Below the pieces are notes generated by a model. The model searched no databases, was not told where the DNA came from, and saw only the letters and a program-made list of their open reading frames with translations. Positions 1-64,000 of a stretch of DNA of 64,000 nt are shown here, piece by piece. How positions within the stretch are numbered: position 1 is the stretch's first letter; every line of letters begins with the position of its first letter. The DNA is from Nitzschia sp. pyKryTriq1 (lineage: Eukaryota > Bacillariophyta > Bacillariophyceae > Bacillariales > Bacillariaceae), in the NCBI GenBank assembly GCA_956465555.1, contig OY101127.1, forward strand, positions 434,001-498,000, written 5' to 3'. The position numbers and the translations under genes are program-made.

Positions 1-1191
1 CGAGGCCATCATGCGCGCCGGCAGGCTCACCGATTGCCACATACTATAGTTCCGGTAGCTACGAGTACCGGTACAGCAGTATGTGCTTGTAGCAGCTACT
101 CGTACAGCACAGTAGTAGCGTAACAGCAGTAAGCAAAATTGGAAACTTCTGAATACCGGTGGAGACTACTGCATGCATTCTGAAAACGCGGATCAGATGA
201 TGATTCATTCAGGAAGAATTAACATCAACATGATCACCATCATCCGATTTCTGGCTACTACTAAATACTCGTACTGTGGAAGTACGATACTGCGGTAATT
301 GTCCCTATTTGACAACCCAGCAATTTGAACCAGTGCGCGTCACATGCGAGAGCCATGATTTTTCACATTGTCCATTTGCATTTGACGACTCCTCATTCTG
401 ATATGAAGTAGGAATAGAATCATACTCGTAGCAGTCAGGTCTTCGTGAGCTCGGGCACATCTAAATTCTGTTCGATAATGTTGGAGAACAGTTAAGATGC
501 TCAATCAATGAGGTCCATGGCCAAACAAATATGTTGACAGGAAAATAACCTGGGTAGACTAATTTCACGCAAATTTCCCTTCACACTATGTACAGCTGAC
601 GCCATTCTGCACTGATTTGCACTATTAGAGGTAGATCATACTCTTTTTCACGAGTAGTAGACCGATTCCTAGTAGAAAGAGTAGCATATCTCTTTTAGCT
701 CAACTTGTACGTCTAGTAGGGCTGCCACCTGAAACAAGGGAGAAACAGTAAAAAGTGAGATAAAGACCGTCCCCATTTCTTCACAATCCCAGACGTCTCT
801 GTTTGCCGGTCAATCATCCATCAGATTTGGACGTGGTTATTCTATCATCAGAACTTGCTCAGAGAATGTAGATAAAATTGTATGCATCACTTGGATTTTG
901 ACCGGCCCACCCGCGAATGTAGAGTAGATGAGCCGATGGAGACATGACATGACACTGTTCGGTTTTGTTTTGGCTTCTTCTCAGATTGAAATTTTGTACA
1001 CATTAGCGTCGGATCAACACAGTAGTTCAGTCCGCCCGACGAAACTATCGTCCCTGAAGGACCAAAACGAAACCAGACAGTACCTGTGGCGTATCCATCT
1101 ACTATCCCCCATCAGCACCTTCTTGCCGCGGCATCTTGATCTCGAGCAGTTGAGTTCACTTACATTGATTGTTTGAACTTCCAATGAGCAT
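1..1191. other. Left-edge intergenic DNA, no gene seen
   Basis: No reading frame here has recognisable protein character. The first 130 bases contain several of the ACCGGTAC/CTCGTAC-type short motifs that recur across the window. The stretch next to the Misato stop codon would hold that gene's 3' region. I see no RNA gene or transposon in it. Confidence 0.5.
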
Positions 1192-3261
1192 TCAAATGTC
1201 AATATCGTCGTTATCTTCAGTCAGGCCACTGCCATCTGGAGGATGATAGACATCCCGCAAACCAAAGCATCCTTCCATGGCTTCTTGGCAATCTTCGGCT
1301 TCTGGAAACACTCCATTCAGCACATCCCGTTGATAATAGCCTCGATACCTTGAACCCATGACCAGTTTCATGTCTGAAGAAACTTGATGCAAATGAGGGA
1401 AAATGCGAGTGGTGTTTCCCAAAACAGCGAGCGTGGGCTGCTCGACACTTGCCAACAGTGACTTCCAATAGGCGCCAGCACCTCCACTCGTTGGACTGGC
1501 AAAAGTCAACTGACCAATACTTTGGGGTCCAATAGTAGCGACGGATCGTTCGGGGCGGTGAGCAATACCCATTCCCTGAATTGTGGCCGTCAAGTAGTGG
1601 GGCAGTGTTTCGGCAGTGGGATCGTATTGGTAGCGTGGATCCGATGTGTCATATTCCAACCGAGCGGGTCGAACGGCTGTGCTAAGTGCAAAATGATGGT
1701 GCAAGGAACGATCTCGAAATCGAGGATCTGGTGATGGGTTGGGCGATAAACAAGTCAAGAGACCGGGCCCGTTCTTGGTAGAAGAGTCTTGTAGCCATCC
1801 ACCAGGAGGAACATCGCGGGGCCGAAAACGCCCATTGCCAGTGTCGCGTACTCTTGCATCTCGTTCCAGGCTGGTCCCTGAAAGGAGGGCCTGCCATAGC
1901 TGCTCATTGTCCGCGGCTGCAGAGGAAAGAGTATCGAGTTCGAGTAGTTTGTATTGACTGGAAGGCACGATACATTGAATATATTCCGACATGGTCAATC
2001 GCTGTGCGGTGGATCCCCACTGCATGTCATATTCTCCTCTTTCTCCCAAAAAGGGAGCATTGGTCAAACCAATCCTTCGTGGGATATTGGATGATGATGC
2101 CAAACGAATAGGCAAGGTAGAGGCTTCCAGGGCAATGGCAACTTGAGCGCTCGCCTGAAATAACGAGGTCCGGTCCTCGGCTAGTTTCAACGGGATTACT
2201 CCATGGGCATTTTGAGTGAAATCATGCAGTGCCAACCCGAAAGAAACGTGCTGACGAACTCGTTCGACATGAGCTGGCTGCCATGACTGGTTTTGCGTAT
2301 CAGCTTCGTCGTTTTCTGTAGAGATGTTGGACTGCGGGTTGTTAATATGAAATACCAAGCGTCCCGCACTTTTGGTTTCCTGCTGTAGCTGGTGCAACAG
2401 GGCCGTGGTAAGACCAGCATAGATGCCATGGCCTTGAGTTGTTATCATGACGCCCTGACAAGAGTCAGACTCTTCCAACAATCGTCGAAGACGGTCGAAC
2501 AAAACATCTTCCATCCAATCACTGTCATTACCATTGCTATTCGAGTGCGGATGGTACGAATCCCAATGAGGAGTCAGTTGTGATTGATGGGAGTATTCCA
2601 AGGCAACATTGGATCGATCCGAATACGGTGGCATCCAATAATCCATCCAAGTCAATGAAGCTTCTCGTGTTTCAATACTCGATTCTTCTTCTATGACTTC
2701 CAGCAGCCGAGCATGCAAAGGCTCCAGAGTTTCACGGGTCCAATTCGTATACTCTTCTTGCTTGCGAAGTCGGTGCTGCTCTTCATCTTCAACTTGTTCT
2801 TCTTCTTCCTCCTCGTCGCTGCCCATGTCATCCCAATTGACATGGCGTGCATTGTCTTGACTCGCTCGATAGATCGGTTGGACTGCGGCCGGCTCTCGAT
2901 AGTAACGAGACTGAGTGGAATACGCCAGAGTGGAAGATATGGACTGGTATTGTTGACTCCGAACATTTTGTTCGACATGTTGGAGAGTCAAAGAGGTGTC
3001 CAAGGGCTGAATTGCAAACGACTTACTTTGAGGCCGAAGCAGCCCCATCTGGGAGACCTGAGAAGAGGCAAAAAAACGAGTGGGTTCGTCCACCAACAGG
3101 CAACGTGGAACCCAATGATTTTGTTCTAGACGATGTGTGGTTGGGGCATCACATTCATCGTGAGAATCGGTCACTGCCAAGCCTTGTAAATTCAAGAAAT
3201 GAGCAGTCACAGCGTTGGCAGACGATCCCAAGGAGATTTGGATCACATCGCGGGAAGGCAT
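1192..3261 (-). CDS. MSTO1: Misato/DML1 family protein (tubulin-like fold)
   Basis: Single-exon protein of 689 residues. The N-terminus (DVIQISLGSSANAVTAHF, residues 4-21) matches the Misato segment-II opening, where the family has an I-x-V/F-G-x-x-x-N-x-V-x-x-H-F/W-W-N-Q pattern. Further blocks fit the family: WMDYWMPPYSDRSN, a DRLRRLLEESDSCQG helix followed by G-x-x-A-G-L, and IPLKLAEDRTSLFQASAQVA. An acidic run (EEEEEEQVEDEE) sits in the middle. Misato proteins act in mitochondrial distribution and fusion and have a tubulin/FtsZ-like region; that is family knowledge. The protein is longer than the roughly 550-580 residues usual in animals and fungi, mainly through low-complexity inserts. 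The ATG at 3261 is chosen; the frame stays open a little further upstream but has no earlier ATG near the conserved start. Confidence 0.85.
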   Translation of the reverse strand: MPSRDVIQISLGSSANAVTAHFLNLQGLAVTDSHDECDAPTTHRLEQNHWVPRCLLVDEPTRFFASSQVSQMGLLRPQSKSFAIQPLDTSLTLQHVEQNVRSQQYQSISSTLAYSTQSRYYREPAAVQPIYRASQDNARHVNWDDMGSDEEEEEEQVEDEEQHRLRKQEEYTNWTRETLEPLHARLLEVIEEESSIETREASLTWMDYWMPPYSDRSNVALEYSHQSQLTPHWDSYHPHSNSNGNDSDWMEDVLFDRLRRLLEESDSCQGVMITTQGHGIYAGLTTALLHQLQQETKSAGRLVFHINNPQSNISTENDEADTQNQSWQPAHVERVRQHVSFGLALHDFTQNAHGVIPLKLAEDRTSLFQASAQVAIALEASTLPIRLASSSNIPRRIGLTNAPFLGERGEYDMQWGSTAQRLTMSEYIQCIVPSSQYKLLELDTLSSAAADNEQLWQALLSGTSLERDARVRDTGNGRFRPRDVPPGGWLQDSSTKNGPGLLTCLSPNPSPDPRFRDRSLHHHFALSTAVRPARLEYDTSDPRYQYDPTAETLPHYLTATIQGMGIAHRPERSVATIGPQSIGQLTFASPTSGGAGAYWKSLLASVEQPTLAVLGNTTRIFPHLHQVSSDMKLVMGSRYRGYYQRDVLNGVFPEAEDCQEAMEGCFGLRDVYHPPDGSGLTEDNDDIDI

Positions 3262-3793
3262 GGTTCTGTGCTGCTTCAAGAATTAGGAACGACGACGTCC
3301 CCGGTTCAATCTACAGTACAATAATTCATTCACAGCGAGAAAGAATGAACAGGTTATCAGAATACGATATTCAGTCTTCAACTCATCTTTTCGTCGAATG
3401 GAGAAACCTTGAATAGTGAATTGCTGGGCATTCATTCACCTTGGGTCTATATGGTGCTTTTGCTTTGCTATAGTTCGATTAGTCAACTAGCTCTGCTACC
3501 GAGAGAGACTAATAATAACAAGCCGGGAAGAAGATGGATCCGGTGTCTGTTGTGTCAGGGCCACGGGCCGAAAGAGAGAGGGATGCGAGAGCAGGAGATG
3601 TAGTGAGAGAGCCGCAGCGGGACAATTCTGCGGACCAGGTTTGTTCCATTGACGCACGCACAAATGGGTACTAATTTAGCCCAAAGAAGGTTCCACGTGG
3701 CCAAATTGGAATCCTCCTCAGTACCTCTAGTACTACTGTATGATTGAATTCTCGAAATGTAGCAAATAGCAAACCAAAAGGAGAACAACAACA

Positions 3794-3934
3794 ACGACCG
3801 CGCTAATCGTCATGCTAGGTCTCGCCTTTGGGGGGTCTCCCAACCCTGCCAATTGGACGGCCATTTCGGAAATGGTAACCGACCTCCCGAACGAGATAGT
3901 GATAGATGAAAATTGGGACCCGAAGAAGAAGACG
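3794..3934 (+). pseudogene. Possible retrotransposon reverse-transcriptase fragment
   Basis: A short translated stretch, ALIVMLGLAFGGSPNPANW followed by TAISEMVTDLPNEI and then ENWDPKKK, resembles the F-G-G-(S/A)-P-(N/C)-P ... S-E-x-x-T-D-L-x-N-E block I know from reverse-transcriptase regions of diatom retroelements. No start, flanking polyprotein or intact YxDD box can be read around it. Downstream the frame dissolves into GGTACC-type repeat DNA. It is best read as a decayed remnant. A chance resemblance cannot be excluded. Confidence 0.35.
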
Positions 3935-4543
3935 TTGTTCCCTCCATTCCGAGAAAGTGCGCCCAACCTTGGCCCAACAACTACGTGTACCTTCGTATTT
4001 CGAAGTGCAGCGAGACCGGACACCTCGTCTGTACGCCATCGGAATCTCGGAGAACGGGTCTCCTGTCTCCGACCGGTATTTACCAGTACCGTGCTGGTAC
4101 CAGGTACCTGGTACCGTAAAAGTAACGATACCCTCCCGCCGGTACGTAGACTTTCCTCTGACGACGACTCCAATAAACGCGCCAAGGCGGGCACTTCTAT
4201 TCTGTTACAACGACCACCCACGCGCTGCCAGCGCCTACCCACTCTCGGGACAATCCAGAAGGCCACTTGTACATTTCGTACTTATCTTCTCTGCAAGCTG
4301 TGCCTGAACTTGACGAGTACTCTAGTAGTAGTAGAGTACGAAGCAGAGAGCCTTGATTGATCAATGAATCATCATAAGCAGATCATTGCAGCAGAGCGGA
4401 GGACTTATCTTGATCGACAATTCCGTGTTCGTGATCTCGATTTATCACCCGAGAACTGAGAAGGGCTCACCTCTCATCGAACATTTTCCAAATAGGATAA
4501 GTCGTCGTCGTCCTTAAACCCTCCAAACAAGAGCAAGGACATA

Positions 4544-7260
4544 ATGGTCGAATTCGGACTCAAACTCGAAGACAACAAGGTTTCAGAATGGAGCGAATTT
4601 TATCTGGATTACGATAGTTTGAAGACACTGCTAAAGAAAGCTAAGAATGCGGAAAAGAAGTACGAGGAACAAGCCAAGCGAAGGCCCAACGACACGGCCA
4701 AAATCATTGAAGCCCATCGCGCTGGCAACAAGGAACATGTGACGATTACTCCCTCCGGGTCTGCCGTGAACCTGGCGGCGCTAGGATCATCCCCACGCGA
4801 TGACCGTCAGGGTCAAATTGTTTCGGAACGCACTGCGCTTCTGCCCGCCTTGACACCAGATGATGGCACGCGGCCCGAAGGGAGATTTGCGTCACCCCAC
4901 CCCCCCAAGCTACCCGAAAAACAAGAGTCGTCACACTCATATCACAAGGCACTCTCGGGTCTAAACGACTATTTTGGAAGCCGTTATGAACGAACTTTGA
5001 GAGGCTATTTGAAAGAAATTGATGAAAGTGCAGATACGTTCGGTGATTTGTTGGTGCACGAACAGAAAAAAGTAGTCACGTTTTACGTTGATAAACTCAA
5101 TGAATTGGAAAAACGATTGACTTTCTTGCTGGATACAGTGACTCATTCGCCCCTATTCAAACGAGCACTGCAAGCTTTGGACGAGGAAGACGTTACAAAC
5201 AGTGCCAGGATCGTCACGCTCACCCACCATCGACGGCGGAGCTCCACGGCCCGCGAACGTCTCGATTCCCTCTTCAACAAATTACATTCCAAAATTCTCC
5301 CGAACCATTCTGGAAGTGTACCATTGGCCGCCCATACAAAACTAGCCAATGAGGACTCCGATGACGAGGGCAATGAAATCGACGATGATAAAGCCTTTGC
5401 CGAGTCCGATTCTATCAAACGAGCCTTGATCGACCAATACAGGACGGCCAAACTCCTGCAAAATTTTGCCATTCTGAATTACACTGGTTTTGTCAAAATT
5501 ATCAAAAAGTACGACAAAACTCTCAAAGAGCACAAGGGCCGATTCGCAAGTATCCTCGAACCAGAAAATCTCTTCAATAATGGGCAGGCGGTCGAAAAGC
5601 TTGCCACGCAATACGAAACCTACTATGCTAATTGGTTCTGCGATGGCGATATCCGAGCGGCACACGCCCAAATGCTACCGAAACGAGGGGATGGTTTAGA
5701 AATGGACTGGTCTCAACTACGTTTGGGATATCGAATGGGCATGTGTGCTGTCTTGGCACTGTGGGTGTGTTGGGACTCTGTGTGGGGATTGGTCGCTGAC
5801 GGAAACAGTACAATTGGTGGTCGTTCCGCCTTTCCTGTTTTTCGAGCCTGTGGAGGTATCTTACTACTGCAATGGTGTTGGGGCTCGAGTGTCTTTATTT
5901 GGACGCGCTATCGGATCAACTACATCTATTTATTTGACTTTAATCCCAAGATTGTGGCGACACCCTTGGGTATTTTTGAAGATGCGGTCGACAATTCCTT
6001 GGTATTCATGCTGCTCATGCTCTTGTATTATAAGGTACGTTGAAATGGGAAAAGAACAATGGTTACATGCATTCCGTTTGTACTCGAAATCTTAACGGAG
6101 TTGCCAATCTGTTTTCTGGATCCAGTCTGGAGCGCACGATATTCCCCAAATTCTACCTGATGGCGCGTATCCCTTCGTGTTGGTGCTTTATACTATGTAT
6201 CAACTTGTGTTCCCACTCAAGAGCCGACTGCCCATGTGGGAGGCTATCGGGATGGTCGTAACTGCCCCATTCCATTCTCCCACCTTTTTCCACGGCTATG
6301 TCGGTGATATTTTTACGAGTATGGTCAAGGTGTTTCAAGATATTGCCTGGACGGCTTGCTGGGTACTTTCGGGTGATTTTACAAGAAGTGAAGACATGAA
6401 GAACCATACAACCTTTCATTGGTCGACTTCTCACTGGTACAAGAATTTCTTGATTCCGGTGCTTTGTCTGCTTCCGCTCTTGATTCGATTCAATCAATGT
6501 TTGCGAAGGTACATGGACACGGGGGATCGATTTCCCCACTTGGCAAATGCTACCAAGTATGCTCTATCACAGACCGTCACGCTCTTTGGAGCCTTTCATC
6601 CGTTGTATATGGAATATTTGCCCGAAACAAGGAATCAAGAACTAAATTTGTTCCAGATATTTTGGATGATCGTCTTTGTCTCCAGTTCGTTGTACAGTTT
6701 CACATGGGACGTCTTTATGGATTGGGGTCTCGGTCGTCGCGAATACAATTTTTTAGGCCCAAGCCTAATGTATCCACGACGATACTATTACTACGCCGTC
6801 ATGGCCATCGATCTTGGTACGTACAATAACCTCCCGCTCGTCCTACATACTGTATGGGATTTTACTCACCCATGTCTTTTTCTCTCCAGTTCTCCGTTTC
6901 ATGTGGGTCTTGACCTTGGTTCCTCCGTCTTCTGGAGCCAAATTTGAAGTTCCTTCTTATTTGACGGCCGTGACAATGATGCTTGAACTGTTCCGCAGGA
7001 CCGCTTGGGGTTTTTTCCGTTTGGAGAATGAACACCGCAGCAACGCGGCAGGATTCCGTCGGGTTGGCTTTGTCCCTCTCCATTTCAATACTGGTCACCA
7101 GCACGGGTACAAGGACAAAAAGGAAAAGAGTGGTACGTCGGTCTTGAGGGAAGTGGTTTTGATTGCCGTCGCTGTCGGGGGAGTCTGCGTCTGGAGCGTC
7201 ATTTCGGCCCAACGTGCCAATCGATTTGCTGCTGACGTCAAGGACCACATGGAACTATAG
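4544..7260 (+). CDS. XPR1: SPX-EXS domain phosphate exporter (XPR1/PHO1-like)
   Basis: Three exons: 4544-6034, 6126-6816 and 6890-7260, giving 850 residues. Both introns are short and GT-AG. The N-terminus (MVEFGLKLEDNKVSEWSEFY) opens an SPX domain. Its signature, NYTGFVKIIKKYDKTL, lies near residues 312-327 and contains the lysines that bind inositol pyrophosphates in the family. The EXS domain follows with several membrane segments, spanning both introns: joining exon 1 to exon 2 gives KSGAHDIPQILPDG, and joining exon 2 to exon 3 gives DLVLRFMW, which confirms the splice sites. SFTWDVFMDWGLGRR is the conserved EXS D-W-G-L block. The family exports inorganic phosphate across the plasma or Golgi membrane and is controlled by inositol pyrophosphates. 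The N-terminal SPX is interrupted by a serine/acid-rich insert, usual for algal members. Confidence 0.92.
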
Positions 7261-7709
7261 CATTACCGCCATTATAACAACAGCACTTGCAAACTATCGT
7301 GAATGGATACTTCTTGTTGATCTCTATAGTTAAGAAGTAGTCGAGATGTGGGTTGGATACGACTCCAATAGAAAACATTCACGCGAAAATGGATGTGTCA
7401 GCTGGGTTCGCCTTGGAGTCGCCTAGGTCCTTGGGATCGCCTCTGTTGGACAGGATTTAAACATGGAGAACACAGAATCATCGTCGTAGTGACATGTTGT
7501 ATTGTTCTCTCTTCGATTAATTTATTTAACCATAATGACCGAACCGACCAACAATTATTATCCCCCCAGTCGAACAGATCAACCCACAACCCGCAAAAGC
7601 AAGCATTTTGCTGCTGCATCATCTTGAATCTGCAGCATCTTGCTTCTTGTTGTCTCGCATCGCATCCATTTTCATTACAACTCCCATTGGTACCGGTAGA
7701 TGATGATGA

Positions 7710-7887
7710 TGATTCTATGGCTGCCACTTCCTACCACATAAGAGAATCTGCTCTTGATCCAGAAGAAGGATTAGACGGTGTCAACGACCAAACCGAATTG
7801 GACATGGACAGCGGTCACACTTTTGACCATATCGTGGACCACAAGTTTAAAGACGGACGGCGGGTGGTCAACTGGTGTGTTGCATAG
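7710..7887 (+). pseudogene. Weak retroelement-like fragment
   Basis: The frame reads MAATSYHIRESALDPEEG and later FDHIVDHKFKDGRR before ending abruptly. The D-H-(I/R)-x-D-H-x-x-x-D-G part resembles the start of chromodomain-like modules found near the ends of some diatom Copia-type polyproteins. Nothing else of such an element is visible nearby, so this is only a suggestion. It may be a remnant of the same element type as the fragment at 3.8 kb, or a spurious reading frame. Confidence 0.2.
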
Positions 7888-8229
7888 CAAAGCATGACAG
7901 CGGTATAAAAATAGACTTATTTACTCATGCTGTTGTATTATTATAATGATACCACTACTCCATTATTTCTCACTCGTATGCAACCACCATTACCAATTTT
8001 GTAGCACTAACTCCTCCGTACTGTCGGTAAGCATCGTGAAGAATTTGTTGATGTCGATGTCGATGGTGGTTCCATCTGTGGAATCGCCGTCAGCTACATT
8101 GTGACAAGGAATGAATTTCCGCCTGGTGCTCCCTCTTCGTAGCTTCTTTATCTATTATCAATAGAGCGATCTACAAGTCGGGGCAAGCTAGCTCAATATG
8201 TTGTCATGGAGTCAACACCGACCGAAGTC

Positions 8230-8484
8230 GACCTTCTCAACGAAGAATTGCAATGATGTTGTTGTTGCCGCCGACCGCCGACGCCGCGCTTTCACCGCGG
8301 GAACAATGTTCTGATGGCTAGCAGAGGGGAGCACAGAAAACTAAAGTTGTTAGAAATTTGGCTAATCAGAGTAGTCAAGTGATTTCCATGTGTTTTCCAT
8401 GTGCCCCGATTTATATACATATTAATGTATGTTTATTGATCATTTGGGGGTATTTTCTACGGAATGTGTCGTCAGCCATAGATT
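8230..8484 (+). repeat. Dispersed 0.25-kb repeat, copy 1
   Basis: This stretch is nearly identical to 15223-15464 in the same orientation. Both run from GACCTTCTCAAC, through GCTTTCACCGCGGGAACAAT, to GCCATAGATT. Differences are a few substitutions and a short extra segment here (TCCATGTGTT) that is a local duplication. No coding potential or clear terminal inverted repeats are seen, so it may be a fragment of a larger element. Confidence 0.85.
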
Positions 8485-8595
8485 CGTCGCCTCGTCCCTG
8501 TAACGTCAATTACCGTTATCTACATAAGTAAATATCCGAAGAGGAAGTCGTACGAAGTGGAAGTTTACTTAGGGAGCCTCGGAAATGCTCAGATG

Positions 8596-8945
8596 ATGGA
8601 ACGCAATTTTTGCACTGTACATACCTGGTACAGTTAGTACGAACCTGAAGCATTACAGTATTATGATGTGTCGGAAGAAAATGTACTGTAGTAGAAAATG
8701 TACCAGTACGTGGTACGCATGGAATTGGCGAGACAGCCGGATAATACACCAGTCTTCCGTACCGATACAGTAGCTACAGTACCCCCCAGGTAAAAGGCGG
8801 GTACCAGCGGTACCGGTACAGTAGACTGGCACGTACCGGTACCTCTACTTACGGAGCTACCGTTACCGGCAGGTAGAGTAGGGGAGCGAACACAGTCAAC
8901 TGCTACAGTACGAGACGTACCTGGTACCTGGTACATCAGGTACAG
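8596..8945. repeat. Cluster of GGTACC/ACCGGT palindromic motifs
   Basis: Within about 350 bases the motifs TACCGGTA, GTACCTGGTAC and close relatives recur many times in both phases, for example around 8620, 8700, 8810-8850 and 8920-8940. They make overlapping short palindromes. Similar clusters lie at 4080-4130, 16066-16135, 18243-18395, 41020-41160, 54255-54335 and elsewhere, always outside recognisable coding sequence except at the start of TRM10. Confidence 0.7.
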
Positions 8946-9315
8946 AACGAAGGACGATTAGCGACAATCGTACATAGATTGTTTTGCTTGGTGCACCTTC
9001 TGTCTTCACTGTCGTCGTTGCCAACAACACACTACTATCATACTGTTCTCCTTTCCAATCAGAGCCTCCATCAATCGTACCTGGTACTCTCTCGCCAAAC
9101 ACAGAAGGACACGATTACTCACGCGGAGCAAAATAGTATCTCCATTGGCATCTTTCCATTCCTGTCGAACAACGCTAACTTATCATCACTTTCATTCACC
9201 ACGTTCACGCATTGAAAAGCACCAAGTGCTCGTCCAACCGGAAACCATTGATTCCCTCAAAGAATTTCAGACGCCACTCGGCAACCACAGTACGGATAAT
9301 ATCCCCGCAATCACA

Positions 9316-11084
9316 ATGAAGCAGTCTCAGACAGACAGTAACTCGCTCCTCAGTCATCACCAGCATCCCAGTGCGGCGGAAGCAGAAGGCGAGGGCTCCA
9401 CCATTGAAGCTCATCCGGACCCCACGGAATCGAAGCGCTACGGACCGGACGGCGCGACATTCCGCGACGAGCACGATGTTTCCGCCAGCAAGCACCAGCA
9501 CTCGGTCTCTTCCGTCCAAGTCGGCGTGTTGGTGGAGCGAGAAGTGGACAAGTTGACGAGGCATAGCCGCATGCTGATGGAAGAAAAGGAGCAGCGTGCG
9601 CCTACCGGTACTGCTTGCATCATTCGTGAAGAAGAGTGCAAGTACGAGGATGCAGAGGCAATGGAGCGGGCCGATGCATTAGTGACCAAGAAAACCGCAG
9701 AGGATGATCTTCCGGAAGAAGTCCCGCTCTTTGACCGGAGCGAAGTGCAAGCATGGACACTCCTGGGGAACGGCGCCTTTTCCGAAGTGTATCAAATCTG
9801 GGACTTTCGGCTAAACGACGTCCCTACCAACAATCCGTTGCAAGATCTAGCCCGGCAGAAAATCAAAGACACTGCCATGGACGAACACAGTCGCTGCAAT
9901 TATGTTATTAAGCACCTCAGAAATGACTTGCTGGGTCCTGACAAGACACGCTTTGTGCATGCGGCGTCTGATCTCGTCATGGAAGCCCTCTTTCTCTCAA
10001 AATTGAATCATCCCAATATTATCAAACTTAGGGGAACCTCCCGAGGAATTGATACTTTTGGGGATGGCGAACACGATGGATTCTTTTTGATTCTGGATCG
10101 ATTGGATTGTACGTTATCCGACAAGATTGGACAGTGGGCCCGCCACTCTTCGTGTCGCCGCAAGGTCTACTCGCGGAATCTCTATGATTATCACGAGAAG
10201 GTCGATGTTGCGTTGCAAATTGCCCGGGGATTGGACTTTTTACATGATCGAGATATCATCTACAGGGATTTGAAACCTGACAATATAGGAATTCAGAACC
10301 GAACGGTCAAGATTTTTGATTTCGGATTGTGTCGGGAACTTCCAGAAGAATGTCCCGTCGAAAACAAGGTCTTTCATATGAGTGGAGTCGGGACAAGGCG
10401 ATACAGTGAGTAGCAAGAGGAGTTTTACTTATGCTGGAAGAGTACAAGCATATCGGAAATTATCGCTCGCCGCTGTCAGAAAAATTACTCACATTCCACT
10501 CTCCTCCTCCCTCTCCAGTGGCCCCTGAAATTTTTCTCACGCAACATTACAATCTTAAGGTGGACGTTTACAGTTTTGCCATTGTCTTGCATTGCATGCT
10601 TTCGCTGGCGCGCCCCTTTGAAAAATTCAATGCCCAACTCCACACACTACTCGTCTGCAAGGAAGGAGTCCGACCTCCGATCCCACATGAGTGGCCGGTG
10701 GAACTCCGAGACTTGCTTCGCTATGGTTGGGCCCACAAGCCATCCGACCGACCGTCCATCAAGGAAGCAAGACAGACACTGGAACGATTAGCGCAAAGGA
10801 TCGACCAAGAGGGCGTCCCACCTAGTCCCAAACACAATGATCCGCTACTACTCGGTTCCCCCAATCATCTAGTAGCGGATACGGCCCAATTCGTGGACCG
10901 GGTCTGTGCGCATCCGATCAATCAAAAGGCCGGAAAACTATTGCGCAAAATGGAACGACAACTCATCAGGGGGGCAGTCTCGGCCTATCCTATTCGATCG
11001 TCCCTCATGAGATCTAGCAACAATGGGACGCCAAAAGAATACCCCCAATATCGCAAACATTTGCGGTCGGCGTATCGTCTGTAA
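9316..11084 (+). CDS. Serine/threonine protein kinase
   Basis: Two exons, 9316-10405 and 10519-11084, encode 551 residues. All main kinase motifs are present: glycine loop GNGAFSEVY (about residue 150), the lysine in YVIKHL, the helix-C glutamate in VMEALFLSKLNHPNI, catalytic loop YRDLKPDN, DFG, and, across the intron, RRYMAPEIF. The splice phase recreates the M-A-P-E motif exactly, which supports the model. DVYSFAIVLHCML is the usual F-helix region. The N-terminal 140 residues are low-complexity and acidic without a recognised domain. The closest class looks like the TKL/plant-type cytosolic kinases, but I cannot name an orthologue. The first ATG of the open frame is at 9316; upstream the frame contains no ATG. 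Substrate and pathway are unknown. Confidence 0.9.
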
Positions 11085-13444
11085 ATTCGAATACACAATA
11101 CCACGAAAAATCTAGGGTTGTGTAGATCGTCTTAGTCTCATGTACGAAGTAGGCGGAGTCGATGATTTCGTAGATAGGCCAAGAGACGCGATCGTGTCCT
11201 GGGTAGTTTTGACAAAAGACTAGTATGATGGGTACCTCAAGGTATGGGCAGCTACCCCCGCCCGTAACTTGCAGTTACGGCTGGGTTCGATAGAGGGGTT
11301 ACTTGGTTCGATAGAGGGGTACAGGCAGTATGTAAAATATAAAATAATGTCTATTACTAGCGCTACTTTCCCCAGCTTCCGTAGAATAAAACGCGTACGT
11401 AGAATCCCTACTGAAAGTCGTTCGGGTTCTTTTGTCATCCGAACGTAGGCTCCACGTACCAAATCTACACACCACCTACGCAACTCCATCTACGACCAAA
11501 TTCTCATCGACAATAGCGAAAACAAACAGAAATAACAACGATACTAACAAACCAGACGAATCGCCGAACCCTCGCGATAAGAAAGTAAACCGCAGCAATC
11601 CCAACGCATTAAGTGCGGTCAAAATCGCACAAGAATCAAGTTCTCAACGACTTGACAAAAAATTCATGGCGATGGATGTTGATGGCGGCACGCCACTCGA
11701 TAACTCAGCCTCTCGTCCCTGAAGACGACAGCTGGCACGAGCGCCTCTTCGGCAAACTTTGTAAATCAGTCAGCAAACTATCCTGGAACAGCAACGAACC
11801 AGACCGCTCCTTAGTTGTTCTTTCCGGATTCCGGTTCCGGCTGGCAAGTGCCGCACATCCTTGCCACGCTCTTTGTTGACATGGTAGATTGCCGACATAT
11901 CCGCACCAACCACATGTACATACTATCTACACTTCTATCATCATACTCGACGATCCTAAGATTCCTCACGAATCCACAGTCATCCATGGGGTGACGTTCT
12001 GCCTACCCAACGACAGGCGTCATTAAAACCCTCCCAAAGGGGAGTTGACGGCTCTAGCTTAAGCCTATATACTTAATCATTGTGTCATTATTATTATCTA
12101 TTACTAGCGCTAGCGCGTGAATGAAGGTCCCAGATGTTTGGCGAGCCCTGCCGGCCTTCAGGATGATCGATTGATGGTCACAATGATAGAATCACTTTAA
12201 GGGGGAGTACTCGCCCCTTTTTAGAGGCATCTCTGTCCCTCGTCAGTCGCCCCTTCAATCCCAAAATTTCCCCCAGAGGCGGCGCATATCCCAGCTCTTT
12301 TCTTATCTTGCCAGGGGGTGGCAAGATAACTGTAGAAACTGGTAGGCTTCTACGTGCGAGAAAAGCACGAGAATGCATGGATATTATTATTTGGTATGAT
12401 GCATCACTTGCACGCGATAGCGCTAGTAATAGACATTATTGTACATTCGTTCACGCGATAGCGCTAGTAATAGACATTATTGTACATTCATTCACGCGAT
12501 AGCGCTAGTAATAGACATTATTGTACATTCATTCACGCGATAGCGCTAGTAATAGACATTATTGTACATTCATTCACGCGATAGCGCTAGTAATAGACAT
12601 TATGGTACATTCATTCACGCGATAGCGCTAGTAATAGACATTATTGTACATTCATTCACGCGATAGCGCTAGTAATAGACATTATGGTGCATTCATTCAC
12701 GCGATAGCGCTAGTAATAGCAAATCTTTCACGCGATAGCACTATGAGTACGACGATGATATCTACCGGTACTTGCATTGTCTTCACGAGTTCCAGTCGCG
12801 ACGAGTCAAGGGTAAGTCGTGTCTTACCGTTTTTGATTGGCGGAAGAAATGTAATCTCATTTAAGTGAACCCCTCTTGGGCTATATTATGGGAAATCCCT
12901 ATGACGCCTAGGCCTATTTCAAAGAAGAATGGTATTAAACGGAAAAACGAATTCTCCGATGACTGCAAGAATGGATGGGAATCCTGTCAAAGGAATCTTC
13001 GAATTCCTTCCTTTTCTTTTCTCTCTCCCCTTTTTCCCCCTCCCTTTACCGCCTTTTCCCTAAAAAATTTCATCATCAGTCATCATCAGTCATCAGACAT
13101 TCAGTCATCGCTCCTTCTCTGAACACTCGTCCGGTTTTTCCATACCGGTACTTGTACAGGTAGAATGTGTCGACCTACCGACCCGCCCACCCGCGGCCTT
13201 GCCCGTTTCATCTGCTCTACCATCTACCATGTACGTACTGGTGCCGGCAGCTACTAGTAGAGAGAGTAGCAATACTGCTTGGACACAATCGTTGCCAATT
13301 GCCAACCTTTTGCTATCTTTTCACTTCTAGCAAAACCCTTCTACTTCAGCAAGTCAGTGTCATATTTGTACTTGTCCTCCTCTAGATATAGCATCTTCTA
13401 ACCCTACGGGAACTTTTCATATTATTCCTCATCAGTAGTACATC
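11085..13444. other. Repeat-rich intergenic region
   Basis: No gene is supported here. There are short open frames at 11432-11722 and 11613-11879 whose products (polar; ending DDSWHERLFGKL and similar) are unrecognised and may be remnants of a mobile element. Single units of a 41-bp repeat sit near 11347 and 12097, and a tandem array of the same unit occupies 12413-12736. A 15-base direct repeat GGTTCGATAGAGGGG occurs twice near 11285-11325. The last 300 bases would contain the promoter of the FkbM-type gene. Confidence 0.5.
12413..12736 (+). repeat. 41-bp minisatellite array
   Basis: About eight head-to-tail units with an exact 41-base period: the core CGCTAGTAATAGACATTA begins at 12421, 12462, 12503, 12544, 12585, 12626, 12667 and 12708. 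Units differ by only one or two substitutions. Each contains AGCGCT within an imperfect palindrome and TCACGCGATAG. The last unit decays into partial copies around 12730. The same unit is found in opposite orientation near 61.3 kb. Confidence 0.95.
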
Positions 13445-14602
13445 ATGGTGTTGCCGGGATCTCGTTCACAAAAAAGATGCCCTCCTGGTGGAGGAAGAAT
13501 TCTATCACCGTACATGAAACGTTTTCTTGGATTGCCGGCAATCCTCGCTGCTTTGTTAGTATGCGCAAGTAGCCTTTACGTGCTCTACACGTCCATCTTC
13601 TTCGCAGAGGAGAACGTAGTAGTGGGCATCGAGGTTGCGTCTGTAAAAACAAGTGGTGCCTTCGATATACGAAAGGTGTGTCAATCATCATCTTCTTCGA
13701 TGAAAATCAGCACCAATGATCGTCGACTATTGCCATACTCGGAGCTAATGGGACTGGAGGAGATACGCTCGGTACTGAATGATTGGTATAAATCCAACTG
13801 TCAAAAAGGAATGGGCGAAGCCAACAAACACTCCTGTAGCTTTGCCTCGATTGGTCAGCACTTACTACACCACGCCATTGAACTCAACCAAACCCTCCTT
13901 ACTGTCCAGGTCGGAGCCATGGACGGGAAAAGCAACGATCCCATGTATGAAATGTTTGTAGGTGACGGGCGAAAACGCGTCGGGACTATGAAATTCGGCA
14001 ACTTAATTAATTGGTTACCTGTTTTGATTGAACCAGTGCCAAGGAATTTTGAACTGATGGTAGAAACATACATTGACATTTCCAAGACCAGGGGTCTGGG
14101 ATGTGCAGTACCCATCAATGCAGTTGTCTCGTATGATCATGATTCGTCTCCCAACCAAAAGACAACCTGTCCATTTTGTCGCATCAATACAGCCGAGGAT
14201 GCCCCAAAGGAATGCGCCGACCTTCCGAGTTGGATGAAGTTCCAGCTTGGAACACTAAATTGCGAATATGCAAGAAAATTCTTTGGGAAGAAGAATTTTG
14301 GTCTTTGCGTCCTTCAGGATCCTCTGCCTTGCTCCTCTATTACCAATTTACTATCTAAAAGATCCTTGCCATCTGACAACATTGGCATGCTTCAGGTTGA
14401 TATCGAAGGCTATGAACATCGTTTATTTGAGGGCTTCCTTGAAGAGCTTCCGGAGCAAAAGTTACCTTGCATTATTCATTTCGAACATAAGGTAATGAAG
14501 AAACAAGATCAAACCCTACTAAAGATGGTGGAAGAACTGATGGCAAGCAAAGGATATGCATTGATTGATGAAGGCGAGGATTATCTTGCAGTCCGACTCT
14601 AG
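13445..14602 (+). CDS. FkbM-type methyltransferase-like type II membrane protein
   Basis: Single exon, 385 residues. A hydrophobic segment at about residues 29-51 (LPAILAALLVCASSLYVLY) preceded by basic residues indicates a type II signal anchor, so the catalytic part should face the Golgi/ER lumen. The lumenal part has VQVGAMDGKSNDP (SAM-binding loop 1), VLIEPVPRNFE (acidic loop after beta 2) and IGMLQVDIEGYEHRLF, the D-x-E-G-x-E block of FkbM proteins, about residues 320-335. FkbM relatives O-methylate sugars or small molecules; the acceptor here is unknown. Several cysteines in the lumenal half (for example CPFCR) may form disulphides. The start ATG follows a repeat-free leader and gives the membrane anchor directly. 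Confidence 0.75.
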   Translation: MVLPGSRSQKRCPPGGGRILSPYMKRFLGLPAILAALLVCASSLYVLYTSIFFAEENVVVGIEVASVKTSGAFDIRKVCQSSSSSMKISTNDRRLLPYSELMGLEEIRSVLNDWYKSNCQKGMGEANKHSCSFASIGQHLLHHAIELNQTLLTVQVGAMDGKSNDPMYEMFVGDGRKRVGTMKFGNLINWLPVLIEPVPRNFELMVETYIDISKTRGLGCAVPINAVVSYDHDSSPNQKTTCPFCRINTAEDAPKECADLPSWMKFQLGTLNCEYARKFFGKKNFGLCVLQDPLPCSSITNLLSKRSLPSDNIGMLQVDIEGYEHRLFEGFLEELPEQKLPCIIHFEHKVMKKQDQTLLKMVEELMASKGYALIDEGEDYLAVRL

Positions 14603-15222
14603 TGGTGCGCTGGCGCGGACGAAGCTCTGCCGATTCCTCGCCACTGATGTGTGGCCGACGATACCTACTTCATTTGCCAAATTCAATTCGTTTCTTTCGG
14701 CACTATATGGTGCAAGATTTCTTGTAAAGTACTAGCATCATCATCGTTTCTTGTTATTTTCTCCCGCGATGGTGTGTGCCTGTCACGTGCCACTACTAGT
14801 AGGGTTGTTGCGGTACCAGGTACAGGTAATACCGGTAGGCAACATTCGACATGCTGCGCGGTGGAATGGTTGATTGTGGCGAGGCTCATAGCAACGTGTA
14901 AGAGAGATACGTTCTACTACTCGTCGCCTGCGAATCAGACTTTCCACGGCTACGCAAACCGCGTCGTGCTGAACGGCTAGCGAAGACCTTAGACTAGCAG
15001 ACCTTCGGTGAGATCAAAGAACCAAGCTGCGGGAAACCTGATCTACCTCATAAATTTTGGTCATGACCATATCGTCGAATGTGCATTCGTCGACTGTTGA
15101 CCATGAGGAAGAGACGGACCCCGGAGTGTTGTGCAAAGTGATGTCATGTTCTTTCTTGTGTGGAGAAATTGTGTCCCCCGCTAGAGTTTCACGTACCAAA
15201 GAAGAAAGAAGAACTACTACTA

Positions 15223-15464
15223 GACCTTCTCAACAAAGAATTGCAATGATCTTGTTGTTTCCGCCGACCGCCGACGCCGCGCTTTCACCGCGGGAACAAT
15301 GTTCTGATGGCTTCTCAAGGAGAGCACAGAAAACTAAAGTTGTTAGAAATTTGGCTAATCAGAGTAGTCAAGTGTTTTCCATGTGCCCCGAATTATATAC
15401 ATATTTAATGTATGTTTATTGATCATTTGGGGGTATTTTCTACGGGATGTGTCAGCCATAGATT
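15223..15464 (+). repeat. Dispersed 0.25-kb repeat, copy 2
   Basis: Direct-orientation copy of 8230-8484, roughly 7 kb away, from GACCTTCTCAAC to GCCATAGATT. It lacks the short duplicated segment of copy 1. Flanking sequences differ on both sides, so the ends of the shared block are probably the ends of the mobile or amplified unit. Confidence 0.85.
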
Positions 15465-15612
15465 AGTAAAGCTACGTTGGTGGCACATCGAAGCGAAGCC
15501 ACCTTCCCCCACGCGCAAAGTCATCCCACGCCGGCCCTTCCCCCACGCAGGAATGCAGTTGAGATGTCGGACACGTCCGACATCATTATTTATTCGATTA
15601 AGTCGGACACGA

Positions 15613-16005
15613 CTGAAGGCGGAAACTATACTCGGAAGCTTGGAATCTTGTTCGAATCCTGCTTGGAAACTTTTATTTATGAACACTGGTATTCGCAAAG
15701 ATCCTATGTTAACAATGGATCTTGTGTCCTCGTCTCGCCAGTATTATCGCAAGAGTATCCAGAAGGTGATGAGTCCCAGAAGACGAGTAGTTTCTAGAAC
15801 CTAGTCCAACTGAAGGCGGAAACTATACTCGGAAGCTTGGAATCTTGTTCGAATCCTGCTTGGAAACTTTTATTTATGAACACTGGTATTCGCAAAGATC
15901 CTATGTTAACAATGGATCTTGTGTCCTCGTCTCGCCAGTATTATCGCAAGAGTATCCAGAAGGTGATGAGTCCCAGAAGACGAGTAGTTTCTAGAACCTA
16001 GTCCA
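15613..16005 (+). repeat. 197-bp tandem duplication
   Basis: Two head-to-tail copies, 15613-15809 and 15810-16005, starting CTGAAGGCGGAAACTATACT and ending CTAGAACCTAGTCCA. They appear essentially identical, implying a recent duplication or an assembly collapse/expansion event. An open frame runs through copy 1 in one phase and through part of copy 2 in another because 197 is not a multiple of three; no function is recognised. Confidence 0.95.
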
Positions 16006-16238
16006 GACTAAACTGTTATAAAATTGGAATCTACTAATTTAGTAACACCGTACATTCTAAGTAATGCTAATACCGGTACCAGGTACCGGTTCTCTGTACG
16101 AGTACAGTAGTCCAACTGTACTGTACCGGTACCAGCCGGCCACGCCTCACGCGCCCCGCCCGGCGCAACTATACGTGTACTAGAGCAACGATAACGCTGC
16201 TTGGCTGTCATAGACGACTCGAAATAAATCCTCTACTA

Positions 16239-16427
16239 GCATAAACCGCTTTGCGCGAGAGCGGGGCCACAAAAATATTTTTCACCTTTTTCCGCTTTCT
16301 CCGCGCATTTGCGTGTTGAGCGTTTTACCCAAAAATGGAAATCGCGGTTTTGGTTTCACCGCGCAAATGCGCGTTGAAATCGGAATAAGGTGAAAAATAT
16401 TTTTGTCTCGCGCAAAGCGGTTTATGC
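16239..16427. mobile_element. MITE with 22-bp terminal inverted repeats and TA target duplication
   Basis: The element begins GCATAAACCGCTTTGCGCGA and ends with the exact reverse complement; the perfect terminal arms are 22 bases. After a short mismatch a second inverted block (AAAAATATTTTTCACCTT) pairs as well. It is flanked by TA on both sides (16237-16238 and 16428-16429), the target duplication typical of Tc1/mariner-type (Stowaway-like) elements. The 189-bp interior has no coding capacity. Confidence 0.85.
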
Positions 16428-16541
16428 TACGGTACGGTTTAAAAAGAAGAAGAAGAAGAATCAATCATCGTCCGTTAAAATTCTGAGATTCTTCCTTCCT
16501 TTTGCAGCTTGCAGCTTGCTTGGCTATCTTCGCATTTCACA

Positions 16542-17344
16542 ATGAAACCAGTTGGGCAAACACCCGCAGAGGAGGCACAGACGGAACAAGAAGCATCGGT
16601 GGCGCCCAATGATGATGAGTCACAAACAAAAAACCCAAAGATGTTGAGGGATCAGCCCTCATCCGATCAGGGTGTGCATCGTCGTCGCACACTATACCTA
16701 GTGCGGCACGGGGAGGCGGTTCACAACGTGTTGGAAGCCAAGGCGCAAGAGACAGCGAGACTGGAGTCGCAATCCATGAATCTTTCGAAAGAAGAAACCC
16801 ACGCTCGCATGGAGGCACAACGCCAGGCCATACTGCAAGATCCATCCCTTCGAGATGCACGTTTGACAGATAAAGGAAGACAACAGGCTCGTGATTGCGG
16901 AAAGCGATTACAGGAACTCATTGATCAGGGTCTTACCCATCCTCCAACGGAAGCCATGGTATCTCCGCTGGCTAGGACCTTGGAGACCTGCCAATTAATA
17001 CTGGACAGCGTCAACCCAGATATTAAGGCCCACATCCGGCCCGAATTGCAAGAGCGACAGACCCACTTCCCACCAGATACACCAAGACGACATAGTTCCA
17101 TGTATCGGCCATCGAATCGAGAGAAAAGCTCCGAGAGCGAGCCTCGCACCTATTTGATTTGTTGATGGAAATGAGTAGCCGACATGTATTGATTGTAAGC
17201 CACAAAGGATATTTGAGAGAGCTTGAGCGTGGTCTCCTCGGATTGAAAGACAGCGCCTTATTTGGAAATGCCGAGGTGCGAGTCTACCGTGTGGAATTTA
17301 CAAAAGGGAAACGAAAACTAGAGTCACTGGAACGTTTGGTGTAG
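16542..17344 (+). pseudogene. Histidine-phosphatase (phosphoglycerate-mutase-like) gene with a broken frame
   Basis: The first frame, from the ATG at 16542, carries TLYLVRHGEAVHN (the catalytic R-H-G), RLTDKGRQQARDCGKRL and VSPLARTLETCQLIL, all standard histidine-phosphatase blocks, but stops at 17165 after ELQERQTHFPPDTPRRHSS. The C-terminal part, IESREKLRERASHLFDLL and HVLIVSHKGYLRELERG with the second catalytic histidine (S-H-K-G), is in another frame and ends at 17344. The two frames meet around 17090-17110, too close for an intron, and the linker between the blocks is shorter than in relatives. So this is a small insertion/deletion, a sequencing error or a dying gene. Each half is well conserved in sequence, which favours a recent change. 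Its substrate cannot be told from the sequence. Confidence 0.65.
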
Positions 17345-17810
17345 GCAAGAAATTCTCACAAAGAGTATTATAAAGGAACAACGACATTGCCAGAGACTTC
17401 CGGAACAATGAGTAGTGGAACGGGTGGTCAGCTCTCAAGACAGGAGGTCTGGAAAGGCCGCTTTTTTTCAAGTCGAGGTGAAAAGACAAGTTACATAGCA
17501 AAATCCATATGCCTCGATACCTTCGATGCATACTGATGAAGCTCAACGGAAACTTTTTAATAAGCTAGTCTATCCTTGATCACCTGGTTGATAATTCTTG
17601 TGGCTTCCAGATTGATTCCGACCGTCGCGTGTCGACAGAGTAGAGTAGAGTCTGCGGCAGAAGCAGCATAACAACTATCATTATTTATGCGTGCTTTTCA
17701 CGTGATAATAAAAATATAGGAGATGTTGGAAGAAGAGAGCGTTGTAGTTTTCCTCTCTTAGTCGTATCGGCATCTCCTCTCCTCGAAGTGTACCAGTACT
17801 GTACCGGTAG

Positions 17811-18000
17811 ACGGAAGTTTACTTTACTTGAGATAGGTGCGTGCCTCGGAAGAGCAGACGAACTTTTGCTAACACTCGTACAAGTACACCACGTGGGGCC
17901 GGGGAAGTGGTCCCACTAGTCGAAGCGAGTGGTGCCGAGGAAGTGGTCCCACTAGTCGAAGCGTCAGCTGACAGCGTACCGGTACAGACTACGGAGATTT
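17811..18000 (+). repeat. Dispersed repeat related to 36196-36334
   Basis: Shares AAGTTTACTTTACTTGAGA at the left, GGAAGTGGTCCCAC in the middle, and CAGCTGAC...ACAGACTACGGAGATTT at the right with 36196-36334 on the same strand. In this copy the AAGTGGTCCCACTAGTCGAA block is duplicated with a 36-base period and an ACCGGTAC motif is inserted near the right end. Confidence 0.75.
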
Positions 18001-18242
18001 TTCGCACCCCCAACGAAAGACGGACAGACCAGAAGTCGACCAGAGCGAAATGTCAGTGTTAGTTGATCATAATCTCATTGAAAAAGTCGCCGTGTTCAGT
18101 GAACGAGGCAAGGTGATGTACCGAAGGGTAACCCGAAAGACAGAGAACAGCTACGCAGTTGGAAGTCGAGTAGGGTCTTAGGCCAACGAATTTGAAACAC
18201 TAGATAGTAATATTGTTGAGGGCTGGTTGGCGCCTGCGCCAC

Positions 18243-18395
18243 AACAACTGACAAGTACGGTATGTACTTGTACCGGTACAGTGCTGGTACTGGGTACCAG
18301 GTACCACTGGTTCGTACAATAGTACCGGTATGGGGGCGCGGGCGCATACGATTACCAGGTACAAGTACATACAGTACGGGTACAGCACTCTGACG
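18243..18395. repeat. GGTACC/ACCGGT motif cluster
   Basis: In 150 bases the sequence runs through repeated variants of GTACTTGTACCGGTACAG, GGTACTGGGTACCAGGTACC and AGTACCGGTA. These overlapping palindromes could fold into several alternative hairpins. No coding sequence overlaps. Confidence 0.65.
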
Positions 18396-18883
18396 AAGTG
18401 TTTCGTGTCAACGGCCTTATTTTTAGCGGTATTCTAACGCTTAGTATAAGTTCTTGACCTGGCGTGTGCGTGTGTAAAGCTCTCGCACGCGCCTCTACTA
18501 CTGTAGCTTCATAATAATAAACAATAATTATTAATACGTAAAAAATAATGACAACCACAACATAATATCTCATCTGATGCCAATCTCCTCCGCCCATGCA
18601 TCATTGGGTTCGCGCGGCCGGCATTGCTTCCGCGAGTTTGTACCGTAGACTACGAACCGATCGTACAGTACCGCGATACTCTCGTACAGGTAGACTACAA
18701 ATCCGGTACATCATACCGCTCTCCCTCCCTCTCTTCTTTCATTCATCCCGTCCATCGTTGGATCTTGTCCACAAGAAGTCATCCACCACTTCTCGTTTGG
18801 CTTGGTCATCAAGGCACCTCCACCGTAGTCCATCGAAGCAGGAGATACGACACATACGTACAGTCAAGGTACAACCAGTGACG

Positions 18884-21800
18884 ATGAGAGTGCATTGGTT
18901 TGCCTTCGTGGCAGCACTTGTGAGCAGCGGAGGTGGGAGTTTGTCGTCGGCGCAAGAGGCCTCCCGCCCCGTCACGGACCACGGAGTCCTCGAATGGATC
19001 CACAATTCTGAGGGGGGATACATCCACCCTGACCAAGAGTTGCGTGTGGACCCGGAAATTGGCTCTTTGGGTATCTTTGCCACGAAATTCATTCCCAAGG
19101 GAACTGTTTTGTGCCAGGTGCCTTGGAGCATCGTCATCAAAAGCGACGACCCCGAGGAAGAAGGGCAAATGTGCTGTGGCACTGTCAAGTCCGTGGCCCG
19201 CGAAATGAAAAAGGGCAACGAGTCCGAGTTCGGGCCGTACGTCGAGTACTTGAATGCGCAGCCCAACGACGATATACCCAGCGCGTGGAGTGATATGGGA
19301 CAAGAGTTGTTCCGAGCCATCGCTGGCGGCAAAGTCGAAGATACGCTAATCCCTCCGGAGGAACCGACTGAGTGGCTGATCTATGATTGGTATGGTAGAT
19401 GTCGAGGAAGCCGGGTCGACAAGCTTGCGGCCAAAGCGGCCATGCTAGTCGTCCAGCGAAGTGACGACGCCATCATGATTCCAGGTAAATATGCACTTGC
19501 TTGCTTTCTTCGCCGCGTGTGGCGGATCCTCGGTGTCGTTGGGCTCGTTCTCATTATTTCGTCGTTCGACTCTATACCACCCAGGCTACGACATGTACAA
19601 CCACCGCAATGGAAAATATCTCAACACGGAGGTCACCACGTACGAAGGAGAAAAGCACGTCACCGCAGCCGCCCGGGACATTCAACCTGGGGAGCAAATT
19701 CACAACAGCTACAATCGATGCAAAGAATGTTCTGGTCGTAGAATTGGATATGGAACTGCAGGTGAGTGGGGGACTTTGCCTGCGAGTGTCCAGATGTTGT
19801 TCTCTTGAACTTACCTTGCTGCTGCTGCTGCTACTACTGCTACTGCGCTTCAACAACTACTTGTACGATAGAAATCCTTCGGGACTATGGCTTCGTCGAG
19901 GCGTTTCCTCAGATTTGGCATTACCAGGGAGACATGCAATTCGAGCTCGACGTCAATGAGCACGGAGGATTCGATTTGAAGTGGATGTACAAAAAAATCC
20001 CCAACAACGACGATCGCCCAGGGGCTATTGTGTGGTTCCGCCGCCAAATCCGTCGATTGCGACAAGTTCGAAATGTCAACTACAAGGATGGCAACCCAGG
20101 CATGCCGGAACATGAATGGAAAACGGCTTGGGAGTTCCAAAGAGCCAACATTCAAGCCATGACGGTGGCAGCAGCCTCCCTAGAGGCGATTGAAGCCGGA
20201 AAGACCGACGACAAGGAGATGGCAGAACTACAGTCGTCGATTCTCGTCAGTGACTTTGATGAAGACATGCCGCACTACGACAAGCTTGACTGGGAATTCG
20301 ACGATCTCGAGTATGTCAACCCAACCTGCAATAACCGGAAAATCATGAAATTCCTAGATCATGTCGTGGTCGAAGAGCTCAAAACGCACTACCAACGTCT
20401 GAATTTTGCCATTCATCCTGATACAATGGACGTGGTGATGGACCTGGACAATATTGTTCAAATTTCGAGCAACTATCGTCCTCAGTACCATGAATACGTC
20501 ACTCATGCAGCCGCAAGATTCGTCAAAGATATCAAGCGCGTCATTTTCATCGGTGGAGGAGATTCCATGCTGCTTCACGAAACCCTCAAGTATCCCGATT
20601 TGGAGTTGGTGGTCGGTTTGGAATTGGACCAGATGGTTACTCGTAAATGCTTCAAGTACTTCCGATCCTCCCCTCACTTTGAAGATCCTCGAGTCGAATG
20701 GTGGTTTGGAGACGCAACCAAGAGCTTGCTCTTGTTGTCGAAAGAATACTGGCAGAGCTTTGACCTGGTTCTGGTCGATCTTTCTGAGACTGTCATGTCC
20801 CTCTCTGTGACCTCTGAACTTGACGTGTTCGACGCCCTCGCTCTCTTACTGAAGCATGACGGCGTCATGGTCAAGAACGAATTGTACATGGAACCATTCA
20901 GCAAGGTCTTTGATTACACTATGGATATTCTTTACGAAAGCCCTGTCATCTGCAGCCAAGTTCTAGCCTTTGGAAGCAACAAGGTCGATTTCATGCACGA
21001 CGAAGTCTACGATCACGGAATCGAAACTTTCTTGTACAAGAACATGCACGATCCTGACACAAGACACAACTTTACTCATGATTATCGTATCAACAATGCC
21101 ACCAAACTGGGCAAATGTGGCAGTCTTCCGAAAATCGAAAAGTTGGAAGAGCAGATTAAGAGTGCCGGTATTGTTGAAATCGTCGAAGCCGAGAAGGTTA
21201 CTGTGACTTTGGATGAATCTCTTGGAGAGGTATTTACTCACGTCATTGAGCGAGAAGGGTTCCGACCGCTCGCCGCTCCAGTATATGAAAGTGGCATGAT
21301 GATGATTGTCATGAAAGAAGGATATGTCATGACTCGAATGTGGCCGGGGGAGAAATATTGCAACCTTGACGTCAACCTATGGGGTAAATTCCACAAATTG
21401 CACGATTTGAGACAATCCTTGACGGATGCCATGGGAAGTGAATTGGTCTCGCGCTTCCGAATTGTCGTCGGCGGCATGTACGGTTCCGACACCTGGACTG
21501 AGGACCGTGACATCATTGGGCCTCAGATTGTTCAGACTCGTAACTGCGATATTCCAACGCACGGCGATGCTCCGGACGTTAGCGAGGAGCTCATCACGGC
21601 GGCTTTTGACAAATCCATTGGGCTGGTCAATGGTGAGGAAATCACAGCGATTGTTGTCTGCGAGGATACTGACGATTGCTTGGCAACCAGACTTGTCAGC
21701 AAGCACAACACCGTCCGGAAGATTGTCAAGCTAAAGGCATGCAAGAGGCTACGAGAGTCGCCCGATAGCGTTGATTCTCAGTATGCTTGCGAAGTCGACT

Positions 21801-22891
21801 TGACGCTCGAAATCAAACAGAAGCTTGCAAACGACAAGGCTGATCTTGTCGTAGTCGACTCGAGCGCGTCCTACCAACTAGTCCAGATCTTGAACAGTAT
21901 TTTGAGTCGCGATGAATATCGCAAGGACATTATTCGTGAGGAGAATGTCTTCATGGCCTGGACTATGAATGCGGAGGAAGAGGAACACCAACGATTCTTC
22001 TTGGATCGTTACCGCAAGCAACACGAATGGGATCCCATGGCCCGCGCCGAAATCTGGATGCAAGACGGAAAGAAGGCTCTTGAATTCGGCGTCCTCTCAG
22101 CCGGTGACAAGAAGATTGTGTACAAAATTGACGAGATTGAGACCAGTCTCAAGAAGTCTTTCAAGGGCAAGGAGAATATCAAAATTGAACTTCGTGGTAT
22201 CTATGGCGGTTTGTACGAGTTCAAGGATGTCTGGGAGCCCCAAGAATTTCTGCAATCAGACTATGATACTGACGCCGGGTACGACCATTACTTTGGACAG
22301 AAACCTTTGGCTCGACACACAGTATTCCAGTTGGAAGAAAAAGAAAACATGTCATTCGACTTCAATAAGGACTCGTTGAACCATGCGCTGGCCAAGGCTT
22401 TGGAAGCGGTGGCCTTTGAATGTACGGCGCGCTATTCATATGTCGGCGTTGGTGAAGGTGTGGTGATGCTCTGCATGAATCCGTACAAGGGAAGCACGGT
22501 CCTAGTGTGGGACGGTCGCAAGCACGTCGACATTAGCTACTATTTGATGGGTGACGAGGAGGGAGAGCCTGAACGATTCATGGGAGCCTTTTTGCATCAC
22601 GTCGGCAGGAAGTTGACAGTGGCCCTTCGCGACGAAATGCCACGCGGAACCGGAAGGGTCATCAACTTTGCGGGAGACCTGAGAACCCGCGAGGAACTGA
22701 AAGATTTCTACGAGAATCTGGAATCATATGAATTCAATTCGAAGGCGAAGCCGGAAGCGGGTGGAGATGATGAGGAAGGTGATGAGGAGGATGACGACGA
22801 CGATGAAAATGAAAATGACGAAGAGGAAGACGCAACGGTTCCTGACATGTACGCCTTTGACGTCAAGGACCCAGCCAAAGCAGAACTGTAG
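18884..22891 (+). CDS. SET / spermidine-synthase-like / AdoMetDC-like fusion protein, copy A
   Basis: Exons 18884-19484, 19585-19761 and 19872-22891 give 1,265 residues. A signal peptide opens the protein (MRVHWFAFVAALVSS). A SETD3/Rubisco-LSMT-type SET domain follows: LGIFATKFIPKGTVLCQVPW (62-81), GYDMYNHRNG (201-210), ARDIQPGEQIHNSYN and DYGFVEAFP near 264-272. Residues about 480-600 look like an aminopropyltransferase (spermidine synthase) core: VIFIGGGDS, LELDQ, DPRVEWWFGDA and FDLVLVDLSE. Around 711-765 and 1095-1155 are two stretches resembling AdoMetDC (SpeD): MIVMKEGYVMTRMW with LDVN, and a second copy ending PRGTGRVINF. In the first, the position of the pyruvoyl-forming E-S of SpeD reads E-G. 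The C-terminus is very acidic. The domain set fits enzymes proposed for diatom long-chain polyamine synthesis or transfer in the secretory pathway; that role is inference. A same-strand paralogue lies at 30.7-34.7 kb. Confidence 0.85.
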
Positions 22892-24804
22892 CGGACTCTA
22901 CAAGCTGCCCAGCTCCACCTACTCCTGTCTGGCGTAGCTACTGCCGTTCCGGCGCAAGAGGGATTCATCGCTCTGGAGCGTCAAGGTACCTGGTAGTAGA
23001 TAAATTAGACAGTGCACTTTTTCGCTGCCTTACGATATACTCCGTGGAGTACCGGTATATAGTCTAATACATCCGCAACAGTGAAATCCTTCATACTTTT
23101 AAAATAGTTATTCCCGTATTGTTTTTGGCAATTTCCTATATCTTTGCATCATCTGATTTGATCGGGATCGAATAGAAGTTCAATAGTGAAACTAAAGTAG
23201 CGATGACAATGTTGATAGAATCAGTCTATTTCATAGAATTGCGAGAAAAGCTATCTAGGAACCAATGCTGCTGTTCGATGTTGGAAGAAGAGATCGATCA
23301 AGAAGATCTTGATTTTGATTTTGTTCTTCCTCGTAACGGTCAGAAACGTCCGCATGAAACGGGCGCGCACGAATGAAATCGGTCGACGACAGACGAAAGA
23401 TTCGCATGAGTCCTGCTGCGATCTTGTTGTTCTGCGACACTCCCTCTCGAACCGAGGTCTTCCATCCAAGTAGTAATAAAGCAAAACTAGTGTTGCTAAT
23501 CGATTGCTTTCTAACATTGTGAGCTTTAAACTATTTGCTTTTGGTTTGCTTGTAAGATGTCGGTCGTCGAGATCTTTGTATTTTCAGTTCTACAATCTAC
23601 GTAGAAAGTGTAACAGAGTCTACGTGAGATTCGTCTGGATCTTCGTCTTCGTCGAGGGAGCACAGAGCACCCCGCGCTGTAGATTGTTTCCTTCGGTACC
23701 TCCTCTCCTCGACATCTTGTGCTAATCCTCAGTAAGCGCCATCTAGGGGCCTGGCCACCGTCTTGTTTTTCACTGCCGTTAGAATCGCTTTATTGATAGA
23801 ACCGGTCAACATTAATTAATGTGCGCGACTTCTCCCTTTCAAAAACTCCCGCGCTTTATTAGGGCATCACACGTAAAGCGAGACGTGGGAAAATCTGCTT
23901 TCGCGGGAAAAGCAAATTTTCCCACGTCTCGCTGTACGTGTGATGCCCTACCAGGAATCATTCGGACATTGCGGGCGAGAATTGAATTTATGACTATTTG
24001 GGTGGTGTGTGAAAAATAGGTGTAAAGGGGAATGTACAGGGTCAATTTTAGGGGGCGGATAATCAGTTAGGCGCCAAAGGAGGTGGTTTGCAGTTTATGT
24101 GCGGTTGTTGCAGTAAAAAAACTGCAGAGGTGCGGAAAGGAATTTATTTAGAGTTGAGGATTTTTATTCAGCGCGGAAACTTTTATTTTGCAGTTGTGGG
24201 ACTGTGACGTAGCGGGTTGTGTAGTAGAGGATAGTAATATGTCACGTACACCCGTATTGTCAACGTTCCGTATAAAGTGGCGTGTATAAGTACTTACTGT
24301 TTTAGGCCAATGTTTTCAGGTGCGACATGAGTTTGGGCCGCTATGGCCTTTTTTCAGCAGGCCTCTAGATGGCAGAGGAAGCGTGCTGTGAATTGATATT
24401 GCTTTTTAAGGTTGAGCTACGTATTGATTGTGACATCTACTGTTACATTCTGCATCGCTTAATCTCTCTCTTACTTCTTGCAGAGTCATTCCGGAGGTGT
24501 CAATCGAAGTGTCAAACTAGACCGCCTCGAGATGTCAATATCGAGATCTTTTCCGTTCAGTGCGCGTCATGCGCATCACGTCATTCTTGAAGATATCCAT
24601 ATTCTCACAGAGACAAGCACGCACAAAAATTCCAAACGTCTGGCCGCCAATCAGCTGTGGTCACTTTCGCGCAACACCACTCACCGCAAGCTCCACAAGA
24701 AACCAGCAAGCTATTAAAAAGCAAGCCCGGGTTTTCAGTTTTCACCTTTTGAGCTTTGAGCAAAGTACATACTACAGGTAGAGTGACGATGACGAACAAT
24801 TGCC
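22892..24804. other. Intergenic region with a hairpin MITE
   Basis: No gene is supported between the first fusion gene and TRM10. A hairpin MITE lies at 23862-23948. The rest is AT-rich with one GGTACC motif near 22985 and another (ACCGGTAT) near 23052. Confidence 0.5.
23862..23948. mobile_element. 87-bp hairpin MITE with TA target duplication
   Basis: Nearly the whole element is one inverted repeat: GGGCATCACACGTAAAGCGA at the left pairs with the right end with a single-base difference near TAAAGC/GCTGTA, and the pairing continues through GACGTGGGAAAAT. TA dinucleotides flank it at 23860-23861 and 23949-23950. It is short even for a MITE and would fold into a long snapback hairpin. Confidence 0.85.
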
Positions 24805-25956
24805 ATGGTACCAGGTACACAAGTAGCAAACGACGAAGTAAGTGCCCCAGACACTCATACTCAGATTGGCGATATGCTTGCTGGTTCCGATGAAGGGAAT
24901 CATCACTCAACACGTGCGGCGGCAGCCTCCGAAGTCAAGACTCCATCACACGGAAACACTTCTGAAAGCCAAACCACAGACGTTTTCTCTAAGGCGCAGA
25001 GCAATCAAGAGACATCCATAGAAAATGACGCTCCATCCTCTGAAAAATCGAACGGCGCTCCTCATCAGTTGTCCAAAAAGCAACGAAAACGTCTCCTCAA
25101 ACGAGAAAAAATCCAAGACAAGAAACGTCAAATGAAGGAGGAGCGCCGCGCCCAAGCGATTGCCGACGGAAGAGATCTGGTGGCCGAACAACGACTACAA
25201 GCCGAGCGCACGGCACTGGGGTACCGAAAACGGCGATTAGAGCTACTATGGCAAACGGAAAAGTTACCCTTGGCTAGGCAATCCTTTCAGATTTGCGTCG
25301 ATTGTTCTTTTGAACCACAAATGCAGCCACGGGAAATCGCCAGTCTGGCACAGCAATTGAAATATTGCTATTCGTACAATAAAAATGCTCCGAATCCTTG
25401 TCTGGTGGCGGCGACTAGTTTGCAAGAAGGCGACACTACCTTGACATTGCTCCGAAAAGAAGTAGGTCTCGCTGAATGGGCCCAGCGACTTTTTACATGT
25501 ACAAGCGAATCACTTGAGGATTATTATCGCAGTCAATCATCAAAGGTCATCTATCTGACCAGCGACTCGGACACTATACTTGAAAAGCTAGAAGATGACA
25601 AAATTTATGTGATTGGGGGGATCGTCGATCGGAACCGATTGAAACGAGTGGCAGTCGACCGAGCGGAGCGTTTGGGTTTGGCAACGGCCAAACTTCCTCT
25701 AGATTCCCACTTGGCGCAAATGGATTCCACTCCTGTCTTGGCTTGCAATCATGTATTTAATATTCTCCTCAAATGTCGGCAATATGGAAACGATTGGTCA
25801 AAAGCCCTTCAAGACGTCCTTCCCAGCAGGAAGGATGCCAAATTTGGTCGAGGCAAGGAGCAAGCCAAGGACGAGGATACCACACCAACAACAACCGATC
25901 CAAAAACTGAGACGGAACAAGACTGTACCACTACGAGAAATTTTAAGAATGCCTGA
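24805..25956 (+). CDS. TRM10: tRNA (guanine-9/adenine-9 N1)-methyltransferase TRM10/TRMT10
   Basis: Single exon, 383 residues. The SPOUT-class TRM10 domain covers about residues 165-340: CVDCSFEPQMQPREIASLAQ, then QLKYCYSYN, YLTSDSDTILEKL, and YVIGGIVDRNR, the conserved G-G-(I/L)-V-D-R knot motif that binds SAM and contains the catalytic aspartate. LATAKLPLDSHL follows. A lysine/arginine-rich helix (KKQRKRLLKREKIQDKKRQ, about 92-110) precedes the domain, as in other TRM10 proteins, and helps bind tRNA. The enzyme methylates N1 of purine 9 in tRNA in cytosol/nucleus. The first eight codons are made of a GGTACC-type repeat motif, and the next ATG is 23 codons on (24874), so the true start may be either. 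Confidence 0.9.
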   Translation: MVPGTQVANDEVSAPDTHTQIGDMLAGSDEGNHHSTRAAAASEVKTPSHGNTSESQTTDVFSKAQSNQETSIENDAPSSEKSNGAPHQLSKKQRKRLLKREKIQDKKRQMKEERRAQAIADGRDLVAEQRLQAERTALGYRKRRLELLWQTEKLPLARQSFQICVDCSFEPQMQPREIASLAQQLKYCYSYNKNAPNPCLVAATSLQEGDTTLTLLRKEVGLAEWAQRLFTCTSESLEDYYRSQSSKVIYLTSDSDTILEKLEDDKIYVIGGIVDRNRLKRVAVDRAERLGLATAKLPLDSHLAQMDSTPVLACNHVFNILLKCRQYGNDWSKALQDVLPSRKDAKFGRGKEQAKDEDTTPTTTDPKTETEQDCTTTRNFKNA

Positions 25957-26068
25957 TTGATTTGCTCATCGGTCGCCATGGTGCTGTGCATATTGACAAA
26001 CGTGTAATAGGATTACTTGTACCGGTAGCAATGTGCCGGTAGCCATGCCTTTAACCGTTTCACACCGA

Positions 26069-26089
26069 CGTGGGCTTTTTCAGCCCACG
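26069..26089. other. Hairpin downstream of TRM10
   Basis: A perfect 8-base stem (CGTGGGCT/AGCCCACG) with a five-base loop is followed within ten bases by a run of seven T. It sits about 110 bases beyond the TRM10 stop. In a eukaryotic gene this is probably a 3' UTR or processing structure, not a bacterial-style terminator. Confidence 0.4.
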
Positions 26090-26214
26090 CGCTTTTTTTG
26101 TGCGCCGCAACACAAAAATCAAAACACGTCGACAGTAACACTTCAACTTCTCGCTTCCTATTGTCATCATTATCAGAGCAATCGACATCGTAAAGCATGT
26201 AATATATGATTTAA

Positions 26215-27801
26215 TTAGTTGCATTTGACTGTAGAATGGTTAAAGGTAAGCCAACAGATCTCACAAACATGTCCACATTCGTGGCAGCCTTTGGTAGTCC
26301 TCTTGCGTCTGTTGCGTGCTTTTTGTGCACTCATTCCTTCATCTCGTAGTCTCTTATAACAGCATATGCAATGTTCGGAGTCGCCAATTTCCACTCTTGT
26401 ACGGTCGTGACCTCGAGGAACACTGGTAATATTTACTGGACGGGCAGTAGCAGCATGGGCCTTCCCTGTGGTCAAATTTTCCTTGCAGAAAAAACACTGC
26501 TTGCAGTCGCAAGGAATATAATTCTGTTGCCGCATCCACTTTGGTTTGCCTGTCGGATCATTGATGTCATTCCAATCCATCCGAATGCCCTCCTCTATCA
26601 ACGCAAGCGCAAGGTCAATTTGAAATTGATACCTCCCCATATGAGCATTGGCATATTTCTTGTATCCTTCCGGCCCTGTCCCAGTCTTCGCCATACTGAG
26701 AACAACAGTGAACATTGCATGAATAACAGAGTCAAAGGACCAGAAGAAGATACGAAGGTAGTATCTGTTGGTTCGGATTGATACTGTGTAGTCTGCCGTA
26801 TCACGATCTTTGTGGTCAACACCACTCATGAAAGTGCTGTACTCTGTGATGATCGGGGGGCTCGGAACTTCTTCTCGCTTCCTTTTGTTCTTATTGTATC
26901 GCAGCACTTTGTGTCCATCATTGGGTTGAACCATATGATTATGCAAGACCGCGACTTCTTTTCTGTCTTCCCAGACAGTAGCTTGGGCAGTAATATTTCC
27001 TCTCTTTGAGGATATAGAGCGCGTTGCCCGTCGATACCAGCCCCTGTCAATTCTTCTCTAGGATGTCCCCGGAACCGGGGCGTACCACCATGGAAGAAAA
27101 GCTTTGACTACTAGATTGCAATATCTATGCACCTTTTTACTTTAACCCGCTTTGAATCCTTTTTCTCTTCCTCCAATTTTCTCTTTTGCTCTTCATCAGA
27201 GGCGCAGAATCGGCAGGATTGGCAGGATGTTCCCGATATTATTTATATAGTAGGCAGAATTCTCTTAAGACAAAACTTCAGATTTAATTAAGGTACTTTT
27301 TCTCTGCCAAATTCTCCAGGGAGCTTGCAAATTCCGCCTGCAGATTTTCTCTGGCGAATGCTCCTGGCGATCCCTCACTGAGGTACTTTTTCTCTGCCAA
27401 ATTCTCCAGGGAGCTTGCAAATTCCGCCTGCAGATTTTCTCTGGCGAATGCTCCTGGCTATCCCCCACTATCGTATTTTTGGCCTCCCGCTACTCCATAG
27501 AAATCTCCTGGAGATTCTGCGCCTCAGATGTTCTTCCTCTTCTTTCTTGATGTCCTCTGGATCCATCTCGGCAGTATCCTTTGTAAAAGGGAGTATTTGA
27601 AATGTGTAGAGGGCCACAGAGAGTAACGGTAAAGTTCAAATCATGGCCTAACACCCTTGTCTGGCCGTCAGCCGTCTCTACGCGATAAATAATACTGTAA
27701 CGGTATGTGTCGTTGTCATGCACAGGCATATATGTCACCGTTCCATGGAACTGTCCTAACGTGTGCCCTCGCCAAAATCCAAAATCCAAAGGGAGCCCCT
27801 C
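26215..27801 (-). pseudogene. Decayed piggyBac-type transposase
   Basis: The C-terminal part (26215-27057) is open and reads RGWYRRATRSISSKRGNI, ATVWEDRKEVAVLHNHMV, then TEYSTFMSGVDHKDRDTADY and the trailing cysteine-rich zinc finger (C-D-C-K-Q-C-F-F-C, HCICC, CHECGHVCEIC). F-M-x-G-V-D-x-x-D is the block around the third catalytic aspartate of piggyBac (DDE_Tnp_1_7) transposases, and the cysteine-rich tail is the family's C-terminal DNA-binding domain. Upstream, at 27490-27801, a separate frame (LGQFHGTVTYMP ... YSIIYRVE) resembles the F-x-G-x-V ... Y-x-V-x-Y N-terminal module found in diatom and oomycete piggyBac proteins. The middle, including the first catalytic aspartates, is missing or scrambled, so the element is dead. 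Confidence 0.75.
27291..27470. repeat. 90-bp tandem duplication
   Basis: Two nearly identical 90-base copies, each starting AGGTACTTTTTCTCTGCCAA, lie inside the piggyBac remnant. Because 90 is a multiple of three, the minus-strand frame carries two 30-residue repeats with the core EHSPEKICRRNLQAPWRIWQ. Confidence 0.9.
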
Positions 27802-28093
27802 AATGCCACCTTTTTGTAGCCGGCCCGGTCCTGTTCAAACCAACTCGTCCTGGCCTACTCCGACTAAACAGTGGTACTCCGACCGTCCGGCACACTCACC
27901 AATCAGGAATTAGGAATCAGAAAATTCAATAGAAAAATCAGATAATTCCCAAAATTCCGCTTTCGAATTTCCAAGCAACAACATCCAACCATTGCGCCCC
28001 GCAAGTTTTGTGTTTATTTTGTGTTCATTCTCTGCATCACTCTCACATCACATCATCTCTACATTACTCCATCAAACACACCTCACCATTATC

Positions 28094-29110
28094 ATGTCAA
28101 CCTATGACGAGCTCCTTTCATCACTGGATGAGGAGAATACTTGGAGGGCTGATGGTATTTTCCTTGACCTCCATGAGGACCTGACATCAACAGCTACAGT
28201 CAGGTATGATGTCGCGTCGACCATTGTTGATTCTGCGTCTAAGTCTGACCGTGTAAGTACTGCACTCAGATTGTTCGAATTCGAAAAATAGTATTTTCTC
28301 TCGAAAGTTCGAATTTCCCTTACGTTTTTTACCCCGATGTAGGAACAACACAAGCTCTGGTTTCCCCCCCAATACAACGAGGATAGCGCTTCCGTCAGAG
28401 AACTAGTTGTTGCCCTCTGCGCCAAGGCATGCATCCCTGTGGGCTTTTCTCTTGTAACGAGGACTGTTGAAAAGCAAGGTGCCTTTAGGAAAATTAGACT
28501 TATTTGCAGCAGGGGGTTTCTGCTACGAGAGGTAAGCACTTCGGAAATATGAAAATTGAATTCGAAATATCGAATTCGAATTCGAATACGTAATTCAACA
28601 TCGAATTCGAATTCGATGTGGAGACATGGTATTGCTGTGACTTTGCCAATAGAGGAGGAATATGGAAGGGAATCATTTGACAAGAGATGGTTCCTGGAAT
28701 CTCTCGATAAGATCGTGGAGAGAAACCCAACAAGGCAAAATGAGGAAAGTGAATCAGGGGATGACGGATTTGACTTCAGCTGCACCAACAATGATTCAGA
28801 TGGAGAAGCATCTACGAATACAGAGCACAAGGAGTCCTCGGGAGATGCAGAGTTGGAAGAGTGGAAAAGAGACCCTTTTGCCAAATTCATGCCGATGTAC
28901 AAGGTTGTTATGCAACAAATAAAGACAACAGATGACGTGAAGAAGGTTCAGGAACAATTCAACATTATGCACCAAATAGTCCTGGCAGGAAAGCCAAAAG
29001 AGAAAGGAAACAATAAAGGAGTAGCGTCCCTCCCCAATACAGAAACACGAACCAAGGCACCTAGGAAGCGGGCGAGGGGGAATAGTCATACAGATAATTC
29101 TAAATTCTAA
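28094..29110 (+). CDS. Unrecognised three-exon protein of the TIR cassette, possibly FAR1-like
   Basis: Exons 28094-28252 and 28343-28531 are well defined (donors GTAAGT and GTAAGC). The third exon ends at 29110; its acceptor is uncertain, probably around 28655. The product is roughly 270 residues. Exon 2 reads VRELVVALCAKACIPVGFSL and KIRLICSRGF, similar in outline to the DNA-binding part of FAR1/MULE-associated proteins, where a G-F-x-(V/L) strand is followed by an x-x-C-S-R-G motif. The C-terminal part is acidic, then has a helical stretch (PMYKVVMQQIKTTDDVKKVQ) and ends in a basic tail (APRKRARGNSHT). No catalytic DDE triad is seen. The second intron contains GAATTC-rich sequence. Function unknown; a DNA-binding transposon protein is the best guess. 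Confidence 0.5.
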
Positions 29111-29201
29111 TTAGAATTAGAACTCTAATTAGAATTCGAAATGTTAATTCGAATTCGAAATTTGGAAATACGTAAACCTTACGTGTCGCAATACACCGAC
29201 A

Positions 29202-30284
29202 TTAGCTACTCTTGGCCTTGACACGTTGGGAAGAGTGCATAGCACAATAATCCTTCAATTTCATCCCAGCCTTGCATGGATGCCCTGTGAGGGTAGTGCA
29301 CCAGAGGCGAGGGCCATCATCAGCACCATCCTCATCCATGTTGTTCTGTTGCAATAATTCGATGTTGTGAGAAACAGTCTGGAGGAAACAGACTGTTTCA
29401 CGCTAGTCGACAACTCACCTTGGCCTCACCCTCATCATCGTCATCATGAGGAGTAGGAACATCATCATCGTCGTCACTAGCAGGAGGATTCTTCTTCAAC
29501 TTCTTCTTGGGCGCTTCTTCTTCATTTACGTCTTCATCATCATCATCATCATCAGCATCAGCATCGGCACTAGCAGGCGGAGGAGGATTCTTCTTCTTCT
29601 TCAACTTCTTCTTGGTCTTGGGCGCTTCTTCTTCTTTTTCTTCTTCATCATCATCTTCATCATCATCATCATCATCAGCATCGGCACTAGCAGGAGGAGG
29701 AGGAGGATTCTTCTTCTTCAACTTCTTCTTGGTCTTGGACACTTCTTCTTCTTCTTCTTCCTCATCATCAGTGGCGGGCGAATCGGATTTTTTAGCCTAA
29801 AGTCAAAAGTAACAATTGGAGAATTCGAATTCGAATTAGAATTAGAATTCGAATTCAAGCCTGCAGTAAAGACGCACACACTAGTCGAGAACTTACTTTG
29901 GCTGATTTCTTCTTCTTGTTCTTTGACTTCTTCTTGCTCTTGGGCACTTCTTCTTCTTCCTCATCATCATCATCATCATCATCATCACTCTCATCGTCAC
30001 CGCCATCATCATTACCCGAATCGGATTTTTTAGCCTAAAGTCAAAAGTAACAATTAGAGAATTCGAATTAGAATTAGAATTCGAATTCAAGCCTGCAGTA
30101 AAGACGCACACACTAGTCGAGAACTTACTTTGGCTGATTTCTTCTTCTTGTTCTTTGACTTCTTCTTGCTCTTGGGCACTTCTTCTTCTTCCTCATCATC
30201 ATCATCATCATCATCGTCGTCATCACTATCATCATCACTCTCCTCGTCACCATCATCATCACTATCAGAATCGGTTTTTTTTAC
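29202..30284 (-). CDS. Acidic/lysine-rich protein of the TIR cassette with duplicated exons
   Basis: Four exons on the minus strand: 30284-30129, 30034-29897, 29796-29419 and 29345-29202, all phase 0. The first three each start (V/A)-K-K-(S/T)-D-S and consist of D/E runs followed by lysine blocks such as VPKSKKKSKNKKKKSAK; exon 3 holds further internal repeats (KTKKKLKKK, NPPPPPASADADDDD). Two introns are near-identical copies of about 95-100 bases. The last exon differs in character: RLWCTTLTGHPCKAGMKLK then DYCAMHSSQRVKAKSS, with three cysteines and a histidine that could bind zinc. A 5' exon with a start codon was not found; the acceptor at 30285 shows one exists or the gene is 5'-truncated at the repeat end. 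Function unknown; a chromatin or DNA-binding protein is conceivable. Confidence 0.55.
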
Positions 30285-30409
30285 CTAAAGTGAAAAGTAA
30301 TAATTAGAAAATTCGAATTCGAATTCGAAATCGAATTCGCAGGAACTGCAGTAGAGTTGGTTTGAACAGGACCGGGCCGGCTACAAAAAGGTGGCATTGA
30401 GGGGCTCCC

Positions 30410-30674
30410 AACCAGCGAAGAACGGCCGGCCGGCCGCGGGCGGCATGCGCAGAAATTCAAACAACGAATCATAATCATCATCACATCAAACGGCCGTCGT
30501 GGCTATGATATGTACATAGCATTGTGCATTGAGTGATGATGAATGGAATGATCTACCATTCTTCCCCATTTGCATCTCTTCGATATTATGGGAGGCGAGC
30601 GAATGCGATCACCCGCCTCAAAAATCGAAACAATCTCACACGGACCCCGCACGACCCCCGTTACGAAAAAGAGG
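30410..30674. other. Spacer between TIR cassette and second fusion gene
   Basis: Contains a GC-rich palindromic run (GGCCGGCCGGCC near 30423) next to the right inverted repeat, and the probable leader of the second fusion gene. Upstream in-frame ATGs at 30588 and 30603 exist but would push the signal peptide inward. Confidence 0.45.
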
Positions 30675-33600
30675 ATGACAAAAATGGCGAGATGGTTGCT
30701 AGTGTTCCTAGTAGTTGCGGTCGCAGCGAGGTGCAATGGAACAGCACACGTACCAACGCCCGACGGTGATGATTTGGAGACTTGTGAGAAGCCTTCCGCC
30801 CCTGCTCATGGCTGTGATGACGATGTTTACGATACGAGTACAACTACCGAAAAAGTAGCGAACAAGTTCTCTCCTTTAACGCTGGACAAAGGTGTCCTGT
30901 CGTGGATCCACAACACCGAGAAGGGATACTACAACCGGAAACAGCAGTTTCGACACCAAGATCCAAACGACCCCTCTACACTCGCAGGAATATTTGCCAA
31001 GGAGCGCATTGAAAAAGGAGAATTGCTGTGTCGAGTTCCATGGGAGTATGTGGTAACGAGTCGGAGTCAAAGATTCGACGACGACGACGACGAGCAACTG
31101 TCGTGTTCGACAGTTCGAGAACTGGCGCGGCAGATGCGCTTGGGCAAGAAATCCAAATTCGGCCCCTACATCGAGTATCTCAAGGAGCAGCCCGAGAATC
31201 AGTTGCCCTCTATGTGGTCGAATGCGGGTAAAGCGCTGCTGCTGAAAGTTCTGGGACAAACGCAAGAAGAAAATAGTCTTTCCTTTGACGATGAATATCA
31301 CCCTGGAGTCGTCGACCTGCAGGTTTTCCATTTTCCTCCTGATGGCGCCTTGAACTGGATCGAAAGTGGTTGGTATGGCGGTTGTAAAGGCGACCCCTCT
31401 GACAAAGTGGGGAGGAAGGCTGCCATGATGGCAATTTTGCGAGCCGACGACTCTCTGATGATTCCAGCGTATGACTTTGTAAGTTGCTGATGGACTCTGA
31501 GGGATCATACCAGTACACAGCTGCTACTGGTGTATTCACCCATCAATTTATTCTTGCTCACACTCTTTTCATTGTGTCGCGTTTTATTTCCTCTAAAAGT
31601 ACAACCACCGAAATGGGGAGTATCACAATGCAGACACGACAATTGAGCACGGTCGCTTTCATGAGACTCGAGCTTTGCGAGACATCGAACGAGGGGAGCA
31701 AATTTACATAAGCTACAACCGATGCTCGGAGTGCGGAGGTCGAAAGGATGGTTATGGAACTGCTGGTACGTGCGTTTGCTGACTTTATCGTCATAATTAT
31801 GAGTCGAATTACTTTTCGATTCTGATCTTCTTTTTCCTTTGGATGAAAAAGAAATGTTTCGAGACTATGGCTTTGTCGAAGCATTTCCTCAACGATGGCA
31901 TTACTACAATCACAATGAGCTGGAGTTTGAATTGATACATGACGAGGAGAGTGGATATTACTCTGTGGAATGGGTTATTCGGCCGGAAGATGACCGTGTC
32001 GAGATTATTCGAGAATGGCTACTCGGTCAGGTCCGTCGACTGGAACGGCTGCGCCATGTGACTTCCCCAACTCAAGAAAGCGAACAAAGTGGTGTCCCTA
32101 AAAATGAGTGGGACATGATCTGGTCATTTCACAAGGCAAACATAGTGGCAATGCGGTCCGCCATCAAAGCCTTGGATGGGATCGATCGAACTTCGGCGAC
32201 AGACGAGCCGGAAGTGTCTGTGAGCGATCTGTATCACGAGTTGGTAGATAATTCGTGGAAAGCTGTCGACCTGGAGGTTTATTATTGCAACATGGACACG
32301 TTTGAACAATATCATCATGCTGAATCGGTCTCTACCTTCCTTCAAGACATTGACTTTTCTTTCAGTCGGCGTCAGCACCTTGATGTCTGTATGCACCGAA
32401 ATGAAAAGACGGCTGTGTGCTCAAGCTTCCGACCGGCGTACTACGAGTATATCGTGCATCCGGCAGCCAGTTTGGTCAAATCTGTTCGGCGCGTTATGGT
32501 CATGGGTAGCGGTGCCTCCTTCTTGGTTCACGAGGTCATGAAATACGCTTCTACCCTGGAGTTGTTGGTGGCCATCGAGGTGGATCAAACGGTGGCCCGG
32601 AAGGCCTTCCAACACTTCTACGTCGACCCTCACTTCGACGACTTACGAGTGGAATGGTGGTTTGGAGATTTCGGAGAAATTCTTTCGGTACTCCCGGAAG
32701 ATTACTGGAACTCTTTCGACCTGGTACTCATCGACACGGCCAAATCAAATTTCCGTTCGATCTTCCTGGATGGCATGGGGTACGCCGATCTTGTCCACAA
32801 GCAGGGGATCGTGGTATCTCACAACAATCACATTGGCGAATTGAGTGAATCATTTGCCTTTGCAAGTCGACTGGCCTACCATCTCAAACCGAATTGTATC
32901 CAGGTTCTGACGCTGGGCAGCCACTCGGTTGACTTCTTGCATTCAACTTCTGTGGATCACAAAATTGACTCCCTGGTCTACGAAGCTTCGTTGATGGAGG
33001 ACCATCGTCTCAGGATCTTCCATGACTTTGAACACCGTTCGGTCAACTCATCGGGAAGTAGAGGCATTGCCGCTGAAGATGAGGAATTATCCTCTAGCCT
33101 CCTTGTTGGAGTGATCGAAATGGTGGAAGTTGTCAACGTGACCAAGAATCTCGCCGATACTGTGGATGTGATACAAGCTGCCGTCACGAAACAAGGGCTC
33201 AACATTCTCTCAGCAAGTCAGCTTACATCTAGTGATTCTGCTGTCGTGGTCATGAAGGAAGGTTATATTGTTGCCCGATTGGACATCCAGCACCAGTATG
33301 TTGGGCTCGATATTAGCCTCTCGGCTAGAGTGTCGAAACTCGCCGCCTTGAAATCGTCTTTAGTCGACAATCTAGGTTCTCCGGTTTCGTCATATCATTT
33401 TGTGACCAATGGATTGGAGCAACTCGAAAGAAAGTCTCTCAGTGCTGAACAGCTTGATGATTCCGTCATGCAAAAAGCTCTAGGGTCACTTGATGCTCCT
33501 GTCGTTGAGGTCATTGTCGATGAAATACTTCAAACCAAGCTCAATTCGCTCCCAAAGCAGGCGTTGTTGATTTGTGAAAACACGACCAATTGTCTGAGTC

Positions 33601-34667
33601 GCGATCGGATCACAGACCTCAATGCTACAGAATCCTTACACCGACTTTTCATGTGTCGAAATCTACAAGATCAAAGAACGGAAGCATCTCTCCGGGATGC
33701 CATGATCGCCTGTGAACATCAAACCCGGGAGTGGATCGAGTCGACATTGGTTTCCAAGGAGATTCGTGTAGGCTTAATTGTTCTGGACGGGGGGCTATCC
33801 CGTCGATCGCTTCAAATCCTGGATGCGATTTTCAACATGGAAACAGAACCGTGGCAATCATGGATTCCTGGGCAAACTCTCTTGTTGACCTTGCCTGCCC
33901 GCCGAGATACATGGCAGGAACATCGATCATTTAGAGATCGATTTCATCCCATGGGAAGGGAGTGGAAAACGCCTCAAACTACAGATGCTTCGGTCAAGGC
34001 CGAGTTCCTCGTCACTGACAGAGACGAGCTGCCGCTCGCTAAGTTTGGCGTGGTCTCGCACGGAGGAGAAGATACCCTTGGTTCGATACAAGACTTAGAG
34101 GCCAATCTCGCTCAGAAACTAAGTCAGTTGGAGTACAAAGTCCAACTCATCCAGCTGCAAGGGCAACCGCTTGAAACGAGCGACATTCCTCCGGCACGCA
34201 ACTTTGATCACTACGAATATGCTCCCTCCGATAAAACTCCCAGCTCTCCTATCATTCTAGGTGGAGCCCAGGCCCTTTTCCAAGTCGACTTTGTGCAGAA
34301 AGTCTCCCCGCATATAACGGTGGATATGCTTTCGACGTTTGTTGGCGACGCTCTCCAAGTCATGGGCGCGACGACGATTCTTCAGACGCATATCTCTGGC
34401 GACAACCACAACGTGGTGGTTGTCGAATGCGAAAAGGGAAATGTGGTTGTGGTCTTGGATCCAGAACACAACAGCATGGATTTCAACTTTTTTTCTCCGT
34501 GCCATAAGTACGAAGCGTGTGTCGCTGACGATTTGTTCCTTTTTGTCAATGCGCTGGTCCGTCAGTCCTCCGAGTTGGCGATATTTTCACTGGAATTTTT
34601 TCCGCGAGGCACTGGAAAAGTCATGAACTTTGCTCCCGGCCAAAAGGGTAATGTTGAGGAGGAATAG
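30675..34667 (+). CDS. SET / spermidine-synthase-like / AdoMetDC-like fusion protein, copy B
   Basis: Exons 30675-31478, 31600-31765 and 31852-34667 give 1,261 residues. The N-terminus (MTKMARWLLVFLVVAVAA) is a signal peptide. The SET part has AGIFAKERIEKGELLCRVPW, MIPAYDFYNHRNG and LRDIERGEQIYISYN, then DYGFVEAFPQRWHYY. The aminopropyltransferase-like core is near residues 535-640: VMVMGSGASFLVHEVMKY, AIEVDQ, LRVEWWFGD and FDLVLIDTAKS. The nucleotide-binding G-G-G-D-S of copy A is G-S-G-A-S here. The first AdoMetDC-like part (VVVMKEGYIVARL, near 780) and the C-terminal one (VVVVECEKGNVVVVLD, ending PRGTGKVMNF) match copy A block by block. Copy B lacks the long acidic tail. The first intron sits 11 coding bases later than in copy A; the second is at the same place. 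So the genes are old duplicates that have diverged in likely active-site residues. Confidence 0.85.
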
Positions 34668-34848
34668 GGCATGCAGTGGCATAATGATAATATTGTTCAG
34701 CTAGAATAGGATAGGGGATGGAGCATTTGTGAATTCTTGAAAATGTTATTTGATACTGTACGCACTACATTATTTACGTTTTCCACGCGTGTCCGATGAA
34801 AACGGAACACTGGTCCTGCTACCGACAGAACCAAGTGCCGATGGTAGT

Positions 34849-35562
34849 CTACTGGGTGCTGTCGGCTTGCTTTTCCACATTGACCATGTTGCACACAATT
34901 GCGACGATACAATGCAAGGCTATGTCGGACCCCTTTGCCAAATGCATTTTGAGTTGGTGTCGACGACTGGTGTGTTCCCAGACCCACCAGCCGACGAGCG
35001 GCGGATGCAAGGCGTTGTCCAGCAGCACGGGCACTTGTTTGGAGGGCACAAAAGATTGAAATTGGGCGGTAAGACTAGATATTTCTTCGCATTTCAAAAT
35101 GGGTGGCTCTTCTTCCTTCTTGACTTCTCCCTTGGGGTCCGCTTCGCTCGGGGCATAGAGGTGAACTTCCCCGTGATATTTGTTCCAAGTAATATCGATT
35201 TGGGCCTTAGCATAGAGTCCGTTGAACGACGCTTCTTGATCGGCCCAGTTGGGAGCGTACGAGTAAATGATCCATTCGGCGCGCGCCTTGTCGGTTTGAA
35301 CGCAAAAGAGCTTGTTGCCCTTGGGATCCATCAAATCGAACCATTTCGTGGTTCCTTCAATGCCCTTCGAACCGTACAGAAATGCGTCAGCATCGTCGCG
35401 AACTTCGAAATCTCGCTGATTTACAACGTTGTCCTTCTTTAGAGTCAAAATAGTGTGCTCCGAAGTGGGTGGACGACCATCCAACGTCTCGCTCGCTTCC
35501 CGCAAGCCTCCGTCGTTCTTGTCCCAGTCCGTGTCTGCAAAGTGTGAAGAAGCTCCGCCCAT
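34849..35562 (-). CDS. LURP-one/tubby-C-terminal-like protein, possibly N-myristoylated
   Basis: Single exon, 237 residues. The middle reads DFEVRDDADAFLYGSKG, KWFDLMDPKGNKLFCVQTDK, and ADQEASFNGLYAKAQI, an alternating strand pattern with F-x-V-x-D and x-L-x-D-x-x-G-(N/K)-x-L turns like LURP-one-related (LOR) proteins, which share the tubby/scramblase fold. The identification rests on this pattern only. The start at 35562 gives MGGASSHFAD, a good N-myristoylation context (Gly2, Ser6), which suggests membrane attachment. The final 40 residues have no clear fold. Function is unknown; LOR proteins in other lineages take part in defence or phospholipid handling. Confidence 0.5.
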   Translation of the reverse strand: MGGASSHFADTDWDKNDGGLREASETLDGRPPTSEHTILTLKKDNVVNQRDFEVRDDADAFLYGSKGIEGTTKWFDLMDPKGNKLFCVQTDKARAEWIIYSYAPNWADQEASFNGLYAKAQIDITWNKYHGEVHLYAPSEADPKGEVKKEEEPPILKCEEISSLTAQFQSFVPSKQVPVLLDNALHPPLVGWWVWEHTSRRHQLKMHLAKGSDIALHCIVAIVCNMVNVEKQADSTQ

Positions 35563-35730
35563 GATATGCAATATTATGTTGTGTGGTAATTGAACTTTGC
35601 AGGAAGGAAACGCCGAATTATTTTACCGGTATGGGTGGATCATTGTGTTTGACGCCGCCGCAACGATCGATTGTGGCAAACGCCTGTAGCGACGGAACAG
35701 TGGGGGGTGCAGCGGACAGTAGCTGTTGTA

Positions 35731-35878
35731 CTGTGGTCGTAGTCGGGGAACAAGGACGGAGGAGGGCCAGACCTTGGCAATATTGAAAGCCGCCGCGCAA
35801 GTCGCTTCTCTCGGCCTCTCTCGAGCAGCAAGAGAGCCAACGCTCGGAGCAGCAAGAGAGTCGAGAGAGAGCGATGAC
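35731..35878 (+). repeat. Dispersed repeat, copy 1
   Basis: Matches 45674-45820 in the same orientation, from CTGTGGTCGTAGTCGGGGAA to GAGAGAGAGCGATGAC. It includes the core GGGGAACAAGGACGGAGGAG and a GAGCAGCAAGAGAG duplication. The sequence just left of it (ATTGTGGCAAACGCCTGTAG) is also shared with 41000-41075, so the full repeat is longer than this block. Confidence 0.8.
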
Positions 35879-36195
35879 CAATGTATGATGTGGTGTGCGA
35901 CGTGTGTTTTAGTCCGAACGCATTCATACATACCCATGCATGGAATCTTACTTTTTCAAAAGGAGAAAAAATTTTGATCAGTTTGTCTGTCGGATTGGAT
36001 GAAGAGTCCTCGTGAGGCCAATTGGACCCGACCTTTTGTACTGGGGTCTACGTAAATCGTCGTAGGAGGGGCCAATTTGGGCCAATAATGCGATTCAAGG
36101 GTATACATATCCAATCGATAGAATAGGCAAATCCAATCTCTAAAATTACTCAACGGTTCTATGTCCTAAGCGACTCTGACTAATCTCGAGTTTGA

Positions 36196-36334
36196 GACGA
36201 AAGTTTACTTTACTTGAGACAGGTTCGTGTATCGGAAGATCAGACGAACTACTAGTACTACTACACGACACGGGACTGAGGAAGTGGTCCCACGAGTCAT
36301 CAGTCAGCTGACGAAGTACAGACTACGGAGATTT
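36196..36334 (+). repeat. Dispersed repeat related to 17811-18000
   Basis: Shares AAGTTTACTTTACTTGAGA, GGAAGTGGTCCCAC, and ACAGACTACGGAGATTT with the copy at 17.8 kb. This copy lacks both the 36-base internal duplication and the ACCGGTAC insertion seen there. Confidence 0.75.
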
Positions 36335-36420
36335 CAACAGAGTGACAAGACCGCGCGTCGATAGAATGGGTCCTGACCTTGTCCCGTGCGCCTGATCATC
36401 GCAACATGACCAAAGCAGCC

Positions 36421-36449
36421 CATCATCATCATCATCATCATCATCATCC
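36421..36449 (+). repeat. CAT microsatellite
   Basis: An almost pure (CAT)n run of about nine units just upstream of the membrane-protein gene. No coding frame is assigned to it because the first ATG of that gene lies at 36516. Confidence 0.85.
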
Positions 36450-36515
36450 GCTGGCCCCGCGGCCATTGTGGTGCTGCTGGATCACGAACGATCTTCAATT
36501 GGCAGTAAAGAGTCA

Positions 36516-37316
36516 ATGATGATCGAGCCGCTGCTGCTTCCGTCGTCGTCGCAAGACGAAGAGAGAAGCAAACCTTCCGCTGGTAGTTTCTCGTTCGTCT
36601 TCCGGAAAGCCAAAAGTGTACTTCGACTCAAGTTCCTAATGGTTGGCTTGGTCCTAGGTCTCACTGTAGAGCTGCTCCTGGTATTGAAGTCGACGAAAGT
36701 TATGAAAGGAGATGGTGAACAGGCCGCGTTCACCGCATATGGCGATGTCACGATTCCTTTCGAGAACCACGAGGCAAACAACAACAGTCAAGCACACATC
36801 CAGTGGTTTCTTTCGGGATGCTTCTGGCATGAGATTTCATATCTCTGTGCAGACGTATTGCTCGTGACCTATCTCTTCCTCTTGGCTAGACACACGAGGA
36901 ACGCTTGGGTGGACACCATCACGGCCAACAACCCAGCAAATACTAATACTGGTCGAGATGATTCGTGTATCCCCTGGGCCATGTCAAGTCCTGTTGGCTG
37001 GGAACATGCCGTCGCAGCCTCGAACTTTCTCACCGGAGTAGTCCTCGGTGCTATGACAACCCTCACCACTATATTTGGACCCAAGATCCTCCCCACAAAG
37101 CTGCCGCATGCGATCTTGGCTATCTTCGTGGGTATCTTTACATGCTTCCTCGCAAAGGCGACGATGCTTGCGACGTTTGCGGCCTTTGCAAGTTGGAAGA
37201 GTAGCGCTGAGGACGAGGATCACGACGAGCAGAAAAAAGGTCCTCATCAATACGAAGGTCCACCACCCTCGTACAGTATTGCATCTATCGTACGAGGACG
37301 ATCCCAACGAGGATAG
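36516..37316 (+). CDS. Multi-pass membrane protein of unknown function
   Basis: Single exon, 266 residues. About four hydrophobic segments are visible: FLMVGLVLGLTVELLLVL (near 45-62), SYLCADVLLVTYLFLLA (about 108-125), FLTGVVLGAMTTLTTIF (about 172-188) and ILAIFVGIFTCFLAKATMLA (about 202-220). The N- and C-termini are polar, and the tail ends in a proline/tyrosine stretch (GPPPSYSIAS) reminiscent of PPxY-like motifs. I do not recognise the family. The open frame extends upstream to 36468 without an ATG; the ATG at 36516 opens MMIEPLLLPSS. Confidence 0.6.
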   Translation: MMIEPLLLPSSSQDEERSKPSAGSFSFVFRKAKSVLRLKFLMVGLVLGLTVELLLVLKSTKVMKGDGEQAAFTAYGDVTIPFENHEANNNSQAHIQWFLSGCFWHEISYLCADVLLVTYLFLLARHTRNAWVDTITANNPANTNTGRDDSCIPWAMSSPVGWEHAVAASNFLTGVVLGAMTTLTTIFGPKILPTKLPHAILAIFVGIFTCFLAKATMLATFAAFASWKSSAEDEDHDEQKKGPHQYEGPPPSYSIASIVRGRSQRG

Positions 37317-37971
37317 GAAACCTGCCTTCGGCCTCTTTTTGAAGGGGTACGTGGCGTTTTGAAGTGGTCATCACAAGTCGTCCTTCGCCGGTTTATCGGA
37401 CCATCACATACTATTGTTACGACCCCTATCTATGGCTCACCAAACGTGTCTCTTTAAAAAGTAATGCACCAACATCGAGTATATAATACTATAGCTTTAC
37501 TCAATTCAAATCGTAATCCGATTTCTCTACCACCTGCTCAAGTGAGATCTAGCTAGTTGAATATACGCTCCTTTTGTACGAGGAAGAAATAGATGTGCCA
37601 GCAGAGGACTCTTGATTGGACGACCGTTGACCGCATAGTTTAAAAAGGTGAGTTATGATGCCATAGCAGTGTTTCGTCTGGCGTAGGACTGCCCTTTTTG
37701 GATGACATTGTTTGTACTTGCTGTTTGCCTTTTTATTAATGGCAGTTGTGCTCAAATATATGCATGGTGCGGAACGGCCGCCCGACTTCTACAAGTCATG
37801 AGCAAACCGACAGCTCGATGGTTTTACGTTCTTACGCCGAGTTTCAAAGATAACAAAACTTGAAAAGATCCGAGCAGTTCTACTAGAGTAGTAAATGCTG
37901 TGATGTACTCGTACAATACGCAGTAGCCGGAATGTTCGACAACGCTATGATTCTTCCACGAGAGTCTCAGG
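37317..37971. other. Convergent intergenic region
   Basis: Lies between two convergent genes (membrane protein and SNF2 ATPase), so it holds two 3' regions. No gene, RNA or repeat is recognised. Confidence 0.5.
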
Positions 37972-40773
37972 TTAGGTACCGTTAGGGACGAGGACGGTCG
38001 GTTGATAAAACGATGATTTTGAAATGATAGAGGCCACCAGCTTGGGAATATTGATACTGGCGGAAGAGGAGTCACCATTTGTCATGCCGCACTTTGTGAG
38101 CACAGCTTTGGAAGCTTGATTCTTCTCTTCCAGCATTTTATCCAGCTGAGAGTCAAACTCAAAGGCAGTCATCCAAATGGACCTGGTGTGCTTCTCTTGA
38201 CCGATTCGACGGATTCTATCTTCGGCTTGTAAAAGCTCTCCCGGTGTCCATGGTCGATCAAGAAAAATAATAGTTCTGGCTTTGGTCAATGTAATACCGA
38301 CACCACCAGCGCCAAAAGTGGCGACAAATACTGCATAGTGCTCATTCTGTTGAGTCAAGCAACGTCGAGGTGAGAAACTGCATACTCGATCGATTGAGAA
38401 AAGGTCCATACTGTATTACATGAGACTCACCTGAAAGCCATCCACCAGGTCTTGTCGCTTCTTTGCTGGCGTTTCACCGGTGAGAAGTGCCGTTGTCCAT
38501 CCACAGCCTTCTAAATGTTTGTATATCGACGATGCCGCCTTAGCAAAGTTAGTAAATATGACGATCGAGGCCTCGTCCTCCAAAATCTTCTTAGCGACTT
38601 CTGCCGTGGCCCCAATTTTTGCAAAGGTACAGATAACTCTCAATTCCTGAGTCGAACCCAATAATGCTTTGTTATCGAGATCCTTGTTAGACTTCATGGC
38701 CTCTTTGAGCTGTGCCAGGTTCTTCACTTTCTCGTTGTATTGCTTCTGGAAGCTAGCGCTCACTGGTACATTGCGCGTCTCCCGTTTCATGGGTGGCAAT
38801 TCCTTGAGGTATTCATCTTTGGTCATGTGTAGGAGGTTAGACTCGATCATTCGATGTAGTTGCTTCAAGTTTGCTTGTCCACTGGCGATCCACTGCTGGC
38901 CCCGACCAAAGGAGGCCATACGACCTTGGCAGAAATGGCGTTCGTAGGCTTTCTGGTGTCTCCCCAGTGGATGGCAAACAGCTTTCAACAGAGGGAACAA
39001 GTTGCAAGGTTTTCCATTCTTCATGGGAGTCCCAGTAAGAAGCAGCACGCCCACGCACCTTTTGTCTTCAACAAGTTTGAGGGCTGCCCGAGTGCGATTA
39101 GAATCCATCGACTGCATGTTGTGGGCCTCGTCGAAAATAGCCACGAAATTCTCCACAGCTCGATCGACTGCGTTTGGAATCTTTGCCCAGGTGGCGATCG
39201 ACATATCCAAGGAGTCTTTGGACGCTTTCTTTTCATCTTCGACTCGAAGACCAGCAGCCGCTTCGGCGGTTCGTTTCCATTCACTCTTAACAGAAACCGG
39301 ACAAACAACAAGTATTTTGAGTCCATTGAAAGACTCTTTGAACGCTCTAGACCACACGCATCCAATCAGGGTCTTTCCAAGACCCATATCCAACGCGAGA
39401 ATAACGCGACGCTTCATCAATCCCTTGAGAATGGCTCGCTTTTGATGGCGGTACAGAGTCCAGCCGTTCAAGAGGGGCTGTTCCAGCCTGGCATTTGTTG
39501 TCAATTTATTTCGATATTCGTCTTTGATGGGCTTGATGCTGCTTGGGTCGTAGACGAGTTCAGGAGGTAATTGCGCCTCCCCAGGGAGCTCGGGTCGGCA
39601 ACTGGTGGCGGATGCACTTTGAAAGGACTTTTGACTCGAAATAGGGTTACTTGGGGCGGCACCTTCGGTTTTTGCTGTTGTCCAAGAAATTGGACGCATC
39701 AATGCCGCCATTTGGTTGCTGTTGTTGGACTTAGCCGGTGGCAATAAGGTGTCCACAGCCTTTTGGGCCACTGTTGCGCGGGACGGGGTGTCGATGACTA
39801 CAACCTCTGCTTCCTTCGATCCACTTGTCACTGGAGCAGTAGCTTGTGTGCGAGCGGGTGGGTCGATGACAAAAATCTGGGGGTCCGTTGACGAGGATTC
39901 ATTGGGGGTGCGACTATTCGTCATGGGAGATCGCTTTGTCGGCGTACCCGAACTGGTCAAAGCCTCTCGTGATTGATATGGATTGTTGGAAACGGGAACC
40001 GCTCTTTGACCCGAGCGGCACGGATTACATGAAACCAGAGACCCTTTTGGGGCTGGTGGATGGATAGCAACAACAGCCTCGGATTCCGTCGATGATTCTC
40101 CCGAAGAACGATTATCCATCGATTTTGGCTGCCTTGTCGGAGAACATGAGGACGCAATCGTATCGTTGCGCGATTGATAGGGGTTGAAAGTGATTTGCTT
40201 CGGCAGAGAAGTGACTGGATGGGACGGCATTTTTGGAGTTTCCGGGAGATCAACAAATAGTTCCCTTGGTTTGGAAGCATTTGTGCCAGTAGGTCGAGAC
40301 TTGTATGGATTGTTTGTAGGTGGCAAGAAAGGGACGCAAACTGAGTTGACTACGGTCGACGAGTTCGGTAGGGTGCGTCTGATGGGTCCTCTGGCGGATG
40401 ACTTAATGTAAGGATTGATCGGAGAGGAAGAAGGGGGTTTTCGTATACTGCTGAGGCCACTACTAGCACCCGCACCCTTGGGTTTCAAATAAGGATTTAC
40501 GCTAGGCAAGGTAGCATGTACAGGCGCTGAGCCGGGCAGGTTGTTGTCCAGACTAGCCGTCTTCTCCGATGATTGATAAAATCCAGCGACCTGATGACTC
40601 GGAGGGCGATAGACATTCTGTCCGTTTCGGAATTGGTTACCACTGCTGTTTGTTGACCCTTCGTTTGATTCCAAGGCCTGAGGGCGTTTCGACAGAAGAG
40701 GCTTCGAGCTGCCCTCTCGAGGGCGCTTCAACGAAACTGATGATTCCTTCATGTTTTGAAGATTTTCCACCAT
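37972..40773 (-). CDS. SNF2-family DNA-dependent ATPase (SMARCAL1-like)
   Basis: Exons 40773-38431 and 38346-37972 encode 905 residues. The helicase motifs are all seen: LYRHQKRAILKGLMKRR and LDMGLGKT (motif I), LVVCPVSVKSEW (Ia), IFDEAHNM (II, DEAH), LLTGTPMKNGKP (III), IVIFTNFAKA (IV), then across the intron FVATFGAGGVGITLTKA (V) and RPWTPGELLQAEDRIRRIGQ (VI). Joining the exons in phase gives DGFQNEHYAVFVATFG. The overall pattern is closest to the SMARCAL1/HARP group, which reanneal DNA at stalled forks, but the HARP domain was not identified. The N-terminal 400 residues are disordered and carry repeated N-P-Y-(Q/K)-S-(R) motifs (INPYIKS, NPYKSRP, NPYQSRN, NPYQSRE, VNPYLKP). Nuclear location is expected. 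Confidence 0.85.
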
Positions 40774-40775
40774 AC

Positions 40776-41449
40776 TTCGTTGCAGCTATTTTCAAAGTAA
40801 GAAGTAGTCCAATTGATGTTCGCTACTACCGGTAGAGTAGTCTAGATAATGAATACCAGAGGTGCGTGGATGGAGTATGCGATATGAAACAAGAGACAAG
40901 CACAAAACACAAAACACAAAACATAATATTTTTGAATCCCCATGTCGGTCGGGGTGTTTAAATATCTACCAACAACGGACAGACGCGAGATGCATTCACG
41001 ATTGTGGCAATGAGCAAACGCCTACAGTACCAGGTACACATACGGTGGTAGCGACGGAACAGTGTGGTGCATCGGATGTGTACGTGACCAGGTACCGTAC
41101 CAGTACTCGTACCGTACCGCACCGGTACTGTATGTAGCTCTGTTGTACCGGTAGCAACAACCTTGAAACCGTCAAAACCGTGGTGACGTCACCGGCGCTC
41201 CAAGGTCTGTCTGTCACCCACACCCACCATCATTCTTGCGCTGCCAGCGCCAAACCACTCTCGGACTCGGACATTCAAAAGGTTACTATTAGTATATCTA
41301 CTACTACTACCGGTACTACAACTACTACTCACTCTGGTAGTAGAGAGAGCTGTTTTGTCTTCTGAAGCCGCTTAGCTCCTTCCTCTCCCACATCCAACAC
41401 AAAAGCATCCCTAAATTATACATATCAACCCCAGGCGATTGTTACCGAG
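40776..41449. other. Divergent intergenic region with repeat motifs
   Basis: Separates the SNF2 gene and the CRAL-TRIO/DUF6824 gene, so both promoters should lie here. It contains a fragment of the dispersed repeat also seen near 35665-35720, interrupted by a GGTACC-type insertion, then a cluster of ACCGGTAC motifs to 41160 and CTACTA-rich sequence. Confidence 0.5.
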
Positions 41450-43243
41450 ATGAATTTTCAGTTTGAGGAGACTCCCCACGGCGGCTGCTTCGGTCTGTTC
41501 GGCAAGCAGCCCAAGAAATCGATACTGAGCCAGTTCCAGAAAGAGCGGCCCATCAAGTTAGAGCGCAAGGAATCAGGCAGTGAAAGTAGCCCTTCTCCTG
41601 ACGAGGTGATCTCCTTGATTGCCCAGGATATGACTCGTATGTCTTTGCAAGAAAGAGAGAAGGCTGAAAACGATGTGCATGGCATATGTGACGGAGACAT
41701 TGAAACGCCCGAAATATTGGATCGATGCGTCGCCGAGTTGGGTGGCTACTTAGAGGAAAACAAACGCGGGACCGCCTTTGAACTGGCGGAAGCGTTGGAT
41801 CGATCCTACACTTCCAACTTTGATTTGCGGGCGATGTTTGTTCGTGCAGAGCGCTACCATTCTGCGGAGGCAGCCCAGAGGATGATTCGATTCTTCGAAT
41901 GCAAGAGGGACCTTTTCGGAGTCGGGCGTTTGACCAAGGATATTACCCTGGATGACCTAGATGTAGATGATATGGAGGCTCTGGAAAGCGGGGGTTTACA
42001 GCTTTGTCCTGCAAAAGATAGTGCTGGTAGAAACATCATCACTATCATGCTGGGGCTGCGCAAGTTTAAGGAGGCAGAAAACATGGTAAGTCTATCAAGT
42101 GGCATCCAGAAGTGGCTCATAAATAATGGTGTGCACGTCATGAAAAGCCTAAACAGTCGTTTCTTTCTCCTGCTTCCTGGCAACAATAGCAACGGGCTTG
42201 CTTCTATATTTATATGGTAGTTGCCCAGGACCAAGATGCTCAGCGCCGTGGGATCGTGGTCGTTTCCTATTCTGTTGGCGTCAAAGTGTTCAAATCGGTC
42301 CAGAACAAACTTCGCATTAGCATCCCCCTCCATATTGCGTCTCAACATTTTGCTCATGATGATCCTGTTGCGTATGTGTCGGCAAGCAAGCCTATTTTTT
42401 TGTTGACCAAATTTTCTAGAGTCCGCTTCCGATCTCACATGGGTAAGTCGATGATTTGTGGAAACTGCCTTCAACATACTCATAGTCTCCCGCAAACATA
42501 CTCAGGCACTGACACGCCTTGAACTGTGACACAGGTACACATGTTGAGTGCCAATATGCACTCACGACATTCGGAATCCCCCGACACGCGCTTCCTGTCG
42601 ATACCAACGGTTATCTATCAAGGGACTTTCATTTGGCTTGGTTGCAAAAACGACGAGAACTGGAGGAATCGCAGCCGATTCCCTACTTGCCTCAAACATC
42701 TCCAGCCTTTCCGGGAGTCTCTAGTGCCCATGTGACTTCAGGTCCCTTGTTTCCGTCATCGGGTGCCATCACACCTCCCGATGGTACCTCGCTGCAAGTC
42801 AGGGACCCTCGTTTGTCGGATATCCTGGTGAGTACTATTTTATATTTCGTCAGGTTATAGATTGGACCTTCCTTTCAATCCTCTGGGACGACTTCTCTTA
42901 CTCGATTCCGTTTTTAATTAAGTTTGGGCGAGGAAAAACAGTGGTCGAGCACCCAGGGAATGCCTGGTTCCGAGATCTTGTGGACCGGACCATGTTGAAG
43001 TACGAGGCATGCTCACGGATGGAAAAAGCCAATATCGCCGAAATGATTGTCAACATGGTGAAGGACGCAGGTGGCCGCTTTCTCAAGTCAGAGGACGAGG
43101 GAGACTTTTGGGAGGAAGTAGACGATCATACAGCACGAAAGAAGGTGGCCCACACGTTTCGAAACCGACGAAAGTTTCACGTTGGAATCATGAGGGTGAA
43201 TAGTCCCATGCAAACAAGCAGTAACTCCGCTGGCTCCTCATGA
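41450..43243 (+). CDS. CRAL-TRIO-like protein with C-terminal DUF6824-type domain
   Basis: Four exons, 41450-42085, 42190-42442, 42535-42827 and 42923-43243, encode 500 residues. Joins read ENM|QRACFYIYMVVAQDQ, SHM|GTHVECQYALTTFG and SDIL|FGRGKTVVEHPGN, all in phase. The first half is like diatom CRAL-TRIO-domain proteins: an N-terminal helical region, DDLDVDDMEALESGGLQLCP, then the A-Q-D-x-D-A-Q-R-R-G-I-V-V-V-S-Y core and a sheet ending YGIPRHALPVDTNG-like. The C-terminal domain (from about residue 394) reads ILFGRGKTVVEHPGNAWFRD, then RFLKSEDEGDFWEEVDD and ARKKVAHTFRNRRK; this D-I-L-x-G-R-G...H-x-G-N...F-R pattern is the diatom-expanded DUF6824 domain. The combination suggests lipid binding linked to an unknown, perhaps regulatory, function. 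Confidence 0.8.
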
Positions 43244-43408
43244 TGGTAATTGTGAACAACCGTTTGGGCCCACCGCCGAAAAGTCAATTCAGAGTTCATG
43301 AGTTATCACAAATAATGTTCCATCTTGCCTACTAGACAAATCTTTCGTAGACCTTGACAGTTTGAATAATGCATTGACATTTTCCGGTCCATTACGTAAA
43401 TTATGAAT

Positions 43409-45490
43409 CTACCGAAAATCGACTTTTAAAAATTGGACACATTCTTCCTCGAGCTTTTGGCAAAATCGTAGAACTTCGCCAGGCTTAGTACCCGTTTTTA
43501 CCGAAACGTACTCGACAAGTGTCCCAAACGGGCGAGGAGGGACCATTCCCTTGACGGATGAGTTGGCTTCACAAGGGACACCGATGTGTTCCTGCGGATC
43601 AGACTTCTCATGGTGGAACTGACGAGCTCTCAAAAGTTTCAAGCAAGGTAGTACGGTGCTTGCTTTACGGGTCTTGTCCTTTTTGTGGATCAATACCGGT
43701 TGCATGTCGGAAGGAAAGTCCTGTTCGTCGTTCAAGAAAATAGAATCTTCAACATTAATCAGGTTATCTTCGAGAACTTCCAGATGCTCCTTTGTAACCG
43801 AGCCCAAGTGCCGGCTCAGACTTTCATTCCACGGGACAAAACGCGTTGTTGGTTCCGCGTTGTTGGATGCGGTCCCAGATGTTTTAGCAGGAGGAGTGGA
43901 CAGTAGAACGTACCAGTGGTTTTCCCACTGACCGATAAATTTGGATGCCGTTACAACCACTCCCAGTAGCTCGGGCATCCCCCAGATTTGATCGCTCCGG
44001 CAAGCCCTGAGGGGTTTCGGAAGCTGTGGTGGATTTTCGTTGTCTAGCTTGTTCCCCTTGTTAGAAGGTTGACTGGAAGCAATGGGTAGACCCATCAACG
44101 TCAAAGAGTAGTCCAATACTTTTTGAGATAAACCAAGTTGTGAAACGATCCGAGCCAAGGCTAGTGGCAATGACCGCGGTGTGAGAAGACGTCCCAAGTG
44201 TTGATTCTTTTGCGCTTTTATTGGTTGCGAGATCTCTTCCTTTTCTGAACCCTTTTTGCGAAGTAGAAACGTTTTTGGCTCGTACCCGCAAGCAATTTGT
44301 ATATTTGTCACTAGTTTCCCGAGTTGAGATGCTGATGGTGGCTCGTTGAGATGAAAGAATCTTTTGATTCTCTTGAGTCGTTTTTGTTCCTGGGGTGTCA
44401 GCAGCGGAAAGGCATTCAGGAGTGGTAGACTCCCATCTTCAATCCAGACTTGAATATTTGCACAAGTGATACCGAACGGGGCAAAGGCCATGCACAGAAT
44501 TGCCGCTACCATTGGCAAAGAAGGTGACAAACAAAGAGCAACAGCTTTTCTACCCAATGTCTTCTTTCCAGCAAGTTTTTGATGACGAAGAATCATCCTT
44601 CCGATTGGATTCATCATGCCACCACGGTCCTCACTCATTGCCTGGCTCTGTTGTATCTTGCTTGTCTGAGTCACGGAATAAACGGATCTCGACATGCCAT
44701 CATCATCGTCACCATCAACCCTATCATCGCTGGGGTTACCTCTTTGAACAAATTCGACATCTGGAGGAGAAAATCCCTCCTTGGATGTTGCCATGCTTTT
44801 GTTCGTTTCCACAACATATCGTTGCTCATTTCCGATTTCCGCACGAATCTTCTTGCTTGCCTCGTGTGTCAAGACCCTCAATATCTTCATTCTAAGAAAA
44901 GTAGATAAGAACAAATCTCGAAAGCAGAATCTGACTTCGGGGTAAATCGCACCGTAATAGTCGGCGCCTTCCATCCAAGAACACATATATGCCTTCCAAA
45001 CCGTTCGAGTGGTCTCCATGGCAACACTCCGTACACCTTTTTTGCCAATCAGCTTCTTGGCGACGATATCAGTGGCTTCCTTGAGTATACGCTGCATTCC
45101 CAGAATACACTCTTCCACATCCGGTAAGCGCGTGGACTGGTCTAATTCTGCGAGCCGTTTGCGTTTTCGAGAGGACCGATTGCGAGTGGTCGTGGACGTT
45201 GTGGATCGAAGATGGCCGCTGACACGACCTGCCAGCGCCATGGACTCGTCATAGTCTATCAGCTCTTGGGACGCGGCAATCATCGTTTGCGACTGAGTAA
45301 AGCAATCCACGCAGACGAGACCGCCGCTGGTGTCATCGAGATATGATTCCGTGCCACCGCAATTGTCGCAGATAAACCCATGCTGTTCGGCCGTGGCGAC
45401 ATCGGATTTGGCTTCCTTGTTTTTCGTCGACGATAGCACTTCTCCTGTGGAGAATGCCTCGTCATCGCTGTCATCGAGATAAAACGACAT
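43409..45490 (-). CDS. TAF1B: RNA polymerase I initiation factor TAF1B/Rrn7
   Basis: Single exon, 693 residues. A zinc ribbon at the N-terminus (ICDNCGGTESYLDDTSGG then LVCVDCFTQSQ, residues 40-70) matches the Rrn7/TAF1B type, and the following cyclin-like region contains ILGMQRILKEATDIVAKKLI and YYGAIYPEVRFCFRDLFLST. The protein is a TFIIB-like factor of RNA polymerase I that recruits the polymerase to ribosomal DNA promoters in the nucleolus. Acidic and basic tracts in the linker (RKRKRLAE) look like a nuclear localisation signal. The length is close to that of plant and animal TAF1B. No second B-type cyclin fold was assigned with confidence. Confidence 0.8.
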   Translation of the reverse strand: MSFYLDDSDDEAFSTGEVLSSTKNKEAKSDVATAEQHGFICDNCGGTESYLDDTSGGLVCVDCFTQSQTMIAASQELIDYDESMALAGRVSGHLRSTTSTTTRNRSSRKRKRLAELDQSTRLPDVEECILGMQRILKEATDIVAKKLIGKKGVRSVAMETTRTVWKAYMCSWMEGADYYGAIYPEVRFCFRDLFLSTFLRMKILRVLTHEASKKIRAEIGNEQRYVVETNKSMATSKEGFSPPDVEFVQRGNPSDDRVDGDDDDGMSRSVYSVTQTSKIQQSQAMSEDRGGMMNPIGRMILRHQKLAGKKTLGRKAVALCLSPSLPMVAAILCMAFAPFGITCANIQVWIEDGSLPLLNAFPLLTPQEQKRLKRIKRFFHLNEPPSASQLGKLVTNIQIACGYEPKTFLLRKKGSEKEEISQPIKAQKNQHLGRLLTPRSLPLALARIVSQLGLSQKVLDYSLTLMGLPIASSQPSNKGNKLDNENPPQLPKPLRACRSDQIWGMPELLGVVVTASKFIGQWENHWYVLLSTPPAKTSGTASNNAEPTTRFVPWNESLSRHLGSVTKEHLEVLEDNLINVEDSIFLNDEQDFPSDMQPVLIHKKDKTRKASTVLPCLKLLRARQFHHEKSDPQEHIGVPCEANSSVKGMVPPRPFGTLVEYVSVKTGTKPGEVLRFCQKLEEECVQFLKVDFR

Positions 45491-45673
45491 GTCAACTCTT
45501 ATTGCAGCTCCCTCTCAGAGAGGGACAGAGACAACGAGAAGACTTGACAGAGTAAGATGTGCCGGTAAGATCCCATCGTGCTTTATTGTAGCCTGCCGGT
45601 GTCAATGTTTTTATTTGACTCAGAATTTTTCTTGTTGCAGTTGTACTGCGAAGGTACCGGTACTGGCAGAAGC

Positions 45674-45820
45674 ACTGTAGTCGTAGTCGGGGAACAAGGA
45701 CGGAGGAGGGACAGACCTGGCAGTCTTGAAAGCCGCCGTGCGAATCATCTCTCCGGCACTCGAGCAGCGAGAAAGAACCAACTCTCGAGCAGCGAGAGAG
45801 AGTCGAGAGAGAGCGATGAC
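45674..45820 (+). repeat. Dispersed repeat, copy 2
   Basis: Direct copy of 35731-35878: same CTGTAGTCGTAGTCGGGGAA opening, GGACGGAGGAGG core and GAGAGAGAGCGATGAC end, with the GAGCAGCGAGAGAG block also repeated inside. The left neighbour differs from copy 1 (here a GGTACCGGTACTGG motif), which suggests different truncation points. Confidence 0.8.
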
Positions 45821-46210
45821 GCAGATCAATCTTGGAACTGCCGAATCATCTAGCTATTCGTATCTTCCACGATGAAGATAGTAATATTCGCTCCCAACTG
45901 TCTATATCTAGATCCCACATACCTTCTTGTTATGGTAGCCTTTCGCTCCGTTTAGGGAATCTCATTCGTTGGATTGTATTGTTTATTCTTCATGTATAGT
46001 AAACAATACTAGTTTCCGCCGGAACGTCGCTTCCAAGACTACCGTCCGATTGAATCGCAGACTCATCCGATTGGGCCTCCATTTGGGACTGTTTCTGTAC
46101 ATCGCGAATCCAATTCACGACAATATGGAGGAGTCGTTCTCACACGACACACGATATTGGGTACCGTAGACGGAGTTCGAAGTGTTTGATGATGTAGCAG
46201 GTACCGTACT

Positions 46211-46217
46211 GGAGAGG

Positions 46218-46251
<34 letters not shown>

Positions 46252-46266
46252 GGGAGAGAGAGAGAA
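46211..46266 (+). repeat. GA microsatellite
   Basis: Nearly pure (GA)n with a few GG interruptions ending 20 bases before the oxygenase start codon. Its position suggests it is in the promoter or 5' leader, where purine runs can affect transcription. Confidence 0.95.
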
Positions 46267-46285
46267 CTGAGCAAAGGTGAAGACC

Positions 46286-47692
46286 ATGGCGACTTACTAT
46301 TGTAGGTCTACTCTTGTCATTATACTAGCGTTGCTGGGATTTGACTTCCTGTCGACTGTACAAGTATCCTTTGCCTTTGCGACGTTTCCGACTCGATCCG
46401 CGTCAACATCGTCGCTGTCGCCGTCGCCCATCGTTCTACTCGCAAAAGATGCCAATAGTAAAAAGAGAAAGACCAAGAAAACCGGAGGTGGAGGGGGGTT
46501 CGGTGCCGTCGCAAACAAGGCCAGTGGTAGCAGTAGCACCAAGGAAAAGCCCGCTTCGCTTACGAACAAGCGGCGACAAGAACTCATCCCTCTGTCAGCC
46601 GCCGATACCGCCAAGTTGAATACTCTCACCACACGACAACGCGAAGCACAAAACAAAGAGCCGCCGATTGCTGATGAGCTGGTCCCCCCAGAAACTATTA
46701 TTGATAAGACTACAAATACGAATACGATAGCTCGAAAGACGCGGCGTCAAAAATGGAGCCAACGAAGTGAAGCCGTCGATCACTCGGTGGAAACAACCCA
46801 GTTGAAAGGACTCTATACTCAAGAGTCTCAGCAGCAACTTGAAAACCAAGGCAGAAACAACAAGAGTCGACTTGTGAAAGTTTCTACAAACCCTCTCATA
46901 TTTACTATTGAGGAATTCATAGATCCAGAAGCCTGTCGGAGAGTACAAAACAACGCCGACGGTTGTTTTGATCTGCTATTCCCAGAGCGGCTATCAGATG
47001 CATTATTCGATGGACAAGAAAGCGAACTGGACAGTCTCTTATTCAATACAGCCAATTCTCGTGAGCATGACATGAATACAGCACTTCACTATCCCGATGG
47101 CCTTCACATGGACACCAATAACCAATGCTTGTTTCGGCACGTCACGTGTATTCTATATCTCAATGATGTCCCCGAGGAATGCGGTGGTGCCACTGTTTTT
47201 CCCTTGGCGCGGACCCTGCCGGGTGACCCCGCTTTGGCGGCGGCTTGTCGATTGCTCGACCAAAAACTCAGTCATACTCGGAGCAGATCCTGTGCCACGT
47301 TGGGGCTCGAGGCAGATGCTCGCGTCATCGAGACTCGGGTGGGAACAGATTTCATCCAACGACCTGATACCGACACGGCCCTGCGGATACAGCCTCGAGC
47401 GGGACGATTGTTGATATTCTTTTCACGAGACGAAAAGGGCCGGGAGGACCCTCGAACTTGGCATGCTGGGGAGCGGATTCAGGCAGGGAGAAATGGCGAA
47501 ATGACAGAAAAAAGAATTCTGACGCTGTTCAAAGAGGTCGACTATGAGGGTATCCCAGATCCTGGCCAAGGCGAGACTACCTTTGAAGGCTTCTTGGCCC
47601 CTCTAGTCGAAAAACAGCGGAAATGGCTACATGCAAAGACTCAATCACAAAGTGCTATACTGCAGCAATATGGCTTTAGTCCAAGGCAGTAG
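46286..47692 (+). CDS. Prolyl-4-hydroxylase-like 2-oxoglutarate/Fe(II) oxygenase, plastid-targeted candidate
   Basis: Single exon, 468 residues. The catalytic domain (about 200-440) shows the iron ligands: first H-x-D in DGLHMDTNNQ, second histidine in PRTWHAGERI, and the downstream basic residue for 2-oxoglutarate in TEKRILTLFKE. A CILYLNDVPEECGGATVFP block precedes, standard for prolyl-4-hydroxylase-alpha-like enzymes. The N-terminus is a signal peptide ending VSFA|FATFPTR, an A|F junction of the diatom plastid-targeting type, followed by a serine-rich transit-peptide-like stretch (SASTSSLSPSP). So a plastid (or secretory) location is expected. Substrate unknown. The ATG at 46286 is preferred; a longer open frame upstream begins with a non-ATG codon. 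Confidence 0.75.
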   Translation: MATYYCRSTLVIILALLGFDFLSTVQVSFAFATFPTRSASTSSLSPSPIVLLAKDANSKKRKTKKTGGGGGFGAVANKASGSSSTKEKPASLTNKRRQELIPLSAADTAKLNTLTTRQREAQNKEPPIADELVPPETIIDKTTNTNTIARKTRRQKWSQRSEAVDHSVETTQLKGLYTQESQQQLENQGRNNKSRLVKVSTNPLIFTIEEFIDPEACRRVQNNADGCFDLLFPERLSDALFDGQESELDSLLFNTANSREHDMNTALHYPDGLHMDTNNQCLFRHVTCILYLNDVPEECGGATVFPLARTLPGDPALAAACRLLDQKLSHTRSRSCATLGLEADARVIETRVGTDFIQRPDTDTALRIQPRAGRLLIFFSRDEKGREDPRTWHAGERIQAGRNGEMTEKRILTLFKEVDYEGIPDPGQGETTFEGFLAPLVEKQRKWLHAKTQSQSAILQQYGFSPRQ

Positions 47693-48371
47693 CGTGGAAT
47701 TTTGTTAGCAGAATCATAGAACGTTTGTTGGGCGATCATTAGGCTGGATTGTAGATGATGCAGCAACGACTACTTCCTCGGTCAACTAGACTAATAACTT
47801 GAGATCGGCGCGACCATGGGTCTGATGCTATGGAATTTCTGTCGAGTCTTGAAAAAGGCCACCACTCGTTTGGGCCGGAGCTCTAGTAGTATATCCCACT
47901 TCTTCCCACCCCTTGTTGCTTTCTTTCACCAGAAAGCGACCGGAACAGAAGATTGCCGGGACGGTCTTGGGTCTTGGCCCGCCTTGCCACGGCCAGGGCC
48001 TCACTCATCGTGAGGGAGTGAGATGAAATTCGACTTCCTGAGTCCCTTATATGGAGTCCCGTACGTACATATTGTACGTACGCGATACTTTGCCTACATT
48101 CGGAAGCCTTCATCACCATTCGTTGACTACGATGGGATAAGACTTTACTGTACCGTTTAATTCATAGTTTTTAATTACGATATCTTCTCATGCAATTATC
48201 CAACACTCCTTGGCTAGATTTGTTCCATTAGAGGACCAGTGAGTCACTCATTCAATTTCCTTGTATTCTTTTCCACGCCCAAGGAAAAGGGAATAACCAT
48301 CGCACCAACCCTCAGTCCTGTTACTTCCAAAGTGTTAAAAATCCATTGGTCCTACCGTTCGCTGCATCGCC
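47693..48371. other. Intergenic region, no feature seen
   Basis: Between two same-strand genes. Apart from a CGTACGTACATATTGTACGT palindrome-rich stretch near 48062-48082 there is no recognisable structure. Confidence 0.45.
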
Positions 48372-50525
48372 ATGCCAAGCCGAATCAATAATGGTGGCCC
48401 CGATGGCGACGAAGGACTGGCATCTACAACTAGTGCTAAACCGAGATGGTCGAGGTCACTTTTTGTCGTCGCACTGACGTGCTGTGCCCTATTTTTTTTT
48501 CAAGTTGCGTCCGTAGCCGAAGAAAAGGGAGAGTATGCAGAAGATGTTGAACTCCGAACCAAAGGTATTGTGCGAGAAAATGATGAAGCATGTCGCGGAA
48601 TTTGCAGCAACAAAACCAGAGCGCGTACCGAAAAGTTCGGAGGGAACCTGTTGGATCGTGCGGATCTTCTTCATCTGGCCAAACAAGCCAAGGAAAAGCT
48701 CATCAAAAACCTGAAAAAAGATTATGGCGATTATTTCGAGGCGATTTTTGTGACATCTGGAAAGGCATTTACGCCCGCGTCGGAAGGAGGCTCGTCGATG
48801 GATCGCCTGAAACGGAAACTTATGATCAAGGTTTTGGAGGTACAAGCGAAAATTCTGAAACAAGACAAGAATGTTGCCAGTAGCTGTGACTGCACCATTG
48901 ATGGTGGTAAGGCGCTGGTGGCAAAAGTGGAACCACTGGGTAACGAGACTCTTCCGATAGACGACACTTATGCTCGATATATTTGGGCAACTGGAGGTCA
49001 TAGTTCATCGGCAGGTCATGGGAATCTGTTCAGTGAAAGCTATACTGCAAACATGGGTCGAGATGCGCGCACTGTATTTGGAGCCATTGGTATTGAGTTT
49101 CAAGATCGAAACTACGCCATGGGTGGTACAAGTTCTGCGTTGGAAGTCAGTATGTGCTGGAAACAGATCTTTGGAGATGATATTGACGCGTTCTCGTGGG
49201 ACTATGGTATGACGGATGGAAAGGCGTACCAGAGAATGATGCATTTTGGCTATCGAGGTGGCCTTAGTCCTAGTGTACCAGCATTCTTTGGGGTCCATGC
49301 CGGGGGGAAAGAACGAGAAGCTGTGTTTCTAGCCTTGGAGGAGCACGGATTGCCTACGTTTGGTTGGTCCGACATATCAAATCGCTTAAGAAATGCCGCC
49401 GTTCCCGATAGCGCTGGTATCACCCAGGAGGAGATTGATGCGCTTCCGAAGTATGTGCGAAATTTCAAATGTGGTGACCAGTTCGAGAAAGGTGATCCCT
49501 TCTGCGATGCTGAAAAGTACTCAAAAGATCTTTGTTCCCCACGTGCGTTACAGACGAGTTGGCATCCAGGATTGTGAGTCATAGGATGGAACATGGCTAC
49601 GCTGCATGGGATAATGGATGCAACGCGCTCAACTCATTTCTATTTTCTGTTTCATACCCTCAGCAAGTCCCATGCCATGGATGGTCATGCCATGGGGCTC
49701 TTCATGGTTGACGCTCTCATCGATGCGCTGACTGATCTGGCGAATTACAATATCACTGACGCGAGTGCGATTTTCCTCCTCAAACAGGAGCTCCAAACCC
49801 AAGAAGATGAAATACACAAACAGCTGCAAAACGCTACGTTGTCCGAAAAAATGGTGGCTTCGCTTGTTTCGGACGCTACGACGACATTCCCAACGTTGGA
49901 CGTGAACCTGTTGTGGCAAGGGCCAAGTGTCTGTAGGACTGGGAGAACACCAGCTCAGTCTCGATACCTGGGTTACGCTACGAACACAGACAAAGTTGGC
50001 GGTATCAGTGTTCTTGGATCTGAATCGTACGATGTTGGTATACCGCTAGGAGAGGCCAGCAAAGCTAACACAAGTGACGGTTCCATGCCGCTTGTGTACG
50101 AACCAGGTGGCAAGGAACGTGAAAATTGCGAGGTTTTACTGAAACCGGATTACAAGGATTTTTTCTACGCCAACAAGGCTTATGGACTGAGCAAGCTTTC
50201 TTTTCCAAACGAAAAAGAGAAAAAAGCCTATGGTTACGTTGCTTCGCACTACAAGGGACTGATTGTTATAGTTTTTGCAGCTTGCAATTGGGGGAAATGC
50301 AAAAAGGGAGAATTGAAAGCGGTGGATCATTCGTTGGGTAAACTTGAGGTGTCGGTCAACGGACAGAATGTCACCGAGTTTCTGTCTGCGGGCTTTGAGG
50401 CTTGGATACTGAAAGGCGAGCATGGTCTGTATTGGCAGCCGGACCCGAGTGGCGTATTTGATGTTGGTTTCTTGGTGAAGGAGGACGATGAATATGTCAG
50501 GATATCGAGCATAATACTTTACTAA
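48372..50525 (+). CDS. SGNH-hydrolase-like type II membrane glycoprotein
   Basis: Exons 48372-49573 and 49664-50525 give 687 residues; the join reads WHPG|FKSHAMDGHAMG in phase. A single hydrophobic segment near residues 31-47 (LFVVALTCCALFFFQVA) after basic residues indicates a signal anchor. The first catalytic-looking block, YIWATGGHSSSAGHGNLFSE (about 199-218), has the G-H-S of an SGNH block I with unusual spacing, and a NYAMGGTSSALEVSM block follows, resembling block II/III glycine residues. The second exon has VFAACNWGKC and a C-terminal beta-rich part. I place it tentatively with diatom SGNH-like secretory proteins; the catalytic histidine-aspartate pair near the end was not identified. 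Many potential N-glycosylation sites (NKT, NET, NIT, NAT, NVT) fit a lumenal protein. Confidence 0.6.
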
Positions 50526-51193
50526 AAAACTCGCTCTCTGCCACCTCCCGTACTTTCAAGGACATGGGTGTCATTTCTTTCGCCATCAAAGAATCAATAT
50601 TTGCAGGGAACGGGTTATTGGACTCAAACTGTCAGCAGTTCATCCCGCCGAGCGTATGCAGATCGGAAGAATCTAACGTGTAAAGTGCGAGTACCACGAC
50701 TACACGTCGTAGTAGCTCGAACTATTTCCGCAAAAAATGTTGAAGCTTGAAGTATCCTTGGCATTGATCCGGCTTGTGTCTCTGGATTCACCATTTTAAT
50801 GCTTATATTGTGTCGGTGTAGTCTATGAAAAAGGAAGATGATGAGGTTGTTGTTGGTTTTGGCGGCTGGATACTCTTCCTGCACAAAAAGGCCATTTTTG
50901 CACATGGTCGGGAAATTATGCGGTCCAGCCCGCCTCCCGAGGCAAAAGGGCCCGAGCATCTCAAACTCAGATAATACTTTGGATAGAGTGAGTCGTCAAT
51001 TCTAGTACAGAGTAGACAACGAAAGGCTGGAGCTACAACTACGAAGTACTTCTATCCGATGAGGACCAAACTACCAAACGCAGGATGCCATTTTTTTATG
51101 AAAGGAGTCGTCTAGTATGAAATTACACACAGCCAGCCAGCAATATAGGCACGCCTCTGCTCGATTTCCGGTGACACAATGTGTTTGGTTCAT
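50526..51193. other. Convergent intergenic region, no feature seen
   Basis: Holds the 3' ends of the SGNH-like and COG4 genes. No repeat or RNA gene is recognised. Confidence 0.5.
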
Positions 51194-54105
51194 TCAATCT
51201 TGACCTTCTGGAAGGCGTAGCAAATCGTGAATCCGGCCACTTTCAAATTCGAGACGCAAGCACAAGTACGATTTCGTATCCTCGAGCGTCAAATCCCAGT
51301 TGCCCTTCCGTTTGGAGGCTGTGACCAAATCCAAGACATCTTCCAAGTCATCCACGTTCAAAAGTTTGGCAATCTGCATTAATCGAGCCAAGGGAGTACA
51401 TGCCCGAACCAAGACAACGTTGGAATGATACTCCTGAGCATCCAATCGATCTTTGGCGTAATTGAGCAAGTCACGCATGTCCGAATCCAAACTGAGAGCT
51501 CCCAAGGCAGTGAAACGGCACTGCAAGAAGTAGAAAAAATAAAAACTAGATTGTGAACAGATTCCATATGCCAACAGCACACATGCGCGCGCGTAATGGA
51601 TGTTTTCAGAGAGGAGCAAGTCGTACCTTTTTCAGCGAAACTTCGAGGCGTTTGGCGACAGTTCCAAGAACTTCCAAGACCAATTCATCTGAAAGACGAG
51701 GTGCCAAGTGGGAGCAAAGCGGAAGAATCAAGTCGTCTAGACAAGTGCACCTGTCGAGAGGAAGAAACCACACACAATAAGACGAGGTGAACATATTCTT
51801 CCAAAATGATGAATCTCACGTACAATCGAGAAATATATCCTTCACTGACTTCCAACAAGTGATAGGCTTCTTCGTCCAAATCGTAATTCATACGGACCAT
51901 ATGCCGGTCGGCTGCTTTGGTTCCTCCCATGACAGACGTAAATCCTGCAGCTCCGACTTGATCTCCCCCTACAGCATCCGTGACAATTGCACGGATCCGT
52001 GGTTTCATGACACCCACCAGCGATTCGACAGCGTTCTTGCTGGAAACTTCAAAGACTTGGGCGACGGGCGATAAGGAAGTCACACACATTTGCAATTGCT
52101 CCGTTTCGTGTGTATTAGGTGGAAATCCCTTGGCGACTTGATTTTTCAAGATCGTTTCGAGTTCGGCCGTGTGCTGGGCGGCCACATACAAATCATTCAA
52201 GGTTGCACACGCCAAGGCGATGCCTTGTTGAATTTCCAATTGCCGTTGGGCGGTATCCAATTTCTTTTTGGCAGCTGTTGCTGCCGCTACGGTTTGTTGT
52301 CCTTGTCGAATAATTTGGGTCGTGGCATAGTTGAAGAGCCCGGCCGACCCTTCCAGCAAACCTTCCCCCGGTTTCAACGCCGTGACGCCCCAGTCTTCAG
52401 CGCGACGGGCCAAAAACTCCACCAGCACCCCCCGTAAGCAATCGACGCAATAGTTGGTCATGGCCGAGGCCGTCCCGGTGTGGCCCGTGGCAAAGGCACG
52501 TTGGACCGCCCGACGAGCTGCATACAAACAAGATTCCACGACGGACGTCTGGGCGGCCCGATTCCCGACGGAGGGAGAGTGGGCCTTGGAGGCAGCACCG
52601 AGTGGAGAAAGGTATCGGGAGGGATCCTCTTCGATGGGAGTCACAAATGCCCGTTGCATGGATGCCAACAAAAGACAGCGCTCGATGACACTGTAGTAGC
52701 CCCCGACTTCGGCCAAAATTTCTTGTAATTGCGTATGCGCCGGCAAAATCTCCAACGGTTGGTAGTCTTCATTTTCGTCATCTTCTTCTTCCTTCTGCTC
52801 GGCCGCTGACATGCCCGTGGACCATTCCTTGCGCTCGCGTTCTCGTTGGCGTTCGTCTTTTTGTTGTTCATAGCGCATAGCCCTTGCCTTGTTGACCTCC
52901 TTCACTGTATGTTGAATGAAGCGTGTGTAGGATTCCGCATGTTGCAACATGAGAGCGGCTTCTTCCATAGCCGCATCAACATCTCCCAGCGTCCCCACCT
53001 GGCTGGTAAATCCACAATCGTCTCCTTCTTCTAATTCGTCTTGGGAAAAGCCACCTGCACTGTATCGATCTTCCAGCAACACATATACCTGTTGGGCATT
53101 TTTGCTACACACCCCAAGTTGGCGACTGGAAATGTAGGCCTGAAAGAGTGGCGACACGGCTTGTTCGACTTGGACATGGACAAGCTGTACGACGGCCGCA
53201 TCTCCCGCCGCCTTGTGCAAACAGTGACTGACCATGGGCAAATGATGTCGCAAGGTGGTGACGGCGGCATTGTAGACGCGCGCCATTGGAACATACGGCG
53301 GTTTCTTGTTGTCGTCAGGATTGACGGTCGCCGCTTGACCCAATTGTTGCGACAAGATGTTTCTGAGAAATCGCAAATACAATTCGACTGCTTCTTGTTC
53401 CAACTGTACCATTTGCACGAGAGGAGTCAGCTTGCCGAGTTTCATCATATCTGACTCTTCGACGGCGGCTTGATAGTCCTGTAAGAGCGTCTGTTTCAAG
53501 GCCCGTTGCGTGGATTCCAGCTGCGTGACGGTATATTCTCCCGCATACGCCTTGGCTCGCTCCGTCAATCGTTTCCAATCGTCTCTTTGGAGGGTGTACT
53601 CGCGAATCGCTTTGGCGGCATCTTCCCAGCGCTGCGCACTCAACGCTTGCGCCGCCGTATCGGAAGCCTTGCGCAAAATGAGCGCCGTCTCGACATCCAG
53701 AGCGTGCTCTTCCAAGTCTCGTTTCTCTTGTTCCAGCAGCTTGATTTCCTGCGAGGCCTGTGATCCTCCCGACGCGATTTTGGTAAGGGAATGCAAGATG
53801 GAATCGCTGCACGCCGTGGCGGTGGCAACGGGGTGCGAATCGAGATCTTGCGTATTGGGCAGTCGATGCAACAATTCTGGCAATTCCACCGTTTGATAGT
53901 GATCAAGTTCCTGGTACAATTGTGTTGCCAGATATTCTGCCCTCGCAGAAGAATGATTGGCGAGGGCCAAGAGGGCTTGGTAAGGATCGGGTGAATCCAA
54001 GGCCTCAACCATGTTTTGGGGCACTGAATGATCTTGACGATCTACTACTAGATCTGCTTCATAGGACCCTGCGGCTTTGGCGGATGTCGCCGTGTCTGCC
54101 GTCAT
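51194..54105 (-). CDS. COG4: Conserved oligomeric Golgi complex subunit 4
   Basis: Exons 54105-51824, 51750-51627 and 51520-51194 encode 910 residues. The first exon carries the COG4 core: LLALANHSSARAEYLATQLY, ILHSLTKIASGGSQASQEIK, LVQMVQLEQEAVELYLRFL, and YINRL-type end (SEGYISRL). The splice choice ISR|LCTCLDDLILPL and LKK|CRFTALGALSLDSDM restores the family's C-terminal sequence, including the R-F-x-x-L-G-x-L-x-L-D-x-(E/D)-x-R motif. COG4 is a subunit of the COG tether that guides intra-Golgi vesicle return. The first donor is GTACGT, chosen because it alone keeps the frame. The N-terminal ATG at 54105 starts MTADTATSAKAAGS; the frame is open further upstream but has no ATG. Confidence 0.9.
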
Positions 54106-54517
54106 GGTACTGTATTTTAAAAGCACAAGCAGAGGCGGTGGGACACGCACTACTCCCGATAGTTTAAGACTGTGCAATGAGTAGTCGACGGGTTAGTTTG
54201 ATTGATTATGGCAAATGGCTAATAATGACAGAGAGAGAGAAACCAGAGGAAAGAAGGTACGAGTACGAGTACGAGTACTCGTACCGTCCAGGAGTACAAG
54301 AGTACCTGGTACCAGGTACGGTAGACAGAAGACCAGGAACGGTTCACAAACTCGCAAAAACTGAATCTGTCACGTCTGTCCATCGCGCAAGTTTTAGAAG
54401 ATTGGGCATATATATATTTGGGTACGACATCTTTAGGACACACGACGGATTACAAGCAATGCGAGGTCTGTCATCAATCACGAGGTTTGTGACGCCTCGC
54501 GAATACATATCATACAT

Positions 54518-54551
54518 CGCGACGCGTCGCGTGGCGCGTCGCGACGCGCCA
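54518..54551. repeat. Two adjacent CG-rich perfect palindromes
   Basis: CGCGACGCGTCGCG (14 bases) is immediately followed by the 20-base palindrome TGGCGCGTCGCGACGCGCCA. Both read identically on the two strands. The CpG density is unlike the surrounding AT-richer DNA. Confidence 0.9.
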
Positions 54552-54780
54552 CGAGCGCCACGATCCACGATGATGATGTGATCAAGATACATAGAACGAA
54601 TGGATGATGCGGAATTTTCGATTCTTCTTGCGGTCTCTCGTTTCTTCCTCTTGCCCGCAGATAGTACCTGGGACGTACCATTCAAAAAACGAACGGCCCA
54701 CAAAACTATCAAGAAAATGACCTACTTCAGAAAAAACGACCCCCTCAAACCACCTGCTTCAGAAATAACACCCTATAGCA

Positions 54781-54799
54781 CCCCCCCCCCCCCCCCCCC
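54781..54799 (+). repeat. Poly-C run
   Basis: Nineteen consecutive C inside a short degenerate repeat of CCACCTACTTCAGAAAAAA-type units. Length is uncertain in raw reads. G-quadruplex formation on the minus strand is possible. Confidence 0.9.
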
Positions 54800-55148
54800 A
54801 AAACCACCTACTTCAGAAAAAATGACCCCCTTTGTGGGTGGTTTTATGGGTCTTTTTGTTGCCCTAAAGAAGTCAACAAGGTACCTGGTTTAACGACCAG
54901 CGAAGAGGAGTCGGAGTTTTTGCGTGACTGACGTACGGACCAGATGTTCGCCTGATTCACGTTCGTTAACGCGTATGAGCACTCTGTCTAGTCTCGTAGT
55001 GAATGTACGTACAAACGTACCGGTACCGGTAGACCCACTGTACAGTTACTATTATCAGTCAGTGCTGGTAGACGGTAGACGAGTTGGAACACGGAGATGA
55101 AACGCATTCCTTCGTTCATTATTTCGTGCTTGTTGCGTTGTTCCATGG

Positions 55149-56534
55149 ATGGAGTTAGGGTCTAGAGTACTCGTAGAAGTTCCCAGTAATTCCTCAACCA
55201 TGGCACCCAGAGACCCAAGCACCCTCTACGGGCTAGCGACTTCTCCAAATGGCCACATCGAAATGGAAGAAAAAAGGAATTTCAGTTTTGACAAGGAAAG
55301 GCACCGCCAGAAGTGCAGATATTCCTGGATCGAACTCAATCGCCTCGAGCAACGCCGTCGGGCCATTTTGAAACGAGTGGAACTCCCCTTTCGGCGAATC
55401 ATTTTTTATTGGGATGGAACCTGCTTGCGAGCTCTCTCGAGGGATTGGCTGATATGGATCACCATTGTTCTCTATGTTTTTATTCGCACGCTGGCGTGGC
55501 TGGATATGGTGCCAAGGGTGGTGGACGAACTCGGGAGCCGAGACACCGGCGTGCTAGGGGGCTTTCTCTCTTTCTTCTTGGTATTATTCGTCAATCAAAC
55601 CAACAGTCGATTTAACTCAATGTACATGGAATCGATGTCGTGTGAAAAGTTTATCACGGATATTGCTTCCATTGCGACGACTAGCTTTCCTCGCGCCAAT
55701 GCTTTGAGGATTGTCCGCTACTTGAATGCTGCCCATGTGGCAGGATACACGGGGTTGTCCAAAATTTACAGCAAGGCTTCCTTTTTCGACGAGATTAACA
55801 GGCGTCTCAAGCTTTTGACGCCACGAGAAATGATGAGAATGGACGAACTGGATATGGATAACGGGAGTGATGCCGCGAGAGAGATCTTGACATGGTGCAT
55901 GCGAGAAGTGAAAGTGGCGAGACAGAAAGGATACATTGAGCCCCGGGATGCTTCCGGGTTGAGCGAAAAGGTACTGGGTTTGGGAACCCATATGGACAAT
56001 CTCTACGCGTACACGGACCAGCCAGTTCATTTTTATTACATTCACTTTCTCTGTCTCTTGTCGGCACTCTATCTACCCTTGTTTGCCTTGAGTAGCGCCT
56101 ACTCGGCTGGATTTGGAGAAGATATGCACGTGACGACGGATCTTCTTTTGGGTCTCATTGTGCTGTTGCAGGCCTTTTTTGTCATTGGGTTGCGTCTTTT
56201 GGGGCAACAGATGGTGGATCCCTACGGTAAGTGAGGTGTTGAACGGAAATTGTTTTGTTGATGTGGCAAACAAACGCCAAAGATAGACTACTGAAGTTTT
56301 CAGTGCTAACTGCAACCTCCCAACAACACAGGCGACGACCTGGAAGATTTGAGTGTTTTGTATTATGTCTGGTCCACTGCTGGAGCTACAAAGAATATCT
56401 TGAATGCCCAATATCCTGACGAGGTGGATCCGCAAGAAGAAGAAAATCTCGCGCGGGGACAAGCTCCTGTTGACACGAGTTGTGGGCCATCGGAACACTT
56501 TCCATTGAACCCTGACACTAGGCCCCTTGTATGA
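55149..56534 (+). CDS. Bestrophin-like anion channel
   Basis: Exons 55149-56226 and 56332-56534 give 426 residues. The pattern is that of bestrophin/UPF0187 proteins: an N-terminal region with LKRVELPFRRIIFYWDG, hydrophobic helix WLIWITIVLYVFIRTLAWL, GFLSFFLVLFVNQTNSRF with the conserved S-R-(F/Y) pore region, the middle helices, HFYYIHFLCLLSALYLPLFA, and LLLGLIVLLQAFFVIGLRLL before DPYGDDLEDL, which is rebuilt exactly across the intron. Bestrophins conduct chloride/bicarbonate; diatom forms have been linked to thylakoid or pyrenoid bicarbonate supply, which is only a family-level possibility here. No signal peptide is seen. The in-frame ATG at 55200 has a better start context and may be the real start. 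Confidence 0.8.
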
Positions 56535-56765
56535 TTGGTATTTCCGGTTGGTACAAGTTCATTTTCACCAGAACACGAGTACGCGGTTGTACCAGCCAAC
56601 GAAGTGATATACCCGTACGAGTGCCGACACACTGTAGCGGTAATGGTGGCTTGCCACTTCTTGTGGCCCTGAGATCGTTATTCATTAAATACCAAACGTA
56701 CACCGCCAGAGGCTAGAACATCTCCATATGAGTGCTGTGAAGTAGTGAAGATGAGATATCAGATA

Positions 56766-59158
56766 TCATGGTTGATATCTTCGCACGACCAGTGTCACAG
56801 TAGATGGCGCCGACTTGACCAGTGTCAAGGCCTTTTGTAGGTCTGGATTGTCGAGAAAATTGATGCCATTGATAGATTCCACCAAGTCTTTCACTTGGAG
56901 ATCGGTGTTAGCAAACAGACTCGTGGGAGCAATCGATTGAACATATAATCTCCCATCTCCGACTAGCAAGGAAACTCCCAATCGTTCCTCTGGTGAATCT
57001 TTGCATATGGTGATTATCAGTTGTTTGCCTTCACCCGCAATGTGGCGAAAGCCATAGTCTTTACGAGAAGAGATGATAGTATAAGAGAAAAACAAGAAAA
57101 GAATGGATGTCTATAGACGGGAGCCACTCACCATAATCTCCTTCTTTCATTTGTCGCCGCTCTTGGCTTTGTAGTTGATCCAATGCGTTGCCCCAGGCAA
57201 TTGCCGTCGGATCTGCCTCGGTGTCAAAAAAGACACTGGTCGAGTTGCGTCGCACCATCTCGGCAATCAATTTTTCAGGAGTCGTGCCCTGAGTCTCCGG
57301 CAAGACCAATAATGCATACAGAAAGCAGCATGCCAAGATCAAAGCAAAGGGGGCAAAGGAAAAGGCGCCCAAATATTTGTTCATGTAGGGAAACACCAAG
57401 CCCACGATAAAGTTGCATGCCCAGTTGAGTTGTGAACACAGGGACATGGCAGTTGCCACGTACTTCCCTTCAAACATCTCGGCAACAATCAACCAAGGAA
57501 TTGGTCCAAGACCGATCTCGAAAAAGGACACATACGTATTGACTGCCACAAGAGCCAGAGCGTTGCTGAAGTAACCAAGAAGCGACATGACAATAACGAT
57601 GCAAGAAAGAAACATCCCCCCCGACGACCAGAGAATTAACGCCCGACGCCCTGTCGAGTCCATTAAGAGCAGTGCAATGTAGGTTGCGATGACATTGACG
57701 CCCCCGACAATCGTCGTTCCTACCAGTGGGTTGTCAATGACCCCCTCGAAGAAAGACGTGGAATAGTAAAACACTGCGTTGATACCGGAAAACTGCTGGG
57801 ACATTTGTAGAACGAGACTTGAGAAGAGTAGTATCCGAATATTCTTGCGGGCAATCATTTCTCGAATAATAGAATGTTGCGATTTTCGCTCGTCTTGATG
57901 CTGTGCAGCTTCGCCAAGAATGTAATTTCCAATTTCGTGCTCCACCTCGTGTTCATGCTGGTGACCGCGGAGCCGTTGAATGATGGAACGCGCCAGTTGA
58001 GACTTTGGATCGTGATTCAAGAGCCATCTTGGACTCTCGAGCAAGTAGGGGGACGCAAGAATCTGAATTAGTGCCATTATAGGTGTGACGGCAAAAAGGT
58101 AACGCCACTTTGACTCGGTGGCAAACGGAAAGGCCAGAACATCCGCAATAAAAATACCGATCACCATGGCAAACTGAGTCAACGTTCCCAAAGCTCCCCG
58201 AAGCCGCGGCGGAGCTATTTCCCCGAGGTAAATCGGAACCAACACGGAAGAGAATCCACTGGCGAAACCAATTATGAATCTCGACAATACAATGATATAC
58301 ATATTCGACGCACAGGTTTGTAGCACCCCCCCCAACAGGAACGACCAAACATCAATTAAAAGAGCTCCTCGACGTCCACGATGATCTGCCATTTTCCCTC
58401 CGACCACCGCGCCCAAGGGTCCGCCTACAGCAAAAGCAGCAACAGCCTGTGTGAAGACATGCAAACAATATTCTACGTGAGCGCCAGCATCGGAGCAAAG
58501 CAATTAAATGAACACCACATCAGTTTTCAATGCTTACGAGAGACCATAATCCAGTCGAATGGCCTGGAAAGACCACTTTTTCGGGAGCATTCATCACGCC
58601 TGTATTGTAGCCGACACTGAACTGCGAAGCCGTCGCCACAATTACAGCCAGCAGAAACGACGCTGTCAAGCGGTCGGTGGAATCCACTTTGTCGAGTTCG
58701 TCAAGAATCATGGCACTGGCCTTGCTTGACATCTTCTTCTTTTCTTTCTCATCCCATTCGGGGTGGCTCTGTACATTAATCTTTGCTGCATAGGAAGCAA
58801 ATGCTTGTCGCACCTCCCTTTCTCTGGCCTGCAACCCAAAGACGGCGGTAAACGGAACTTGGGTGTACAATTCTTGTCGACCTAGCTCGACCGGTGTAAG
58901 ATACGACGGCTTGCCATCACCAGATATGCTGTACGATTTCGGCAGCATCCCAGGTGCGACTGGAAATGGCGGTTCGACAAATCGAAAGGTACCCATCGTG
59001 ATGGCTCGAGTGTGCCCGCGGCTGCTTCGTTGCTTTTCTCGCTCGAAGGCTGCGACGGTCGGGTCGGCAGTGCCATACCGAACTACTGGATCTATTGCCC
59101 TACCATTGTTATCCTCGAGTAAGCTTTGCTTCTCTACTTCATCGTTGTTACCACTCAT
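56766..59158 (-). CDS. Sugar porter (MFS) with a C-terminal PDZ domain
   Basis: Exons 59158-58538, 58446-57132 and 57058-56766 encode 742 residues. The transporter has the sugar-porter signatures [53 protein letters not shown], and [11 protein letters not shown] (the P-E-T-x-G loop), with about twelve hydrophobic helices; the GLUT-like cytosolic loop is [13 protein letters not shown]. The third exon, joined in phase at [15 protein letters not shown], encodes a separate module: [56 protein letters not shown], the layout of a PDZ domain with a G-(V/L)-x-L-like carboxylate loop. The long N-terminal tail (about 150 residues) is soluble. Sugar transport is predicted; whether it is plasma-membrane or vacuolar is unknown. 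Confidence 0.85.
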
Positions 59159-59812
59159 CTTTGGTCGAACTATGTTTTCGATGCATGTAGACTAGTGCAA
59201 GAAGAATTCGAATGGAAATTTTAATGGCAAAACAGGCAAAAGGCAAAAGGCGAAAGGCAAAAGAACAAGAACCATGCAAGGCGGGAAAACGGAGACCAGA
59301 ACGAACTGGGAGAAGATCTGGTTGCCGCGTGCGCCGGCCGGCCGACGAGAATGGTGGATCTTTGGATAGAAGGTCGGCTGGCTCGCAGTTGTCTTTTTAA
59401 TCGGATGGTTCGAGCGACTGTACGTACTGTACAACATACAGTACCTCTAGAGGCCATAAATTTTTGGAAGACATAAAATCAGTCGACGAGTATAAGTAGA
59501 GTGGGGAGCGCTCTAGATTGCAAATACTGTCTAGCCTCAACAATTTTCTACTGAGCAGCAGCAACAGCAAGCTCAGGCGAATCAATAGGAAGTTCTACGA
59601 GTAGCACGTTGTTATTGGCTGGTACACAGGGCTGCAACTATTGAAAGCGACAGGTCGTGACGACAAGAAGAGGCATCTATGCACCACTGCTTGGACTTGC
59701 CGTGCAATATGCTATTCCTTTGCTGACGGCCACAACACTGGAGCGTTCTGAGCTCTGCTTCAATGAAGATTCACAAAGTTGCGTCCTTGGACCATGCCTA
59801 TCCCCGAATTAA
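59159..59812. other. Intergenic region, no feature seen
   Basis: Contains an AGGCAAAAGGC-rich stretch at 59230-59265 (short direct repeats) and no recognised gene. It lies upstream of the sugar porter and downstream of HPRT, both on the minus strand. Confidence 0.45.
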
Positions 59813-60685
59813 CTAGCCCAACGACTTGGCATCAAACTCAATACCCTTCTTAGAAATAACCCAAATATCCTTCAAATCCCGATACAATTCATTGTAGTCC
59901 AACCCATATCCAATGATGAAATGATTTGGGATTGAAAAGCCCGCATACTTGGCCTGGCATTTGGCCGGCTCGTCCAACCGTTTGACCAAAAGCGCGCATA
60001 CTTCCAGAGATCTCATGGTTTTCGCCTGTTCCTTCAAGATGGGCGCTAGATGAAACAATGTTGTTCCAGTATCAATAATATCTTCCACCAGAATCACATC
60101 CTTCTCCTCCAATTCTCCAGCTTTGAGTCCACCACCAATTTGGATTTTCCCCGTCGTGGATGCTCCTTCGTAGGACGAAACGCGCAAGAATTCCATATAA
60201 AAACCTTGTTTCAAATCCATCAATGCATCCAAGAGATGTTGATAGAACTAAGCAATCCCAGACATCATTTTAGATAATTTCTTGTGGAGGAAAGCAATAC
60301 ACCCAACCGACACTAGTGATTGGAAATAACCTACCGGGTTGGCACCCTTCAAGACGCAGAGCAAAACTGGTCGACGGCCCTTGTAGTCATCATGAATGAG
60401 TTTGGCAAGATCGCGAACTCGTGCTAATATCGTCTCACGTTTGATCATGAGGCTCTCCAAGTGACCTTCATATTCAGGAGGATAGAAGCAGCCCTATGTT
60501 ATGGAAATTAAAGAGGTGAGAGGACGCGAGTTGTCAGCAACATGCGGCATGACGTACGCGAATTGTACAAGTATGCGTATGTGACGGGATCGCCACGAAG
60601 GCTTAAACAAATCATACTTCATTGACTGACTCACAGAGAAACCGCCTGTTTGCGGCTCTTCGGGGATGATAATTGGCTCCAACAT
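59813..60685 (-). CDS. HPRT: Hypoxanthine-guanine phosphoribosyltransferase
   Basis: Exons 60685-60635, 60493-60335 and 60247-59813 encode 214 residues, close to the family's 215-220. Joins read QTGGFS|GCFYPPEYEGHLES and VLKGANP|FYQHLLDAL in phase. The PRPP-binding motif VILVEDIIDTGTTL (about 128-141) contains the two acidic residues and T-G-T that bind PRPP. LLCVLKGANPFYQHL is the purine-side loop 1 with the cis-type K-G, and IPNHFIIGYGLDYNELYRDL the C-terminal base-recognition block. The enzyme salvages hypoxanthine and guanine to IMP and GMP in the cytosol. Three short introns in 870 bases make it the most intron-dense small gene in the window. Confidence 0.95.
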
Positions 60686-61140
60686 GGCACTGGGAAGAGA
60701 GTGAGTGAAAGCTGTGAAAAGGTGAACTACTACCTGTTTGTTGTTGTTCCGCATACCGGTATGTACCTACCGGTATGAGTACCAGTGTTTTACTGGTTTT
60801 CGGCGTTACAAAACGACCCAATCTTACGTACTTTCGACAGGCACAATCGACCCCTTCAGACTGTCCAGCCCCTTTCGTACGAACATGGTTGCAATCACTG
60901 ATAATAAACGAAGTCATCGAACTATTACTTGGGGGTATCGCCTCCCTCTACCGGTAGTAATTGTCTGGAGAACGAAAGAGACCCAAAATTTTTTAATAAT
61001 TTCTCCGAACCGGTTTTCGGCCTTACCACGTAGGAGCTGGTACATTAACCAGGGGTCCATAGCGCGCGAAGAGCTCAGACGGGGTATGAAGCTTCGAGCT
61101 CCGGCAACTTCAGCAATCGTAGGGAGGGTGCTTCACTAAT

Positions 61141-61234
61141 TTACTTAACGAAATCATTCTCAATACGTTAAGTAATGGCGAATAGTGAGGCAGTTCGTTC
61201 CGAACTGCCTCAGTTCTTTGACGAACTGCCTCAC
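61141..61234. repeat. Nested inverted repeats
   Basis: TTACTTAACG at 61141-61150 pairs with CGTTAAGTAA at 61166-61175. GAGGCAGTTCG at 61187-61197 pairs with CGAACTGCCTC three bases later, and the 13-base GTGAGGCAGTTCG (61185-61197) pairs perfectly with CGAACTGCCTCAC at 61222-61234. Alternative hairpins are therefore possible. Confidence 0.85.
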
Positions 61235-61327
61235 CTAACTTGAGCTTGTGATTGGCTATCTAGAGCTCGCCGAGGAATCATCGTCGTCATCAATAACGCT
61301 CGTCCTCAATAACGCTCGCGTCATCAT

Positions 61328-61465
61328 ACGAACGAATGTACAACAATGTCTATTACTAGCGCTATCGCGTGAATGAATGTACAACAATGTCTATTACTAG
61401 CGCTATCGCGCGAACGAATGTACAAAAATGTCTATTACTAGCGCTATCGCGCGAACGAATAGACA
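61328..61465 (-). repeat. 41-bp minisatellite units, inverted second locus
   Basis: Three units with period 41 (core CTATTACTAGCGCTATCGCG at 61350, 61391 and 61432), the reverse complement of the array at 12.4 kb. The units are followed by an open frame that leads into the polyglutamine region. Confidence 0.9.
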
Positions 61466-61503
61466 ATAACGCTATTCGTACTCGTAATGCAATGTTCATG
61501 ATC

Positions 61504-61612
61504 ATGAAGACAGACAATGGACGATGCTTCCAAATAATCATGAACAATCCTTACATCAACAAAGATAAAAGTTATAAGTCAAAGGAGGCTGCTGCCAAGT
61601 CCCAAGAACGAC

Positions 61613-61643
<31 letters not shown>

Positions 61644-62130
61644 AAGACGCAACACGGCAGAGCCTGACAATGTGTGGGGTAAGAGTGGAACTTGACGCCA
61701 ATCGATTGCGAGAATTGGGCGTCAGAATAAAGAAAACGCTTTGTTTGTGGCAACTGGGAAAGAAACTCCAGCCAGAAGCAGCCTCCTATGGCATGGTAGC
61801 ACTATGCAAGCGGTATCTTGCTCGGACCGTGGACAAGGAAACCGCCCGATCCGACTGGACGCAGTATCCACTGCCAACAACAACATCTCAAGCACCATGG
61901 ATGCCAAGACAAAGGCCAAAAACGAATACTACAACTACGGTCTCGACTATGCCGGCGACGCTGTTCCCGATCCAATGGATCAGATTATGGGGAAGGCCTT
62001 GGCGATCACCTATGCGTACAACCAGCTTCGGCAAGGTAAGAAGCCCAAAAAGGAGGGCATTGTTTCATCCCGTCCTCCGTCCTCTCACAAACATGACTGG
62101 CCACCGTTGCTTTCCCCAATTTCCATCTGA
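61504..62130 (+). CDS. Possible polyglutamine-containing gene, model uncertain
   Basis: A reading frame through 61504-61678 ends in KEAAAKSQERLEQ, then a Q run from a CAG repeat, then RRNTAEPDNVW and a good donor (GGGTAAGA at 61678). A second exon from about 61864, preceded by GACGCAG, would continue VSTANNNISSTMDAKTKAKN and YYNYGLDYAGDAVPDPMDQI, then ALAITYAYNQLRQ, again followed by a donor-like GGTAAG at 62035. These two pieces join in phase, which argues for a real gene. The end is unclear: reading on gives a stop at 62130. Product unrecognised. An alternative is that only the short protein from ATG 61897 is real. Confidence 0.35.
61615..61643 (+). repeat. CAG microsatellite
   Basis: About nine CAG units in the glutamine frame of the possible gene at 61.5-62.1 kb. 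Such runs are unstable and may vary between strains. Confidence 0.9.
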
Positions 62131-62315
62131 CGTCACGTAGACGTACTACGCACGTACATAATAATTCGCGGACGGAGTCTTGTATTGGATCTCGGTGCAC
62201 GCGCGAGGACAGTGCGATGCCGATGACGTCAAAATCGGAGGCCATCTCAATCAATAAGTTCACTCATCACCGCACCCGACCCGCGCATCGGATCATCAAC
62301 GGATTTTGGGGCCCA

Positions 62316-62321
62316 TATAAA
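62316..62321 (+). promoter_or_regulatory. TATA-like box
   Basis: GCCCATATAAACCG lies 181 bases before the ATG at 62502 in a GC-richer stretch. If transcription starts about 30 bases downstream, the earlier in-frame ATG at 62217 would not be in the message, which supports 62502 as the start. Confidence 0.35.
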
Positions 62322-62501
62322 CCGACTCTGGACTCTGGAGACTGGAGAGTGGATAGTACGGTAGGTCGTACTACTGTACCTTTAGAGACTTGTTTTCCCA
62401 CTTTTTCACACAACTGGTTTAGGTCTGTCGTCAAGTTGTTTACATCCTTCATCTCTCGTTTCATATCGAAGAAGGAGTCAGTAATTCAAACAGTTTTCAA
62501 A

Positions 62502-63506
62502 ATGCTAAAGTTGCCACGGAATGCCGTGTTCATAGCAGTGACGATTCTGCTGGTCGCCGTCGTGATTGGAAGTTTGCGCGCCGAAGCATGGATCGCATCG
62601 CCTCTGGCGAGACAATGTGCGCTGAGACCACCAAGAACAGAACCACCACAGCCACGTAGCCCCATCCGACGCCACGAGGGTGGTGATGTTGGTGGTGAAC
62701 AGGAAAGGGAGAAAGGCTTCTTTGAACGGCTCAATCCCTACGAGACAAACATTCCTCCCGAACTCCGCGATGAGATTTACGCCGCCGAAGCCAACACTCC
62801 CGCCGCCAGGGAACGTGGACAACGTGTGGCTATGTATATTCTCATTGCTTTTGTTGGTATCATGGGGGCTTTTTTCAATGGATTTTTGACGGAACTGCGG
62901 GGGAACGGTCCAGATGGAAGCGGGGTCGATATCGTAGATGCTGGATTTGGCTGGGTGGTTGACAACCCCTTCCTGAGCTTTCTCTTTTTAAACAAGATTG
63001 GCGGGGCAATTTTATTGTTAGGTGGAGGAGGAGCGGGACTCTTGGCAGAAGCGGAAATCGATACGAAGCGAATCAATGCCGAAAAGATTTTTGAAGAACT
63101 GGAACGTCGGCGATTAGCCAAGAATAAGAAGGCGCGCCCAGCTTCATCGAAAAAGAAACGAAGGGGCGGGAAAGAAGCCCAACGCCTGGAGGCTCTTTCG
63201 GAAGTCTTTTTTGAGGACGAAAAAGCAGGTGTCATCGCAGAAGAAAACACAGTACCACAAGCCGAAACCACGGAGTCGACTTTGGAGAAGGAAGGCGAAA
63301 CGTCCAAGAATGAAGGAATCTTGGGCACACTTAAATCCCTCTACGAGAAGGCGGATACAATGGCAGCTTCGCAAGCATTATTGTTGAATAAGAAACTGGA
63401 GGATGTAGGAGTAGTTGATAAAATTACCGATGAGACGGGGCTGAAGGTGATTGGAAAGGAAGAGGCAGCCAAACTGAAGAACGAAAAAGAACAAGCTGAA
63501 AACTAA
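62502..63506 (+). CDS. Plastid membrane protein of unknown function
   Basis: Single exon, 334 residues from the ATG at 62502. A signal peptide (VFIAVTILLVAVVIGSL, residues 9-25) ends RAEA|WIASP, an A|W junction fitting a diatom plastid bipartite signal. Two hydrophobic segments follow: MYILIAFVGIMGAFFNGFL (about 112-130) and GGAILLLGGGGAGLLAEA (about 168-185). The C-terminal half is charged and helical (ELERRRLAKNKKARPASSKK, then acidic stretches), probably facing the stroma. The NPYETNIPPELRDEIYAAEA block looks conserved in character, but I do not recognise the family. Confidence 0.65.
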   Translation: MLKLPRNAVFIAVTILLVAVVIGSLRAEAWIASPLARQCALRPPRTEPPQPRSPIRRHEGGDVGGEQEREKGFFERLNPYETNIPPELRDEIYAAEANTPAARERGQRVAMYILIAFVGIMGAFFNGFLTELRGNGPDGSGVDIVDAGFGWVVDNPFLSFLFLNKIGGAILLLGGGGAGLLAEAEIDTKRINAEKIFEELERRRLAKNKKARPASSKKKRRGGKEAQRLEALSEVFFEDEKAGVIAEENTVPQAETTESTLEKEGETSKNEGILGTLKSLYEKADTMAASQALLLNKKLEDVGVVDKITDETGLKVIGKEEAAKLKNEKEQAEN

Positions 63507-63753
63507 AAAGTCCAGATTCTTGCGCGAAGAAGACTATGCGTCGCATACGGCCATGATGCAGACAACGCGCTATCATAAAGGATCAATGTACCAAAACTCA
63601 CGCCCCAAGAATGCACACGGCCCCTGTGCTAACCAACCCCTTGTAATCGGAGTCTACATAAAGACCGCCAAGTCAATAACTCAAACAGAATATCGTTTGA
63701 CCTACTGTAGCGTACAGGCAGATGGGTGATATTAGAAACTTATTTGGAAACGT
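63507..63753. other. Convergent spacer, no feature seen
   Basis: Short spacer between the plastid membrane protein and the partial gene at the edge. No terminator-like or repeat structure is recognised. Confidence 0.45.
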
Positions 63754-64000
63754 TCATTCAAATGAACCGGACGCTTCGCCTCCCATCGAAGGGGTGCGAG
63801 ATCCCCATGCGGCCATTTGCTTCTCCAACAACGCCTTTCGGATCCCGCTGCCGTGCGTCTGGGGAACATCTTGCATGATCGCTTTCCATTCTTTTACAAT
63901 TGTACTTCGGATTTCGATAATACTCTCAGCCAAGCCCATTGGATCGGCCAGACCTGCTATACCATCCGACGCCTTGCACACCGATGGAGGTGAAAGAAGC
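63754..64000 (-). CDS. C-terminal part of an unrecognised protein, cut by window edge
   Basis: The frame is open from the right edge to the stop at 63754 (82 residues visible). The visible sequence, LADPMGLAESIIEIRSTIVK followed by EWKAIMQDVPQTHGSGIRKA and LLEKQMAAWGSR, is helical and looks like a genuine conserved C-terminus. No ATG is seen in the visible part before the edge, so the start lies outside the window. No family is assigned. Confidence 0.6.
   Translation of the reverse strand, partial: LLSPPSVCKASDGIAGLADPMGLAESIIEIRSTIVKEWKAIMQDVPQTHGSGIRKALLEKQMAAWGSRTPSMGGEASGSFE

Follow-up and report, generated by a model that had tools for sequence, protein, structure and literature searches.

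Could a single diatom protein both methylate silaffin lysines and extend them with aminopropyl units? The question is raised by a locus of Nitzschia sp. pyKryTriq1, here called the window (64,000 nt; contig OY101127.1, positions 434,001 to 498,000), in which a sequence-only reading had recognized two paralogues with SET, aminopropyltransferase (APT) and AdoMetDC-like parts. Silaffin lysines are dimethylated or bear methylated aminopropyl units, according to excerpts of PMC4557024, and the enzymes attaching methyl groups or polyamines to them are left without identification in the review passages concerned, PMC4557024 among them. In such passages, diatom proteins that combine AdoMetDC and aminopropyltransferase with a histone N-methyltransferase domain are suggested to make and methylate polyamines and to transfer them onto silaffins, and the proposal of diatom polyamine fusions is credited to Michael (2011; FEBS Lett 585:2627). 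The idea is accordingly not a new one, and prior discussion of polyamine-enzyme fusions in diatoms was mentioned in the sequence-only reading as well. As two papers also cite Nemoto 2020, in the parts concerned, for diatom-specific SET proteins, this kind of fusion is already known; new here are a seven-gene family, opposite site losses within it, and an additional methyltransferase-type fold.

Both genes lie on the plus strand and have three exons: gene 1 (18884-22891) encodes 1,265 aa and gene 2 (30588-34667) encodes 1,290 aa, and these coordinates coincide exactly with the gene ends. In the predicted gene models all four introns are GT-AG and internal stops are absent. The proteins share 32.8% identity and, from the N-terminus onward, the order hydrophobic N-terminus, SETD3/LSMT-class SET domain, APT core, AdoMetDC-like 1, domain X and AdoMetDC-like 2. 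Two intact same-strand paralogues of roughly 1,260 residues with a shared domain order, as originally described, are thus present. They are spaced by about 7.7 kb, and a tRNA m1G methyltransferase-like gene is located between them. Their features are:

18884..19484, + strand: gene 1 exon 1, putative signal peptide in a hydrophobic N-terminus, and the N-terminal SET part (gene model, hydropathy, Pfam SET)
19585..19761, + strand: gene 1 exon 2, SET catalytic centre
Codons N206 19599, H207 19602 and Y243 19710, + strand: gene 1 SET residues, in exon 2
19872..22891, + strand: gene 1 exon 3, SET end, linker, APT, AdoMetDC-like 1, X, AdoMetDC-like 2, acidic tail and stop
20399..21055, + strand: gene 1 APT core, aa 436-654 (Pfam 67.4 bits, PDB profile matches, site table)
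21170..21511, + strand: gene 1 AdoMetDC-like 1, aa 693-806 (homology via paralogue C13b)
Codon 21320, + strand: gene 1 AdoMetDC-like 1, Gly at the pyruvoyl Ser position
21569..22228, + strand: gene 1 domain X, aa 826-1045, probable fold of class I methyltransferase type; might be a second APT that has decayed
22298..22669, + strand: gene 1 AdoMetDC-like 2, aa 1069-1192 (profile match to AdoMetDC-like 1)
30588..31478, + strand: gene 2 exon 1, N-terminus and most of SET
31600..31765, + strand: gene 2 exon 2, catalytic centre of SET, in which NH and Tyr are kept
31852..34667, + strand: gene 2 exon 3, from SET end to AdoMetDC-like 2, with stop
32349..32999, + strand: gene 2, decayed APT core (aa 519-735; Pfam 32.2 bits; GGGD Asp replaced by Ala, codon 32514)
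33111..33449, + strand: gene 2 AdoMetDC-like 1, Gly at the pyruvoyl Ser position (family alignment only)
33492..34184, + strand: gene 2 domain X (located through alignment with gene 1)
34260..34631, + strand: gene 2 AdoMetDC-like 2 (by alignment to gene 1)

Gene structure, domain homology and the presence or loss of catalytic residues are directly supported. Because exon 3 starts inside the C-terminal region of SET, and because a single open frame runs from mid-SET to the APT in paralogue C15, SET and the downstream exons belong to one gene and not to separate ones. The fusion and its fold assignments are likewise supported, with Pfam SET and Spermine_synth scoring above cut-off in both proteins; the AdoMetDC family was not reported by the Pfam scan for either window protein. 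A structure model covering all of exon 3, built from the sequences of both window genes, reached a mean pLDDT of 36.4, and its fold search returned no match at E<=0.001; this model was set aside.

The description of the locus as a tandem pair is accurate for the two window genes but too narrow, since the genome was found to contain seven paralogues on three contigs, genes 1 and 2 included, the others being labelled C13a, C13b, C15, C16m and C16p. A splice position is conserved among them, and ten cysteines are invariant across the family. The APT is the most conserved domain (mean pairwise identity among the seven paralogues 53.8%), followed by SET (35.8%) and AdoMetDC-like 1 (34.9%), with X the least conserved (24.4%). 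A further candidate, a Tudor domain in an insert of C15, appeared Tudor-like by eye and was set aside as unproven, Pfam and PDB searches having given nothing relevant. A search for relatives in viral contigs yielded 35 pattern matches, none of which was confirmed.

The assignment of the SET domain to the SETD3/LSMT class held, with Pfam SET at 39.9 bits in gene 1 and 38.1 bits in gene 2 (cut-off 22.4). The gene 1 domain alone gave no PDB match at E<=1. A profile of all seven paralogues matched SETD3 (E 4.8e-7), Rubisco LSMT (2.5e-5) and SETD6 (3.8e-5), though without telling the lysine methyltransferases LSMT and SETD6 apart from SETD3, which methylates histidine. The NH motif and the Tyr of the family align to SETD3, and Asn, His and Tyr are all present in genes 1 and 2. 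SETD3, Rubisco LSMT and SETD6 are not known to be secreted or to contain an APT. Three of the seven paralogues lack the SET Asn, and one of these three lacks the Tyr as well (its only loss in the family); methylation is therefore not a family-wide property.

The APT core is nearest to spermidine synthases. Spermine_synth (PF01564; cut-off 22.9) scored 67.4 bits in gene 1, 32.2 bits in gene 2, 62.3-74.2 bits in four other paralogues and 41.1 bits over part of the domain in C13b. The catalytic Asp, the GGGD Asp, the acidic cofactor-site residues and the Tyr were taken as the functional residues of this domain. On this assignment the catalytic Asp, the Tyr and the cofactor-site acids are kept in all seven paralogues and the GGGD Asp in six, while the second Asp of DxxD is replaced by Glu (five), Lys (one) or Thr (one). 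Gene 1 has the complete set except for Glu at the second DxxD position. In gene 2 the GGGD Asp is Ala, a Lys stands three residues after the catalytic Asp (the second DxxD position), and APT identity to the other paralogues is 38.9%, compared with 59.8% among those others; bifunctionality of gene 2 is consequently unlikely, judging by these replacements. The idea of both activities in a single protein fits gene 1, which keeps its SET and APT sites, better than gene 2, whose APT is damaged.

Site losses in SET or APT affect four of the seven paralogues and run in opposite directions: gene 2 keeps SET with a damaged APT, whereas three others lack the SET Asn and keep the APT. Gene 1 and C16p retain all mapped SET and APT sites, save one Asp-to-Glu change.

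The two AdoMetDC-like segments differ in the strength of their homology. For segment 1, gene 1 scored 15.7 bits (E 0.51), which is under the cut-off; of the seven paralogues C13b alone exceeded it (28.9-29.1 bits, cut-off 25), and C13b also matched TIGR03330 at E 2.1e-6, under that model's own cut-off. The family profile of segment 1 matched the genome's own AdoMetDCs with 49% probability (E 1.7e-4), a score that none of 100 column shuffles attained. Segment 2 matched segment 1 with 15% probability (E 0.0018; 0/100 shuffles as high) and true AdoMetDCs more weakly (5/100 shuffles as high). The original interpretation needs a correction with regard to decarboxylated AdoMet (dcSAM). Compared with the class 1b (PF02675) active site, the residues that we take to be the pyruvoyl Ser, the His and the Cys are changed in all seven paralogues (Ser to Gly 7/7, His to Arg 7/7, Cys to Trp 6/7 or Ser 1/7), and for this reason the domain is predicted to be unable to decarboxylate AdoMet or make dcSAM.

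Between the two segments lies domain X, a methyltransferase-type fold absent from the sequence-only reading. A model of X with AdoMetDC-like 2 had a mean pLDDT of 47.6 and is usable for the X core only (10-residue blocks at 71-83); in the AF2 model AdoMetDC-like 2 stays below 60, which makes it uninformative for that segment. A Foldseek search with X gave an APT as best and sole match at E<=0.001 (E 9.3e-4), with TM-scores of 0.29 and 0.36 and an rmsd of 9.9, and in VIA-align RlmJ ranked highest, with spermidine synthases on a par with the remaining methyltransferases. The GGGD motif is missing from X. In sequence, the match of the APT core (APT1) to X showed no clear excess over shuffles, 3/100 and 9/60 of which scored as high. 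APT1 with segment 1 against X with segment 2 scored above 60/60 shuffles, but the 63 aligned columns are the AdoMetDC-like parts. Given these low TM-scores, the lead of RlmJ and the near-shuffle sequence match, we take X to be probably a class I methyltransferase-type fold and claim nothing narrower, such as a second APT.

The genomic context provides eight silicon-transporter loci over the cut-off, and the genome is accordingly that of a diatom-like silicifier, as far as gene content indicates. Eight AdoMetDC loci were found elsewhere in the genome, each followed by an APT match and seven of them with the ESH motif; these separate AdoMetDC-APT pairs could be a source of dcSAM. Hydropathy revealed hydrophobic N-termini in all seven paralogues, the signal peptides being putative; in gene 2 an alternative downstream ATG (M30) would bring the hydrophobic stretch closer to the start. 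The paralogues may be secreted, may localize to the ER or the silica deposition vesicle (SDV) and may modify silaffins.

We consider it about even odds (probability about 0.5) that these proteins work as enzymes in the secretory pathway, where lysines or polyamines destined for silica formation are methylated, aminopropylated or both; the dead AdoMetDC would then be structural and dcSAM would come from separate genes. Secretion, substrates, activity, dcSAM supply and the silica role are what we infer in this model. After entry into the diatom secretory pathway, the SET domain would use AdoMet to N-methylate lysines of silaffin-like proteins or attached polyamine chains, and the APT would transfer aminopropyl groups from dcSAM onto the same lysines or chains. 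The dead AdoMetDC-like domains would act as structural or dimerization parts, as in human spermine synthase, whose AdoMetDC-derived domain is described in excerpts of PMC12803844 as catalytically dead yet structurally required. Separate AdoMetDC-APT genes of the same genome, most with the catalytic motif, would supply dcSAM; the model presupposes that AdoMet and dcSAM are both available in the lumen. The prediction for gene 1 is both reactions, and for gene 2 methylation only.

Iterative LCPA synthases and N-methylases that have free polyamines as substrates instead of protein lysines would suit the nearness of the APT core to spermidine synthases, and the review passages ascribe LCPA synthesis and N-methylation to diatom fusions. 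The SET class, however, consists of protein methyltransferases, and synthesis of free LCPA could more readily be ascribed to those AdoMetDC-APT genes of this genome that have the catalytic motif, which makes this alternative rather unlikely in our view. The dead AdoMetDC site in all seven paralogues, the loss of SET or APT sites in four and the poorly conserved X without GGGD would also agree with mostly non-catalytic luminal scaffolds or sensors, which would bind AdoMet, dcSAM or polyamines and organize active fusions. We regard this as distinctly improbable, as the APT core, which includes the mapped catalytic residues, is the most conserved part of the family, and gene 1 and C16p keep every mapped SET and APT site, the Asp-to-Glu change aside. 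Least credence is given to a secretory protein methyltransferase in which SET alone matters and the APT is a substrate-binding remnant: gene 2, with SET sites kept and APT decayed, and the citations of Nemoto 2020 for diatom-specific SET methyltransferases in the passages concerned speak for it, but in three paralogues the SET Asn is gone (in one of them the Tyr too) and the APT sites remain, and SET is far less conserved than the APT.

A bolder form of the favoured enzymatic reading, held only tentatively, sees in this family the missing system that transfers aminopropyl and methyl groups to silaffin lysines. In this form the proteins would be secreted, the APT would act on protein lysines, the family would have arisen by repetition of a module of methyltransferase fold and AdoMetDC-like segment, and labour would be divided among the paralogues. 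Gene 2 would then only methylate, C16m would only aminopropylate, as perhaps would C13a and C13b, gene 1 and C16p would do both, and C15 is unallotted. Should the APT indeed act on protein lysine, its substrate would be a protein, which is not known to be established for any aminopropyltransferase.

As paraphrased in reviews, the fusions of Michael (2011) resemble those described here in joining AdoMetDC, APT and a histone N-methyltransferase-type domain in diatoms; set beside that paraphrase, the present proteins differ in seven members per genome, domain X, a second AdoMetDC-like segment and opposite site losses. SET, APT and an AdoMetDC-derived domain indeed occur here in one diatom protein. 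This combination is what we take to define the fusion type of 2011, and the abstract of that proposal reportedly also describes rearranged fusions with catalytically dead AdoMetDC. The diatom SET proteins of Nemoto 2020 are similar, in the citing passages, in being suggested to regulate LCPA function and the proteins that form the wall. An APT is joined to an AdoMetDC-derived domain also in human spermine synthase and in bacterial AdoMetDC-APT fusions (excerpts of PMC12803844). The order found here is SET-APT-AdoMetDC-like with a dead AdoMetDC site, and no active AdoMetDC stands N-terminal to the APT. In the human and bacterial proteins AdoMetDC precedes the APT, and neither a SET domain nor secretion is known for them. 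The literature search returned no paper joining at least four of SET domain, spermine synthase domain, diatom, signal peptide and silica, and a paper of December 2025, in the passage concerned, states that diatom APT fusions need further study (PMC12803844). Seven copies that differ in kept and lost active sites make the 2011 fusion proposal testable: with SET lost, APT lost or both kept in different paralogues, each activity can be assigned by comparison.

The two window genes lie on the same strand, and each encodes a hydrophobic N-terminus, a SET domain, an aminopropyltransferase (APT) domain and two AdoMetDC-like segments flanking a domain of class I methyltransferase-type fold (X). Neither rebuilt reading frame contains an internal stop. 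The genes and the features near them are:

18884-22891 (+), gene 1: predicted model, three exons, GT-AG introns, 1,265 aa
24793-25956 (+), between gene 1 and gene 2: tRNA (guanine-1) methyltransferase-like gene (PF01746, 95.1 bits)
26215-27057 (-), between gene 1 and gene 2: open frame weakly like DDE_Tnp_1_7 (17.1 bits, below the 22.4 cut-off); by eye, the C-terminal portion of a piggyBac-like element
29398-30307, upstream of gene 2: low-complexity stretch whose open frames are repetitive (on the - strand rich in Asp, Glu and Lys)
30588-34667 (+), gene 2: predicted model, three exons, GT-AG introns, 1,290 aa

Searched with exon 3 of gene 1, the host genome (40.65 Mb, 20 contigs) yielded seven SET-APT-AdoMetDC-like loci, plus ordinary APTs. 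The pair of paralogues noticed in the sequence-only reading is real, but it is not merely a pair: further members are a divergent pair on contig C16 (C16m and C16p), a tandem pair on C13 (C13a and C13b) and one gene on C15. All seven were modelled and show pairwise identities of 24.9 to 51.0%. Six of the seven modelled genes have an intron at corresponding positions where the SET region ends, and the C15 paralogue runs as a single open frame of 1,168 codons from mid-SET into the APT and onward; the SET and downstream domains therefore belong to one gene, as had been proposed. Next to C16m lies a related gene (L041:1900-3100, -) with a hydrophobic N-terminus, the same type of SET and part of the linker, which stops before any APT. 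The C15 paralogue carries an insert of about 130 residues ahead of AdoMetDC-like 2, by eye two Tudor-type modules, for which Pfam and PDB gave no relevant match. Eight silicon-transporter loci exceeded the cut-off (seven with scores of 873 to 885 bits), which indicates that the host is a diatom or close silicifier; three lie inside about 10 kb of contig C1 (307304-317295).

The Pfam SET and Spermine_synth domains score above their cut-offs in both window genes, supporting these two assignments. The family SET profile matches structures of SETD3, Rubisco LSMT and SETD6 in the PDB (the gene 1 SET alone gave no PDB match at E<=1), and an exon 3 profile from six of the seven paralogues matches spermidine synthase structures, from E 8e-14. 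The two AdoMetDC-like segments fared unequally. For segment 1, the cut-off is passed solely in C13b, gene 1 falling below it, and the family profile aligns with the genome's own AdoMetDCs at 49% probability, outscoring 100 of 100 shuffles. Segment 2 resembles segment 1 (15% probability, again above all 100 shuffles) but matches true AdoMetDCs weakly, with five of 100 shuffles scoring as high.

At the AdoMetDC-like site, Ser is replaced by Gly and His by Arg in all seven proteins, and Cys by Trp in six and Ser in one. In the APT, all seven retain the catalytic Asp, the Tyr and the acidic cofactor-site residues, and only gene 2 lacks the GGGD Asp. Three positions after the catalytic Asp, five copies have Glu, gene 2 has Lys and C15 has Thr. 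In SET the His is invariant and the Tyr is missing only in C16m; the Asn has been replaced in three copies (C16m, C13a and C13b) and persists in the other four (gene 1, gene 2, C16p and C15). Since C13a and C13b keep His and Tyr, their SET domains may be weakened rather than dead. Mean pairwise identity over the seven is 53.8% for the APT (59.8% without gene 2), 35.8% for SET, 34.9% for AdoMetDC-like 1, 31.0% for AdoMetDC-like 2 with its flank, 29.4% for the linker and 24.4% for X. Gene 2 is 38.9% identical to the other paralogues in the APT and 37.3%, the family level, in SET. Different copies thus seem to have lost opposite sites, an argument for regarding SET and APT as functions that can be separated.

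A hydrophobic N-terminal stretch is found in all seven paralogues (its best 11-residue segment has a Kyte-Doolittle mean of 1.74 to 3.31), and beyond residue 60 the 19-residue mean never exceeds 1.62. The first ATG of gene 2 lies more than 30 residues ahead of this stretch, and translation may therefore begin at a downstream ATG. Ten Cys are invariant in the family, compatible with, though not proof of, secretory-pathway disulphides.

The earlier interpretation, a role in silaffin modification, is reasonable, but this kind of idea had already been published, as review passages citing Michael (2011) indicate. One such passage has fusion machines of this type transferring aminopropyl units to silaffins (PMC4483651, citing that paper by number), and the phrase of its title occurs in PMC3820600. 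Passages of PMC12803844 call for further study of diatom APT fusions and describe a dead AdoMetDC domain retained in human spermine synthase for dimerisation; diatom-specific SET proteins are credited to Nemoto (2020) in passages of PMC11554505 and PMC11151724. The present analysis adds a family of seven genes, an AdoMetDC site that is dead in each copy found, an additional fold, and site losses of opposite kinds, which allow the SET and APT activities to be tested separately.

Besides C13b, eight host-genome loci match AdoMet_dc above the cut-off, each followed within 1 kb by a same-strand match to Spermine_synth. At L049 a single open frame covers the AdoMetDC and extends into the beginning of the APT; this locus, at least, is therefore fused. 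The ESH motif is kept in seven of the eight (the C6 copy reads GKGH), and the three loci scanned further carry a C-terminal SET-like stretch (13.7 to 15.2 bits, all below the 22.4 cut-off). Two domain orders thus appear to coexist in the genome: AdoMetDC-APT(-SET-like), in which most copies have the catalytic motif, and SET-APT followed by a dead AdoMetDC. Proteins of the latter order cannot produce decarboxylated AdoMet and would need it from another source. On contig C7 (L047, 1446500-1456499), three AdoMetDC-APT genes have open frames of the same sequence repeating about every 3.66 kb, the result either of recent tandem triplication or of the assembly.
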